DNA of 64,000 bases from Brucella haematophila. GTDB taxonomy: Bacteria > Pseudomonadota > Alphaproteobacteria > Rhizobiales > Rhizobiaceae. The notes below the pieces were generated by a model, which was not told the DNA's origin, did not search any database, and saw only the letters and a program-made list of their open reading frames with translations. Location of the stretch: NCBI RefSeq assembly GCF_005938105.1, contig NZ_VCPE01000013.1, forward strand, positions 62,001-126,000, written 5' to 3'. Numbering within the stretch: position 1 is the first letter of the stretch; each line of letters begins with the position of its first letter. A program made the position numbers and the translations under genes. Of this stretch, positions 1 to 64,000 are shown piece after piece.

Positions 1-126
1 CGAATGTGCTCATAAGCCGCTCATATCATGGGCAAATCGCGGCAGGAAGTCCGCTGTGCCCGAGTTTGTATCGCTTTTGCCTCTCTTGCCCTTCATAGCC
101 TGACATATTAATGTCGCAACGCTCTA

Positions 127-217
127 ACGGGGTGCCATTTGTTCCCATGAATGGCTGAGAGGTTTTTCAAAAAACCAACCCGCTGAACCTGATCCGGTTT
201 GCACCGGCGGAGGGATT
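127..217 (+). promoter_or_regulatory. TPP (THI-box) riboswitch upstream of thiBPQ
   Basis: The conserved thi-box core is readable: CTGAGAGG near 154-162, then ACCCGCTGAACCTGATCCGG near 177-196, and the closing CCGGCGGAGGGA near 204-215. These are the pyrimidine- and pyrophosphate-binding arms of the thiamine pyrophosphate riboswitch. It lies about 110 bp before thiB, the first gene of a thiamine ABC transporter, so it should switch the operon off when TPP is plentiful. Bases 1-120 upstream hold no recognisable gene. Confidence 0.95.
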
Positions 218-240
218 AGATGCTGCTCTGCGGCACGATC

Positions 241-262
241 CCGAAAAGTAGCAGCTTTTCGG
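241..262 (+). promoter_or_regulatory. Hairpin between TPP aptamer and thiB, candidate expression platform
   Basis: CCGAAAAG (241-248) and CTTTTCGG (255-262) form a perfect 8-bp stem with a 6-nt loop. No T-run follows, so it is not a classical terminator. It may form part of the riboswitch expression platform, or it may be a degenerate piece of a dispersed CCGAAAAG repeat seen elsewhere in the window. Confidence 0.4.
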
Positions 263-328
263 ATGTGGTTGTGTTCCAGACCCCAAGCGGCGCTAAATCC
301 TTTTAACTTGATGAAAGGACGTGCCGTT

Positions 329-1333
329 ATGCGGCTGTTATCTTTGCTGGCCTTCTCTTTCGCGGCAGCCGTTAGTCTGGCCCCTGCGGCACAGGCCAAG
401 GACAAGCTCACCATCTATACCTATGACAGTTTCATTTCCGAATGGGGTCCCGGCCCCAAGGTAAAGGAAAACTTCGAGAAGGAATGCGATTGCGAGATCA
501 ACTGGGTCGCTTCCGCCGATGGTGTGGCCCTGCTCAACCGGCTGAAGCTTGAAGGCGGCAACACCAAGGCCGATATCGTGCTTGGCCTCGACACCAATCT
601 GACCACGGAAGCGCACGCCACTGACTTCTTCGCGCCAAGCGGCATCGATCTTGGCAATGTCAGCGTCCCGGGCGATTTCAAGGACGATATTTTCGTGCCC
701 TATGACTATGGCTATTTCGCCATTGTCTATGATTCGGAAAAGCTGCCCAATCCGCCCAAGAGCCTGAAGGAACTGGTCGAAGGCGACCCGTCGCAAAAGA
801 TCGTGTTACAGGACCCGCGCACCTCGACACCGGGTCTTGGTATGCTACTTTGGATGAAGGCTGTCTACGGCGATCAGGCAGGCGACGCCTGGCAGAAATT
901 GCAGAAGCGCATTCTCACCGTCACGCCGGGCTGGTCGGAAGCCTATGGCCTCTTCACCAAGGGTGAAGCGCCGATGGTGCTCTCCTATACCAGTTCGCCA
1001 GCCTATCATGTCATTGCGGAGAAGACGGATCGCTACAAGGCGCTGGCCTATCCGGAAGGCAATTACCTCCAGATTGAGCTTGCCGCCCAGACGACGACCG
1101 GCGCCAAGAACCCGCTGGCGCAGAAGTTCCTGTCCTTCATGACCGGCCCGGGCTTTCAGGATGTCATCCCGGAAACCAACTGGATGTTCCCGGCAGGCAA
1201 GACATCAACGCCGCTTCCCGCCGCTTTCGACGCCTTGCCGAAACCGGAAAAGACCTTGCTCATTCCATCCGACGAGGTTGCGAAGAACCGCAAGGCCTGG
1301 GTCGATGAATGGCTGGCAGCTACCAGCAAATGA
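329..1333 (+). CDS. thiB: Thiamine ABC transporter, periplasmic substrate-binding protein
   Basis: Periplasmic binding protein that captures thiamine, TMP or TPP and delivers it to ThiPQ. The 334-residue product starts with a Sec signal peptide (about residues 1-22, ending AAQA) and continues with the family opening LTIYTYDSF. The ATG at 329 is chosen over an upstream in-frame ATG at 263 because it begins the signal peptide and follows an AAAGGA ribosome binding site about 10 nt away. It overlaps thiP by 4 bp (ATGA), showing translational coupling. The TPP riboswitch upstream supports the thiamine assignment over other Fe/putrescine-type binding proteins. Confidence 0.95.
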
Positions 1334-2958
1334 TCGGCACTCCAGCAGGCAAAAACACCAGCTCCACCCCCGCGATGAAACCCGTCGCGGGGGCTTTGGC
1401 GCTGGCCTTCCTTGCCGTGCTGGCCGGTGGCGCACTCATCGCGCTCGCTTTTGAAGCCAGCGGCGGCTTCGATGCCGCCACAAATTTCGATGCCTATCTC
1501 TGGCGAACCGCCCGTTTCACCATCATACAGGCCATCGCGTCGAGCCTGCTTTCGATCGCCTTTGCCATTCCCGTTGCGCGCGCCTTGCATTCGGAAGCGC
1601 ATTTTCCCGGACGGGGTTTTATTCTGCGGCTGTTCGCCCTGCCGCTCGCGCTGCCTGCTCTTGTGGCCGTGCTGGGCGTTACCAGCATTTACGGTCGAAA
1701 CGGCCTGATCGCCCATATGTCGGACGCTGCGGGTCATCCGTTCCAGCCGGATATCTATGGCATTACGGGCATTTTGATCGCGCATGTGTTCTTCAACATG
1801 CCGCTGGCGGTGCGGCTCATTCTCGCCGCTTATGAAACGATACCCGCCGATTACTGGAAACTGGCAGCCCAGCTGGGCATGGGCAATCGCGCCCGTTTCC
1901 GGCTGATCGAATGGCCGGTTATCCGTCGCAGCCTCCCCGGCATGGCGGGGCTGATCTTCATGCTGTGCGTGACAAGCTTCACCACCGTGCTGACGCTTGG
2001 CGGCGGTCCGCGCGCGACTACGCTGGAAGTGGCGATCTATCAAAGCCTGCATTTCGATTTCGACCCGGCGCGCGCCGTGGCGCTCACCGTCACCCAGCTC
2101 GGGCTGACCTTGCTGATCCTGCTGGCCTTACGCCTGACCGGGCGTCCCTCTGAAGAAGGCTTTACACACACGGCAACACCGCGCCGTTACGGTAAGCCTC
2201 AGCGGGGCGAACGCCTGTTCAACATCATCGCCATACTCATCGGCTTTCTTTATGTCGCCTTGCCGATTGCGGGCGTGGTCGTATCTGGTCTTGCTGCCGA
2301 ACTCATGCGCCTGCTCAGCGAAAAGACGGTCTGGCGCGCCATCGGCACCAGCCTTGCGCTCGGTTTTTCTGCGGCAACGCTCTCGGTGCTTCTCTCGCTG
2401 GCGCTCGTTTCGGCCCGGGAAGCGGTCAGGAGCAACCGGATAGCCAGCCTGTTCGACACGGGCGCAAGCCTCATTCTCGTCATGCCGCCCATCGTGATCG
2501 GCGCGGGATGGTTCATCCTGCTGCGTCACTTCACCAATCCTTTTGCCATAGCGCCGGTGATGGTGGTCACGGTCAACGCAGCCATGGCCATGCCTTTCGC
2601 AGTCCGGCTGTTGCGCCCAGCCTGGGACACGGCAGCCGCGCGTCACAACCGGCTCTGCGCACAGCTCGGTATTCATGGTTTCAACCGGCTGCGGCTCATC
2701 GACTGGCCGTCAATCCGCAGACCCTTTGGCATGGCTTTCGCCTTTGCCATGGCGCTTTCCATTGGCGACCTTGGCACAATCGCGCTGTTCGGCAGCGATG
2801 CGCTTCAGACCTTGCCCTATCTTCTATTGCAGCGCATGGGCAGTTACCGCACATTCGATGCTGCCGGTCTGGCGCTCATTCTGGGGCTTCTCTGCCTCGG
2901 TCTGATGATGCTTGCCGACCGCGCCGCCACATCCCGGAAAGAGAATTCCGCTTCATGA
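1330..2958 (+). CDS. thiP: Thiamine ABC transporter, permease
   Basis: Inner-membrane permease of the thiamine importer, 542 residues from an ATG that overlaps the thiB stop by 4 bp. It is a fused double permease: two homologous BPD-transp-1 halves, each with about six membrane segments. Each half has an EAA-type loop (A-QLGM-N-R--LIEWP near residues 180-195, [17 protein letters not shown] near residues 445-460) that contacts the ThiQ ATPase. A later ATG at 1375 is possible. It is followed by thiQ with another 4-bp overlap. Confidence 0.95.
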
Positions 2959-3677
2959 CTGCTTCCGCCGACATCCGCCTTACCGACGTGCGCTTCAGCT
3001 ATGGCGAAACCGCAATGCGCTTCGATCTGGCTATTGCGGGCGGCGCTATTGCGGCCATTGTCGGCCCAAGCGGCTCGGGCAAGTCGACGCTCCTGAACCT
3101 CATTGCCGGTTTCGAGACGCCTTCATCGGGCGCCATTGCTATTGGTGGTATCGATGTGACACGTCTTCCGCCGCCGCAACGGCCGGTTTCGATGGTGTTT
3201 CAGGAAAACAATCTGTTCGCCCACCTGACTGTGGCGCAAAATGTCGGCCTCGGTCGCGCGCCCAACCTGAAACTGACAGATGGCGACCGCGCTGCCATTG
3301 CCGACGCGCTGACCCGTGTGGGCCTCAAGGACAAGGAACAGCGCAAGCCCGAAGCCCTGTCCGGCGGTGAACGCCAGCGGGTGGCGATTGCCCGCGTGCT
3401 CGTTCGCGAACGCCCTGTACTGTTGCTGGATGAAGCCTTCGCCTCGCTTGGGCCGGCCTTGCGGCATCAAATGCTTGATCTCGTCAACGAACTGCGCCGT
3501 GAAACCGGCATGACCGTGTTGATGGTCACGCATACGCCGGAAGACGCGCTCTATCTCGATGCACAATTGCTGTTCATCGAAAATGGCGCGGTCGCGGCGC
3601 AAGGCCATGCTCGCGACCTTCTCTCAGAGACTGGACCTGAAGCGCTTCGGCGCTATATCGGTGAGAAGCGAGGGTAA
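2955..3677 (+). CDS. thiQ: Thiamine ABC transporter, ATP-binding protein
   Basis: Cytoplasmic ATPase energising ThiBP, 240 residues. Walker [10 protein letters not shown] is at residues 37-45, the ABC signature [13 protein letters not shown] is near 135-147, and Walker [12 protein letters not shown] is just after it. The ATG overlaps the thiP stop (ATGA). The tight thiB-thiP-thiQ order under one riboswitch fixes the function. No clear terminator was found in the 128 bp before the next gene. Confidence 0.95.
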
Positions 3678-3805
3678 TCTCAAATAGAGTTACGGTTGCG
3701 GACATATTTTGTTCGCAATCCGCCCGGAAGAACCTTATTCAACTCTACTGGGCCGCTTGTACGTCTGCTGGTCTGTGACTAGATTTGCGGACGACCTGAT
3801 GATGT

Positions 3806-5359
3806 ATGAATCGCGAGGATAAAATACTGTTCCGTCACAAGACCCTTATCCGGGCCTCCCTGTGTCTTCCAGTCTCCCTGCCAGAACGGACGCAGCGCAA
3901 TTGGCGGAAAACAGCCGTGGGTTTTGGCTTGTTTGCCGTCGCCCTGATTTCCGGGTGCCAGTCGATCAATTCCAGCAAGGATCTCGGCTTGCAGCCATCG
4001 GATAATCCGGTGACCGTCGATAATGTGACGCGCAACGACAAGCTGGCGCAGATCGGTGCGCAACAGCATCCGCGTATCCTCGCCACCTATGGCGGCGAAT
4101 ATAAGGACCAGCGGCTGGAGCGCATGGTCGCGAAGATCGTGGGCAAGCTCACGACCGTTTCCGACAAGCCGGACCAGACCTACCGCATCACCATTCTTGA
4201 TTCACCCAACATCAACGCCTTCGCCCTGCCCGGCGGCTATCTCTACGTGACGCGCGGCCTGCTCGCGCTTGCCAATGACTCCTCGGAAGTCGCAGCCGTG
4301 ATCGCGCATGAAATGGGCCACGTCGTCGCCAATCACGGCATTCTGCGTCAGGAGAAGGAAGCGGAAACAGAAATCGCCGGTCGCGTGGCCAGCGAAGTGC
4401 TGCATAACGAATCCGCCAGTCGTGAAGCGCTCATTCGCGGCAAGCTGCGCCTTGCCCAGTTCTCGCGCAATCAGGAACTGCAGGCCGATGCTATCGGCAT
4501 CAAGATGATCGGCGAAGCAGGGTATGACCCGTTCGCCTCGGCGCGTTTCCTGCAATCGATGGAGGCCTATACCGGGTTCCGTTCGGTGTCGGGCGCGACC
4601 GACGCCAGCCTCGACTTCCTCGCAAGCCACCCCGCCACACCGCAACGCATCGAACTGGCGCTGGGCCATGCCCGCCGCATCGGCGCGCCGGGTGTCGGCA
4701 CAACCGACCGCGATTCGTTCCTCGATGGCATTGACGGGCTGCTCTACGGCGACTCGCCCAATGAGGGCTATATTCGCGAACAGACCTTCATTCATCCGAA
4801 GCTCGGCGTGACGTTCCGCGCACCCGACGGCTTCACCATCGACAATTCGGCCACGGCAGTCATGGCGAGCGGTCCGGGTGAAGTGGCAATTCGCTTTGAC
4901 GGCGCTTCCCTGCCATCCGGTTCAAGCCTTACCGATTATATCAAGTCGGGCTGGGTGACGGGTCTGGACGAAAGCTCCATTCAGGCAACCACCATCAACG
5001 GATTGCCTGCCGCAACCGCGCGCGCTGCTGCCGACCGCTGGCAGTTCGACATCGTGGTCATTGCCGCAAACAACAAGGTCTATCGTTTCCTGACGGCGGC
5101 ACCGAAAGGCAGCAACGCACTGCTGCCCGCTTCGCAGACCGTGACGCAGTCCTTCCGCCTTCTCACGCCTGCCGAGCAAAACGCCATCAAGCCGCTGCGC
5201 ATCCGCGTCGTGACGGCAAAGCCGGGCGACACAATGGCAAGCTTGTCAGCACGTGTTCAGGGCACCACGCGCAAACTCGAACTGTTCCGCCTGCTCAACG
5301 CCATGCCAGCCGGCGCCACCGTCTCCGTTGGCGACCGCGTGAAGATAATCAGTGAATAA
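3806..5359 (+). CDS. M48-family metalloprotease, probable lipoprotein
   Basis: Zinc metallopeptidase of the BepA/LoiP-like M48 group, probably a periplasmic, membrane-anchored protease for envelope quality control. In this 517-residue reading the zinc motif HEMGH is at 168-172, and the third-ligand region NQELQADAIG lies about 55 residues later. A hydrophobic stretch ends in LISGC with Cys51, which looks like a lipobox. The roughly 33 residues before that stretch are unusually long and basic for a signal peptide, so the true start may be downstream. The C-terminal 50 residues (VVTAKPGDTMASLSARV) resemble a LysM-like domain. The substrate is unknown. Confidence 0.85.
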   Translation: MNREDKILFRHKTLIRASLCLPVSLPERTQRNWRKTAVGFGLFAVALISGCQSINSSKDLGLQPSDNPVTVDNVTRNDKLAQIGAQQHPRILATYGGEYKDQRLERMVAKIVGKLTTVSDKPDQTYRITILDSPNINAFALPGGYLYVTRGLLALANDSSEVAAVIAHEMGHVVANHGILRQEKEAETEIAGRVASEVLHNESASREALIRGKLRLAQFSRNQELQADAIGIKMIGEAGYDPFASARFLQSMEAYTGFRSVSGATDASLDFLASHPATPQRIELALGHARRIGAPGVGTTDRDSFLDGIDGLLYGDSPNEGYIREQTFIHPKLGVTFRAPDGFTIDNSATAVMASGPGEVAIRFDGASLPSGSSLTDYIKSGWVTGLDESSIQATTINGLPAATARAAADRWQFDIVVIAANNKVYRFLTAAPKGSNALLPASQTVTQSFRLLTPAEQNAIKPLRIRVVTAKPGDTMASLSARVQGTTRKLELFRLLNAMPAGATVSVGDRVKIISE

Positions 5360-5360
5360 T

Positions 5361-6050
5361 ATGGAAACCCGCATCGACGCATTGCTTGCAGGCCAGATCG
5401 CTCCACTCGGTCCGCGTAACGCGCCGAGCGCGATCGACAAGCGCCCCGTTTCTGGCAAGGTCCGCGTGACATTGGTCGGTCTGGATTGCGACGAGCAAGG
5501 CGACCGCAAGGTGCATGGCGGGCCTGAAAAGGCCCTGCATCATTATCCTCGCGATCATTACGCCGTGTGGCGCACGGACATTGGCGACAATCATCGGCTT
5601 GGTACAGCTGGCGCTTTCGGCGAAAACATTTCCACCACCGGTCTTGATGAGCACAATGTCGCTGTCGGCGACCGTTTCCGCTTCGGTACGGCGCTGATCG
5701 AAGTTTCTCAAGGGCGTCAGCCGTGCTGGAAGCTCAATGCTCGCTTCGAGACGCCCGATATGGCAATGCGCGTCCAGAAGACCGGCAGAACCGGCTGGTA
5801 CTATCGCGTGCTGGAAGAAGGCGAAGCGCAGACCGGCGACAGCATGGTGCTGGTTGATCGTCTTTCACCCGAATGGTCGCTCCACCGCGTCTGGCACCTG
5901 CTTTATGTCGATATGCTCAATTACGACGAGCTGGCGCTCATGGCGGAAATTCCGCATCTGGCCGACGGCTGGAAGCGCTATGCCATCCGTCGCCTTGAAA
6001 ACCGCAAGGTCGAGGATTGGACAAACCGTCTCGAAGGCGACAAGTCCTGA
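5361..6050 (+). CDS. MOSC domain protein (YiiM-like)
   Basis: 229-residue MOSC-domain protein related to YiiM, a family that uses the molybdenum cofactor, for example to reduce N-hydroxylated compounds. The conserved cofactor-binding cysteine is Cys122 in SQGRQPCWKLNARF, and VHGGPEKALHHY near residue 51 is also typical. The ATG is 1 bp after the protease stop; a GTG at 5352, overlapping that stop, is an alternative start. It is probably co-transcribed with the protease and ends at a strong hairpin terminator. Confidence 0.85.
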   Translation: METRIDALLAGQIAPLGPRNAPSAIDKRPVSGKVRVTLVGLDCDEQGDRKVHGGPEKALHHYPRDHYAVWRTDIGDNHRLGTAGAFGENISTTGLDEHNVAVGDRFRFGTALIEVSQGRQPCWKLNARFETPDMAMRVQKTGRTGWYYRVLEEGEAQTGDSMVLVDRLSPEWSLHRVWHLLYVDMLNYDELALMAEIPHLADGWKRYAIRRLENRKVEDWTNRLEGDKS

Positions 6051-6060
6051 TACCAAAAAG

Positions 6061-6088
6061 AAAGGGCGGTCCAACCGCCCCTTTTCTT
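6061..6088. terminator. Bidirectional terminator between MOSC gene and rpoH
   Basis: GGGCGGT (6064-6070), a 3-nt loop and ACCGCCC (6074-6080) form a stem followed by CTTTTCTT. An A-rich tract on the left gives a T-rich tail on the minus strand, so it can serve both convergent genes. Confidence 0.85.
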
Positions 6089-6110
6089 GCGTTACCTGAA
6101 TGTTTCACCG

Positions 6111-7046
6111 TCAGGCCTGATAGGCCGCCAGTTCATGCTGGCTGAGCAGCGCAATCTTGAGCTTTTCCAGCGCACGGCTTTCGATCTGGCGCACGCGCTC
6201 CTTGGAAATACCGAGCTTTTCGCCCAGCGCTTCCAGTGTTACGCCATCATCGTCCAGACGGCGCTCGCGGATGATGTGCAACTCACGCTCATTGAGCGAG
6301 TGCAGCGCAACATGCAGCCATTGGTTCCGGCGTTCCATGTCAATGGAGCTTTCGGCAACTTCATCCTGAAGCGGATGATCATCGACGAGAAAATCCATAC
6401 GTCGCGACGCCCCGGACTCATCATTATTGACCGGCGCAGACAAGGAACTGTCGGGACCGGACAGGCGACTGTCCATGAACTCCACATCGGTGGCCGAAAC
6501 GCCAAGCTGATCTGAAATCTCGCGATAGATTTCCGCCTTGGTCATGCTGTCGTCAGCCTGTGCAAGCTTGGAACGCAGACGGCGAAGATTGAAGAACAAA
6601 GCTTTCTGGGCTGAGCTTGTGCCACCGCGAACGATGGACCAGTTGCGCAGAATATAGTCCTGCATGGATGCACGGATCCACCAGGATGCATAGGTCGAGA
6701 AACGGACCTCACGGTCCGGATCGAAACGTGCGGCTGCCTCCAGAAGGCCGACATAGCCTTCCTGAATGAGATCGTTCATCGGCAGCTTGAACTTGCGAAA
6801 GCGCCCGGCCATGGAAATCACAAGGCGCATATGCGCCGAGGTGATGCGATGCAGGGCATCCTGATCTTTCAACTCTTTCCAGCGAATGGCGAGGTCCCGC
6901 TCCTCTTCGCGCTCCAGATAAGGAGCCGACATTGCGCTACGGATCATGGACTGGGAGGACGAGGCTGGCGTTGGGAGATTACGCGCAGCCGGAGGCATGC
7001 GATGTGCGGGAACTGCGGAAGAACTGCTTATTGATGACGGCTTCAT
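6111..7046 (-). CDS. rpoH2: RNA polymerase sigma factor RpoH (sigma-32 family, RpoH2-like)
   Basis: Heat-shock/stress sigma factor of 311 residues. It contains region 2 (DLIQEGYVGLLEAAARFDP), the RpoH-box-like QKALFFNLRRLR, and region 4 helix-turn-helix (TLEALGEKLGISKERVRQIE). The ATG at 7046 is preceded by AGGAG at 9 nt; upstream in-frame codons lack family similarity. A poorly conserved, Ser/Pro-rich N-terminus of about 45 residues precedes region 1. An EcfG-type promoter about 175 nt upstream makes it look like rhizobial RpoH2, which responds to the general stress response. The paralogue number is inferred. Confidence 0.9.
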   Translation of the reverse strand: MKPSSISSSSAVPAHRMPPAARNLPTPASSSQSMIRSAMSAPYLEREEERDLAIRWKELKDQDALHRITSAHMRLVISMAGRFRKFKLPMNDLIQEGYVGLLEAAARFDPDREVRFSTYASWWIRASMQDYILRNWSIVRGGTSSAQKALFFNLRRLRSKLAQADDSMTKAEIYREISDQLGVSATDVEFMDSRLSGPDSSLSAPVNNDESGASRRMDFLVDDHPLQDEVAESSIDMERRNQWLHVALHSLNERELHIIRERRLDDDGVTLEALGEKLGISKERVRQIESRALEKLKIALLSQHELAAYQA

Positions 7047-7221
7047 CTGGTTCTCCTGTTCTGAACTGACACCCTTCTGGACGCCAGGCTGAAGGATATG
7101 CCAGTTACGCGAAGAACAATTGAACACTAACAAAAGTCGTTCAGAACGCCCTCTTTGGACAGTCTTGAGGCACACGTTCAAACGCCGCAAAACAAACCCA
7201 TTACGAACTGGTGTCTTGCAC

Positions 7222-7246
7222 AACGCGCGAAAAGCGATCCGGTTCC
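7222..7246 (-). promoter_or_regulatory. EcfG/RpoE2-type promoter for rpoH
   Basis: On the minus strand the sequence reads GGAAC, 16 nt, CGTT. This matches the published -35/-10 consensus of the alphaproteobacterial general stress sigma factor EcfG (RpoE2). It gives a leader of about 175 nt before the rpoH ATG. Confidence 0.7.
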
Positions 7247-7392
7247 CTTCGAAAAGTATAAATCTCTGACAACGCTGACAAAAGTCGGCTGGGTAAATGA
7301 TTGATTTAGAAAATCATTCAAGTTTGAAGCAAGTCACGGTAGCCGACAGCATAACCCGACCGAAGTGAAACTCGCTTCGAAACAGTAGAAAT

Positions 7393-7421
7393 AAAAAAAC
7401 CCGGCTTTCGCCGGGCTTTTT
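7393..7421 (-). terminator. Rho-independent terminator of carD
   Basis: CCCGGC (7400-7405), loop TTTC and GCCGGG (7410-7415) form the stem. On the minus strand it is followed by seven Ts, 23 bp after the carD stop. The rest of 7047-7443 holds the rpoH leader and promoter, and no gene. Confidence 0.9.
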
Positions 7422-7443
7422 AAAACATCGAGAAAAGTGAAAC

Positions 7444-8022
7444 TTATGCAGCTTCAACTTCATCATCTTCAAGGTCGGCTTCAGCATCGGCCTTGCCGCG
7501 CTTCGGTCCCTTGGCGAGATTGGCTTCGATGAGACGGACAGCCTCGGTATCCGACAGCTTGTTGACGGCTGCGATTTCGCGAGCCATGCGGTCGAGAGCA
7601 GCTTCATAAAGCTGGCGTTCGGAATAGGACTGTTCCGGCTGGTTTTCTGCACGATAAAGATCGCGCACAACTTCCGAAATAGAGATCAGGTCGCCGGAAT
7701 TGATCTTTGCATCATATTCCTGCGCGCGGCGCGACCACATGGTACGCTTTACACGGGCACGACCTTGCACCACCTTCAGAGCACGCTCCACATAATCCGT
7801 TTCAGACAGCTTGCGCATACCGATGGTTGCGGCCTTGGCGACCGGTACCTTCAGACGCATCTTGTCTTTTTCGAAATCGATCACGAAAAGTTCAAGCTTG
7901 TGACCAGCCACTTCCTGCTCTTCGATCGCTACGATCTGACCAACGCCATGAGCCGGATACACAATCGACTCACCGGTCTTGAAACCACCACGGATTGCGG
8001 GTTTTTTCTGCTGGGATGACAT
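7444..8022 (-). CDS. carD: CarD-family transcriptional regulator
   Basis: 192-residue RNA-polymerase-binding regulator (CarD_CdnL_TRCF family) that stabilises open promoter complexes, typically at rRNA and housekeeping promoters. The N-terminal RNAP-interacting Tudor-like part includes GESIVYPAHGVGQIVAIEEQEV. The C-terminal half is helical and basic (VVQGRARVKRTMWSRRAQEYDAKI), and the tail is acidic. The ATG at 8022 follows MSSQQKKPAIRGGFK as in relatives; GGGAG is about 12 nt upstream. It is monocistronic with its own terminator. Confidence 0.93.
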   Translation of the reverse strand: MSSQQKKPAIRGGFKTGESIVYPAHGVGQIVAIEEQEVAGHKLELFVIDFEKDKMRLKVPVAKAATIGMRKLSETDYVERALKVVQGRARVKRTMWSRRAQEYDAKINSGDLISISEVVRDLYRAENQPEQSYSERQLYEAALDRMAREIAAVNKLSDTEAVRLIEANLAKGPKRGKADAEADLEDDEVEAA

Positions 8023-8635
8023 ACGCTTCAATACTCCCTGTTGTGCCCGGCGCGACCCGCCGGTTGACACATGATCTTCGACCGCGCTTCTACAAAGCAC
8101 GGAAGCTGTTGTCGGCACCGGAGCCAATTGCGATCTGACGAAAGCAGACCGGCGCTCCAAGCCGCTGTTAAGGCGCATTTATGCGGCGTCAGATGTTTTC
8201 CATCTGACTGCAAAATGCGATGACCGGAAACGTCTCTAACGGCAGATTTTCTCTATCGGGCAAGAAAAGGGGCAGAAACGGAATGGTGTTGCGGCGCATA
8301 AAACCGTCCTGAGAAGCCAAGAACTTTTCAGGACCTTGCGTTTGATCGCAATCATCCACCCCGGTGCCAATTTTAGCCCGGTAAAAAACATCAGCCTTTC
8401 TGAGAAAAACGCATTTGCGCCACGAATTGACGTCCAGTCACCGAAATTATTGGTGGAGGCTAACACAATTTCGCGAAAGAATCAACAAATTGCCAGATAT
8501 GTCCCGTCTGGCAACCTAATACACCTGTTTTGCCGGTGCTTTCCCGTGATTTTATTCGTCTTTTGCCGCCTTCATGTAGAAAAAGCAAGTGCAAGGCAAT
8601 GCTAATCTACATGCGATGACAAGACGATAGGCAGG
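8023..8635. other. Intergenic stretch between carD and fdxA
   Basis: This 613-bp region should contain the carD promoter. No coding frame looks real. One imperfect hairpin is visible: GTCCTGAGAAG (8306-8316) against CTTTTCAGGAC (8324-8334), with a short T-run on the minus strand. It could be a terminator of a small minus-strand RNA or have no function. Confidence 0.3.
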
Positions 8636-8974
8636 TTAGTCGCCGCTGCCTGGCTCCGGGGAGAAATGGTTCTCGAGCTTGCCCGTGACGCCGTCCATTT
8701 CCTTGGCTTCCGGCAAGGCATCCTTCTTGACGGTGATATTCGGCCACTTCGCCGCATATTCCGTGTTGAGTTCCAGCCACTTGTCGAGGCCAGGCTCGGT
8801 GTCCGGGCTGATGGCTTCAGCAGGGCATTCCGGCTCGCACACGCCGCAGTCGATGCACTCGTCAGGATTGATGACGAGCATGTTCTCGCCTTCATAGAAG
8901 CAATCGACCGGACAGACCTCGACGCAGTCCGTATATTTGCAGCGAATGCAATTATCGGTCACGACATAGGTCAT
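8636..8974 (-). CDS. fdxA: Seven-iron ferredoxin FdxA
   Basis: 112-residue FdxA-type ferredoxin, a soluble electron carrier with one [3Fe-4S] and one [4Fe-4S] cluster. Cysteines fall at C9, C12, C17 and C21 followed by Pro, and at C40, C43, C46 and C50 followed by Pro. The C-terminal extension of about 50 residues ([20 protein letters not shown]) is usual for this group. An in-frame codon 16 residues upstream is rejected because [10 protein letters not shown] is the conserved start. Confidence 0.95.
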
Positions 8975-9338
8975 CGTCGAACTCCTGTTACCGCCCCTCT
9001 TTCCGAGAGGTGGTTTATCCATCCTGGTGTTTTGCGCCGATATCCGACAGGCCCATGGAAATGGCTATGTCATGAAATATCTCGCCACGACGTCACGGTC
9101 CATGAAAACGATAGCGGATCGGATGACCCATTTTATCGTCATGTCCAGCGTGACACAGCGTGAGGTAACGATTTTATTGCGCTCTGACAAGGGTGCAATC
9201 GCCGCATTGTAAGCATCACGCAAATGGCGGAAACCGCATTTCGTCTCAACCTGAAAGCGTAGAAAACACTTTCGTCAAAACGCCTTAGAGCGCAATTTCC
9301 ATCGCGGCCACTTCTGCGACTGCGGCAACGCGTCCGGA
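8975..9338. other. Intergenic stretch between fdxA and the S4-domain gene
   Basis: 364 bp that should hold the fdxA promoter. I see no convincing gene, repeat or strong hairpin. The short open frames here lack ribosome binding sites and family resemblance. Confidence 0.3.
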
Positions 9339-9725
9339 TCAAATCCCGCGCAGGCGGTCCGTATCGCGGCGTTCTTTCTTGGTGGGGCGTCCAGCGCCGC
9401 TCTCACGCTGCGGCAGAGCTGTGACTGTCGGATCGCTCGACGATACCGGAGCTGGTGACATATCTTGATAGAGAAGCTGCGCTTCCGGTGCAGGGCCGCG
9501 CCGCTCGCCGGGCAGAAGCACCTTGTAAACGAGGATGCGGCGATCAAGCGTGACGGTCAGCACATCGCCGACTTTCACCTGATGTGCAGCCTGATCGATC
9601 TTGTCGCGGTTGACCCGGACCTTGCCGCCGACGGCGAGTTTCGCCGCCAGCGATCTTGATTTGACCACGCGTGCGAAGAACAGCCACTTGTCGATCCGCT
9701 GTCTTCCGCTCGGTTCACCGGTCAT
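9339..9725 (-). CDS. S4-domain RNA-binding protein (Hsp15-like)
   Basis: 128-residue protein with an N-terminal S4 RNA-binding domain: QRIDKWLFFARVVKSRSLAAKLAVGGKVRVN at about residues 9-40. This is the HslR/Hsp15 type, which recycles stalled 50S subunits carrying peptidyl-tRNA. The C-terminal third is basic and likely disordered (GRPTKKERRDTDRLRG). The ATG is only 1 bp past the helicase stop, so the two are one transcription unit, supporting a joint RNA-related role. Confidence 0.88.
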   Translation of the reverse strand: MTGEPSGRQRIDKWLFFARVVKSRSLAAKLAVGGKVRVNRDKIDQAAHQVKVGDVLTVTLDRRILVYKVLLPGERRGPAPEAQLLYQDMSPAPVSSSDPTVTALPQRESGAGRPTKKERRDTDRLRGI

Positions 9726-9726
9726 C

Positions 9727-12700
9727 TTACTTCTTCATCTGCTCCTTGAGAGCCAGAAGCTTGGCGAACGGCGAATCGGGATCGATCCGTGCGGGGCGTT
9801 CCTGCTCGAAGCGCTTGTTGCCCTGCGATGCGCCGTGAGAAGCGCCATGCTCGCGCTTTGGCTGGCGGTCACGACCGCCGCCATCACGGGGCTTGCCCTT
9901 AAAGCCCTCGCGCTTGCCCTGACCTTCGCCGTCATGATTGTGACGCTTGTTCTTGTCGAAACGCTTGCCGCCACGTGCATTCTGCTCGTCACCGCCTTCG
10001 GACTTGCGCGCCTCGCCCTGCTGGCCGCGATTGTGCTGGCCACCATGACGCTGACGGTTGTTCTGTTCCTGATTGCGGTTACGACCTTCGAAACGGCCCT
10101 GACGCCACAGGAGAACCGGCTTTGGTTCTTCCGCGACCGCGTCACCGGCAGGTGCAGCGGCTTCGGCGACTGGAGCTTCCGCTGCTGGTGCTGGCTCTTC
10201 GGCCTTCACTTCAACAGCGACAACCGGTGCGGGCACAGGTTCTGCCGCAGGCACGGCAGGCTTTTCAGCTTCCGCCGCAACAGCGGAAACAGCAACACCT
10301 GCATCCTTGGCGGCAGCTTCGGCGGCAAAGGCATCCAGTTCCGCAAGCTTGGCCGCAACATCGGCTGCTTCCATCGCCTCATGGCGATAGCCCAGGCTCT
10401 TGAGGATTTCTTCCATGTCTTCGGTGGTCGCACCGAGGATCGACATCATGGCAGGCGTGACGATGAAACGTCCGCCGTCATAAGCGCCATCCGGACGAGC
10501 ACCCGAGCCCGGACGCCAGGCCAGAGCCGGACGGATGAGATCAGCAAGACGTTCCAGAATGTCGATACGAACCGCACGACGGCCAAGCACGCGATAGCCT
10601 GCCAGACGGTAGAACATCGGATCGAAAGCCGGATCGACGACAACCGACGTACGACCGGCAGCCAGAACATTGACCACATCGCCGTAGCCGGCACGCTCGC
10701 GACCATCGTTCTTCAAGGCCCAGAGCAGCGTGATGAGACCGGCAGGAGCCGGCTTCAGCAGCATGGGCATGAAGACGTGATAGGCACCGAAACGCACGCC
10801 GAGACGACGGAGCGCCGCACGCGAATCCTGATCGAGACCGCGTACTTCCTCCACCACCTCACGGCGCTGGAGAATACCGAGGTTCTCGACGATCTGGAAA
10901 GCCAGACCGCGCGTCATGCCGGTCAACGCGTCAGCGCCAGCCAGATCGGTCAGAGGCTTCAGAACGGTTTCGATGTGATGCGCCACGAAACGGTCGATGC
11001 GCGCAGCGACCTTGTCCCGTGCGGGACCGGTGAGCTGTTCGTCGGCAAGGATCACCGTGCGCGGCTTCAGAATGTCGTCACCTGCAACCAAAGTTGCGAC
11101 GGTCGCACCGACCCAGCGCAAGACACCGTCCGAACCAAGCGCGAAGTCTCCGTTGGGAGCAGCCGCAAAGCGCTCCGCACGGCGATCGAACTCGGCGGCC
11201 AGCGCCTTTTGCGCAGCCGTCTTCACTGCCTTCGCGTCCGGCCCCTCGGCCTGGACGTCGGCGGTGAAACGGAATCCTTCCAGTTGCCCAACATTGTGGC
11301 CTTCGACACTCACGTCTCCGGCCGGGCTGATTTCTGCTTCAAGCATGGCATTCTCTCTCAGGCGCCTCATAAGCACGCTTGTCCTGCGGTCTACAAAGCG
11401 TTTCGTCAACCTTTCATGCAGCGCGTCGGACAATCTGTCCTCTATTTCGCGCGTCTTTTCCTGCCAGTGTGTCGGATCGGCAAGCCATCCGGGCCTATGC
11501 GACACAAAAGTCCAGGTTCGAATTTGCGCCACGCGGTGCGACAGAGTGTCGATTTCCCCCTCTGTACTGTCGGCGCGGCGCACCTGTTCGCTCATATAAT
11601 CTTCATCGACGCTCCCTCGGCGCACTAGATCCTGATAGATAGACGCAATGATATCGGCATGTTGTGCCGGTGCGATCTTACGATAATCGGGAAGCGCACA
11701 GGCATCCCACAAAAGTTCAATACGCGCCGGTGTTGTCGCGAGGCGCACAATCTCTCCGTCTTTCGACAGATTTTCAAGCGCCTGCTGGTCAACAGCCGGC
11801 AAAGCCTTGGCCAGTCCCTCAACCGGGGCTGGTGTTTCCAGTGATCGGCGCAGTGCCTCAATCGACGAGAAGTCGAAACGCTCGGTGCGCCATTGCAGCA
11901 CTTTCACCGGATCGAAATTATGCGCTTCAACCCGTTCGACCAGTTCATCGTCGAAGGGCTGCACCTGCCCCGTCACGCCAAATGTGCCGTCGCGCAGATG
12001 GCGACCGGCGCGACCGGCGATCTGCCCCACTTCGGCAGGCGTGAGATCACGGAACTGGTAACCGTCAAACTTGCGGTTCTGCGCAAAGGCCACATGATCG
12101 ACATCGAGATTGAGTCCCATGCCGATGGCATCAGTCGCCACCAGAAAATCGACATCGCCGGACTGATAAAGCTCAACCTGCGCATTGCGCGTGCGCGGCG
12201 ACAAAGCGCCCATGACCACAGCAGCCCCGCCGCGCTGGCGACGGATCAGCTCGGCGATCGCATAAACCTCATCGGCGGAAAAAGCGACGATGGCCGAACG
12301 GTTCGGCAGGCGCGTGATCTTCTTGGAACCGGCATAAGCCAGATGCGACAGGCGCGGGCGCGTCACCACATTAATGCCGCGCAGAAGCTTTTCCAGAATG
12401 GCGCGCATGGTGGCGGCACCAAGCAGGAGCGTTTCCTGCCGTCCGCGCAGATGCAAAATGCGGTCTGTGAAAATATGTCCGCGTTCGAGATCGCCCGCGA
12501 GCTGCACCTCGTCGATGGCGACGAATGCCACATCGGTGCGGCGTGGCATGGCTTCAACAGTGCAAACGGAATAACGCGCTGTGGGCGGGACGATCTTTTC
12601 CTCGCCGGTGACCAGCGCGACATTGGCCACGCCGACCCGTTCTACGACACGATTATAGACCTCGCGCGCCAGAAGGCGCAGCGGCAGGCCGATCATGCCG

Positions 12701-12825
12701 CTCCCGTGCGACAGCATACGCTCGATTGCGAGATGGGTTTTGCCGGTATTGGTTGGCCCCAGCACCGCAGTCACGTCGCGGCCGCTCAGGGTCAGCGGCA
12801 AATCATGGGCAGGGCGTTGATTCAT
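9727..12825 (-). CDS. SUV3-like helicase with long disordered C-terminus
   Basis: 1032-residue superfamily 2 helicase resembling SUV3, likely an RNA helicase. Walker A GPTNTGKT is at about residues 20-27, the Walker B-type DEVQ motif in FVAIDEVQLAGD is near 110, and the helicase C-terminal domain ends with QIAGRAGRHLRDGTFG near 275. The last 200 residues change character: an Ala/Pro/Glu-rich linker, then an Arg/Asn/Gln/Gly/Lys-rich tail (GRNRNQEQNNRQRHGGQ) typical of disordered RNA-binding segments. The ATG at 12825 has a weak ribosome binding site. It is co-transcribed with the S4 protein and preceded by an unusual leader. Confidence 0.9.
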   Translation of the reverse strand: MNQRPAHDLPLTLSGRDVTAVLGPTNTGKTHLAIERMLSHGSGMIGLPLRLLAREVYNRVVERVGVANVALVTGEEKIVPPTARYSVCTVEAMPRRTDVAFVAIDEVQLAGDLERGHIFTDRILHLRGRQETLLLGAATMRAILEKLLRGINVVTRPRLSHLAYAGSKKITRLPNRSAIVAFSADEVYAIAELIRRQRGGAAVVMGALSPRTRNAQVELYQSGDVDFLVATDAIGMGLNLDVDHVAFAQNRKFDGYQFRDLTPAEVGQIAGRAGRHLRDGTFGVTGQVQPFDDELVERVEAHNFDPVKVLQWRTERFDFSSIEALRRSLETPAPVEGLAKALPAVDQQALENLSKDGEIVRLATTPARIELLWDACALPDYRKIAPAQHADIIASIYQDLVRRGSVDEDYMSEQVRRADSTEGEIDTLSHRVAQIRTWTFVSHRPGWLADPTHWQEKTREIEDRLSDALHERLTKRFVDRRTSVLMRRLRENAMLEAEISPAGDVSVEGHNVGQLEGFRFTADVQAEGPDAKAVKTAAQKALAAEFDRRAERFAAAPNGDFALGSDGVLRWVGATVATLVAGDDILKPRTVILADEQLTGPARDKVAARIDRFVAHHIETVLKPLTDLAGADALTGMTRGLAFQIVENLGILQRREVVEEVRGLDQDSRAALRRLGVRFGAYHVFMPMLLKPAPAGLITLLWALKNDGRERAGYGDVVNVLAAGRTSVVVDPAFDPMFYRLAGYRVLGRRAVRIDILERLADLIRPALAWRPGSGARPDGAYDGGRFIVTPAMMSILGATTEDMEEILKSLGYRHEAMEAADVAAKLAELDAFAAEAAAKDAGVAVSAVAAEAEKPAVPAAEPVPAPVVAVEVKAEEPAPAAEAPVAEAAAPAGDAVAEEPKPVLLWRQGRFEGRNRNQEQNNRQRHGGQHNRGQQGEARKSEGGDEQNARGGKRFDKNKRHNHDGEGQGKREGFKGKPRDGGGRDRQPKREHGASHGASQGNKRFEQERPARIDPDSPFAKLLALKEQMKK

Positions 12826-13028
12826 GCCAATAATAGAATTCCCGGTGCAGGCACCCCAACATGCAATTGGGAGGCCGATTGTCGTGTCTTGCGATAGCAC
12901 TATACGACCTTGGCCGAAAGCGCTCCTGTTAAGTTTGAACCACCCGCGATTTTAAAATAGGCAGCCCGATATTTTTTACAAATGGTCAATCTTCGCGAAC
13001 GACCCGATTTAACGAATAGAACGACTCT

Positions 13029-13185
13029 GGAACGAATCGGCTACGAATCGCTGACTCTGATTCCTTCGCCTTTTGTTCACGGCAACATATGGTAACCGGA
13101 TTGTCGATAGCCACCATATGCTGAATCTCATAGATGCGACGTCCCGATATAAACAGAACAGAACGCCATCGCCGTTAACTTTTGC
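13029..13185. repeat. Diverged duplicated block, copy 1
   Basis: Aligns with 13311-13468 at an offset of 280-283 bp. The first 27 bp are nearly identical; the rest is patchy but collinear. It includes an inverted repeat CATATGGT...ACCATATG (13086-13120). Confidence 0.7.
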
Positions 13186-13310
13186 CAGAAGTGCGTCAAC
13201 AGCCAATGACAGCACTTTGAGCAGTTTAAAGAAAACTTAACAATTCCTAATAGTTGGTTATCGAAAATCAAGCCGTGAAAGCCATTTTCGTTAACCTTCA
13301 GGCCAAAGCC

Positions 13311-13468
13311 GGAACGAATCGGCGACGAATCGGTGATTCATCAATTTTCTCTCTTTGTTCTCACCACATCTGGTAGGCTTTCACCAAAGCGCACCATATT
13401 GGAACATCGATTGACACAACGATAGCCCCGAAAACCGGACAGAGAAGCGGTTTGGCGTTAACCTTTGA
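13311..13468. repeat. Diverged duplicated block, copy 2
   Basis: Second copy of the block at 13029-13185, starting with the same GGAACGAATCGGC element and ending with GTTAAC. Confidence 0.7.
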
Positions 13469-13526
13469 GCGGTTTGCCGGAATGCTCCCCGACTGCATTC
13501 GCCATCAAGCCTGTCATTGCGGACAT

Positions 13527-13560
13527 AAAAAGGCAGGCTGCGGAAACCCACAGCCTGCCC
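13527..13560 (-). terminator. Terminator of acetyl-CoA acetyltransferase gene
   Basis: GGCAGGCTG (13532-13540) and CAGCCTGCC (13551-13559) form a 9-bp stem, followed on the minus strand by five Ts, 30 bp past the stop codon. Confidence 0.9.
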
Positions 13561-13589
13561 GAAAGATAAAGCCAGTTGGGATGCGCGGA

Positions 13590-14900
<1,311 letters not shown>

Positions 14901-14960
14901 TTAGCGGGTGCGGATCATCCGCCAGACGCTAAAATGGCTGCATTGAAACAGGAGGTTCCC

Positions 14961-15392
14961 ATGGTCCAACTCACGCTCGATCAGGCCAATTCCATCATCG
15001 CAACAGCCTTTGCCAAGGCCGCTGATCTGAAGCTCAAGCCGCTTGCCGTCTCGGTTTTCGATGCAGGTGGCAATCTCAAGGCGTTCCAGCGCCAGGACGG
15101 CACATCGATCCTCCGCTTCGAGATCGCATCCGGCAAGGCCTTTGGCGCTCTGGCGGTCGGGACTGGCTCGCGCTGGCTGCACAATCAGGCAAAGGATCGC
15201 CCGCATTTTCTGGAAGGCCTCTCCGGCGTTTCCGGCGGCAAAATCGTTCCAGTACCTGGCGGCGTCATCATCAAGAATAGCGATGGAGAAATTGTAGGCG
15301 CCGTCGGCGTTTCCGGAGATACGTCAGACAATGACGAAGCAGTCGCCATTGCCGGTATAGAAAAGGCCGGCTTCACAGCAGATGCAGGCTGA
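14961..15392 (+). CDS. GlcG/HbpS-family heme-binding-like protein
   Basis: 143-residue GlcG/HbpS-type protein. The family motifs AVSVFDAGGNLKAFQRQDG (near residue 33) and GGVIIKNSDGEIVGAVGVSG (near 103) are clear. Members bind small ligands such as heme or cobalamin precursors, and many are uncharacterised. The ATG at 14961 has GGAGG 6 nt upstream. It is a single gene with its own terminator and no glycolate genes nearby, so no specific role is assigned. Confidence 0.85.
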   Translation: MVQLTLDQANSIIATAFAKAADLKLKPLAVSVFDAGGNLKAFQRQDGTSILRFEIASGKAFGALAVGTGSRWLHNQAKDRPHFLEGLSGVSGGKIVPVPGGVIIKNSDGEIVGAVGVSGDTSDNDEAVAIAGIEKAGFTADAG

Positions 15393-15402
15393 GCCTAAAA
15401 TG

Positions 15403-15437
15403 AGAAAGGCCGCGAAATAATCGCGGCCTTCATTTTT
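15403..15437. terminator. Terminator after GlcG-like gene
   Basis: AAGGCCGCGA (15406-15415), loop AATAA and TCGCGGCCTT (15421-15430) form a perfect 10-bp stem followed by ATTTTTT. It may also serve the convergent small gene. Confidence 0.92.
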
Positions 15438-15443
15438 TATCTG

Positions 15444-15644
15444 TCATCGCAAGTTCTTGTGGGCGAAATGCACTATAGCCCTTGCGCTATTTTCATCTAA
15501 CTTCCCGTCAAGATTAGGTGTGTCAGACATATATTTCGAGAAGTTATCTTTATAGTCTGCACTATCTATTACATTAAATAAAGAATACGCAGACCTAAAA
15601 GAAACACCGGAGTTTAATATAATTGCCTTGATGATATCATCCAT
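15444..15644 (-). CDS. Small AT-rich orphan protein
   Basis: 66-residue hypothetical protein without signal peptide or membrane segment, rich in Asp, Asn and Ser (MDDIIKAIILNSGVSFRSAY). It is preceded by AAGGGTGG at about 6 nt from the ATG. Its base composition is far more AT-rich than the neighbouring core genes, as is the whole 15431-15830 stretch, suggesting foreign origin. I do not recognise a family. The gene call rests on the ribosome binding site and uninterrupted frame only. Confidence 0.5.
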   Translation of the reverse strand: MDDIIKAIILNSGVSFRSAYSLFNVIDSADYKDNFSKYMSDTPNLDGKLDENSARAIVHFAHKNLR

Positions 15645-15789
15645 TGATAGCCACCCTTAATTAAATTTATAACAAACAATACTTTTCAAGGACTACATTA
15701 AGGCGAAAAAATGTCCGGTCACTTTAAGGTGGCTTGCGTCCGGCGATTTATTCTTTGTTTCTCTAAAATTCCGAAAGATAATAAAAGAA

Positions 15790-15826
15790 AACGCCGCTTC
15801 CGGTTTCCCGGAAACGGCGTTTTTTT
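15790..15826 (-). terminator. Terminator of rpmF
   Basis: ACGCCG (15791-15796) pairs with CGGCGT (15815-15820) around an inner TTCCGG/CCGGAA stem, with a T-rich tail on the minus strand. Confidence 0.85.
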
Positions 15827-15866
15827 GAAACGTGTCTGCTAGGCTGCGGGAACCGCAGCGTCAGAC

Positions 15867-16046
15867 CTATTCCTTAGCTTCGAGGACCTGACGGCCGCGA
15901 TACATACCGCTCTTCAGATCGATATGATGCGGACGACGAAGTTCGCCCGAGTTCTTGTCCTCGACATAGGTCGGGGCCTTCAGAGCGTCAGCCGAACGGC
16001 GCATGCCGCGCTTCGACGGAGACGTTTTTCTTTTAGGTACTGCCAT
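15867..16046 (-). CDS. rpmF: 50S ribosomal protein L32
   Basis: 59-residue large-subunit ribosomal protein, full length for the family. It starts [20 protein letters not shown] and continues with the alphaproteobacterial form ([20 protein letters not shown]). No zinc cysteines are present, as is usual for this branch. The stop is TAG at 15867-15869. It is followed by a strong terminator. Confidence 0.97.
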
Positions 16047-16196
16047 GGATCCAGCTCCACTGATCGGTCAATAAACGTCCGGCACGGCCCCGGTGGAGCC
16101 TGTCACAGCGGACAAAATTCCGGAAAGTCAGGTGCCTATACACGCTCTTGCGGGCTTTGACCAGTCGGAGTCTGATCTTTTTTTCATGACTCGCAT

Positions 16197-16964
16197 TTAT
16201 TGTACGCAGGTCACATAGGGACCAGAGCGTACCGCACGACCGGCAACGATCCGCGCGATGCGCTGCATGTTGCGCGTCGGCTTGGCCGGATTGCGCAGCG
16301 CCGGATTGGGTAGCGTCACAGCCAGAAGCGCTGCCTGCTGAGTATTCAGCTTTGCCGCCGGTCGCTTGAAATAATGCTGTGCGGCGGCTTCAATACCATA
16401 AATGCCTGGGCCCCACTCGGCAATGTTCAGATAGATCTCCATGATCCGGCGCTTCGACAGGATCGCATCGGCAGCCAGCGCCAACGGAAATTCCAGCCCC
16501 TTGCGGATGAAAGAGCGGCCATTCCACAGGAAGAGATTCTTCACTGTCTGCATGGTGATGGTGGAAGCGCCCCGGCTTGGGCCGCCTTCGCCGGCATCAT
16601 CGAGTACAATGCTCAACTGATGCCAGTCCACACCGCCATGGCTGCAAAACTGGCCGTCCTCAGCCATCATCACCGCATTGATCACGTTGGGCGAAATATC
16701 GTCGATGCTCACCCAGCGTCGATCGACATTCTGCAACAGGACATAGTCCTTCACCATGAGCATCGAGACAGGGCGCACGAAAGGGATTGAATAGACGAGG
16801 AGGAGAAAGAGCGGCAACACCGCCAGCACCAGCAAAACGCGGAACGCCAGAATAATCCGGCGTCCCCACACGGGATCGGCCAGATAACTGCGCCCGTTTT
16901 TGCTCTTCAAGATGATTTTGGCCACGTCCACCGCCTGATGTACTCCCCCAGCGACATAAACCAT
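16197..16964 (-). CDS. mtgA: Monofunctional biosynthetic peptidoglycan transglycosylase
   Basis: 255-residue GT51 glycosyltransferase that polymerises lipid II into glycan strands at the inner membrane. One N-terminal membrane segment lies at about residues 36-62. Family motifs follow: AEDGQFCSHGGVDWHQL, with the catalytic Glu, then RGASTITMQTVKNLFLW and KRRIMEIYLNIAEWG. There is no transpeptidase domain. The ribosome binding site is weak. It sits upstream of rpmF on the same strand, but the gap of about 150 bp suggests separate transcription. Confidence 0.94.
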   Translation of the reverse strand: MVYVAGGVHQAVDVAKIILKSKNGRSYLADPVWGRRIILAFRVLLVLAVLPLFLLLVYSIPFVRPVSMLMVKDYVLLQNVDRRWVSIDDISPNVINAVMMAEDGQFCSHGGVDWHQLSIVLDDAGEGGPSRGASTITMQTVKNLFLWNGRSFIRKGLEFPLALAADAILSKRRIMEIYLNIAEWGPGIYGIEAAAQHYFKRPAAKLNTQQAALLAVTLPNPALRNPAKPTRNMQRIARIVAGRAVRSGPYVTCVQ

Positions 16965-17097
16965 TCTTTAATAATATAGAACCCGATTCCATAATCCTGC
17001 GTTGGAAACAAGCCGGAAACATATCGTTTGATGACCGTCTGATGAAAAAGCCTGTGCTGATCGATATGCCCAGTTGACCAAATTAGCGCTTTCGTCC

Positions 17098-18024
17098 ATG
17101 CCGATCATCATGGAACATGTGACTGTCGAATTCACCGATGCTCTGAACCGTCGCGCCCACGAAGTGGAAACGATGCTGATCGGGCTTCTTGACGAGCGCC
17201 TGCGCAGCGGTGAGATCGCCCGTCCGGAACGGCTGATCGCCGCCATGCGTCATGGCGTGCTGAATGGCGGTAAAAGACTGCGTCCGTTCCTGGTTGTGGA
17301 AAGTGCTGCATTGTTCGGCAAGAGCGGCGATGCCGTCCTGCGGGTCGCGGCAGCGCTGGAATGCATCCATTGCTATTCGCTCGTTCACGACGATCTTCCC
17401 GCCATGGACGACGATGATCTGCGTCGTGGCCAGCCAACGGTGCACAAAGCCTTTGACGAAGCGGCTGCGATTCTCGCGGGCGACAGCCTTCTTACCTATG
17501 CATTCGACATTGTCGCTTCTGACGAGACCGATCTCGATCCGTCCGTGCGCGTACAACTGGTCTCCGCCCTCGCCCGTGCTTCCGGCCTTGGCGGCATGGC
17601 AGGCGGACAGGCCCTAGACCTGATGGCCGAGACAAAAAAGCCGGACGAAGCCGGTATCATCACGCTTCAGGCGATGAAGACCGGCGCGCTGATCCGCTTT
17701 GCCTGCGAGGCAGGAGCCATCATCGCCGACGCCTCCCGCGAGGATCGCGAACGCATGGCAGAGTTCGGTTCAGCCATCGGCCTTGCTTTCCAGCTTGCCG
17801 ACGACCTTCTGGACGTGACGGCAGACGCCGCTGCAATGGGCAAGGCAACCGGCAAGGATGCTGCTGCCGGCAAGGCAACCCTTGTGGCGCTGCACGGCAT
17901 CGACTGGACGCGCAAGCAACTGTCAGGTCTCGTGGCTCAGGCGGAAAGCCTGCTTGCTCCTTTCGGCAAGGATGCCGATATTCTCAAGCAGGCTGCACGC
18001 TTCATCGCCGAACGCCAGAGCTGA
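17098..18024 (+). CDS. ispA: Polyprenyl (farnesyl/geranylgeranyl) diphosphate synthase
   Basis: 308-residue trans-prenyltransferase that extends DMAPP with IPP. The first aspartate-rich motif is DDLPAMDDDD (about 98-107), the second is DDLLD (near 237), and GGKRLRPFL (58-66) binds IPP. The FARM with two residues between aspartate pairs is the short-chain FPP/GGPP type. The start is uncertain: TTG at 17074, ATG at 17098 or ATG at 17110, none with a strong ribosome binding site. It converges on the HxlR gene with 3 bp between stops. Confidence 0.9.
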   Translation: MPIIMEHVTVEFTDALNRRAHEVETMLIGLLDERLRSGEIARPERLIAAMRHGVLNGGKRLRPFLVVESAALFGKSGDAVLRVAAALECIHCYSLVHDDLPAMDDDDLRRGQPTVHKAFDEAAAILAGDSLLTYAFDIVASDETDLDPSVRVQLVSALARASGLGGMAGGQALDLMAETKKPDEAGIITLQAMKTGALIRFACEAGAIIADASREDRERMAEFGSAIGLAFQLADDLLDVTADAAAMGKATGKDAAAGKATLVALHGIDWTRKQLSGLVAQAESLLAPFGKDADILKQAARFIAERQS

Positions 18025-18027
18025 TAC

Positions 18028-18486
18028 TCAAAGATCATCTTCCCGGACCTTGATCAGAACGACATCATCGACAGAAAGTATGCGCCCATCCTGCGCGCGC
18101 ACGTCGAGCTTTGCAATGTTCTGACCAGACACGCTGTCGACCAGTCGTGAATGCGGCTCCTCCGGCGCAAACAGATGCTTCTCGCCCCATTGCCGCAAGG
18201 CGACCACGACCGGCAAAAGATCGCGCCCTTTCGCAGTCAGCACATATTCCTGATGCGCACCGCCATTGGGATCAGGCACGCTTTCCAGAATACCCTCGCC
18301 GGTCAGCTTGCGCAGACGCTCGGCCAGAATATTGCGCGCGATACCCAGATTTTTCTGAAAGGCGCTGAAGCGTGTCACGCCGTCAAAAGCCTCCCGCACG
18401 ATCAGCAGCGACCACCAGTCACCAATCACGTCCAGTGCCCGCGCACTGGGGCAATAGTCGCCTTTCAGGCTCTTCTTGCGAACCAT
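18028..18486 (-). CDS. HxlR-family transcriptional regulator
   Basis: 152-residue winged helix-turn-helix protein of the HxlR type: CPSARALDVIGDWWSLLIVREA opens the domain, followed by RFSAFQKNLGIARNILAERLRKLTGEGIL. It is divergent from an MFS exporter across 95 bp, the usual layout for a local repressor that responds to an efflux substrate or redox signal. The ATG at 18486 is preferred because GGAG lies 5 nt before it; an ATG 5 codons upstream is possible. The first Cys (CPSARALD) is conserved in redox- or electrophile-sensing members. Confidence 0.9.
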   Translation of the reverse strand: MVRKKSLKGDYCPSARALDVIGDWWSLLIVREAFDGVTRFSAFQKNLGIARNILAERLRKLTGEGILESVPDPNGGAHQEYVLTAKGRDLLPVVVALRQWGEKHLFAPEEPHSRLVDSVSGQNIAKLDVRAQDGRILSVDDVVLIKVREDDL

Positions 18487-18504
18487 CTTCACTCCATTCA
18501 TTCA

Positions 18505-18562
18505 ATTTGGTTGCAATATAAAACTTATTTCGCTACAAGCAAAATGGTTTCATTTTAAAACC
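18505..18562. promoter_or_regulatory. Candidate HxlR operator region
   Basis: Two similar 16-bp elements, GGTTGCAATATAAAAC (18509-18524) and GGTTTCATTTTAAAAC (18546-18561), lie 37 bp apart between the divergent regulator and transporter. The second is also a GGTTT...AAACC inverted repeat. Confidence 0.5.
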
Positions 18563-18581
18563 AAAATTGCTGGAGTTCATC

Positions 18582-19832
18582 ATGCAAATCTCTCCCAACG
18601 CGGCAGCGCAAACTGCCGCGAACAGTGATGCGCGTCCGTCGCTCTCCACCTCCACACTTCTTCTGTTTGCCATTGCCAGCGGTCTTGCCGTTGCCAATGT
18701 CTATTTTGCGCATCCGTTGCTGGATGTGATGGCCGACGATATCGGACTGGACCGCTCCACAGCGGGACTGATCGTCGGTGCGAGTCAGATTGGCTACGGA
18801 CTGGGCCTCATCTTTCTGGTGCCGCTTGGCGACCTCTTCGACCGGCGCAAACTGATCGTCGCGCATTTCCTGCTGTCTTCGCTGACACTGGCAGCCGTCG
18901 GTATTGCCGGACAACCCGCCCTGCTCTTTCTCGCAATGGCTGCGACCGGCCTTCTTGCCGTGGTTACACAAGCGCTCGTGGCCTATGCGGCAAGCCTCGC
19001 GGAGCCGATGCGGCGTGGCCATGTCGTGGGGATTGTGACGAGCGGTATCGTACTAGGCATATTGCTCGCCCGCGCAGTTGCAGGCGCGCTGACCGACATT
19101 GGCGGCTGGCGCAGTGTCTATTTGAGTTCGGCAGTTGTTACCTTGCTGATCGGTCTCATGCTCTGGCGCAGCCTGCCGCGCCAAAAGCGACAAGCCGCTA
19201 GCGTTTCCTATCCGGCACTGATCCTGTCGCTCGCAACCCTGTTCAAAGAAGAACCAGTGCTGCGCATTCGCGCCATCATCGCCATGTTGATCTTTGCCGA
19301 TATCACCACCTTGCTCGCACCGTTGGTGATGCCGCTGAGTGCACCACCCTTTGAATTGAGCCATGCGGAGATCGGCCTGTTTGGCCTCGCGGGCGCTGCC
19401 GGAGCACTGGCTGCCTCGCGGGCCGGGAGTGCTGCGGATCGCGGCCATGCCCAGCGCATGACCGGCATAGCACTTGCGCTAATGCTGGTGGCATGGGCGC
19501 CCATTGCCCTGCTCGGGCAATCGCTGCTCTGGCTGATCGTCGGTGTGCTGATTATTGATTTCGGGCTTCAGGCGGTGCATGTGACCAATCAGGCAATGAT
19601 CTATCGTGTGCGTCCGGACGCGCAGAACCGGCTCACCGCCGCCTACATGGTTTTCTATTCCATAGGCAGCGCGAGCGGTTCAGCGATTTCAACCTGGGTC
19701 TATGCCCATGCGGGCTGGAACGGCGTGTGCCTGCTTGGCGCAGGCATAAGTCTCGTCACGCTGGTCTTCTGGGCAGCGACACTGAAAACAACACCGGAAA
19801 CCGCTACGCGCGCCGTAAGCTGCTCGGCTTAG
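18582..19832 (+). CDS. MFS transporter, probable drug/metabolite exporter
   Basis: 416-residue inner-membrane transporter with 12 predicted membrane segments. The motif A-type loop after TM2 reads PLGDLFDRRKLI (near residues 83-94), marking a proton-coupled major facilitator. It resembles YnfM-like or arabinose-efflux-type exporters. The ATG at 18582 has TGGAG 7 nt upstream. The divergent HxlR regulator suggests substrate-inducible efflux. The substrate cannot be read from sequence. Confidence 0.87.
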   Translation: MQISPNAAAQTAANSDARPSLSTSTLLLFAIASGLAVANVYFAHPLLDVMADDIGLDRSTAGLIVGASQIGYGLGLIFLVPLGDLFDRRKLIVAHFLLSSLTLAAVGIAGQPALLFLAMAATGLLAVVTQALVAYAASLAEPMRRGHVVGIVTSGIVLGILLARAVAGALTDIGGWRSVYLSSAVVTLLIGLMLWRSLPRQKRQAASVSYPALILSLATLFKEEPVLRIRAIIAMLIFADITTLLAPLVMPLSAPPFELSHAEIGLFGLAGAAGALAASRAGSAADRGHAQRMTGIALALMLVAWAPIALLGQSLLWLIVGVLIIDFGLQAVHVTNQAMIYRVRPDAQNRLTAAYMVFYSIGSASGSAISTWVYAHAGWNGVCLLGAGISLVTLVFWAATLKTTPETATRAVSCSA

Positions 19833-19941
19833 TACTACAGTTGCAAATTCGTCAGACCGTGGCGAAACGAGTGATTTTTGAGCACCGGAGCGCAGGAAAT
19901 TGCTCGTTGCAGACCGGCATCACGAAGAATGCAATGTAGTG

Positions 19942-21225
<1,284 letters not shown>

Positions 21226-21328
21226 TTAACTGGGTCTGCACTTATAAGGATTTCGATCTATATAATCACTTGCCGACGCATTGTCGCCCTCTCATTATGC
21301 GCGTCATCATAAACGAGGACGCCCGCCC

Positions 21329-22120
21329 ATGACCGACGCAACTGCCCGCAAAACCGCTATTGTCACCGGCTCCAATTCCGGGATCGGCCTTGGCATCGCC
21401 CATGCATTGGCAGCCGCGGGACACAACGTTGTGATCAATTCCTTCACCGACCGCGACGAAGATCATGCCCTTGCCCGCATGCTGGGCGAAGAACATGGCG
21501 CGAGCGTGGTCTATATCGCAGCCGATATGTCGAAGGGCGACGACTGTCGCAGGCTGGTCGCCGACAGCGTCAAGGCGTTCGGCAGCGCCGATATTCTGGT
21601 CAACAATGCAGGCATCCAGCATGTTGCGCCGGTGGAAGAGTTTCCGACCGAGCAATGGGACCGCATTATCGCGATCAACCTGACCTCGGCCTTCCATACA
21701 TCCGCGGCCGCCATCCCGCATATGCGTGCGGGCGGCTGGGGTCGCATCATCAATATCGCGTCCGCCCACGGACTGGTCGCCTCACCGTTCAAGTCGGCCT
21801 ATGTCGCTGCCAAACACGGCATTGTGGGCTTTACCAAGACACTGGCGCTGGAACTGGCGACGGCCAAAATCACTGCCAATTCCATCTGCCCCGGCTATGT
21901 GCTGACACCGCTTGTGGAGGCGCAGATTCCAGACCAGATGAAGGCCCACAACATGGATCGTGAAACGGTGATCCGCGAAGTGATGCTCGATAAACAGCCG
22001 ACGAAGGAATTCGTCACCACCGCACAGATCGGGGCGCTTGCAGCCTTCCTCGCCACGGATGCGGCCGCGCAGATCAATGGCGCGGCCCTGCCGGTTGAAG
22101 GCGGCTGGACTGCTGAGTAA
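21329..22120 (+). CDS. bdhA: 3-hydroxybutyrate dehydrogenase (short-chain dehydrogenase)
   Basis: 263-residue SDR that interconverts D-3-hydroxybutyrate and acetoacetate with NAD. The Rossmann motif is TGSNSGIGLGIA (residues 14-25), with NNAGIQHVAPVEEFP next, and the catalytic Ser and Tyr-x3-Lys are in NIASAHGLVASPFKSAYVAAK. That last stretch and CPGYVLTPLVEAQI are typical of BdhA rather than generic SDRs. The ATG at 21329 follows GAGGACG. It links polyhydroxybutyrate breakdown to acetoacetyl-CoA and the nearby thiolase. Confidence 0.92.
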   Translation: MTDATARKTAIVTGSNSGIGLGIAHALAAAGHNVVINSFTDRDEDHALARMLGEEHGASVVYIAADMSKGDDCRRLVADSVKAFGSADILVNNAGIQHVAPVEEFPTEQWDRIIAINLTSAFHTSAAAIPHMRAGGWGRIINIASAHGLVASPFKSAYVAAKHGIVGFTKTLALELATAKITANSICPGYVLTPLVEAQIPDQMKAHNMDRETVIREVMLDKQPTKEFVTTAQIGALAAFLATDAAAQINGAALPVEGGWTAE

Positions 22121-22136
22121 ACAGGTCTATCCATTT

Positions 22137-22237
22137 GTTTTCACGCATTGTCCTACGCATCGAAGCGGGATTAGAAATCAGTCCAGTGAACTGATTTCCC
22201 CGCGTAGGCGCTTCGCACTTTTGCTGGAAATGCTCTA
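22137..22237 (+). repeat. Dispersed intergenic repeat, family A (copy 1)
   Basis: Starts TTTTCACGCATTGTCC and ends TTTTGCTGGAAATGCTCTAA. The same frame of words recurs at 29321-29375 and 41166-41233. This copy has an inserted hairpin GAAATCAG...CTGATTTC. Confidence 0.6.
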
Positions 22238-23425
22238 ATGCTTCTGGTCGGCGTAACGAGCGAGACTGGAAAAGGCGAGCACTACCAGAAGCAGTGCTGG
22301 CAGCGCGATGAACACCACACCGAAACCGCTATGGCTGGCGACAAAGCCGATCAGTGATGGGGCCACCAGCATGCCGGAATAGCCAAGCGTCGTTGCAATC
22401 GACAGGCCGACGCTTGGGTTTACGCCCGGCATGTTACCCGCCATAGAGAAGGCAATCGGCACCATGTTGGAAATGCCGATGCCGCAAATGGCAAAACCGA
22501 CCAGCGACACATAAGGATCGGTGGAAAAACCGACGATCAACATGCCGATAATGGCAATCACCGTGCAGGCGCGGAGCGTCCGCACTGCGCCGAAACGGTC
22601 GCGCACCAGATCGCCCGCAAAGCGCATCACCGCCATGGAGAACGAGAAGGCCGCAAAGCCGAAGCCCGCCAGCGTCACCGACGCGCCCAGATCCTGACGC
22701 ATATGATAGGCGCTCCAGTCGATGATGGCCCCTTCCGGCACCATCGAAAACAAAGCCATCACACCAACCAGCCAGGGCAGCGGATTGCGCGGCAAGGTCA
22801 GCTTCTGCTTCTCGCCGCTCGGGTGATGGAACTTGTCGGCAATGACTGATGGCCACGCGACCGCGATCAGCACCGCTGCAACAACGGTCGACACCAGCGC
22901 ATGAACGGTCGAGCCGAACTGCGCGATGAGAAAGCCGCCACTGGCCGCGCCGATAAGCCCGCCGAGGCTCCAGAAGGCATGACAGGACGACATGATGGCA
23001 CGACGCATGGATTTTTCCACGGCGACCGCATTGGCATTCATCGCCACATCCATCGCAGCCATCGTACCGCCGAAATAGAACATCACGATCACGGCGGTGA
23101 CAACATTCGGCACCAAGGCAATGATCAGCAGCGCCGGAATGAAGGCGATCGCGAAAATGCGCACCACCGCACCGGAACCACGCTGCGCCGATAAAGCGCC
23201 TGCCACCGGCATCATGGACAGCGAACCGATGCCGAAGACGAGGATCATCAGTCCCATGCCCGCACTATCCAGCCCAAGGCGTGCGGCAAATTCAGGAATT
23301 TTCGGAGCCCAACCACCGAAAATATAGCCGTTTGCCAGAAAGAGCAGCGCAACAGCAATACGCTCTTTGGTGATCATCGGCGCGCGCGACGGCGCGGTAT
23401 CTTCCCGTCCGGAAACCTGTTCCAT
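22235..23425 (-). CDS. MFS transporter (YbjJ-like)
   Basis: 396-residue, 12-segment major facilitator with 'ANGYIFGGWAPKIPEFAARLGLDSAGMGLMIL' near the start (each half of that phrase typical of YbjJ/FucP-like permeases). The ATG at 23425 is preceded by GAGGG. It overlaps the end of the DeoR gene by position order only a few bases apart on the same strand, so the two form one operon. A DeoR partner usually signals a sugar or sugar-derivative substrate, but none can be named. Confidence 0.85.
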   Translation of the reverse strand: MEQVSGREDTAPSRAPMITKERIAVALLFLANGYIFGGWAPKIPEFAARLGLDSAGMGLMILVFGIGSLSMMPVAGALSAQRGSGAVVRIFAIAFIPALLIIALVPNVVTAVIVMFYFGGTMAAMDVAMNANAVAVEKSMRRAIMSSCHAFWSLGGLIGAASGGFLIAQFGSTVHALVSTVVAAVLIAVAWPSVIADKFHHPSGEKQKLTLPRNPLPWLVGVMALFSMVPEGAIIDWSAYHMRQDLGASVTLAGFGFAAFSFSMAVMRFAGDLVRDRFGAVRTLRACTVIAIIGMLIVGFSTDPYVSLVGFAICGIGISNMVPIAFSMAGNMPGVNPSVGLSIATTLGYSGMLVAPSLIGFVASHSGFGVVFIALPALLLVVLAFSSLARYADQKH

Positions 23426-23432
23426 ATTTCCC

Positions 23433-24218
23433 TCAGCCACGGCCTGCTGCCGCGCGTAGTATATTCACGCTCGCCGCAACAAAGGGCGCGAGCAATTCTT
23501 CATCGGCATCCTGTTCGACAGCCATGACGCCGACATCGTCCAGTGAGATGACATCGTGCGCTGCGACAGTGCCAAGCTTGTCATTGGTGATTGCCAGTAC
23601 GACAGACCGGCTGCGGCTGGCAATGGTGCGCTTGAACTCGGCATCGTCCAGAAAAAGCGCCGTGACGCCGATTTCCGCCGCAACACCGCAGGCGCCCAGC
23701 ACACAAAGATCGGGACGCAACAATTCCGCATCACGCAAGGCGCGTGCGCCAACCGCAGCACTGACACGGCGATCAATCGGCCCGCCGATCATGATGAGTT
23801 CAATATCGGGCGCAGCAAGCAGAATAGTGGCAATCGACGGCGTATTCGTGACAAGTGTCATCGCCTTGCCGCGTTCTACCAAAAGCCGCGCCAAAGCCGT
23901 ATTGACCGAGGAGGCATCCAGAAACACCGTCATGCCCGGCTCGATCAGGCCGAGCAGTACATCCGCCAGCGCCGCCTTGGCCTCCGTGCGCTCCACATCG
24001 CGCTCAGCCAGCGACAGCGATGACGGTGCAGCTTTCAGAGCGCCGCCGTAAACACGCTTGCACAGACCCGCAGCCGCCATTTCGCGCAAGTCGCGCCGGA
24101 TCGTATCTTCCGACACGCCAAAGCTCTCGGCCAGCTCAGCCGCCAGCACACGGCCAGACTGCTGCAACAGGTCCTGAATACGCGCCTGTCTTTCGTGAAG
24201 CAAAAGTTCCGTCGCCAC
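23433..24218 (-). CDS. DeoR-family transcriptional regulator
   Basis: 261-residue DeoR regulator. The N-terminal HTH is ERQARIQDLLQQSGRVLAAELAESF followed by GVSEDTIRRDLREMAAAGL. The C-terminal ribose-isomerase-like sensor domain has TVFLDASSVNTALARLL and TLVTNTPSIATIL, which normally binds a sugar phosphate. The start is GTG, with AGGAG 6 nt upstream. It is the first gene of a two-gene operon with the MFS transporter and has a tandem repeat just upstream, suggesting autoregulation. Confidence 0.92.
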   Translation of the reverse strand: MATELLLHERQARIQDLLQQSGRVLAAELAESFGVSEDTIRRDLREMAAAGLCKRVYGGALKAAPSSLSLAERDVERTEAKAALADVLLGLIEPGMTVFLDASSVNTALARLLVERGKAMTLVTNTPSIATILLAAPDIELIMIGGPIDRRVSAAVGARALRDAELLRPDLCVLGACGVAAEIGVTALFLDDAEFKRTIASRSRSVVLAITNDKLGTVAAHDVISLDDVGVMAVEQDADEELLAPFVAASVNILRAAAGRG

Positions 24219-24234
24219 TTGTTTCTCCTAACAC

Positions 24235-24269
24235 GCATAAACATGCATAAATCGGCATAAACATGCATA
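24235..24269. promoter_or_regulatory. Tandem direct repeat, candidate DeoR operator
   Basis: GCATAAACATGCATA occurs twice, at 24235-24249 and 24255-24269, exactly 20 bp (about two helical turns) apart. It lies 17-51 bp upstream of the DeoR start, a position suited to autorepression. Confidence 0.6.
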
Positions 24270-24300
24270 CCAGAATTTGCGCGTACTGCAAGCGCAAACA

Positions 24301-24332
24301 AAATGCCGCGCCTTTTAAGGGGCGCGGCATTT
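24301..24332 (-). terminator. Terminator of pyruvate carboxylase gene
   Basis: AAATGCCGCGCC (24301-24312) and GGCGCGGCATTT (24321-24332) form a perfect 12-bp stem. The minus strand continues with TTTTGTTT. Confidence 0.9.
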
Positions 24333-24367
24333 TCAATATCGGTGGTCAGAGGAATAGGCTTCTCTTT

Positions 24368-24461
24368 CCCTCATCCTGAGGAGCCGTTGAAAACGGCATC
24401 TCGAAGGGCGAGGGAAACGCACAGCGCCTGCCCTCGTCCTTCGACAAGCTCAGGATGAGGG
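24368..24461. repeat. Palindromic intergenic repeat (RIME-like), copy 1
   Basis: Begins CCCTCATCCTGAGG and ends CTCAGGATGAGGG, with an inner CCTTCGACAAGCTCAGG word common in rhizobial intergenic mosaic repeats. A second copy is at 61256-61366. Confidence 0.7.
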
Positions 24462-24514
24462 GGAAGCGTGGTGCACATGGAGCTTGAAATCATCCGGCTC
24501 GGGCTGAACGCAAA

Positions 24515-27500
24515 CTATTCCGAATACACAATCAGCAGATCCTTCGCGTCGATCTGCTCGCCGGGCCGTACCAGCACTTCGGCAATGGTGCCGTCGCGCT
24601 CGGCATGAATGGCCGTTTCCATCTTCATCGCTTCGATGGAGAGCAGCACGTCGCCCTGCGAAACCTTCTGGCCACTGGCGACGGCAACCGTCGAGATGAC
24701 ACCCGGCATCGGCGCGCCGACCTGATTGTCATTACCGGTTTCCACCTTGCGGCGGACACCGCCCGAGGCGCCCTTGGCGCGGTTCGGCACCTTGATACGG
24801 CGCGGCTGACCGTTCAGTTCGAAGAACACGGTGACCATGCCCTTTTCGTCGGTCTCGCTCATCGCCTGATTGACGATCACCAGCGTCTTGCCACGTTCCA
24901 GATCGACAAAGACTTCTTCCTCCGGCTTGAGGCCGTAGAAATAAACCGGTGTCGGCAGAACACTTGTCGGACCGTAGGTTTCCTGTGCGGCGGCGAAATC
25001 CGTGAATACTTTCGGATACATCAGCGCCGAAGCAAACTCCTGATCGTCGATCTTGCGACCCACGGTTTCCTCAAACCCGTTACGCTCCGCATCGAGATCG
25101 GCGGCAGGCAGCAGCGAGCCGGGACGCACAGTGAACGGCTTTTCGCTTTTCAGCACTTTTTTCTGAAGCGCCGCCGGCCAGCCCGAAGGCGGCTGTCCGA
25201 GATCACCGCGCATCATCGACACCACGGAATCCGGGAAGGCGATATCCTTGTCCGGGTTCTCGACATCGCTGACATCCAGATCCTGGCTGACCATCATCAG
25301 CGCCATATCGCCCACCACCTTGGAGGACGGCGTGACCTTGACGATATCGCCAAACATGCGGTTCACATCGGCATAGGCCTGCGCCACTTCATGCCAGCGG
25401 GTTTCAAGTCCGAGCGAACGCGCCTGTTCCTTGAGATTGGTGAACTGACCGCCCGGCATTTCATGCAGATAGACTTCCGAAGCTGGTCCCTTGAGGTCAC
25501 TTTCAAAGCCCGCATACTGATTGCGCACAGCTTCCCAATAGAAGGAAATGCGGCGGATCGATTCCGGATCGAGACCCGGATCACGCTCGGCACCGTGCAG
25601 TGCTTCCACGATGGAGCCAAGGCAAGGCTGCGATGTATTGCCGGACAAGGCATCCATGGCAGCATCGACCACATCGACGCCCGCATCCACGGCTGCCAGC
25701 ACCGTCGCAGCGGAAATGCCGGACGTGTCATGGGTGTGGAAATGGATCGGCAGATCGGTTTCTTCACGCAGCGCCTTGAACAGCACCCGCGCCGCAGCAG
25801 GCTTCAACAAGCCCGCCATATCCTTGACGGCGATGATATGCGCGCCTGCCTTTTCGACCTCTTTCGCCAGATTGACGTAATATTTGAGGTCATACTTGGC
25901 GCGTTCGGGGTTCAGAATATCGCCGGTGTAGCAGATGGCCGCTTCGCAGAGTTTGTTTTCCTCCAGCACCGCATCCATCGAGACGCGCATGTTCTCAACC
26001 CAGTTGAGGCTGTCGAACACGCGGAACAAATCGATGCCGCCACGCGCGGCTTCCCGCACGAAATACTTCACCACATTATCCGGATAGGACTTGTAGCCAA
26101 CGCCATTGGCACCACGCAGCAGCATTTGCAGAAGCAGATTCGGCGCGCCTTCGCGCACCTGCGCCAGACGTTCCCACGGATCTTCGGTCAGGAAGCGCAT
26201 CGACACGTCGAAGGTCGCCCCGCCCCAGCATTCCAGCGAGAACAGGTTTGGCAGCGCCTGCGCATAGGTATTGGCAATGCGCGCAATGTCATAGGTGCGC
26301 ACACGCGTGGCCAGCAGCGACTGATGGCCGTCACGCATCGTCGTATCGGTGACCAGAACGCGCTTTTCATTGCGCACCCATTCGGCAAACTTCTTCGGTC
26401 CGAGACTGTCCAGAAGCTGCTTGGTGCCATCCGCAACCGGCGTGTCGCCAAACCACGGCACGCGCGGCTTTGCAGCATCCTTAGCCGGCTTGGCACGTCC
26501 CTTGGTTTCCGGATGACCGTTCACGGTCACATCGGCAATATAGGTCAGAAGCTTGGTGGCGCGGTCCTGTCGCTTTACCTGCTCGAACAGTTCCGGCGTC
26601 GTGTCGATGAAGCGCGTCGTATAGTCATTCGACAGGAATTTCGGATGATTGATGATCGCTTCAAGGAAGGTGAGGTTTGTGGCCACACCGCGAATACGGA
26701 ATTCACGCAGTGCGCGATCCATGCGACGGATGGCTTCCAGCGGCGTCGCGCCCGAAGCCGTGACCTTCACCAGCAGCGGATCGTAATAGCGCGTGATGAA
26801 CGCGCCCGAATAGGCCGTGCCGCCATCAAGGCGAATGCCGAAGCCCGAGGCCGAACGGTAAGCCTGAATGCGCCCGTAATCGGGGATGAAGTTCTGTTCC
26901 GGATCTTCCGTCGTGATACGGCATTGGAGGGCATGGCCGTTGAGACGAATATCTTCCTGACGCGGTACGCCTGATTCCGGCGTGCCAATGGCAAAACCTT
27001 CCAGAATATGGATCTGCGCCTTGACGATATCGATGCCAGTCACCTGCTCGGTGACGGTATGCTCAACCTGAATACGCGGATTGACCTCGATGAAATAGAA
27101 CTTGCCGCTATCGGCATCCATCAGGAATTCCACCGTGCCCGCGCCGATATAATCGGTCGCATGCGCGATCTTCAGGCCATAATCTGCCAGTTCCTGACGC
27201 TGCGCGTCGTTGAGATAAGGGGCTGGCGCCCGCTCGACAACTTTCTGGTTGCGCCGCTGGATGGAGCAGTCGCGCTCGAACAGATGCACGGCATTGCCAT
27301 GCGTATCGCCCAGAATCTGCACTTCAACATGGCGGGCGCGTTCAATCAGCTTTTCGAGATAGACCTCGTCCTTGCCGAAAGCCGCCTTGGCTTCGCGCTT
27401 GGCTTCCGTGACCTCGCGGGCAATATCGGCTTCCGAGCGGATGGCGCGCATGCCGCGACCGCCGCCGCCCCAGCTTGCCTTGAGCATGACCGGATAACCG

Positions 27501-27976
27501 ACCTGCGCCGCAAGCTTCTTGACCTCTTCCATATCGTCCGGCAGCGGATCGGTGGCTGGCACCACCGGCACGCCAATTTCGATGGCCAGATTGCGCGCAG
27601 CAACCTTGTTGCCGAGACGGCGCATGGTTTCCGGCTTCGGCCCAATGAAGATGATGCCGTTTTCGGCACAGGCTTCGGCGAATTCCGGGCTTTCCGACAG
27701 AAGGCCATAGCCCGGATGAATAGCATCTGCCCCCGAAAGCTTGGCGACGCGGATGATCTCATCGATCGACAGATAGCTTTCGATCGGCCCCAGATCGCGG
27801 GCCAGATGCGGCCCGCGCCCGACCTGATAGCTCTCGTCCGCTTTAAAGCGATGCAGGGAAAGTTTGTCCTCCTCAGCCCATATGGCCACCGTTTTGAGCC
27901 CAAGCTCATTGGCGGCGCGGAATACGCGAATTGCGATTTCGGATCGATTGGCGACCAGAATTTTCCTGATAGGCAA
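24515..27976 (-). CDS. pyc: Pyruvate carboxylase
   Basis: 1153-residue, single-chain, biotin-dependent enzyme converting pyruvate and bicarbonate to oxaloacetate. Order of domains: biotin carboxylase (about 1-460, ATP-grasp loop KASWGGGGRGMR near 165), carboxyltransferase (about 545-830, RDGHQSLLATRVRT), allosteric/linker region, and biotin carrier with the AMKMET motif, biotinyl Lys1118. The start is TTG with AGGGAGA 9 nt upstream. It replenishes the TCA cycle and supports growth on C3 substrates. Transcribed alone, with a strong terminator. Confidence 0.97.
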   Translation of the reverse strand: MPIRKILVANRSEIAIRVFRAANELGLKTVAIWAEEDKLSLHRFKADESYQVGRGPHLARDLGPIESYLSIDEIIRVAKLSGADAIHPGYGLLSESPEFAEACAENGIIFIGPKPETMRRLGNKVAARNLAIEIGVPVVPATDPLPDDMEEVKKLAAQVGYPVMLKASWGGGGRGMRAIRSEADIAREVTEAKREAKAAFGKDEVYLEKLIERARHVEVQILGDTHGNAVHLFERDCSIQRRNQKVVERAPAPYLNDAQRQELADYGLKIAHATDYIGAGTVEFLMDADSGKFYFIEVNPRIQVEHTVTEQVTGIDIVKAQIHILEGFAIGTPESGVPRQEDIRLNGHALQCRITTEDPEQNFIPDYGRIQAYRSASGFGIRLDGGTAYSGAFITRYYDPLLVKVTASGATPLEAIRRMDRALREFRIRGVATNLTFLEAIINHPKFLSNDYTTRFIDTTPELFEQVKRQDRATKLLTYIADVTVNGHPETKGRAKPAKDAAKPRVPWFGDTPVADGTKQLLDSLGPKKFAEWVRNEKRVLVTDTTMRDGHQSLLATRVRTYDIARIANTYAQALPNLFSLECWGGATFDVSMRFLTEDPWERLAQVREGAPNLLLQMLLRGANGVGYKSYPDNVVKYFVREAARGGIDLFRVFDSLNWVENMRVSMDAVLEENKLCEAAICYTGDILNPERAKYDLKYYVNLAKEVEKAGAHIIAVKDMAGLLKPAAARVLFKALREETDLPIHFHTHDTSGISAATVLAAVDAGVDVVDAAMDALSGNTSQPCLGSIVEALHGAERDPGLDPESIRRISFYWEAVRNQYAGFESDLKGPASEVYLHEMPGGQFTNLKEQARSLGLETRWHEVAQAYADVNRMFGDIVKVTPSSKVVGDMALMMVSQDLDVSDVENPDKDIAFPDSVVSMMRGDLGQPPSGWPAALQKKVLKSEKPFTVRPGSLLPAADLDAERNGFEETVGRKIDDQEFASALMYPKVFTDFAAAQETYGPTSVLPTPVYFYGLKPEEEVFVDLERGKTLVIVNQAMSETDEKGMVTVFFELNGQPRRIKVPNRAKGASGGVRRKVETGNDNQVGAPMPGVISTVAVASGQKVSQGDVLLSIEAMKMETAIHAERDGTIAEVLVRPGEQIDAKDLLIVYSE

Positions 27977-28071
27977 GGCAGATCTCCCTTACTGCAATGA
28001 CGAAGGCGCCATTGCTTACCCTGCAATAGGATCAAGCGCAAACAAACTGTGCAACCGCCAATTAAAAACAA

Positions 28072-28096
28072 AATGCCCGACCAAAAGCCGGGCATT
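28072..28096 (-). terminator. Terminator of first BCAA-binding protein gene
   Basis: AATGCCCG (28072-28079) pairs with CGGGCATT (28089-28096), with T-rich minus-strand sequence beyond. Confidence 0.8.
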
Positions 28097-28139
28097 CTGA
28101 TTAATTTTATAGCAATTTATGCCAATATATCAGGCAACA

Positions 28140-29255
28140 TTACTTCTGGAAGTAGTTATACTTGCCGTCTTCACCCTTGCGCCACTCGAACATGACGTAA
28201 GGCGAAAGGCTTGGATCACCCTTCTTGTCGAAAGAGATTTCACCAAGAACAGTCTTGAACGGACCCTTGTCCTTCATTGCGGTTGCAACTTCCTGCGGAT
28301 CGTTGCTGCCAGCTGCATTGGCGGCGCTGACCAGCGACTGCACACCGGCATAAGCGTAGAAGGTATAGGCTTCCGGCTCAAACCCCTTGTCGCGGAACGC
28401 CTTGATGAGTTCAGCATTCGACTTGTCGTCGCGCGGGTCCGGGCCGAAGGTGTTCATGACGCCAGCCACTGCATCACCGGCAATCGAAGCCAGTTCGTTG
28501 GAGACGATGCCGTCACCCGAAATGAACTGCGCCTTGAGGCCCTGATCGGCCATCTGACGGATCAGAAGACCAGCTTCCGGGTGCATGCCACCCCAATAGA
28601 CAGCGGTGATGCCAGCAGCCTTCATCTTGGAAATCAGCGCCGAGAAATCCTTGTCGCCCTGGTTCACGCCTTCATAAAGCGTTTCCTTCATGCCGTTCTC
28701 GTTGAGCGACTTCTTGGTCTCATCGGCGAGGCCCTGACCATAAGGCGTCTTGTCGTGCAGGATGGCAACCTTGCCGTCCTTGTAATGGTCGGCCATGTAC
28801 TTGCCGGCAACGATACCCTGCTGGTCATCACGACGGCAGGTGCGGAAGGTGTTCCACAGTTCACGCTCGGTGAAGGTCGGGTTGGTTGTTCCCGGTGCGA
28901 TCATCAGCACGCCGTTTTCGGCATAGATGTCCGAAGTCGGAATGCTGACGCCGGAATTGAAGTGACCGATGACAAACTGAACGCCATCGCCAACGAACTT
29001 GTTGGCAACCGAAATGCCCTGCTTCGGGTCGGCGGCATCATCGCCATAGACGATGCTGATCTTTTCGCCATTCATGCCGCCCTTGGCATTGGCTTCCGCG
29101 ACAGCGGCTTCAACACCGCGCTTGATCTGTTCGCCAAAGGCTGCCTGGCTACCGGTCAAAGGTGCGCCAACACCAACCATCACATCGGCAAAGGCTGCGC
29201 CGCCAAAAGCGACCAGAGCCGAAAGGCAAACGCCGCAGAACAAAGACTTTTTCAT
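28140..29255 (-). CDS. livJ: Branched-chain amino acid ABC transporter, substrate-binding protein (paralogue 1)
   Basis: 371-residue periplasmic binding protein of the LivJ/LivK type. The signal peptide is [19 protein letters not shown] through AFA (about 23 residues), followed by [18 protein letters not shown], the classic binding-protein opening. The ATG at 29255 has GGGAG about 9 nt upstream. It is strongly similar to the next gene over its whole length, so the two are a tandem duplication. It lies apart from the livHMGF operon and has its own terminator, probably giving separate expression levels. Confidence 0.92.
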
Positions 29256-29320
29256 TTCGATTACTCCCACTTCAAACGTTTCCAGTGAAAACCAACCCAC
29301 CGGCACCGCTCTGTCTCATT

Positions 29321-29375
29321 GTTTTCACGCATTATCCGACGCAAAACCGCTGCGCAGTTTTGCCCGGAAATGCTC
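29321..29375 (+). repeat. Dispersed intergenic repeat, family A (copy 2)
   Basis: Shares TTTTCACGCATTATCCGACG and CGGAAATGCTCAAAG with the copies at 22137 and 41166. Confidence 0.6.
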
Positions 29376-29849
29376 AAAGCACCCTGCCGCCAGACAACTA
29401 TCCCGGCGACCAAATGCGAATTGGAAAGCGCACTCCCGGCAGGAATCGCAGCCGAAGCGGCAGACCGTATGAGAAAACCGATATTCCATATGCCCGTTTC
29501 CGGGCGCAGCTTGGGGGAAATAAAACACCTCCGCCCGAATGATCGGCCTCCTCCCCAGAAGGCGAGATTGAGCGTAGAGAATCACACTACGCGAAATCAC
29601 ATAGACAGGTAAATTCGCAGAGACATAAAAGTAAAGCGTAGAAATCGCCTACTTTCGGCGTTTTCCGCATGAGTTTATGCGGCTACGGCGGCTTCCGTAA
29701 AATCGCCTCTGCCATAATCGACGCAACTCATTGTTTCGAATAGATATTCCATTCTCCAGACCGCACACGTCTATCAACGCAATGCGGTATAACCCATCAA
29801 TAAGAGTCAGCTACTTTTTACAGACCTATATTAGATGCGAGAAAGCAAA

Positions 29850-29875
29850 AATGCCCGGCACGATGGCCGGGCATT
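29850..29875 (-). terminator. Terminator of second BCAA-binding protein gene
   Basis: ATGCCCGGC (29851-29859), 6-nt loop and GCCGGGCAT (29866-29874), with TTTTTGC on the minus strand. It closely resembles the terminator of the paralogue. Confidence 0.9.
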
Positions 29876-29901
29876 TCCAGTTACGCAATAATGCTGCGTT
29901 A

Positions 29902-31020
29902 TTACTTCTGCTGAATGTAGGTATATTTCCCGTCAGCGCCCTTTTCCCACTTGTACATGACGTAACCTGGGAGCTTCGGATCGCCCTTTTCATCGTAGGA
30001 AATATCGCCGAGCACGGTCTTGAACGGACCCTTTGCCTTCAGCGCCTTCGCAACTTCCTGCGGGTCGTTGCTGGCTGCAGCCTTGGCGGCCTGAGCAAGC
30101 GACTGAACGGCAGCGTAGGAGTAAAGCGTGTAGGCTTCCGGCTCAAAACCAGCGTCGCGGAACTTCTTGACAAGTTCAGCATTGTCCGGGTTGTTGCGCG
30201 GATCTGGACCGAAGGTGTTCAGCGTACCGGCAACAGCATCGCCAGCAATCGAAGCCAGTTCGTTCGACACAATACCGTCGCCCGAGATGAACTGAGCCTT
30301 GAGGCCCTGGTCAGCCATCTGACGGATGATCAGGCCAGCTTCCGGATGCAAGCCACCCCAATATACGACTGTGACGCCAGCCTGCTTGAGCTTTGCGATC
30401 AGAGCCGAGAAATCCTTTTCGCCGACGTTTACGCCTTCATAAAGGGTTTCCTTGGTGCCCAGCTCGTTGAGCTTCTTCTTGGTTTCGTCGGCAAGGCCCT
30501 GACCATAAGGGGTCTTGTCGTGAATGACGGCGATCTTCGCGTCCTTGAAGTTGTCGAAGATGTACTGGCCGGCAACGATACCCTGCTGGTCATCACGGCC
30601 GCAGGTACGGAACGTGTTCCAGAGCTGACGCTCGGTATAGACCGGGTTGGTTGCAGCAGGCGAAATTTCGAGAATGCCGTTTTCGGCATAGACTTCCGAA
30701 GCCGGAATCGAAACGCCCGAGTTGAAGTGGCCGACAACATACTTCACGCCATCGGCAGCGAACTTGTTGGCAACCGAAATGCCCTGCTTCGGATCCGAAA
30801 CGTCGTCGCCGAGCGTAATCGCGATCTTCTCGCCGTTGATGCCGCCAGCATCGTTGATTTCCTTGATGGCGGCTTCGGCGCCTTTCTGGATCTGCGCACC
30901 GTAAACGGCATTCGGGCCGGTCAGCGGCGCACCGATGCCCAGAAGTACATCAGCCCATGCAGAGCCGCCAAAAGCCATCACAGCAGCAAGAGCCACGCCC
31001 GAAAAAAGATACTTCTTCAT
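29902..31020 (-). CDS. livJ: Branched-chain amino acid ABC transporter, substrate-binding protein (paralogue 2)
   Basis: 372-residue LivJ-type periplasmic binding protein with signal peptide [19 protein letters not shown] through AWA and the mature start [18 protein letters not shown]. It is collinear with the 28140-29255 product; stretches such as HFNSGVSIP and [16 protein letters not shown]-type segments match closely. The ATG at 31020 follows GGGAGT. It lies next to the liv operon but behind that operon's terminator. The two paralogues may differ in ligand preference. Confidence 0.92.
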
Positions 31021-31141
31021 TTTTGGAACTCCCATCCTTGTATTTACCCCGAAGCGATGTTTTAGCACCGCCTTATTATCTTGCTGAATACTCAGCAATA
31101 TCTACGCTGAATCATAGTACTGTCAACGTGATCTTTTAAAA

Positions 31142-31168
31142 AAAGCTTCGCCGCGAACGGCGAAGCTT
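31142..31168 (-). terminator. Terminator of the livHMGF operon
   Basis: AAGCTTCGCCG (31143-31153), loop CGAA and CGGCGAAGCTT (31158-31168) form a perfect 11-bp stem, with a T-run on the minus strand. Confidence 0.93.
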
Positions 31169-31172
31169 CGAA

Positions 31173-31517
31173 TTATTTTGCTTTCCAGCTCAGCGGCGAA
31201 GCTTTTTCATAAAGCCAGCCATATTGCCGCACCATTTGTTTGGTGCGCGTGAACTGGAAGCCGATTGTCCCAACGATCATCAGAACGATCGTGTCCACCA
31301 GATAATAGTGGAACGAAAGCAGCGTTCCTTCAAACAGCGCGAAGTGGATGAAACGCACAGCAGCGCCCAGCGGGATCAGATAGACCAGAAGCTGCGGCAG
31401 GCTGCGCCAGGTCTGCGCGCAGGCCCGACCTGTCATCCAGGCGGCCCAGCCGCCCAGCACGCATGTGATGAGGAAAAACAGCCAGAAAGACGGTTCTTCG
31501 TAGAGAATACCTTGCAT
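31173..31517 (-). CDS. Small membrane protein of the liv operon (DUF6867-like)
   Basis: 114-residue protein with about three membrane segments (WLFFLITCVLGGWAAWMTG, LLVYLIPLGAAVRFIHFALF, LVDTIVLMIVGTIGFQF). The ATG at 31517 has AAGGAG 7 nt upstream and lies 10 bp after livF. It is the last gene of the operon, just before the terminator. From memory this matches a domain-of-unknown-function family found next to branched-chain amino acid transporters in rhizobia. A role as an accessory membrane subunit is an inference from position. Confidence 0.8.
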   Translation of the reverse strand: MQGILYEEPSFWLFFLITCVLGGWAAWMTGRACAQTWRSLPQLLVYLIPLGAAVRFIHFALFEGTLLSFHYYLVDTIVLMIVGTIGFQFTRTKQMVRQYGWLYEKASPLSWKAK

Positions 31518-31527
31518 GACTTTCTCC

Positions 31528-32277
31528 TTAATGCCTTCCGCCTTCGAGATAGGCGGCGCGCACTTCCGGATCGGCCAGAAGATCACGGCCAGAGCCGCTC
31601 ATCGTGATCGATCCGTTGACCATCACATAGCCACGGTCGGCGAGTTTGAGCGCACCGAATGCGTTCTGCTCGACGAGAAATACCGTGAGGCCCTGTGTGC
31701 GGTTCAGTTCCTTGATCGCCTCGAAAATCTGCTTGACGATCAGCGGTGCAAGACCAAGCGACGGCTCATCGAGAAGCAGAAGCTTCGGACGCGCCATCAG
31801 CGCGCGGGCGATGGCCAGCATCTGCTGTTCGCCGCCCGACAACGTGCCGCCACGCTGGCTGATGCGTTCCTTGAGACGCGGGAACAGGTCGAACATCAGC
31901 TTCACGTCTTCTTCGAAGTACTTCTGATGATCGAGGCTCGCGCCCATCTGGAGATTTTCGAGAACCGTCATGCGCGGGAAGATGCGGCGACCTTCCGGCG
32001 ACTGCGCGATACGCAACTTGGCAATCTCGTGTGGCGGCATGGACGTAATGTCCTTGCCGTTGAAGAGAACGCGACCAGTGCGTGCCTTCGGCGAACCGAA
32101 AATCGTCATCATCAGCGTGGACTTGCCAGCGCCATTGGCACCGATCAGGGCCACGATTTCGCCTTCGTCCACTGTCAGGTCGATACCCTTCAGCGCACAG
32201 ATGTTGCCGTAATAGGTCTCGACCTTTTCAACGGCCAGAAGCGGTTGCTTTTTCTGCATGGGATCAGCCTGCATCAT
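31528..32277 (-). CDS. livF: Branched-chain amino acid ABC transporter, ATP-binding protein LivF
   Basis: 249-residue ABC ATPase. Walker A GANGAGKST is near residues 44-52, the signature is LSGGEQQMLAIARALM, and Walker B LLLLDEPSLGLAP; these forms are typical of LivF. The ATG overlaps the livG stop by 4 bp; a second ATG is one codon later. It works as a heterodimer with LivG under the LivHM permease. Confidence 0.95.
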   Translation of the reverse strand: MMQADPMQKKQPLLAVEKVETYYGNICALKGIDLTVDEGEIVALIGANGAGKSTLMMTIFGSPKARTGRVLFNGKDITSMPPHEIAKLRIAQSPEGRRIFPRMTVLENLQMGASLDHQKYFEEDVKLMFDLFPRLKERISQRGGTLSGGEQQMLAIARALMARPKLLLLDEPSLGLAPLIVKQIFEAIKELNRTQGLTVFLVEQNAFGALKLADRGYVMVNGSITMSGSGRDLLADPEVRAAYLEGGRH

Positions 32278-33593
32278 TCGCCTCCCTTCTTCGGCTTGGC
32301 CGGAGCTTTTCGGCTTGGCGGCGCCTTTGCGGGAGCGGTCTTGTGGCTCGTCGGAACATCGCCGGCTTCGACGCGGCTCGAGAATTCGGTCGCCTGGCCA
32401 GCGGCCAACTTTTTGGCCTGCCCCACCCAGTCTTCACGGGCGATGCGGCCATCGAATTCCAGATAGGTTTCAGCCTGCTTGATGTCAGCTTCGGACCATG
32501 CGGCGATCTGATCGAAATGATAGATGCCGTGCTCGTTCAGCTTCTTTTCGTTAACCGCACCGATGCCCTTCACGAGCGTCAGATTGTCGGCCTTGCCATC
32601 GCGAGCTGCGTCCAATCCACCGGCAAGTCGGGAAACTTCCGCAGCCTCTTCCTGTTCGATCGCTTCTTCGGCAAGCTGCGTCGTAACAAGATCGATGGCA
32701 TCGGTCACACCAGGCTTGTCCGCCTCGTCGATCAGATCGGCGATTTCCTCGTCGTCAACGCCAAGATAAGCGGCGATAACGCGCGGATCGTTGCGGACTT
32801 CTTCCGGCGTGCCGTCGGAGATCTTCGTGCCATATTCCAGCACGATCACGTGGTCGGAGATCTCCATAACCACCGACATGTCGTGCTCGATCAGCAGGAG
32901 CGACGTCCCGGTATCCTTGCGGATATCGAGCAGAAGCTTGTTCAGCTCAGCCGACTCGCGCGGATTCAGACCTGCTGCCGGTTCATCAAGGCAGAGAATT
33001 TCCGGCTCGGTGCACATGGCGCGAGCGATTTCCAGACGGCGCTGATCGCCATAAGGCAGATCGCCAGCCGGATCGTCTGCGCGCGCAGTCAGATTGATCT
33101 TATCCAGCCAGTAACGCGCCTTTTCGATGGCTTCCTTGGCGGCCTTCTTATAGCCCGGCAGGCCCAGAAGGCCGAGGATCGTGAAACCGGACGACCGCAT
33201 CAGCGTGTTGTGCTGGGCGACGAGCAGGTTTTCCAGAACGGTCAGGCCTGAGAACAGACGAATATTCTGGAAGGTACGCGCCACCTTGGCCTGTTTGGTG
33301 ATCTGGAAATCCGGAAGACGTTCCAGAAGGAAAGTGTCGCCCGTGTTCCGATGCATGGTCAACATGCCGCCCGTTGGCTTGTAGAAGCCGGTGATGCAGT
33401 TGAAGACCGTTGTTTTACCGGCACCGTTCGGGCCGATGAGCGCGGTAATGTCACCACGCTTCACATCGAAGCTCAGATCGTTGATGGCGACGAGGCCACC
33501 AAAGCGCATCGACAGATGCTCAACCTGAAGAACGGTGTCTTTCTGAACCAGGTTTTTCTGAACATTGTCAGACATTGTCGCTGTCTCCGCCAT
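32274..33593 (-). CDS. livG: Branched-chain amino acid ABC transporter, ATP-binding protein LivG with C-terminal extension
   Basis: 439 residues, far longer than the usual 250-290 of LivG. The ATPase part (about 20-285) has Walker A GPNGAGKTT (54-62), signature GDQRRLEIARAM and Walker B ILCLDEPAAGLNP. It is followed by about 155 extra residues: an acidic linker, a helix-hairpin-helix-like unit (NLTLVKGIGAVNEKKLNEHG through GRIAREDWVGQAKKLAAG) and a Lys/Pro/Ala-rich tail. That unit resembles the tail seen on rhizobial NuoE and L21. ATG overlaps the livM stop by 1 bp (TGATG). Confidence 0.93.
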   Translation of the reverse strand: MAETATMSDNVQKNLVQKDTVLQVEHLSMRFGGLVAINDLSFDVKRGDITALIGPNGAGKTTVFNCITGFYKPTGGMLTMHRNTGDTFLLERLPDFQITKQAKVARTFQNIRLFSGLTVLENLLVAQHNTLMRSSGFTILGLLGLPGYKKAAKEAIEKARYWLDKINLTARADDPAGDLPYGDQRRLEIARAMCTEPEILCLDEPAAGLNPRESAELNKLLLDIRKDTGTSLLLIEHDMSVVMEISDHVIVLEYGTKISDGTPEEVRNDPRVIAAYLGVDDEEIADLIDEADKPGVTDAIDLVTTQLAEEAIEQEEAAEVSRLAGGLDAARDGKADNLTLVKGIGAVNEKKLNEHGIYHFDQIAAWSEADIKQAETYLEFDGRIAREDWVGQAKKLAAGQATEFSSRVEAGDVPTSHKTAPAKAPPSRKAPAKPKKGGE

Positions 33594-34972
33594 CAGCCGT
33601 GCCCTTCCTTGGTAAAGGCACCCGACACCATCTTCTTTGCATGCAGGAACGCGCTTGGTTCTCGGCTTCCGACAAAGCCACGCGGTTTCCAGACCATGAC
33701 GACCACCATAGCGAGGCCGAAGATCAGCATGCGATAGAGTTCCGGCGTGAAGTCGGGACCGAAGATCACCTTCAGGAAGCCCATTTCGCGCAGGATTTCC
33801 GTGCCGCCAATCATGACGACTGCGGCGATGGCGATACCGACGAGCGACCCCATACCGCCGAGAACGACGATGGCGAGGATAACCGCGGATTCAAGGAACA
33901 CGAAGGATTCCGGGCTCACAAAGCCCTGACGTGCGGCGAAGAAGGAGCCCGCAAAACCACCGAACATCGCGCCCGTGGCAAAAGCCGTGAGCTTGGTGGT
34001 CGTGGTGTTGATGCCGAGCGAACGGCAGGCGATTTCGTCTTCACGCAGCGCTTCCCATGCGCGGCCAACCGGCATGCGACGCAGACGGATCGTAACCCAG
34101 GCAGTCAGAAGCGCCAGCAGCAGAATGACGTAATAGAGGAAGAACTTGTAATGCGCCGGCGAGAAAGCAATTCCCATATGGGCGGCAAAACCATCCGGAC
34201 CGGCCTTGAACGGCAGACCGAAGAAGGTTGCCTTGGCAATGCCCGAAATACCGAAAGTGCCCTTGGTGAGATCGGTCCAGTTGATGAGCACCAGACGGAT
34301 GATTTCACCGAAAGCCAGCGTCACGATGGCGAGATAGTCACCGCGCAGACGCAAGACCGGGAAGCCCAGAATGACGCCCCATGTTGCCGCCAGAATGCCT
34401 GCAATGGGCAGCAGCATCCAGAACGACAGACCGAAATAGCTCGACAGGATCGCGTAAGAATATGCGCCGACAGCGTAGAAGGCCACATAGCCGAGATCGA
34501 GAAGACCGGCGAGACCGACGACGATATTGAGGCCCCAGGCCAGCATCACATAGATGAGGATCTGGACGCCGAAATTATCCACCCATTTGAGCGAGCCCTG
34601 CCAGCCCAGAGCCATGACGATCAGGATCGGATAGGCAAAGAGGAAGGCGACGCCAAGCTTGGAGAAATGGGTGCGGAAGAAGGACTGGCCTTCCGAGGTA
34701 TCCACCGTGCGCTTGCTCTTGGCGAGCTTGCGCGCCTCGAGCTGCGGCTGCAGGAAGGCGACGAACAGGAAGCGTCCGGCTGCCGCCAGCGCAACCATGA
34801 CGGCCAGCGCGCCCCAGCGCTGTACCAGCACCAGTTCATTGTTGATGTTCTGCTCGGTCTTGAAACCGATGATCAGGACGAAGAGACCCAGCGCCAGAAG
34901 ACCGGCGATGATACCTTCACGAATGGCCCGGCCAAAAAGGGAATCCGGGCGTGAACTCGACTGTACAGCCAT
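33593..34972 (-). CDS. livM: Branched-chain amino acid ABC transporter, permease LivM
   Basis: 459-residue inner-membrane permease with about 9-10 membrane segments and the LivM signatures [26 protein letters not shown] and [13 protein letters not shown]. An N-terminal region of about 130 residues with extra membrane helices makes it longer than the core family. The EAA-type loop ([19 protein letters not shown]) contacts the ATPases. The gene begins 2 bp after livH. Confidence 0.94.
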
Positions 34973-34974
34973 GA

Positions 34975-35883
34975 TTACACCTTTTCGACTTCAGGACGGC
35001 CAAGAATACCCGACGGCATGAAGATCAGCACGATGGCCAGGATCGAGAACGCCGCGACATCCTTGTAGTCGATCGAGAAATAAGCCGACCAGAGCGCTTC
35101 GATCAGACCGATCAGCAGACCGCCGACAACCGCGCCCGGAAGCGAACCGATACCGCCCAGAACCGCAGCGGTGAACGCCTTGACGCCGGGGATGAACCCG
35201 TCGGCGAAGGAAATCACACCGTAGAAGGACAGGTAAAGCGTACCGGCAACGGCTGCGAGCATGGCGCCCATCACGAAGGTGAGCGAAATCACGCGGTCAA
35301 CATTGATGCCGAGAAGTGCGGCCATCTTGCGGTCCTGCTCACAGGCACGCTGCGCACGACCGAGCGATGTGCGATTGACGATGTACCAGAAGATCGCCAG
35401 CAGCACCGCCGTTACCACGATGACGACGATCTGCTTGAGCGAAATCGTGACACTGGAACCGAACAGGCTGTACGAGCCGTTTAGGAGCTGCGGAACCGGC
35501 TTGTTGCGCGGACCCTGCGTCACCTGGACGAAGTTGGACAAGACGATCGACATGCCGATCGCCGTGATCAGCGGTGCAAGGCGGAACGAACCGCGCAGCG
35601 GCCGATAAGCCACGCGCTCGATCGTCCAGCTCCACAAGCCGGTCATGAGCATAGCAACCACCATCATCAGAAGCAGAAGCAGCGCAATCGGCAGCGCTCC
35701 GATGAAAGTTGTGATGATTAGAAAAACAATCAGCGCCATAAAGGCGCCGAGCATAAAGACATCGCCATGAGCAAAGTTGATCATGCCAATGATACCATAG
35801 ACCATCGTGTAGCCGATGGCGATCAGGCCATAGATCGAACCGAGCGCGAGCCCGTTGATCACCTGCTGGAGGAAATATTCCAT
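34975..35883 (-). CDS. livH: Branched-chain amino acid ABC transporter, permease LivH
   Basis: 302-residue permease with about eight membrane segments. It has the LivH start [37 protein letters not shown] and the EAA-type loop [19 protein letters not shown]. The ATG at 35883 follows GGTGG at 7 nt, preferred over an in-frame start 5 codons upstream. It is the first gene of livH-livM-livG-livF-small membrane protein, joined by overlaps or gaps of 10 bp or less. The operon promoter should lie in 35884-36140. Confidence 0.94.
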
Positions 35884-36140
35884 CGAAAAGCCACCCATTT
35901 AACAAGCCGGAATCTTATTGGCGCATCATTATTTCGTGCACCCTCATTTTTTTCCCGGTCGATTACACCTAACGGCTGCATCAAGGAATGCAAGCCCCTT
36001 TCGTCTTAAACAAAAGACTAATTGCTTCATCCTTCTGCAAACCAGTTATGTCCCCTACTAAACGCCCCTTTCGCGTCCTTTTCTACCGAAACGGACGCCT
36101 TATCCCATGTTTTCCCCGAAGCCTCAAAGGGCAAGAAATT

Positions 36141-36172
36141 GGGTGGTTGGCCGCTTTTGGCCAACCGTACCC
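36141..36172. terminator. Hairpin downstream of hydroxyproline epimerase gene
   Basis: GGTTGGCC (36145-36152) and GGCCAACC (36159-36166) form an 8-bp stem, extended by GGGT/ACCC with a bulge. No strong T-run follows, so termination is plausible but not certain. Confidence 0.5.
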
Positions 36173-36175
36173 GTT

Positions 36176-37201
36176 TTACGCAACTGTGAAACCGTGAGCA
36201 AACGGATCCCGGTCATCAATGAAGATGGTATTATAACCGGTCATCCGTGCCCAGCCCGCAATTGACGGGATAATCCCCGGCAGGACGGTATCCTGGCCCG
36301 TAGCAGGGCCTGTGACTTCCACTGCGCGCTCGACGCGACCGTGGAACAGCGAACCAATGATGGATTCATGCACGAATTCATCGCCCGGCTTCAGCTTGCC
36401 CTTGGCGGTGAGCTGTGCCATGCGCGCCGAGGTGCCGGTTCCGCAAGGCGAACGGTCGATGGCCTTGTCGCCATAGAAGACGGCGTTGCGGGCATGAGCT
36501 TCCGGCTGGGTCGGCTTGCCGGTCCAGAGGATATGCGTCAGACGATTGATATCGGCCAGCAGCGGGTGCTGGAACTTGTATTTCTCGTTGAGACGCTGAC
36601 GCAGAACCGGGCTCCAGGCGATCAGCTGCTGGGCGCTGTAATCGGCCATGTCGGTGTAATTGTCCTGCGGCTCGACGATGGCATAAAAATTACCGCCATA
36701 GGCCACATCGACCTTGAGTGTGCCGAGATCAGGGCATTCCACTTCCATGCCTTCCGCATAGAGGAAAGCCGGAACATTGGTGAGGCGCACGCGCTCCACA
36801 TACTGGCCGTTCTGCTCATATTCGATGGCAACCAGACCGGCTGGCGTGTCGAGGTTGAGCTTACCCGGCGTCTTTGGCGTGACGAGGCCCTGTTCAATGG
36901 CCATGGTCACGGTACCGATGGTGCCGTGACCGCACATGGGCAGGCAACCGGAGGTTTCGATGAACAGCACCGCCACATCGCAATCCGGGCGCGTCGGCGG
37001 ATAAAGGATCGATCCCGACATCATGTCATGGCCGCGTGGTTCGAACATCAGGCCGGTGCGGATCCAGTCAAACTCGCGCAGAAAATGTGCGCGCTTTTCC
37101 ATCATGGTCGAACCTTCGAGGTTCGGGCCGCCGCCCGCCACCAGACGCACAGGGTTACCGCATGTATGTCCGTCGACGCAGAAAAAGGAATGTCTTGCCA
37201 T
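36176..37201 (-). CDS. 4-hydroxyproline 2-epimerase (proline racemase family)
   Basis: 341-residue member of the proline racemase family. The two catalytic cysteines are both present: Cys90 (LPMCGHGTIG) and Cys253 (DRSPCGTGTSA), so it epimerises or racemises rather than dehydrates. The gene starts 5 bp after an FAD oxidase, the standard pair for trans-4-hydroxy-L-proline breakdown, which favours hydroxyproline epimerase over proline racemase. A Brucella homologue, PrpA, is known as a B-cell mitogen; equivalence here is an inference. The ATG at 37201 begins the conserved MARHSFFCVDGHTCGNPVR. Confidence 0.9.
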   Translation of the reverse strand: MARHSFFCVDGHTCGNPVRLVAGGGPNLEGSTMMEKRAHFLREFDWIRTGLMFEPRGHDMMSGSILYPPTRPDCDVAVLFIETSGCLPMCGHGTIGTVTMAIEQGLVTPKTPGKLNLDTPAGLVAIEYEQNGQYVERVRLTNVPAFLYAEGMEVECPDLGTLKVDVAYGGNFYAIVEPQDNYTDMADYSAQQLIAWSPVLRQRLNEKYKFQHPLLADINRLTHILWTGKPTQPEAHARNAVFYGDKAIDRSPCGTGTSARMAQLTAKGKLKPGDEFVHESIIGSLFHGRVERAVEVTGPATGQDTVLPGIIPSIAGWARMTGYNTIFIDDRDPFAHGFTVA

Positions 37202-37206
37202 GATGG

Positions 37207-38484
37207 TCAGTTCCGAAAACGTTGTGGCTTGAATGGTTCGATGTCGATTGCAGGCTTCGCGCCGGTGATCAGATCGCGGATCAGGCGTCCGGTCGCTGCG
37301 GATTGTGTGAGGCCAAGATGGCCATGGCCGAAGCCGTAGAAAATATTTCCGCCCGACGAGGCGCGGCCAATGACCGGCACCGAGTCCGGAATGGACGGAC
37401 GATAGCCCATCCACTCGCGTCCGCCTTCAGTTTTGAGGCCGGGCAGGAAGCGGGAAGCCTTGGTCAGCATCGCTTTGGAGCGCGCATAATTCGGCGGCAG
37501 ATCGAGCCCGCCGAATTCAACCGCGCCGCCCACGCGCAATCCTGTCGCCATTGGCGTGACGACGAAACCGTGACTCGGGAAAGTGAGCTGTCGCTTCACA
37601 TCGAAAGCGCCCACCGGCAACGTTGTGTTGTAACCGCGCTCGGTATCGAGCGGCACCGCATCACCGAACCCTTTCGCAAACTCCCGCGAAAAAGCGCCGG
37701 TCATCACGATGAGGTTTTTTGCGCTGATCTCGGTGCCGTCTTCAAGGCGCACGCGCGCGCCGCCTTCTGCCGGTTGCGCACTCGTCACTTTCGCTTTCAG
37801 GAAGCGTGCGCCAAGGCGTTCCGCATAGGCCCAGACAGCCTGTCCGAACAGTTTCGGGTCACTGACATTTTTCCAGCCGGGCACGAAGGTTCCGGCCACG
37901 ATGCGCGGGCTGAGGCCCGGCTGCAATTCGGCCAACCGCGCACCATGGACATGCTCATGCGCAATGCCAGCCTTCTCGCGAATGTCCCAGCTTGGGAGAG
38001 CGGCATTCAGCTCGGCTTCGCTTTCATAAAGTTCCAGATTGCCGTTTTCCTGCAAACGGTCGCGCAAATCGGCGCGGTCGATCAGTGCCAGCATTTCGCT
38101 TGCCGCAAGCCGCATGATATTGGCCTGCGTGACAGCGGTTTTCTCCAGCGCTTGAGCGCTGCTGGCGCGCCAGAACTGATAGAGCCACGGCACCATTTTC
38201 GGGAAATAGGACGGGCGAATGGAGAAAGGCCCCAGCGGGTCCATCAGCCAGCCCGGCACCTTGCGCATGACACCCTTGGAAGCCAGCGGCAGAATTTCCG
38301 AAAAAGCGAGCGCCGCCGCATTGCCGGAACTCGTTTCCTCACAGATGCCCGTGCGATCAATGACCAGCACATCGCGCCCGGCTTCGGTCAGGAGGGCTGC
38401 CGTCACAGAACCGACAATTCCGCCACCGATGATAACAATATCCTGCTGTCCCATTTTTTGCTGCTTGTTGGGATCAGATTTCAT
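37207..38484 (-). CDS. FAD-dependent D-amino-acid/D-hydroxyproline dehydrogenase
   Basis: 425-residue DadA-like flavoprotein. The dinucleotide motif GGGIVGSVTAALL is near the N-terminus, and the C-terminal FAD-binding stretch is GNIFYGFGHGHLGLTQSAATG. Its place directly upstream of the epimerase suggests it oxidises cis-4-hydroxy-D-proline to a pyrroline carboxylate. The ATG at 38484 has GGGGAG about 10 nt upstream; MGQQDIVII at 38454 is an alternative start. The later pathway enzymes (deaminase, semialdehyde dehydrogenase) are not in the window. Confidence 0.88.
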   Translation of the reverse strand: MKSDPNKQQKMGQQDIVIIGGGIVGSVTAALLTEAGRDVLVIDRTGICEETSSGNAAALAFSEILPLASKGVMRKVPGWLMDPLGPFSIRPSYFPKMVPWLYQFWRASSAQALEKTAVTQANIMRLAASEMLALIDRADLRDRLQENGNLELYESEAELNAALPSWDIREKAGIAHEHVHGARLAELQPGLSPRIVAGTFVPGWKNVSDPKLFGQAVWAYAERLGARFLKAKVTSAQPAEGGARVRLEDGTEISAKNLIVMTGAFSREFAKGFGDAVPLDTERGYNTTLPVGAFDVKRQLTFPSHGFVVTPMATGLRVGGAVEFGGLDLPPNYARSKAMLTKASRFLPGLKTEGGREWMGYRPSIPDSVPVIGRASSGGNIFYGFGHGHLGLTQSAATGRLIRDLITGAKPAIDIEPFKPQRFRN

Positions 38485-38804
38485 TCTTGTGCGGCTCCCC
38501 ACCGGTCCTTATGAGAGGCGTCATCACGGATGGAGCCCCTGTCTTTGTCAATACCGGTTTCCCGGTGCCCGAGTTCCGTATGCGCAACCGATGCCGTTCT
38601 GGCATGGTGCGCGTTCGAAATCAGAGCGACTTTGAAATCGGAGCGCCAACCCGTCTAACAAAATTTTGGAATAACACTATGCCGAAACCCGGTTAAAGCA
38701 AACGCGGGTCCGGCATGACTGCACCCTTGGTCGTATTGATATATCAGAGATATATTTGTAGGATTGTTTCATGTCAATTGCCATCATGCAGGACACCGGA
38801 CCAC
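38485..38804. other. Intergenic region between oxidase and GntR regulator
   Basis: 320 bp between divergent genes, so it should contain both promoters. A perfect inverted repeat lies at 38739-38755 (separate entry). A short plus-strand open frame at 38487-38696 has no ribosome binding site and no recognisable similarity. Confidence 0.4.
38739..38755. promoter_or_regulatory. Candidate GntR operator
   Basis: ATATATC-AGA-GATATAT is a perfect 7-3-7 inverted repeat, 50 bp upstream of the GntR start and in the shared region with the hydroxyproline genes. Confidence 0.55.
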
Positions 38805-39500
38805 ATGACACAGACGAGCCTCCGCGAACGGTCGATGAAAAGCGCCACCGGCAAACCGGCAACCGCTATTGACGGTCTGGGCGGCGAAAGCCTTGCCGAC
38901 CAGGCCTATCGCACATTGGAGCGCATGATCGTGACGCTTGAGCTGGAGCCGGGAGCCGTGGTCAACGAACGCACGCTCATCGAGCTGACCGGCATGGGCC
39001 GGACGCCGCTGCGAGAAGCCATTCAGCGGCTTGCCTGGGAAGGACTGATGGAAGTCCGCCCCCGTTCCGGCATTGCGATTGCGCCGATTGACCCGAAGGA
39101 TTTCGCCAAGGTGCTGGATGCCCGCGAAGGCGTTGAACGCGTCTTGGCGCGCGATGCAGCGCGCTTCGGTAGCCCACGCGACTATCAGCGGCTGGAAGCG
39201 GCGGCAGCAGCCATGCGGCAGGCAATCCCGGATGAGGACGTACAGTCATTTCTCGACGCCGACAAGGCTTTTGACATTGTGCTCGGCACCGCGGCCAACA
39301 ATCCCTATGCGACCCGCCTCGCGGCTCCGCTTCAGACGCATAGCCGCCGGTTCTGGTTCCGCTTGCGCCCATCGGCCAGCATCACAGGCTCAGCCAATGC
39401 CCATGCCGCGCTCATCGAAGCCATCGTGTCCCGTGAACCGGAACGCGCCAGCAACACCGCAAGTGAACTGATGGAATATCTGCGCACGCTTGCACCCTAA
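38805..39500 (+). CDS. GntR-family (FadR/FCD subgroup) transcriptional regulator
   Basis: 231-residue regulator. The GntR winged helix spans about residues 28-95 (LADQAYRTLERMIVTLELEPGAVVNERTL, GMGRTPLREAIQRLAWEGL), and the FCD ligand-binding domain has DAREGVERVLARDAAR followed by a helical bundle. It is divergent from the hydroxyproline epimerase/oxidase pair, so it probably represses them until the substrate appears. ATG at 38805 is chosen; ATG at 38835 is possible. Its stop overlaps the convergent small gene by 4 bp. Confidence 0.9.
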   Translation: MTQTSLRERSMKSATGKPATAIDGLGGESLADQAYRTLERMIVTLELEPGAVVNERTLIELTGMGRTPLREAIQRLAWEGLMEVRPRSGIAIAPIDPKDFAKVLDAREGVERVLARDAARFGSPRDYQRLEAAAAAMRQAIPDEDVQSFLDADKAFDIVLGTAANNPYATRLAAPLQTHSRRFWFRLRPSASITGSANAHAALIEAIVSREPERASNTASELMEYLRTLAP

Positions 39501-39712
39501 CGCATACGGGAACTTCTACGCGAGCGCTCTGTCGTTCTCACGCCGTAAGAGGCTGATGCATTGGTGTCGAAAACCATGCCGTCATCCGTATTCACATCGT
39601 TGAGCGCCCGCGCATAGGCATGCCGGGTGCCATGGCGCATGTCCTTCGCCTGCACCGACACGATGGAGACAATGGCCATGAGGCCCACCAGGGTCTGGGT
39701 CGAATAACGCAT
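39497..39712 (-). CDS. Small secreted hypothetical protein
   Basis: 71-residue product with a predicted Sec signal peptide (MRYSTQTLVGLMAIVSIVSVQA, cleavage near residue 22), leaving a mature peptide of about 49 residues rich in Arg, Ser, Thr and Asp (ASASYGVRTTERSRRSSRMR). GGGAG lies 9 nt before the ATG. I recognise no family. The signal peptide plus ribosome binding site are the only support. Confidence 0.6.
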   Translation of the reverse strand: MRYSTQTLVGLMAIVSIVSVQAKDMRHGTRHAYARALNDVNTDDGMVFDTNASASYGVRTTERSRRSSRMR

Positions 39713-39940
39713 TTCCGACGCTCCCGTCAGGCAAAGCGCCACGGCATCGGTTCGATCCGTTGAAAGGCGCCTTCTGTGTTGGTTTGAACGCTCACCCTTT
39801 TCGAAAGCCGTCTCGCGTCTTTCTGGACATGCGTTCCGTCCGCAAAATTGTGGGACCAGTGAACGGTGAACTGGCGACCGAAAGATGGCGCAAGCCGTCC
39901 GGCTTCGGGGCAGGTTTTCACAAAACCGTGATTGAAACAA

Positions 39941-39966
39941 AAAAGCCGGAGCGAAGGCTCCGGCTC
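39941..39966 (-). terminator. Terminator of MarR-family gene
   Basis: AGCCGGAG (39944-39951), loop CGAAGG and CTCCGGCT (39958-39965), with TTTTTTGTTTC on the minus strand. Confidence 0.9.
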
Positions 39967-39992
39967 GTCCGCGTGGGAAGATGTCTTGTTTC

Positions 39993-40430
39993 TTAGTGGG
40001 TCTTGTTCATCGATGCCGACATTTTGCGTAGCACGTTCAGTGCAACGCTCAATTCTTCATCGGTAACGCCTTCAAGCAGGTCCTCGCGCACATCACCGGC
40101 GAGTTTCTCAACCTGCTCCGCCAGAACCTTGCCCTCTTCGGTCATGACGACGCGCTTGGCGCGCCGGTCACCTTCAACCGTCTGACGCTCGATGAACGAC
40201 TGACGCTCCAAGCCGTCGAGAAGGCGAACCATGGTCGCATTCTCAATCTCGAGTGTTTCAGCCAGTTCTTTTTGATAAAGGCCTTCCTGTTCAATCAGTG
40301 CCAGCAGCGTGCGCGCGCGCGCCAATGTCAGGCCCCGCTCCTTCACCCTGGCGTCAAAAACGGTGCGAAGCTTGCGGTTCACCTTCGCCATGGCATCAAT
40401 CATTTCTGCTCTGAGATCTGTCGTGCTCAT
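39993..40430 (-). CDS. MarR-family transcriptional regulator
   Basis: 145-residue MarR-type winged helix protein: LTLARARTLLALIEQEGLYQKELAETLEIENATMVRLLDGLERQSFIERQ carries the recognition helix, and DRRAKRVVMTEEGK is the wing. The ATG at 40430 begins the similarity; AAGG is about 9 nt upstream. A perfect inverted repeat lies 18-29 bp upstream, suggesting autorepression. There is no adjacent efflux or catabolic gene, so the target regulon is unknown. Confidence 0.9.
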   Translation of the reverse strand: MSTTDLRAEMIDAMAKVNRKLRTVFDARVKERGLTLARARTLLALIEQEGLYQKELAETLEIENATMVRLLDGLERQSFIERQTVEGDRRAKRVVMTEEGKVLAEQVEKLAGDVREDLLEGVTDEELSVALNVLRKMSASMNKTH

Positions 40431-40447
40431 ATCCGATGCCTTATATA

Positions 40448-40459
40448 TTAGTAAACTAA
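40448..40459. promoter_or_regulatory. Candidate MarR operator
   Basis: TTAGT-AA-ACTAA is a perfect 5-2-5 inverted repeat just upstream of the MarR start. Confidence 0.5.
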
Positions 40460-40654
40460 CGATTGTGTTTCTGGATAAATGGCTCACGGTTCATTTTCAA
40501 TGGTTACACGCACAAGTCACGCAAGCGTGAAGTTTTTCCCTCAGCCAGGGGAGTAAAACCAAATAAGTTGTGCCTGAAGCCTGGATTTAAGAACCGAAAT
40601 AACTTGAAAAATGAATAGTCGTTAAAAAGAAAAATATGCGCTGTAAATGAAACC

Positions 40655-40683
40655 AAAAAGAAAAGCGGACCGAAGTCCGCTTC
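40655..40683 (-). terminator. Terminator of the atp operon
   Basis: AGCGGAC (40664-40670), loop CGAA and GTCCGCT (40675-40681), with TTTCTTTTTGG on the minus strand, 30 bp after atpC. Confidence 0.92.
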
Positions 40684-40712
40684 TCGGGAAAATCTGTGAA
40701 TTTCTTAGCCGA

Positions 40713-41120
40713 TCAGCCCGGTATAACCGCGCCCTGCAGCGTCATCAGCTGGTGCAGGAAGATTTCGGCCTTGGTGCGATGCTCCGGCGACGTCGCATCA
40801 TCGAGCGCCTTGCGGGCTTCATCGATGCGGCGCGTGATGTCCGACGGCTCAATGGCGTCGACATGCGTTGCGGATTCGGCCAGCACGGTGCAGCTCTGTG
40901 GGGTAATATCGGCAAAACCGCCGAAAACCACGTAAGAGTCGGACTTGCCGTCGGCAAGCTTCACCGAAACGACTCCCGGCATGATCGTCGACATCAGCGG
41001 CGAATGACCGGCGAGAGCCGTCAGATAGCCTTCGCTACCCGGAATGACGACTTCCGTCACCTGCGCGGAAAGCAGGAGGCGTTCAGGCGACACGAGTTCG
41101 AATTGGAAAGCTTGAGCCAT
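40713..41120 (-). CDS. atpC: F1-ATP synthase epsilon subunit
   Basis: 135-residue epsilon subunit of F1 (central stalk, regulatory). It has the conserved MAQAFQFELVSPERLLLSAQVTEVVIPGSEGYLTALAGHSPL beta-sandwich and the helical C-terminus (ITRRIDEARKALDDA). The ATG at 41120 begins the similarity. It is separated from atpD by 225 bp that contain a hairpin and a dispersed repeat, so it may be partly uncoupled from the rest of the operon. Confidence 0.96.
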   Translation of the reverse strand: MAQAFQFELVSPERLLLSAQVTEVVIPGSEGYLTALAGHSPLMSTIMPGVVSVKLADGKSDSYVVFGGFADITPQSCTVLAESATHVDAIEPSDITRRIDEARKALDDATSPEHRTKAEIFLHQLMTLQGAVIPG

Positions 41121-41165
41121 GGTTCTCACTTCGAGCGATCTAGTTAAAATGGAATCGTTGGAGCC

Positions 41166-41233
41166 GTTCTAACTATTTTTTTCCCGCATTTCCGGACGCA
41201 AAACCGTTTCACACTTTTGCTGGAAATGCTCCA
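41166..41233 (+). repeat. Dispersed intergenic repeat, family A (copy 3)
   Basis: CGCATTTCCGGACGCAAAAC and TTTTGCTGGAAATGCTCC match the copies at 22137 and 29321. It lies within the atpD-atpC gap. Confidence 0.6.
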
Positions 41234-41310
41234 AATCCCAAGAGCGCGACCTCGAAACTGGAAACCGGTTTTCGAAAAAATCGTGCTCAAACAAATGAAG
41301 AGGTCGTCTC

Positions 41311-41330
41311 GGTGGGCCTTTCGGCCCACC
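41311..41330 (-). terminator. Hairpin between atpD and atpC
   Basis: GGTGGGCC (41311-41318), loop TTTC and GGCCCACC (41323-41330) form a perfect 8-bp stem right after atpD. It lacks a T-run on the minus strand, so it may attenuate transcription or stabilise RNA rather than terminate fully. Confidence 0.55.
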
Positions 41331-41345
41331 GGGAAACTCAATTCA

Positions 41346-42923
<1,578 letters not shown>

Positions 42924-42986
42924 TTACCTTCCGTTAGCATGGTCCCGAAAAGTTGCAGACTTCCCGGATAGACCGTGCGGTAAACC

Positions 42987-43865
42987 CTAGAGCGCTTCCG
43001 CGCCCGAAATGATTTCGATCAGTTCCTTGGTGATCTGAGCCTGACGCTGACGGTTATACGTGATCGACAACTTGTTGATCATGTCACCGGCATTACGCGT
43101 CGCATTGTCCATCGCGCTCATCTTCGCGCCCATTTCGCCCGCCACATTTTCCAAGAGAGCGCGGAAAATCTGGACCGAAATATTGCGCGGGATCAGCGTG
43201 CTCAGGATCGCCGCAGGATCAGGTTCGTACTCATAAATCGCATCGCTTGCAGTGTCCGCCTGCGCAACATCGCCAGCCGAAGCCGGAATGATCTGCTGTG
43301 CAGTCGGGATCTGTGCAATCACCGACTTGAATTCGGAATAGAACAGGGTGCAGACATCAAAAGCGCCTTGTTCGAACAGCTCGATCACCTTGTGGCCGAT
43401 CTGGTCGGCATGCACAAAAGCGAGCTGCTTGACTTCGCGCAAATTGACGTGGTCGATGATCAGAGAGGCAAATTCGCGACGCAGAATATCTGCGCCCTTC
43501 TTGCCGACCGTGATGATCTTGACCGTCTTGCCTTCAGCGAGGAGCTTGCGGGTATGATCGCGCGCCAGGCGTGCGATCTGCGAATTGAAACCGCCGCAAA
43601 GGCCACGTTCTGCAGTGCAGACGACGAGCAGATGCACGTCGTCCTTACCTGTACCGGCCATCAATGCCGGTGCATCTTCGCCGCTGACATTCTGCGCGAT
43701 ATTCGCGAGAACGGCGCCCATGCGCTGCGAGTAAGGCCGTGCGGCCTCCGCAGCTTCCTGGGCACGGCGCAGCTTCGCCGCGGCGACCATCTGCATCGCC
43801 TTGGTGATTTTCTGCGTCGCCTTGACCGAGGCGATACGGTTTCTCAGATCCTTTAGTGAAGGCAT
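42987..43865 (-). CDS. atpG: F1-ATP synthase gamma subunit
   Basis: 292-residue gamma (rotor) subunit. The N-terminal coiled-coil [36 protein letters not shown] and the C-terminal helix [41 protein letters not shown] are both conserved. It lies between atpA (21 bp upstream) and atpD. Confidence 0.97.
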
Positions 43866-43886
43866 CCGTTCATCCCGTCACAAAAT

Positions 43887-45416
43887 TCAAGCGAAAGACT
43901 TGGCGAACGCGTCGACCGCTGCCTTGAGCTTTGCTTTGATGTCGTCGGTGAGCGCCTTCTGATCGCGGATCGCATCCAGCACATCCTTGTGCTCGGTGCG
44001 CAGCGAAGAAAGAAGACCTGCTTCGAACTTGCCAACCTGGTTGACGGCGATCTTGTCGAGATAGCCATTCACGCCGGCGAAAATCACGGCAACCTGTTCT
44101 TCCGTCTTGAGCGGCGAGAACTGCGGCTGCTTGAGAAGCTCGGTCAGACGTGCACCACGGTTCAGCAAACGCTGGGTCGAGGCATCGAGATCCGAACCGA
44201 ACTGTGCGAAGGCGGCCATTTCACGATACTGGGCGAGCTCGCCCTTGATCGAACCGGCAACCTGCTTCATGGCCTTGACCTGAGCCGAAGAACCAACGCG
44301 CGAAACCGACAGACCGACGTTAACAGCCGGACGGATACCCTGATAGAACAGGTTGGTTTCGAGGAAGATCTGGCCGTCGGTGATCGAGATCACGTTGGTC
44401 GGAATGAAGGCCGAAACGTCGTTGCCCTGTGTTTCGATGACCGGCAGAGCCGTCAGCGAGCCAGCGCCGTTTTCGTCGTTGAGCTTTGCAGCACGTTCCA
44501 GAAGACGCGAGTGCAGGTAGAAAACGTCGCCCGGATAAGCTTCACGGCCCGGAGGACGACGAAGCAGAAGGGACATCTGACGGTAAGCAACAGCCTGCTT
44601 GGACAGATCGTCGTAACCGATGAGAGCGTGCTGACCGTTGTCACGGAAGTATTCGCCCATTGCGCAACCTGCGAACGGAGCGAGGTACTGCATCGGAGCC
44701 GGATCGGAAGCGGTAGCAGCGATAACGATCGAATATTCGAGAGCGCCGCGTTCTTCGAGAACCTTGACGAACTGAGCAACAGTCGAACGCTTCTGGCCGA
44801 TAGCAACGTAAACGCAATAAAGCTTTTCGCTGTCCGGGCCGTTGTCGTGGATCGGCTTCTGGTTCAGGAAGGTGTCGAGAATGATGGCGGTCTTGCCGGT
44901 CTGACGGTCACCGATGACCAGCTCGCGCTGACCACGACCAACCGGGATCAGAGCGTCAACAGCCTTGAGGCCGGTCGACATTGGCTCATGAACCGACTTG
45001 CGCGGGATGATGCCCGGTGCTTTCACGTCGACGCGGCGACGCTCGGTGGCAACGATTGGGCCCTTGCCGTCGATCGGGTTGCCGAGCGCGTCAACGACGC
45101 GGCCCAGCAGGCCCGGACCAACCGGCACGTCAACGATGGCGCCGGTACGCTTAACGACGTCGCCTTCCTTGATGTCACGGTCGGCACCGAAGATAACGAC
45201 ACCAACGTTGTCGTTTTCAAGGTTGAGCGCCATGCCGCGAATGCCGCCGGGGAATTCGACCATTTCACCAGCCTGAACATTGTCCAGACCATAGACGCGA
45301 GCAATACCGTCGCCGACGGACAGAACCTGACCGACCTCGGAGACCTCAGCCTCCTTGCCGAAGTTCTTGATTTGCTCTTTCAGGATAGCGGAAATTTCCG
45401 CAGCGCGGATGTCCAT
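43887..45416 (-). CDS. atpA: F1-ATP synthase alpha subunit
   Basis: 509-residue alpha subunit, full length. The nucleotide-binding P-loop is [15 protein letters not shown] (near 169-183), and the alpha signature is [17 protein letters not shown]. The ATG overlaps the atpH stop by 1 bp (TGATG). Confidence 0.97.
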
Positions 45417-45976
45417 CAGCCGACCTCTTTCAGTGCAAGCTTGAGAGAAGATAGTTTGGTGCGAAGGGACGTGTCGATCTGACGCGAACCCATCTTGACG
45501 ATAAGACCGCCGAGGATCGACGGATCGACGGTGACGTTGATCGTCACGTCCTTGCCGGCCACGCTCTTCAGCGTTGCCTTCAATTCGTTTTCCTGCGCAG
45601 CGGTGAGCGCATGCGCGGAAGTGACATCGGCGGAAACTTCTCCGCGATGTTCAGCAGCAATCTTGTGGAATGCGGCGATAATGCCCGGCAGGGCGAAAAG
45701 GCGGCGGTTCGCTGCGACGACGCGCAGAAGATTTCCGACCAGACCCGTGATGCCCGCCTTGTCGGCAATGGCGCCGATCGCATGGAGCTGGTCTTCCGAA
45801 GAAAATACCGGACTGGAGATCAGACGCTTGAGGTCCTCGCTTCCGCTCAGAAGCGCCTCGAAACGAACAAGATCTTTCTCCACAGCAGCAACGGACTTGG
45901 CTTCGAGCGCCAGCTCGAAAAGCGATCCGGCGTAACGCTGTGCCACACCTGAAATGAGCGAAGACGTTTCAGCCAC
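45416..45976 (-). CDS. atpH: F1-ATP synthase delta subunit
   Basis: 186-residue delta subunit (OSCP) that joins F1 to the peripheral stalk. Start at GTG 45976 gives [24 protein letters not shown], the usual beginning; an in-frame TTG two codons earlier sits on the AGG ribosome binding site and is less likely. First gene of the five-gene F1 operon; the F0 genes lie elsewhere, as is usual in alphaproteobacteria. Confidence 0.95.
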
Positions 45977-46109
45977 GAACAACCTGCTCTCTACGTTGAA
46001 ACCATCCTTTTGGGGCCCACTATTGCTCAGGACGCCAAGCCGATGATTTTATTGAATGTTTCCGGAAAACCACTGACGCGCGAGCACGTCAACACCGAAA
46101 TGTGATTGC

Positions 46110-46124
46110 CGTCTAGCATAGACG
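46110..46124. promoter_or_regulatory. Inverted repeat upstream of the atp operon
   Basis: CGTCTA-GCA-TAGACG is a perfect 6-3-6 inverted repeat, about 135 bp upstream of atpH in the region that must hold the operon promoter. It could bind a regulator. Confidence 0.4.
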
Positions 46125-46200
46125 AACAGGACTCGCAACACGCGAATCCCGCACTTTTGTGTAAGTTTTGTCGCGTTTTCAGATCAAAAAAGTCGCAGGG

Positions 46201-46590
46201 TTAACCGATGAAGCCAAAAGCGTAGAGCAGTGGCCCGGCGGCCAGAAGGAATTCTACAATTGCTGCCAACCAGTTATAGACGGTGCCGCCCCTATCGGAC
46301 ATCATCGAGATGAAGCGACCGAACAGCGCAAAGCCCCATGCCACACCCAAAACGATCCACAGGTAGGGCTGTGCAAAGATAAGAGCGCCAAGACCGAGAG
46401 CGAGATAGGGACCAGCCAGCACTGCGCGGATGGCGCTGAAGGCTTCGGGCCGCGCATTGATCGCCTGCAACCGCAAGAGCTTCATGGTGATACCGGGCGC
46501 AAACAGCATCACGATGCCCGCAAAGGCGGTCACGGCTGCCGAGCTCCAGGCGAGCCATTCGCCGGTCGTGGTGGGAAGATAGAATTCCAT
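46201..46590 (-). CDS. Small four-helix membrane protein (DUF4345-like)
   Basis: 129-residue inner-membrane protein with about four hydrophobic helices; FSAIRAVLAGPYLALGLGALIFAQP recalls DUF4345-type proteins, though the match is from memory. The ATG at 46590 follows GAGGG at about 8 nt. It stands alone upstream of the atp operon on the same strand. Function unknown. Confidence 0.75.
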   Translation of the reverse strand: MEFYLPTTTGEWLAWSSAAVTAFAGIVMLFAPGITMKLLRLQAINARPEAFSAIRAVLAGPYLALGLGALIFAQPYLWIVLGVAWGFALFGRFISMMSDRGGTVYNWLAAIVEFLLAAGPLLYAFGFIG

Positions 46591-46672
46591 CGCGATCACC
46601 CTCAAATTTGAACAGCACGGCTATAAACCAGTTTTGCACAAACGAAAACCGATCACACCGCCTGAACACGCT

Positions 46673-46719
46673 CGAGCGCATCCCGAAGCGGGTGAAACGG
46701 TTTTCGGAAAAGTTGCCAA
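46673..46719. repeat. Dispersed intergenic repeat, family C
   Basis: GAGCGCATCCCGAAGCGGGTG and AAACGGTTTTCGGAAAAGTT. Related words occur at 62702-62755 and, more weakly, at 238-262 and 42937-42970. Confidence 0.5.
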
Positions 46720-46745
46720 GCAATTCAAGCATGTGGTGCCGGCGT

Positions 46746-47123
46746 TCAGCGCGACATCGAACCGCGCATCCCGATGATACGTGTCAGAATCGACCGCAGG
46801 AAAAGAATGGCCACCGCACCAATCGCCCAGATGATCCCAAGTGCGGGACCGAGCAAGGACTGCAGCAATCCAACCCCCGTGCTGGCTACCTGGTCCAGCT
46901 TGGAGGTGTTCAGCAGCGTGGCCACTTCTGCGCCGATCAGGCCTTTTCCGGCTTCGGCCAAAGCCGCTCCGTTACCGCTGATCCAGACAATCACAGCATC
47001 CGATATGGCGTAGGCAAACCACATCAGCAATGTCCAGACTGCCAGCCCCACAAGGGTGATCAGCCAGAATGCGGGACCGGTTTTAGTCGAAGATCTCGTT
47101 TGGTTGACAGGGTCATATTTCAT
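46746..47123 (-). CDS. Small membrane protein, hypothetical
   Basis: 125-residue protein with two strong membrane segments (FWLITLVGLAVWTLLMWFAYAI near residues 20-40 and LLGPALGIIWAIGAVAILFLRSI near 90-113) and a soluble loop between them. The ATG at 47123 has GAGGC about 10 nt upstream; an in-frame TTG three codons earlier is possible. It lies just downstream of priA on the same strand. I do not recognise a characterised family. Confidence 0.75.
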   Translation of the reverse strand: MKYDPVNQTRSSTKTGPAFWLITLVGLAVWTLLMWFAYAISDAVIVWISGNGAALAEAGKGLIGAEVATLLNTSKLDQVASTGVGLLQSLLGPALGIIWAIGAVAILFLRSILTRIIGMRGSMSR

Positions 47124-47225
47124 TGGTTTCAAGCCTCAGTGGAACCTTGGAAACCACTCTGCATCCTCTAGTGACTAGAGAAGCAACCCCCAATTTGTTG
47201 AAACCGTTTCGATGGATATGCGCGG

Positions 47226-49448
47226 CTACAGGAAACTTTGCGGATCGATGTCGACCTGCACTCTGATAGACCCTCGCTCCTTCGGCGAAGCGGCCAGCAA
47301 AGCGCGGATAAAGGATTGAATATCCGCGCGTTTTGTCCCGTGGATCAATATTCGGAACCGATGCCTTCCGCGCACCAGCGCCAGTGGCGCTTCGGCTGGA
47401 CCGAGCACCGAAACCTCCGAAGAGGACGGCGCGGCGCGGCGAAGGGCGCGGGCATGATTTTCAGCATCCGGACGATTATCGGCAGAGATGATCAGCGCGG
47501 CCAGCCGCCCGAATGGCGGCAGTGCACTGCGCTCTCGCTCCTCGATTTCGCGTGCATAAAACGCCTCGGTATCGCCGCTGACGATAGCGCGCATAACCGG
47601 ATGGTCCGGTTGGTAAGTCTGGATCAGACCGAGGCTCTTGCGGCCCGTTCGCCCCGCGCGTCCGGTAACCTGATTGAGAAGCTGAAAGGTGCGTTCAGCG
47701 GCGCGCGGGTCGCCATTGGCCAGCCCCAGATCGGCATCCACTACGCCCACCAGCGTCATATTGGGGAAATTGTGCCCCTTGGCGACGAGCTGCGTGCCGA
47801 TGACGATATCAGCCTCGCCCTTCGCAATGGCATCGAGTTCCAGACGCAACCGCTTCACGCCCCCCGCCATATCAGACGAAAGCACTATGATTCGCGCGTC
47901 GGTGAAGGTCGCCGCAACTTCTTCCGCGATGCGCTCCACGCCCGGACCGCAGGCGACCAGATGATCGAGCGTGCCACACTCCGGGCAGGCTTCGGGCGTC
48001 GGCTCGTGATAACCGCATTGATGGCACATCAATTGACCGCGAAAGCGATGCTCGACCAGCCAGCTTGAACATTGCGGACACTGGAAGCGATGGCCGCAGA
48101 CGCGGCACAAGGTCAGCGGCGCATAACCACGACGATTGAGGAACAGCAGCGCCTGTTCACCGCGCTCCACCGTCTTCCCGACGGCTTCGGTCAGTGCAGG
48201 TGACAGAAAGCGCCCCGGCGGCGGCGGCGAGCGCCGCATGTCGATGGTCTTCAGATCGGGAAGGGCTGCTTCCGCATAGCGCCCATAAAGCTTGATTCGC
48301 TTGTAACGGCCCTGATCCGCATTGACCTGACTTTCGATGGAGGGCGTGGCAGAGGCCAGCACCACCGGAAAGCCGCCAATGTGGCCGCGCACGACAGCCA
48401 TGTCGCGGGCATTGTAGAAGACCCGGTCTTCCTGTTTGTAAGCCGGATCATGTTCTTCGTCGACGATGATCAGACCCAGTTCCTTGAAGGGCAGAAACAG
48501 CGCCGAACGCGCGCCTGCAACCACACGCACCGTGCCTTCGGTAACCTGACGCCAGACGCGCTCACGCGTGCGCGGCGCGAGGTCGGAATGCCATTCGGCT
48601 GGCTTGGCTCCAAACCTGTTGTGGAACCGGTCGAGAAACTGCTGCGTCAGGGCGATTTCCGGCAGGAGAATCAGCACCTGCTTGCCCTGCTCCAAGGCCT
48701 TGGCGACGGCTTCGAAATAAACTTCGGTCTTCCCGGAGCCAGTGACACCATCAAGAAGCGAAACGGAAAAACAGTCCGCCGCGACGGAATCAGAGAGCAT
48801 TTCGGCTGCTGCCTGCTGGTCTTCCGAAAGCGTGGCGCGGGCGTAATCGGTATCCGGCTTCGCCACCACGGCGGGCGGCGGCAGCATCACTTCATCGAAA
48901 ACGCCTTGCGCCTTCAGCCCTTCCACGACCGTCGTCGAAACACCAGCCGCATGGGCCAGACCGGATCGCGTCCAGGCCAGTCCGTCGCGAGCAAGCTCCA
49001 TTACGCGGGCACGGGCATCGGTCATGCGTTCCGGCTCGCCGCCTGAATAGCGCAAGCCCGGAACCGATGGTTCGGGATCGAAGGCCGCAGGCACGCGCAA
49101 CACCATGCGCGCCACCATGCCGGGGGGCGAAAGCGTGTAGTCCGCAGCCCAGCGCATGAAACGAAGCATCTCGCTATCCACGGGCGGACAATCGAAAACT
49201 TCGGAAATAGATCGCAATTTTTTGGCATCGACCGCATCGGTTTCGCCTTCGCAGACGATACCCGCAACTTCACGCGGTCCGAGCGGGACGCGCACGATCG
49301 ACCCGGGCTGGACGTTCATGCCCTCCGGGACCATATAAGAATAAGGCCGTTCTGCTGGCATAGGCACCAGCACCGGAACCACGCGCGGCGCGAGGCTCGG
49401 AAAGAGGCCTGGAACGGGGTTAGCAATATCGTGCGAATCTTTCGACAT
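47226..49448 (-). CDS. priA: Primosomal protein N' (replication restart helicase)
   Basis: 740-residue PriA, the superfamily 2 helicase that reloads DnaB at stalled forks. Order: N-terminal 3' DNA-binding domain (VVPVLVPMPAERPYSYMVPEG), Walker A LLDGVTGSGKTEVYFEA, DEEHD box (LIIVDEEHDPAYKQEDR), then the zinc module CRVCGHRFQCPQC and CHQCGYHEPTPEACPEC, then helicase motifs V-VI (QVTGRAGRTGRKS). All zinc cysteines are present. It is divergent from the aldolase gene. Confidence 0.97.
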   Translation of the reverse strand: MSKDSHDIANPVPGLFPSLAPRVVPVLVPMPAERPYSYMVPEGMNVQPGSIVRVPLGPREVAGIVCEGETDAVDAKKLRSISEVFDCPPVDSEMLRFMRWAADYTLSPPGMVARMVLRVPAAFDPEPSVPGLRYSGGEPERMTDARARVMELARDGLAWTRSGLAHAAGVSTTVVEGLKAQGVFDEVMLPPPAVVAKPDTDYARATLSEDQQAAAEMLSDSVAADCFSVSLLDGVTGSGKTEVYFEAVAKALEQGKQVLILLPEIALTQQFLDRFHNRFGAKPAEWHSDLAPRTRERVWRQVTEGTVRVVAGARSALFLPFKELGLIIVDEEHDPAYKQEDRVFYNARDMAVVRGHIGGFPVVLASATPSIESQVNADQGRYKRIKLYGRYAEAALPDLKTIDMRRSPPPPGRFLSPALTEAVGKTVERGEQALLFLNRRGYAPLTLCRVCGHRFQCPQCSSWLVEHRFRGQLMCHQCGYHEPTPEACPECGTLDHLVACGPGVERIAEEVAATFTDARIIVLSSDMAGGVKRLRLELDAIAKGEADIVIGTQLVAKGHNFPNMTLVGVVDADLGLANGDPRAAERTFQLLNQVTGRAGRTGRKSLGLIQTYQPDHPVMRAIVSGDTEAFYAREIEERERSALPPFGRLAALIISADNRPDAENHARALRRAAPSSSEVSVLGPAEAPLALVRGRHRFRILIHGTKRADIQSFIRALLAASPKERGSIRVQVDIDPQSFL

Positions 49449-49556
49449 GATCGCGTGACCTTGGCGCGGCTTTGCGCTAAAGAAAAGCCACCTTCCGGGA
49501 CTTAAATGGATTTAGCTCCCAAAAACCACCCGCGCTCATTATGGAGGAACGCTGTT

Positions 49557-50210
49557 ATGAAGTTTTTCGTGGACACTGCGGACGTCAAGGAAATCCGCGA
49601 ACTGAACGACCTCGGACTGGTCGATGGCGTGACCACCAATCCGTCCCTCATCCTGAAGTCGGGTCGTGACATCATTGAAGTTACCAAGGAAATCTGCTCC
49701 TTCGTCAAGGGCCCGGTTTCGGCCGAGGTTGCTGCGACCGAGTATGAGCAGATCATGAAGGAAGCGGCCGTCATCTCCAAGATCGCAGACAATATCTGCA
49801 TCAAGCTGCCGCTGACGCTCGACGGCCTCAAGGCTTGTAAGGCCCTGACCTCGGACGGCCACAAGACCAACGTGACCCTCTGCTTCTCGGCCAATCAGGC
49901 ACTGCTCGCCGCCAAGGCTGGCGCTACCTTCGTTTCGCCGTTCATTGGCCGTATCGACGATATGGGCGTCAACGGCATGGAACTGATCGCCGAAATCCGT
50001 ACGATCTTCGACAATTACGATTTCCGCACCGAAATTCTTGCCGCTTCGGTTCGTACCGTCAATCACGTCAAGGAAGCAGCGCTTATCGGCGCCGATGTCG
50101 TGACCGCACCTCCGGCAACGCTGAAGGCGCTCGTCAAGCATCCGCTGACCGACAAGGGCCTCGAAACCTTCCTCGCCGATTGGGCGAAGACCGGCCAGAA
50201 GATCGCTTAA
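49557..50210 (+). CDS. tal: Transaldolase-like fructose-6-phosphate aldolase
   Basis: 217-residue TalC/MipB-type barrel enzyme. [31 protein letters not shown] is the family start, and [16 protein letters not shown] contains the Schiff-base lysine. This short subfamily includes both transaldolase and fructose-6-phosphate aldolase, which cannot be told apart here. The ATG at 49557 has GGAGG about 11 nt upstream, preferred over an in-frame start 17 codons earlier. Single gene with a terminator. Confidence 0.92.
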
Positions 50211-50233
50211 TCAGCGACCTAACGAGACAGATG

Positions 50234-50262
50234 AAAGGCGGGCTCATGGCCCGCCTTTTTTA
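50234..50262 (+). terminator. Terminator after tal
   Basis: GGCGGGC (50237-50243), 5-nt loop and GCCCGCC (50249-50255), then TTTTTTATT. Confidence 0.92.
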
Positions 50263-50272
50263 TTGCAGCTCA

Positions 50273-51367
50273 CTATTCCAGAACCGTCTCGCCGTCCTGC
50301 TTGCTCACGCGAATCGGCCTGCTGCCGCAATGGTCGGCAATGGCATGGGCGAGCGCGCTGGAATGGGTTACCACCCAGATCTGGCTGCGCTCGGATGCCT
50401 GCGCGATCATTCTGGCCAGTGACGGGATCATGTCCGGGTGCAGGCTCGCCTCGGGTTCGTTCAGCGCAACCAGCGGCGGCAGGCGATAGGACAGAAGCGC
50501 GCCTGCCAGCGCCAGCAGCCGAATCTGTCCGTCCGACAACTCACCGGGACGAAAAATGCGGGGCGGGAAAGCCGGGAAATTCAGACCGAAACTGGCGGTT
50601 TCCTCCGGATAGGGAACGACCAGTTTAGCGCCATCGAGCGCCTCTGCGATAAAACGGTCGAGATCGACCGTATCCTGACGGATATGCGCAAGCGTGGCGA
50701 AGACCGAGGCGAGATTGCCGCCATCCTCGTCCAGTATGGCCGCTGTGGCCGCGATAGAAGGATGACGCGCCGGTGCGTCGCGATCGCTTCTGAAGCCGTG
50801 ATAAAAGCGCCATCCGCGCATTTGCGCCGAGAGGTCGCCGATTTCCGGATAATGCCCCGACTGGCCGAGCACCGCCAGCCCGCTTTCCGATGTCAGAAGC
50901 CGCGCCGGATGCTCCATGCGCCGCCCCTCCCCGTCGCGGGCAAAAACCGCCGGGCCGCGCCGATCCATGAGATCGACCGGGCGGCGACCTGTATCGAGAT
51001 TGAGCTGCTCTTCCTTGATCTGCGGCTCGAACGGAAAGGCGCCGGACACTGGTGGCGGCAAACCCGCCTCGATCCGATAGGACAGGCGCGATGCCAGCCT
51101 TTCATCCTCGAAATCCGCTTCCAGAATAATCCGCGCCGATTCGTGCTTGCGACGACCGCCGCTCCACATGGCCGACTGCATGCCGCCTTCCCGGACAATC
51201 TCTGTCGAAAAATTGCCTTCAGCAGCCGCCTTGATCAGTTGCAAAGCCCGATAGAGATTGGATTTGCCAGCGCCGTTTTCACCGACGAACACCGTCACCT
51301 GCCCAAGATCAAACCGGACAGAACGCAGCGAACGATAGCCTTTGGCCGAAAAGGAAACGAGGCGCAT
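50273..51367 (-). CDS. AAA-family ATPase (COG4637-like, RecF/OLD-related)
   Basis: 364-residue predicted ATPase with an ABC/SMC-type fold. Walker A GENGAGKSN is at about residues 29-37, an ABC-signature-like LSDGQIRLLALAGALLS is near 295, and Walker B is PPLVALNEPEASLHPDM with Asn before the Glu, a form I recall as common in this family. The H-loop region WVVTHSSALA follows. The family is uncharacterised. No toxin, nuclease or defence partner is adjacent, so no such role is claimed. The ATG at 51367 begins the similarity (MRLVSFSAKGYRSLRSV). Confidence 0.85.
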   Translation of the reverse strand: MRLVSFSAKGYRSLRSVRFDLGQVTVFVGENGAGKSNLYRALQLIKAAAEGNFSTEIVREGGMQSAMWSGGRRKHESARIILEADFEDERLASRLSYRIEAGLPPPVSGAFPFEPQIKEEQLNLDTGRRPVDLMDRRGPAVFARDGEGRRMEHPARLLTSESGLAVLGQSGHYPEIGDLSAQMRGWRFYHGFRSDRDAPARHPSIAATAAILDEDGGNLASVFATLAHIRQDTVDLDRFIAEALDGAKLVVPYPEETASFGLNFPAFPPRIFRPGELSDGQIRLLALAGALLSYRLPPLVALNEPEASLHPDMIPSLARMIAQASERSQIWVVTHSSALAHAIADHCGSRPIRVSKQDGETVLE

Positions 51368-51392
51368 GATCTCCGCAACAGGCTGACACAAT

Positions 51393-51421
51393 AAAGGGCG
51401 GCACAAACCGTGCCGCCCTTT
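51393..51421 (-). terminator. Terminator downstream of the metallo-beta-lactamase-fold gene
   Basis: AAAGGGCGGCAC (51393-51404), 5-nt loop and GTGCCGCCCTTT (51410-51421) form a perfect 12-bp stem. Confidence 0.85.
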
Positions 51422-51514
51422 ATATCGATCTCGATGCGAACCACAAATTCCAATCAACCAGCCAAGGCTGTTACTACAGTCCGGGCTGAGATCCGATTGT
51501 GCTTTGCCGGCGCA

Positions 51515-52423
51515 TTATTCCCATTTCATCTCGCCCTTGATGACCTTCGCGCCCAGTTCCAGGCTGCTTTCGCCACCAAGATCAGGATAGCGCTTCTTCA
51601 TCGCGGCGATAAGCTCTGCGCTGTCCTTGACCTTCGCGGCCTCTTCATCGAACGCAGCGATATAATCACGGGTGAATTTGATCGCAGAAACATCGGTCGC
51701 AGAACCAGCCTTCATATGGGCGGGGACGACGACTTCAGGATTGCGTGCGGCAATTGCATCCAGCGTCTTGATCCAAGCTTCGCGCTGCGCCAGGTCGGGC
51801 GTATCGGCCAGCCAGATATGCTCGCCTGCGCCAATCAGGACGCCACCGAACACGGCCTTCAGCGATGGCACCCAGAGATAGCGGCGGTTCTTCATGCCTT
51901 CAGCCGGAACAATCTCGATCTCGTTGCCTTCCAGCGTGAGTGTCTTCTCATCCGATGCCTGCGGCAGAACAAGATCGGACAGGCTCTGCGGGCCATTCTC
52001 CTTGAGTTGTGGTCCCCAGACCTTCAGCTTCGTCTCGACATTGCCGTTGATGGCTGCAACGGCCTCAGGGGCAGCAATGATTTTGACATCCGGGAAAGCC
52101 GACTTGATTTCACGCAGATTGAAATAATAGTCGGGATCGCTCTGGCTGACATAGACCGTGGTGAGCTTCTTGCCGGTTTCCTTGATCTTCTCGGCAACCG
52201 CCTTGCCATCGGAGAAGGTGAAACCACCATCGAGAAGAATGGCCTCTTTCTCTCCGGTCAACAGAACCGGCGTCCGGTTGAAGCCATTCTCGTCGGCCTG
52301 AAAAAACTGCCACTTCAGTGGTGCTGCTTTTTCCTGTGCCGCTGCCGGGCCAGCAACGGCCAGACCCGCCACGCCTATTGCCGCAAAGACCGCGCCTCGC
52401 AAAACGTCTGAAAATCGCATCAT
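51515..52423 (-). CDS. Secreted metallo-beta-lactamase-fold protein with altered metal motif
   Basis: 302-residue protein with a signal peptide (about 1-29, ending AAAQ) and the MBL fold (TPVLLTGEKEAILLDGGF, then the metal site). The usual HxHxDH is replaced by QSDPDY at residues 94-99 (SQSDPDYYF): both first histidines and the last one are gone, only Asp98 remains. The later ligand region PAHMKAGS keeps a His. It may have lost zinc hydrolase activity or bind a different metal. The ATG at 52423 follows AGGAG at 8 nt. Confidence 0.85.
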   Translation of the reverse strand: MMRFSDVLRGAVFAAIGVAGLAVAGPAAAQEKAAPLKWQFFQADENGFNRTPVLLTGEKEAILLDGGFTFSDGKAVAEKIKETGKKLTTVYVSQSDPDYYFNLREIKSAFPDVKIIAAPEAVAAINGNVETKLKVWGPQLKENGPQSLSDLVLPQASDEKTLTLEGNEIEIVPAEGMKNRRYLWVPSLKAVFGGVLIGAGEHIWLADTPDLAQREAWIKTLDAIAARNPEVVVPAHMKAGSATDVSAIKFTRDYIAAFDEEAAKVKDSAELIAAMKKRYPDLGGESSLELGAKVIKGEMKWE

Positions 52424-52640
52424 CTGAATACTCCTGAAATTATGATTGAACCGACGGCAATACCGAGCGGCTTTCATGCATGACGCTTCGGGCAAGTCCC
52501 TTCCCATTTTTCGCGTCACGCCTCGGGCAATATGCAAATTGTAAATTAGTTCATTTGAAACAAGGAGTTATAAAAATGTTTGCAGGGAACAGCGATGTTA
52601 CCTTGCTGAATTCCTTGAGCCTTTTTGCAATAAAAGAAAT

Positions 52641-52668
52641 AAAAAAACGGCGCTCCGAGGCGCCGCTT
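52641..52668 (-). terminator. Terminator of the leuS-lptE operon
   Basis: CGGCGC (52648-52653), 6-nt loop and GCGCCG (52660-52665), followed on the minus strand by seven Ts. Confidence 0.88.
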
Positions 52669-52693
52669 TCTGAATTTCAGATCAAAGAACCGA

Positions 52694-53275
52694 TCAGAGC
52701 TTCGACAGCTTCTGTGCCAGCGCGAGGAAAACCTGCTCTGCCAGTTCTTCCGCGGCGCGCTTGCGCGCATCGCGTTCTGCACGCAGGTTTGCGAATTCCT
52801 GACGCGGACGATCGAAGGAAGCGCCCGTCGTGCGTGTACCCGTGGCAAGCGGCTTGCCGTCCTTGTCACGCAGCACGAAATTCGACGTCGCCTTGACGAT
52901 ACCAGCCGATGGACGGCCCGTACGGTCGGTCTGATCGCCGATATCGACGCTCACCGCGGAAATCGTGCTCGTGGTCAGGCCGAGGCTCAGATGATACATC
53001 GGATTGGCTGGTTCACCAGCGCCGCCGCCCAACAGGAAGATCAGGCGATTGCGAACCTGCTGGCCATATACGTCATGAGCCGCATCGATGGACACGGAAG
53101 CCAGCTTGGTGCGCATATCCGGCGTCACGCTGCCACCGATCGAACCACCAGCGCCGCCGCCCGACGAATAGAGCGGCTGCACTGTACAGGCAGCCAGAAG
53201 AGCCGCAGCTCCCACAGCCACAAAAGCGACGCGGAAAGTCTTGATTGCGGAGAGGAAACGATCAGGCAACGACAT
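52694..53275 (-). CDS. lptE: LPS-assembly lipoprotein LptE
   Basis: 193-residue outer-membrane lipoprotein. The lipobox [13 protein letters not shown] places the lipid-modified Cys near residue 30; the leading sequence is a signal peptide. The rest ([22 protein letters not shown]) is LptE-like and plugs the LptD barrel that exports LPS. Its ATG overlaps the leuS stop by 14 bp, and leuS-lptE is a common gene order in proteobacteria, which supports the call. Confidence 0.88.
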
Positions 53276-55895
53276 TGACGATCCTTTGCGGCACCACGAT
53301 AATCTTCTTCGGCGAGCCCCCGTTGAGCGCAGCCTTGACGAAGTCAAGTTCGAGCACCGCCTGCTGAATGCTAGCTTGATCAGCGTCGCGGGCGATTGTC
53401 AAATCCCCACGCTTCTTGCCGTTGATCTGCACGGGCATCACAATCTCGTTTTCCACCACCAATGCGGCATCGAATGCCGGCCATGGCGCGCGGGCGACCA
53501 ACGTTTCCTGTCCGGCGATCTTGCCGCCCAGTTCCGTCAGGCATTGTTCGGCCAGATGCGGCATCATCGGTGCGAGCATCTGAATGAGCTTTTCCGTGGC
53601 GTCACGAACAGCGCCCTTCAGCTCGTCATCGGCCTTGTCCGAGGCGACAAGCTGCAACGGTGCTGCAAGCGCATTCACCAGCTCATAAAGACGCGCAACG
53701 CCGCGATTGAAGGCGAGCTTTTCGATATCGTCGCCAACAGCGTTGACCGTTTTGTGCACGGCCTTGGAAACGGCAAGGGCTTCGCCCTGCGAACCGGTCT
53801 TGGGCGACACATCTTTCAGGTGCTCGGCTGCTTCCGACACCAGACGCCAGACGCGCTGCACGAAGCGATGCGCACCTTCGGCACCTGCCTCCGTCCAGAT
53901 CACGTCACGCTCAGGCGGCGAATCGGACAGCATGAACCAGCGCGCGGTATCTGCACCATAAGAAGAGATGATATCGTCAGGATCGACGACATTCTTCTTC
54001 GACTTCGACATCTTCTCGATGGAACCGATTTCGACCGGCGCGCCGCTATCCAGCATGGTTGCAATGCGCTTGCCGTCAATGTCCTCGATACGGATATCGG
54101 CAGGCGCAACCCACTGACCATCGGCCTTGTAGGTTTCGTGCACGACCATGCCCTGCGTGAACAGGCCCTTGAAAGGCTCGTCCAGACCGACATGACCTGT
54201 GGCCTTCATGGCGCGGGTGAAGAAGCGCGAATAGAGCAGATGCAGGATCGCGTGTTCAACACCGCCGATATACTGATCGACCGGCAGCCAGCGATCAGCA
54301 ATCGCACGATCCGTCGGCTCGTTTTCCCAAGGGGCCGTGAAGCGCGCATAGTACCAGGACGAATCGACGAACGTATCCATCGTGTCCGTCTCGCGACGGG
54401 CTTCGCCACCGCATTTCGGGCACTTCACATGACGCCATGTGGCGTGACGGTCCAGCGGATTGCCCGGACGGTCGAAATCGACATCGTCCGGCAGCTTGAC
54501 GGGCAGGTCGGCGCGCGGCACCGGATTGACGCCACAGCTTTCGCAATGGATCATCGGGATCGGGCAGCCCCAATAGCGCTGGCGCGAAATGCCCCAGTCG
54601 CGCAGACGGAACTGCACTTTGCGGGCCGCCTGCGGCTGATTGCCGAGCGTGGACTGTTCCAGACGGTTTGCGACCTCGTCGAAGGCTGCTTCCGGCGTCA
54701 TACCATCAAGGAAGCGCGAATTGATCATCACGCCGTCATCGGTATAAGCCGTATCGGTGATGGCAAAAGTCGCCGCATCGTCGCCCTTCGGCAGAACGAC
54801 CGGCGTTACCTTCAGCGCATATTTATTGGCGAAATCCAGATCGCGCTGGTCATGTGCAGGACAGCCGAACACAGCGCCTGTGCCATATTCCATCAATACG
54901 AAATTGGCGACATAGACCGGCAGCTCCCAGTTCTCGTCGAACGGATGCCTGACCTTGACGCCGGTATCGAAACCTTTCTTTTCAGCGGTTTCAAGCGCTG
55001 CAAGCGAGGTGCCATGCTGGTGGCATTCTTCGATGAAGCCGGTGAGCGACGCATTGTTTTCTGCAAGCTTCTTGGCGAGCGGATGATCGGCGGAAATCGC
55101 GACAAAAGCCGCGCCGAACAGCGTATCGGGACGTGTCGTGTAAACTTCGACTTCCGAGAAGCCTTCCGGCGCCGTCTTGCCGTCGAGCGCGAAACGAACC
55201 TGCAAGCCTTCCGACTTGCCGATCCAGTTGCGCTGCATCAGGCGGACTTTTTCCGGCCACTGGTCGAGCGTATCGAGACCGGCAAGCAATTCTTCGCTGA
55301 AATCGGTGATCTTGAAGAACCACTGCGTCAGTTCGCGCTGTTCGACCAGCGCCCCAGAGCGCCAGCCGCGGCCATCCACCACCTGCTCATTGGCGAGCAC
55401 GGTATTGTCGACCGGATCCCAGTTGACCTTGGAGGTCTTGCGCGTCACCAGACCTTTTTCGAACAGGTCGATGAACAGCATCTGCTGACGATGATAATAT
55501 TCCACATCGCAGGTCGCGAATTCGCGCGACCAGTCAAGCGACAGGCCCATCGACTTGAGCTGGCGCTTCATCGTGTCGATGTTCTGGTAGGTCCATTCCT
55601 TCGGATGCACCTTGTTCTGCATCGCCGCGTTTTCCGCAGGCATGCCGAACGCGTCCCAACCCATCGGATGGAGCACGTTGAACCCCTTGGCGCGCTTGTA
55701 GCGGGCAACGACATCGCCCATCGCATAGTTGCGCACATGGCCCATATGGATGCGCCCCGATGGATAGGGGAACATCTCAAGCACATAATACTTCTCGCGC
55801 GGATCGCTGTTGTCCGTTTCGAAAGTCCGGTTTTCTTCCCAGACTTTCTGCCAGTGAGCTTCCGCCACGCGCGGATTATAACGTTCGGCTGCCAT
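53262..55895 (-). CDS. leuS: Leucyl-tRNA synthetase
   Basis: 877-residue class I synthetase. The HIGH-type motif is [19 protein letters not shown] (near residues 41-59), the editing (CP1) domain contains [17 protein letters not shown], a zinc-like CPKCGG is near 490, and KMSKS appears as [13 protein letters not shown] near 640. The C-terminal anticodon-binding domain is complete. It is divergent from yggS with about 120 bp between. Confidence 0.97.
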
Positions 55896-56017
55896 GTCCG
55901 TATTTACTCGTACGAAGGTGATGCAATAAGGAGAGTCGATATTTAATGGCGACCTTCACCACGTATTGGCGAAAGCGTCAACCTTTTGCGGATGAAAAGC
56001 CTGAAAGCGAGAGTTTC

Positions 56018-56680
56018 ATGTCAGATATCGTCACGAACCTGAACACGGTCAAGGCCGCAATCGCCACTGCCGAAAAAGAAGCGCATCGTAACAAAGGCTC
56101 GATCACGCTCGTCGCCGTGTCGAAAACCTTCGATGCGGATGCGATCCGCCCGGCGCTCGATGCCGGACAGCGCGTTTTCGGCGAAAACCGCGTGCAGGAA
56201 GCACAGAGCAAATGGCCTGAACTGCGCGAAGCCTATTCCGGCATCGAACTGCATCTGATCGGCCCGCTGCAATCGAACAAGGCCGCCGATGCCGTTGCCC
56301 TCTTCGACGTCATCGAAACCGTCGACCGCGAGAAGATCGCAGCAGCCCTTGCCGACGAGATCAATAAGCAGGGCAAGAGCCCGAAACTCTATGTGCAGGT
56401 CAATACGGGTCTGGAAGAGCAGAAGGCCGGCATTGCGCCGAAGGATGCCGTTGCGTTCGTCACACGCTGCCGCAGCGAACATGGCCTCGCCATCGAAGGA
56501 CTGATGTGCATTCCACCGGCAGATGAAAATCCGGGACCGCATTTTGCCCTGCTGGAAAAGCTCGCCCGCGAAGCTGGTGTCGAAAAGCTCTCCATGGGCA
56601 TGTCAGGCGATTATGAAACCGCCATCGGCTTCGGTGCGACTTCGGTTCGTGTCGGCTCGGCGATTTTTGGCGGCAGGTAA
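56018..56680 (+). CDS. yggS: YggS-family PLP-binding protein, 3' end rewritten by an insertion
   Basis: 220-residue PLP homeostasis protein (PLPHP). The PLP lysine is Lys36 (LVAVSKTF), and HLIGPLQSNKAADAV and MGMSGDYETAIGFGATSVRVGSAIFG are conserved. The ATG at 56018 has GAGAG 6 nt upstream. The last 31 bp before the final two codons are repeated exactly at 58091-58121, so an insertion has replaced the original ending (GGRSYASPA in the displaced copy) with GGR and a stop. All conserved residues are kept, so the protein should still work. Confidence 0.93.
   Translation: MSDIVTNLNTVKAAIATAEKEAHRNKGSITLVAVSKTFDADAIRPALDAGQRVFGENRVQEAQSKWPELREAYSGIELHLIGPLQSNKAADAVALFDVIETVDREKIAAALADEINKQGKSPKLYVQVNTGLEEQKAGIAPKDAVAFVTRCRSEHGLAIEGLMCIPPADENPGPHFALLEKLAREAGVEKLSMGMSGDYETAIGFGATSVRVGSAIFGGR
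56643..56673. repeat. Direct repeat, left copy (attL-like)
   Basis: 31-bp sequence starting CGGTTCGTGTCGGCTCGG and ending TTTTTGGCGG, inside the yggS coding end. Identical to 58091-58121. Confidence 0.9.
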
Positions 56681-56766
56681 AGCGGCGATGTTTTACAGCT
56701 ATAATTCTCGAGAATTCAGCGTAACATTATGGCGTTCTTCAAGCGTAATCCAGCGAGATTGCTTAG

Positions 56767-57240
56767 ATGGAAGTATCAATTAAAAATTTTCTTAACAACG
56801 GCTACCTGACAATCGGAAAAAGCATGGGAGAAAACGTGTGGGGTATCGGCATTTCGAATTACTTTGATCCCAACACTTGCTCATGGAATATATCAGAGAA
56901 TTCAGAGAATGAACCCACGACCATACAACTACAATCATCATTTAGTACATCCAGCGGCGGCCTTTATTTAGGAATGGGAAGCAACAGCATAGAGCTGGAT
57001 GGATACGATCTCCGCTACGCCGTATTATCCAACGATGAAAGTAACTTAATAGGCCCTTATAAAATAGCCCCCACCACCGTAGATTTAATTGGTATAATTT
57101 GGTCAACTATAGTTGATAGCAGAGATGAAAATTGGAAACTCTTTTCTATTCAGAACGATAAATCAAATTTATACTTTTTTGACAATGTAAAACAGTCTGC
57201 TATATACGATGAAATGTTTTGCATAATAGGAACTATGTAA
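56767..57240 (+). CDS. Orphan protein A of the AT-rich insert
   Basis: 157-residue hypothetical protein, no signal peptide or membrane helix, rich in Asn, Ser, Ile and aromatic residues, predicted mostly beta. Segments align with the second insert gene: LTIG---ENVWGIGIS to LTIG---EKTWAVILT, CSWNISENSENEPTTIQ to TRWNLNYDERYPTAIQ, YLGMGSNSIELDGYDLRYAVLS to YLCVSSNTIVKNGYKLHYSELS, and WKLFSIQNDKS to YTLFYLENDKS. The ribosome binding site is weak. I do not recognise the family. Confidence 0.7.
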   Translation: MEVSIKNFLNNGYLTIGKSMGENVWGIGISNYFDPNTCSWNISENSENEPTTIQLQSSFSTSSGGLYLGMGSNSIELDGYDLRYAVLSNDESNLIGPYKIAPTTVDLIGIIWSTIVDSRDENWKLFSIQNDKSNLYFFDNVKQSAIYDEMFCIIGTM

Positions 57241-57454
57241 AACTGAAATCATATATTTCGTCATACTTATTTTTACCTCGGGTTGCCTCCGGGCATGACT
57301 GGTCATTCCGATATCACAAGCAGCACCAGTATGAACGAGAACGCGTAAGATCGACAATTTGACCTAATAGAAGAACAGTAATACTAAAAGTATTAATTGA
57401 TAAATAATATTAAAATTTTCTGATTCAAATCATCAAGCTTGAGGAGAGTAACCT

Positions 57455-57934
57455 ATGGATGATAATGGATTATTTGGAACATTTGGTTTTTTGACGAAAG
57501 ATCGAAAGAATTTTCTAACAATAGGCGATAATATAGATGAAAAAACATGGGCTGTTATCCTTACAAAAGATTCCGATTTCTATAGTACTCGTTGGAACCT
57601 TAATTATGACGAACGTTACCCTACAGCTATTCAGTATACAAAAAGCTCGGACGCATTTGAAGCAGGGCCTTACCTTTGCGTATCAAGTAATACTATCGTA
57701 AAAAATGGATATAAACTCCATTATTCCGAACTTTCCTATGGAAAAATAGAAGACCAGTTAAAATTTAATATTAAATCTATCGATACGGATCGTGATTATG
57801 TCAATATTTACGAAGATAAAAATTCTAATTATACGCTTTTTTATTTAGAAAACGATAAGAGTGCTTATTTCGCTGAAATAAATTCAAGTGAAACGCCAGA
57901 GGGCGCAAAATTCTTGATGCCGGCATACGCATAA
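57455..57934 (+). CDS. Orphan protein B of the AT-rich insert (paralogue of A)
   Basis: 159-residue hypothetical protein sharing four collinear blocks with the preceding insert gene, which marks an old duplication. It is acidic and Tyr/Asn/Asp-rich, without signal peptide, membrane segment or known catalytic motif. A strong GAGGAG lies 8 nt before the ATG. The 214 bp between the two genes and the 156 bp after it show only AT-rich sequence. Possible roles such as immunity or carbohydrate binding are guesses. Confidence 0.75.
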   Translation: MDDNGLFGTFGFLTKDRKNFLTIGDNIDEKTWAVILTKDSDFYSTRWNLNYDERYPTAIQYTKSSDAFEAGPYLCVSSNTIVKNGYKLHYSELSYGKIEDQLKFNIKSIDTDRDYVNIYEDKNSNYTLFYLENDKSAYFAEINSSETPEGAKFLMPAYA

Positions 57935-58090
57935 GTAATAATAATTAAAAGTAGTTCATTTATTAGAAGTCGGTGCAATCATTGTATATGACTGCGGCTG
58001 ATGTACAGGCACATTCGAACGCAATTGTGCTCTTATAAAGAGACAAGCCGATCAAAAGTGCTATCCATGGTATATTGGAGATCATCCAAC

Positions 58091-58121
58091 CGGTTCGTGT
58101 CGGCTCGGCGATTTTTGGCGG
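58091..58121. repeat. Direct repeat, right copy (attR-like)
   Basis: Exact copy of 56643-56673, followed by the displaced original yggS ending. Confidence 0.9.
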
Positions 58122-58146
58122 ACGTTCCTATGCGTCTCCGGCCTGA
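58091..58146 (+). pseudogene. Displaced 3' end of yggS
   Basis: In the yggS frame it reads VRVGSAIFGGRSYASPA and stop (58144-58146). Without the insert it would complete yggS with six more residues than the present gene, and its stop would overlap the end of the convergent FUSC-like gene. Confidence 0.75.
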
Positions 58147-58655
58147 ACCTCACTGCGCGCTTTGATGCGACCGATGATCCGCGTGTAGACCCAGGCAAGC
58201 GCAATCGCCACGGCGCATCCAAGCGCGATTTCGACAAGCCTTGAAAGGGCGAGCAGCAATTCCTCATTGCGCGTCTGGGCAAAGCGTCCCGCATCCATGA
58301 CAATCACCACGGTTGCGGGCGCCAGCCGCCAATTGATCGGATATTTGTCGATCATCAGGATGAGCAACACCGTCAATGCTGCGCCGAACAGGCTGGCCAG
58401 CGGAGAATAACCGAATATCCAGATCGTCAGCATCCCGATGGTGCAACCGACCGCCGTGTTGATCGCCCGGGCCTGCGCCAATGCCAGCGTTGCGCGCACA
58501 TCCGGATCGGAAATGATCAGGACAGTAATCACGGCCCAGATTGGATGTTCAATCCCCGCCCAGCGAAGTGCGAACCAGCAAATAAGGCAACCGAGCAATG
58601 TCTTCGAGGCATAAAGGAGTGCCTTGCCGGGATTGGTCAGATGCGGAAGCGTCAT
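58128..58655 (-). CDS. FUSC-like membrane protein
   Basis: 175-residue inner-membrane protein with about five hydrophobic helices, including ALLYASKTLLGCLICWFALRW and HPIWAVITVLIISDPDVRATLALAQARAINTAVGCTIGMLT. This resembles the membrane half of FUSC/aromatic acid exporter proteins (ArAE), but the cytoplasmic half is missing, so it is a short family member. GAGG lies 6 nt before the ATG. Its stop overlaps the displaced yggS end. Confidence 0.8.
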   Translation of the reverse strand: MTLPHLTNPGKALLYASKTLLGCLICWFALRWAGIEHPIWAVITVLIISDPDVRATLALAQARAINTAVGCTIGMLTIWIFGYSPLASLFGAALTVLLILMIDKYPINWRLAPATVVIVMDAGRFAQTRNEELLLALSRLVEIALGCAVAIALAWVYTRIIGRIKARSEVQAGDA

Positions 58656-58689
58656 ATGGCCTCGGTTGCCTGTTTGCTCACATTATCGT

Positions 58690-58977
58690 TCAGTGCAGAA
58701 CGATCTCCCCTTGCACATTCCTCCAGTCCGATGGGCCGAGCAAGCGGCAATGCGTATAGGTCACCGAATGCAGCGGCCCATCGATCTCCCGTTTCCAGAA
58801 TTCGATGAAATGATGCAGCACCGGAAATTCCGGCGCGACATCATATTCCTGCCAGACAAACAGCTGAAGCAGATGCGGATGATCCGGCATGTGATAGAAG
58901 AGTTTTGCCGTCGTCAAACCATAACCGGCGAGTTGCAGTTCGAAGGCCGATTTCGCGTGAAAAGCGGACGTCGTCAT
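58690..58977 (-). CDS. usg: Usg-family protein
   Basis: 95-residue Usg protein, a small alphaproteobacterial family of unknown biochemical role: FELQLAGYGLTTAKLFYHMPDHPHLLQLFVWQEYDVAPEFPVLHHFIEFW is the family core. AGGGGAAA lies before the ATG at 58977. It shares direction with the FUSC-like gene 34 bp downstream. Confidence 0.85.
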   Translation of the reverse strand: MTTSAFHAKSAFELQLAGYGLTTAKLFYHMPDHPHLLQLFVWQEYDVAPEFPVLHHFIEFWKREIDGPLHSVTYTHCRLLGPSDWRNVQGEIVLH

Positions 58978-59190
58978 GGCGATTTCCCCTTTTTGTGAAG
59001 AGCCATATATTCGGCTCCTGTATTCGAGATAATCACTCCAAATGGTTTTTAAAGTGTAAAAACAATATGTTAGCAACAAATAGCTATGAGTGCTGCCAAT
59101 TCAAAGATTTAGCCTGCGTCATTGTGGACGGGAGACGCACCAATCGTCTAATTTACCTTCACCGCTTAGGAAGCTAGATAAGACCCAACA

Positions 59191-59205
59191 GTGGTTACGA
59201 ACCAC
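59191..59205. promoter_or_regulatory. Inverted repeat upstream of acs
   Basis: GTGGTT-ACG-AACCAC is a perfect 6-3-6 inverted repeat ending 40 bp before the acs start, in a position fit for an operator. Confidence 0.45.
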
Positions 59206-59244
59206 GCACTGACGAGAGGACGTTGGTGAAACTTGGAGGAAATG

Positions 59245-61200
<1,956 letters not shown>

Positions 61201-61205
61201 AACAA

Positions 61206-61236
61206 AAAAGGCCGGGAATTTCCCGGCCTTTCTTTT
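61206..61236 (+). terminator. Terminator of acs
   Basis: Palindrome AAGGCCGGGAA/TTCCCGGCCTT centred near 61219, followed by TCTTTTT. Confidence 0.92.
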
Positions 61237-61255
61237 TGAGAAGCGCCCTCCGCCC

Positions 61256-61366
61256 TCCTCATCCTGAGGAAGCGTCCTGAGCTTGTCGAAGGACGCTGTC
61301 TGAAGGATCAGGAGGGACGTATACCCCGTCCTTCGACACGGTGCTGCGCACCGGCTCAGGATGAGG
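61256..61366. repeat. Palindromic intergenic repeat (RIME-like), copy 2
   Basis: Starts CCTCATCCTGAGGAAG, contains GTCCTGAGCTTGTCGAAGGA, and ends GCTCAGGATGAGG. Related to 24368-24461 but with a different centre. Confidence 0.7.
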
Positions 61367-61400
61367 GGCGCGCAGGCCGCAGGAGCAAAATATCCCACGC

Positions 61401-61619
61401 TTAGAAGTCGATGGTTCGCCCTTTGATCTCCCAATCGCCGAAACGCGCCGGGTCCTTGCCGCCGCGCCCGCCGATTTCACGCGGGGCTTTGGCATTCGTT
61501 TCAGCGGCGCGGCGTTCTTCCGCTTCCTTGAGGGCGCGCTGGGCAGCCGGAGGCAGATCGTCAAACTTGCGCGGCGCAACGTTCTCGTCGATGTCGGTTT
61601 CGTTGAGTTTATCGGTCAT
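61401..61619 (-). CDS. DUF1674 / SDHAF4-type protein
   Basis: 72-residue protein ending GGRGGKDPARFGDWEIKGRTIDF, the signature of the DUF1674/SDHAF4 family. Eukaryotic SDHAF4 helps load flavinated SdhA into succinate dehydrogenase; a similar bacterial role is an inference. The N-terminus is acidic and variable. The ATG at 61619 has AGGA about 13 nt upstream. It is divergent from htpX. Confidence 0.88.
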   Translation of the reverse strand: MTDKLNETDIDENVAPRKFDDLPPAAQRALKEAEERRAAETNAKAPREIGGRGGKDPARFGDWEIKGRTIDF

Positions 61620-61735
61620 CCGCTGAAGTCCTATTATTGAAGCGCAGGCATTTGATACCCATCATATAGGCAGGAATAGGTGGGACGCAAAACCCTGTTT
61701 GAGATAAACTCTCGCTGAATTGGAGACCACGACGC

Positions 61736-62701
61736 ATGAATATGACGAAAACTGCCATGCTGATTGCTCTCATGACAGTCATGTTCATGAGCATCGGTTA
61801 TTTGCTGGGCGGCGGCGGCGGCATGATGATCGCGCTGGTGTTCGCTGTCGGCATGAACCTGTTCGGCTATTGGAACTCCGACAAAATGGTGCTGCGCATG
61901 TACAATGCGCAGCAGGTGGATGAGCGCACGGCCCCGGATTATTACCGCATGGTGAGCGGGCTTGCCGCCAATGCCGGTTTGCCCATGCCGAAGGTGTTCA
62001 TCATCCACGAAGACCAGCCCAATGCTTTTGCCACCGGGCGCAACCCCGAAAATGCAGCAGTCGCCGCCACAACCGGTCTTCTCCAGCGCCTGACCCCGGA
62101 AGAAGTCGCAGGCGTCATGGCGCACGAGCTGGCGCATGTGCAGAACCGCGACACGCTCACCATGACCATCGTGGCGACGCTGGCAGGTGCCATTTCGATG
62201 CTCGGCAACTTCGCTTTCTTTCTGGGCGGCAACCGTGAAAACGGCAATGGCGTCATTGGCGTCATCGGCACTATTCTGGCGATGATTGTCGCGCCCTTTG
62301 CCGCAATGATCGTTCAGATGGCCGTCAGCCGTACCCGCGAATATGCTGCCGACAAGCGCGGCGCGGAAATCTGTGGCAATCCGCTGTGGCTGTCTTCTGC
62401 GCTCAACAAGATCGCGCGCAGCGCCAAGGTTATCCCGAACGAGGAAGCCGAACACAACCCGGCAACCGCGCATATGTTCATCATCAATCCGCTGAGCGGA
62501 CGCGGCGCCGACAATCTTTTCTCGACCCACCCGGACACCGATAATCGCATCGCAGCGCTTGAACAGCTGGCCGGAGAAATGGGTATTCGCTCAGCCGGAA
62601 TGGCTCCCCGCGCTGCTGCCCCTTCCCAAAGTAGTGGTCCATGGGGTAATGCAGGCGATAACAACAGTGGCGGTTCCGGCTATCGGGGCCCATGGTCCTA
62701 A
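61736..62701 (+). CDS. htpX: Membrane-bound zinc metalloprotease HtpX
   Basis: 321-residue M48B protease of the inner membrane, degrading damaged membrane proteins. Two N-terminal membrane segments (4-25, 27-45), zinc site HELAH at 130-134 with the third ligand in [14 protein letters not shown], then two more membrane helices between these motifs. The C-terminus is Gly/Ser/Asn-rich. The ATG at 61736 has GGAGA about 9 nt upstream; an ATG two codons later is possible. No RpoH-type promoter was evident. Confidence 0.95.
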
Positions 62702-62755
62702 AAGCGTATCCCAAAAAGCGCCAAGCGGTTTTTGGATGAGATCCGCGCCAGATAA
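62702..62755. repeat. Dispersed intergenic repeat, family C (copy 2)
   Basis: AAAAGCGTATCCCAAAAAGC and AAGCGGTTTTTGGATGAGAT, similar in layout to 46673-46719. Confidence 0.45.
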
Positions 62756-62766
62756 AGTAGAACAGC

Positions 62767-64000
62767 GTGAACGATAAGAAACCCGCGCCAAAACGCGGAA
62801 ACAACAAGCCGTTAGTACAGAGCAATGTGGTGGACCGTCCCGGCTTGCCGGCGCGCCAATGTGCGGCGCGTCTGCTGGGTGCAGTGATTGAAAAGAACAC
62901 TTCGCTCGATGGACTGACCGACAACAGCCATGGCCACCCGCAATATCTGGCGCTGGAACCGCGTGACCGCGCGCTGGTGCGCGCTATTCTGGGTGCAAGC
63001 CTGCGCAATCGCGGCGCTATTGAACGGGCCATTTCGAAGCGTCTCGACCGGCCATTGCCGGAAAACGCCGTCGCGCTGAAGCATTTGCTGCATGTCGCCG
63101 TGGCGCAGATTTTCTATCTCGATCTTCCCGATCATTCGGCGGTGGATCTGGCAGTGGAAGCTGCCAATGCCGATCCACGCAATCGGAAATATGCCGGTCT
63201 GGTCAATGCATTGCTGCGCCGTCTGTCGCGCAACAAGGAACGTGCGCTCGCACACACGTTGCTACCGGAAGGCAATGTGCCCGAATGGTTTTCCAAGAGC
63301 ATTGTCGATGCTTACGGCGCGGAAAAAGCCGCAGCCATCTTCGCCATGCACGCCTACGAGCCGCCGATCGATTTCACCGTAAAGGGCGATCCGAAGGTCT
63401 GGGCTGAGAAACTCGGCGGCATTGCATTGCCGAACGGCTCCGTTCGCGTGCAGACCGTTGATGGCGCACTGACCGACCTGCCCGGCTTTGCCGAGGGTGA
63501 CTGGTGGGTGCAGGATGTGGCGGCAAGCCTGCCCGCCCGCCTGATGGGCGACATCAAAGGCAAGCGCGTCGCCGATCTTTGTGCGGCACCTGGCGGCAAG
63601 ACGTCCCAGCTCGTGCAGCAGGGCGCGGATGTCACCGCGCTCGATCTGTCTGAAAACCGGTTGAAGCGTTTGCGCGGCAATCTGGAACGCCTTGGTTACG
63701 AGGCGAAGACCGTTGCGACCAATCTGATGGATTTCGCGCCGGAAGAGCTTTTCGATGCTGTTCTTCTTGATGCGCCCTGCTCTTCCACCGGCACGGTGCG
63801 TCGTCATCCCGATGTTCCTTGGACAAAGACGCCGCAAGATATCACCAAGCTCGCCGACCTTCAGGGCAAGCTGCTGGCCCATGCCGCAACGCTGGTAAAG
63901 CCGGGCGGCGTTATCGTCTTTTCCAATTGCTCGCTGCATCCGCTTGAAGGTGAGGAAATGGCTCGCAAGGCGGCGGAAAATCCGCTGCTTGAGCCCTACC
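62767..64000 (+). CDS. rsmB: 16S rRNA m5C967 methyltransferase, truncated by the window end
   Basis: First 411 residues of an RsmB (Sun/Fmu) protein. The N-terminal NusB-like RNA-binding domain spans about 25-160 (LEPRDRALVRAILGASLRN). The SAM-binding motif is VADLCAAPGGKTSQL; the two catalytic cysteines are in DAPCSSTGTVRRHPD and VFSNCSLHPLEGEE. The start is GTG at 62767, with no strong ribosome binding site, 65 bp after htpX. Only the last few dozen residues appear to be missing. Confidence 0.92.
   Translation, partial: MNDKKPAPKRGNNKPLVQSNVVDRPGLPARQCAARLLGAVIEKNTSLDGLTDNSHGHPQYLALEPRDRALVRAILGASLRNRGAIERAISKRLDRPLPENAVALKHLLHVAVAQIFYLDLPDHSAVDLAVEAANADPRNRKYAGLVNALLRRLSRNKERALAHTLLPEGNVPEWFSKSIVDAYGAEKAAAIFAMHAYEPPIDFTVKGDPKVWAEKLGGIALPNGSVRVQTVDGALTDLPGFAEGDWWVQDVAASLPARLMGDIKGKRVADLCAAPGGKTSQLVQQGADVTALDLSENRLKRLRGNLERLGYEAKTVATNLMDFAPEELFDAVLLDAPCSSTGTVRRHPDVPWTKTPQDITKLADLQGKLLAHAATLVKPGGVIVFSNCSLHPLEGEEMARKAAENPLLEPY

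What the first reader, a model, noticed from the sequence alone, without database searches (positions are those of the whole stretch)
56643..58146. Small AT-rich element inserted at the 3' end of yggS, bounded by a perfect 31-bp direct repeat
The sequence shows a 31-bp identical repeat at 56643-56673 and 58091-58121. The left copy completes yggS with a new stop; the right copy continues in the yggS frame as GGRSYASPA-stop, which must be the original ending. Between them is about 1.45 kb of strongly AT-rich DNA in a GC-rich core region. Integration into a gene's 3' end with regeneration of the end is a known hallmark of tyrosine-recombinase elements, but there is no integrase here, so it could be a remnant or a mobilisable satellite cassette using yggS as a target.
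Basis: partly seen in the sequence, partly recalled or inferred. Interest (0 to 1): 0.82.

Follow-up and report, generated by a model that had tools for sequence, protein, structure and literature searches.

The report
AT-rich gene pair inserted after yggS
In one Brucella/Ochrobactrum-type bacterium, a small imported DNA piece with two related genes of unknown function sits at the end of a vitamin-B6 housekeeping gene, flanked by a copied 31-base piece of that gene; relatives have the empty site or other small genes there, so the spot looks like a gene-turnover hotspot rather than a complete mobile element.

Summary
In detail: an exact 31-bp repeat of the yggS 3' end brackets 1,417 bp of AT-rich DNA. 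Of 35 genus genomes only this one has two copies; G027 and G005 show the empty site with one identical copy. The insert carries two paralogous ORFs of no known family and no integrase. New: the gap behind yggS is a hotspot. Remote relatives of the same orphan family lie there in G030, G021 and G004. Clear second copies of the yggS end also occur in G035 (53 bp exact) and a Mesorhizobium MAG (L159, 42 bp at 90%), in 165 loci. In both, the copy is fused to a 3'-end fragment of a convergent neighbour gene; Aquibium carbonis (L114) has such a fragment too. That is the footprint of an incoming gap segment joined illegitimately at the yggS end, not of a bounded element. No integrase was found in 165 loci. 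I therefore favour recombinational capture over an att pair, but no donor and no neighbour fragment was found for the window itself. Mobility is not shown; the cargo's function is unknown.

The parts
55946..56680 (+). yggS (PLP-binding protein family), now ending GGR-stop at the left repeat
   Evidence: ORF; TIGR00044 181.8 bits, cut-off 106.25
56643..56673 (+). left copy of the 31-bp direct repeat (yggS 3' end)
56674..58090 (+). AT-rich insert, 1,417 bp, absent at this site from G027 and G005
56767..57240 (+). orphan ORF A, 157 aa
   Evidence: no Pfam, PHROG or PADLOC family at E 1, no NCBIfam at E 0.1
57455..57934 (+). orphan ORF B, 159 aa, paralogue of A (33% over 123 aa, E 5e-15)
   Evidence: no Pfam, PADLOC, NCBIfam family; three PHROGs of unknown function at E 0.03-0.05
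58091..58121 (+). right copy of the 31-bp direct repeat
58122..58146 (+). displaced original yggS tail, (GGR)SYASPA-stop
   Evidence: in G027/G005 the matching bases follow yggS directly
58128..58655 (-). FUSC-type membrane protein gene, convergent neighbour, patchy in relatives
   Evidence: PF13515 60.1 bits

Best explanation
The insert is a recently acquired, non-autonomous two-gene segment in a gene-turnover hotspot between yggS and its convergent neighbours. Shown: the insertion, the empty site, the yggS-end duplication, and repeated occupation of this gap by one fast-diverging orphan family and by other small genes. Inferred: the incoming DNA was the matching gap of another strain or species, with the genes already behind yggS. 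It brought its own yggS end (GGR-stop), joined on the left through homology in yggS, and on the right by an illegitimate joint inside the last bases of the resident yggS, so that a whole foreign gap was added in front of the resident one. The repeat is the footprint. In other genera the joint lies where the yggS end and the neighbour's 3' end share a short direct microhomology. The cargo is probably kept as strain-specific accessory genes; its function is not known.
For: Empty sites. Two motif copies in 1 of 35 genus genomes and two or more in 3 of 394 family genomes (G000, G035, G213, the last on two contigs). blastn of each yggS end against its own downstream DNA in 165 loci: three clear copies, G035 (E 5e-24), L159 (1e-12), G000 (1e-12); antisense control best 5e-4. 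In G035 a 74-bp piece, 84% identical to the 3' end of its own convergent neighbour (a thioesterase-like gene, tesB by eye), runs up to the right copy. In L159 a usg-end fragment (82% over 50 bp) overlaps the yggS copy by about 12 shared bases. L114 has a usg-end fragment (92% over 50 bp) 1.7 kb before its intact usg, joined to a weak yggS-like stretch. These are the only 2 loci with a usg end outside an intact usg; 60 had a usg-end match. G143 and G213:C6 are 97% identical up to the yggS end and then differ. Orphan-family members at the gap in 4 of 35 genus genomes. Arg-then-stop on the left copy would be about 0.4% in random codons (my arithmetic). Hotspots without mobility genes: PMC5635113 (passages).
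Against: For the window itself: no donor (relative of ORF B, or of the insert DNA, elsewhere) in 35 genus genomes; no neighbour-gene fragment recognised before the right copy; the usg-type microhomology of other genera is not evident in this genus; yggS shows no imported tract, its divergence from G027/G005 per 100 bp being like the G027-G005 control. Five of the seven other occupied sites (G030, G021, G004, G213:C6, G143) show no second yggS copy. G035 is an incomplete assembly and L159 a MAG.
Confidence: 0.58

Rival explanations
1. CIME-like remnant or satellite: a tyrosine-recombinase element that uses the yggS 3' end as attachment site. The 31-bp repeats are the cores of attL and attR; the integrase was lost or acts in trans.
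For: Gene 3' end with regenerated end; repeat length within the 8-60 bp given for att repeats in PMC5704250 (passages); empty sites with one copy; repeat starts at nt 698 (G000) and 690 (G035) of yggS, 8 nt apart; G012 has a displaced decayed yggS tail; 13 integrase-family matches elsewhere in the genome.
Against: None of the 13 integrase matches lies on contig C5; none in 165 yggS loci; no viral contig with the motif in yggS; neighbour-gene fragments fused to the copy in G035 and L159, whose shared bases could also explain the similar repeat starts; no strong inverted arms at the repeat (best 8 of 10).
Confidence: 0.27
2. Local event: the genes were ancestral behind yggS, the repeat arose by local duplication, and relatives lost the cargo.
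For: Orphan-family relatives lie at the same gap in G030, G021 and G004, so the family may be old there.
Against: G027 and G005, closest by yggS (98% and 96%), are empty and colinear through FUSC. The family proteins of G030, G021 and G004 are 15-24% identical to ORF B in the alignments while yggS is 88-95%.
Confidence: 0.1
3. Transposon, insertion sequence or assembly artefact.
For: Small AT-rich insert with flanking repeats.
Against: No known family in the insert; no matching inverted ends; a 31-bp target duplication is long for a transposon (recalled); both junctions lie inside a 173-kb contig.
Confidence: 0.05

Closest known systems
Hotspots without mobility genes, diversified by recombination at flanking core genes (PMC5635113, passages seen)
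   Same: Fixed core neighbours, different small accessory genes, no recognisable mobile element
   Different: Here gaps seem also to be added in tandem with a visible yggS-end footprint, and one orphan family recurs; recombination rate of yggS not measured
CIME, an element that lost integration and transfer genes but kept attL and attR (PMC5704250, passages seen)
   Same: No mobility gene; short direct repeats, one completing a housekeeping gene
   Different: No parent element or integrase at this site in the genomes examined; neighbour-gene fragments at the copy in other genera
Homology-facilitated illegitimate recombination (name recalled; papers seen only as a search listing)
   Same: One homologous and one illegitimate joint give a duplicated flank end
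   Different: Donor DNA not identified; uptake of free DNA by this host not shown

Membership tests
CIME / integrative element | Direct repeats of att size flank the element, one completing the target gene | tested here: met
   31-bp exact repeat, GGR-stop
CIME / integrative element | Empty site with one core copy in relatives | tested here: met
   G027, G005
CIME / integrative element | Related element or integrase using the same site | tested here: not met
   none in 165 yggS loci or the window; distant integrases or longer elements beyond the held flanks could be missed
CIME / integrative element | Excision and integration by site-specific recombination | not testable with these tools
   needs reads or experiment
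Hotspot without mobility genes | Different accessory content between the same core genes in related genomes | tested here: met
   35 genus genomes: FUSC in 10 (in G014 a diverged 122-aa match), gap under 200 bp in 19, other content in 4 (G030, G012, G021, G004), usg not detected and short gap in 2 (G022, G026); my tally
Hotspot without mobility genes | Raised homologous recombination in flanking core genes | tested here: inconclusive
   yggS divergence profile like the G027-G005 control; no tree test
Homology-facilitated illegitimate recombination | Foreign segment with donor flank at the illegitimate joint | tested here: inconclusive
   seen in G035, L159 and partly L114; not found for the window
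Transposon/IS | Transposase and terminal inverted repeats | tested here: not met
Integron gene cassette | attC site at the cassette end | not tested
   no attC search was run

The most novel reading that the evidence does not exclude
The 3' ends of yggS and of its convergent neighbour act together as recombinase-free attachment sites in Rhizobiaceae: short shared bases let whole foreign gaps be stacked in tandem, one small cassette at a time. In Brucella/Ochrobactrum the stacked cargo is a new, very fast-evolving family of small soluble proteins linked to vitamin-B6 genes: of six members seen, five lie behind yggS and one beside the pyridoxal kinase gene pdxY.
Probability: 0.2. Interest if true: 0.72.

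Novelty: new member of a known kind. Interest (0 to 1): 0.45.

Why it matters
It shows, with a readable footprint, how small accessory genes can enter a core-genome gap without any mobility gene, and that the same gap is used repeatedly, in one genus largely by one orphan family. That gives a natural case for asking how hotspots without mobile elements are filled. The neighbours yggS and pdxY make a B6 link of the orphan family worth a look, though it rests on one locus besides yggS.

Tried and rejected
Relatives of the ORFs outside the genus: none in 199 family genomes (ORF A); none besides G000 in 397 order genomes (profile; the other carriers gave no match row there, so they were probably not in the sample); ORF B: no match in plasmids or phages; P0001: one plasmid match at E 0.7, no phage; P0003: no plasmid; no relative in viral contigs (ORF B, P0001) or genome contigs (ORF B). 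Solved structures gave only weak matches (best E 0.0083, 0.026, none, 0.13), not used. A beta-trefoil-like fold came to mind from the sequence but could not be tested. tRNA and Rfam searches were empty; promoter and terminator scans were at shuffle level.

This raised the capture reading and lowered the att reading. L177's match (17 bp, E 0.006) and L057's (E 2e-4) are near the antisense control (best 5e-4) and not counted. The integrase test was faulty: seven of its 13 queries were read on the wrong strand; one search repeats it correctly.

Results against my reading: ORF B against the G021 protein is at shuffle level (295 of 500) and against P0001 weak (22 of 500); P0004 against P0003 is at shuffle level (176 of 500). 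G012's right edge does not match its own yggS end above shuffles (p 0.585); it matches the yggS tails of L003 and L009 (0 of 200 shuffles each; the L009 alignment runs on into shared DNA), and one search did not detect it.

Full report
What is there. An exact 31-bp repeat of the yggS 3' end lies at 56643-56673 and 58091-58121, around 1,417 bp of AT-rich DNA. The left copy ends yggS as GGR-stop; the right copy continues into the original tail GGRSYASPA-stop at 58146. Shuffles reached 16 bp at most. The insert holds two co-oriented ORFs of 157 and 159 aa, paralogues at 33% over 123 residues, E 5e-15, at 36.9% and 33.1% G+C. Neither matches a Pfam or PADLOC family at E 1 or an NCBIfam family at E 0.1; ORF B has three PHROG matches of unknown function at E 0.03-0.05.

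The site in relatives. The window is part of G000, 5.5 Mb in 55 contigs. All 35 genus genomes have yggS. Only G000 has two copies of a degenerate yggS-end motif; 33 have one and G009 none. G027 and G005 carry the same 31 bases once, followed directly by the native tail and a FUSC gene 98% identical as protein. So the insertion is derived. The stretch between yggS and usg (name recalled; NCBIfam did not name it) varies: FUSC in 10 of 35, a gap under 200 bp in 19, other content in 4, usg not detected in 2 (my tally).

Same gap, same orphan family. G030 has a 162-aa AT-rich ORF there and no FUSC; ORF A matches it at E 9e-5 in a pair comparison. G021 has a 156-aa ORF behind an altered yggS tail, first seen as a weak match to the G030 protein, E 0.018. 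A profile of these four found, besides its own four, one more 155-aa member in G030 (E 3.8e-5) and a weak match in G034 (E 0.15). G004 has a 165-aa ORF behind yggS; a profile made without it picked it out of 11,022 frames of fetched loci as the only further ORF at E up to 1, at E 0.0079. So four of 35 genomes carry the family at yggS. The sixth member lies beside a gene that NCBIfam calls pdxY (350.5 bits, cut-off 292); yggS too belongs to a PLP-dependent family by its NCBIfam name. Several pairs of members are at or near shuffle level, so the family is remote. All six proteins are acidic, with no stretch above a hydropathy of 1.42 over 19 residues.

Other genera. In 394 family genomes G000, G035 and G213 had two or more motif copies. 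G035 has a 53-bp exact repeat of its yggS end, 982 bp apart, around one 265-aa ORF. Just before the right copy lies a 74-bp stretch 84% identical to the 3' end of its own convergent neighbour, thioesterase-like by eye. G213 has its two copies on two contigs; C6 has a 95-aa ORF behind yggS, C8 none. G143 is 97% identical to G213:C6 up to the yggS end and then carries other genes. These three assemblies are 66-85% complete.

A systematic test. I compared the last 150 bases of yggS with its own downstream DNA in 165 loci, several from the same genome, with 1.4-6 kb held downstream. Three copies are clear: G035 (53 bp, E 5e-24), L159 (42 bp at 90%, E 1e-12) and G000 (31 bp, E 1e-12). Two more, L114 (E 1.4e-4) and L057 (E 2e-4), are close to the best antisense control (5e-4). 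L159 is a Mesorhizobium MAG, L114 is Aquibium carbonis B2.3. In L159 two genes lie between yggS and the copy, and the copy is fused to a usg-end fragment, 82% over 50 bp, E 4e-8. In L114 one gene, acetyltransferase-like by eye, is followed by a usg-end fragment, 92% over 50 bp, with the intact usg 1.7 kb further on. These were the only two loci with a usg end outside an intact usg; 60 loci had a usg-end match and 65 an intact usg. In those genera the yggS end and the usg end, read on one strand, share bases such as GGCGYGACSAG, and the fusions lie there.

Reading. A foreign gap, bounded by its own yggS end and by part of its neighbour, was added in front of the resident gap: homology on one side, a microhomology joint on the other. 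This explains the neighbour fragments and could explain why repeats start at similar places. For the window the homologous side fits (GGR-stop brought in), but no neighbour fragment was recognised at the right edge and the shared bases are not evident in this genus, so the step is inferred by analogy. The att reading stays open: regenerated gene end, empty site, and G012 with a decayed displaced tail. Against it, no tyrosine recombinase was found in 165 loci plus the window by tblastn with the genome's 13 integrases or by their profile over 6,723 frames, and none of the 13 lies on contig C5. yggS shows no imported tract in G000, which does not favour capture either.

Literature. CIMEs and att repeats of 8-60 bp at gene 3' ends: PMC5704250 (passages). 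Hotspots that lack mobility genes, with more recombination in flanking core genes: PMC5635113 (passages). A search for yggS with integrase and attB gave one paper, on Streptomyces, off topic by its listing; Ochrobactrum, genomic island and yggS (two of three terms) gave 129 papers, of which the ten listed hold no yggS. On these two searches rests my statement that I saw no report of yggS as an integration site.

Noticed in passing
L102 (G030:C10), 1204-1671 minus strand: A member of the orphan family lies between pdxY and a carbonic-anhydrase-like gene (by eye), without flanking repeats; with yggS that makes two B6-related neighbours.
   Followed up: partly
window 28480-30792: Three exact direct repeats (20-34 bp) at one constant spacing of 1,765 bp, probably a tandem pair of paralogous genes.
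   Followed up: no
L047 (G014), 2346-5438: Behind yggS and a diverged FUSC-like stretch lies a 1,030-aa ORF that looks like a large repeat-rich surface protein; usg and acs were not found in the held stretch.
   Followed up: no
L206 (G143:C206), reverse complement about 4640-5760: An acetyltransferase-like reading frame (by eye) and a 167-aa ORF directly behind yggS, where near-identical G213:C6 has a 95-aa ORF.
   Followed up: partly
L159, 4581-6809: Methyltransferase-like and desaturase-like genes (by eye) lie between yggS and a second yggS-end copy fused to a usg-end fragment.
   Followed up: partly
L114, 4560-5181: An acetyltransferase-like gene (by eye) between yggS and an extra usg 3'-end fragment, with the intact usg further downstream.
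   Followed up: partly
window 58128-58655: The FUSC-type gene beside the insert is patchy in the genus: 10 of 35 genomes by my tally.
   Followed up: partly
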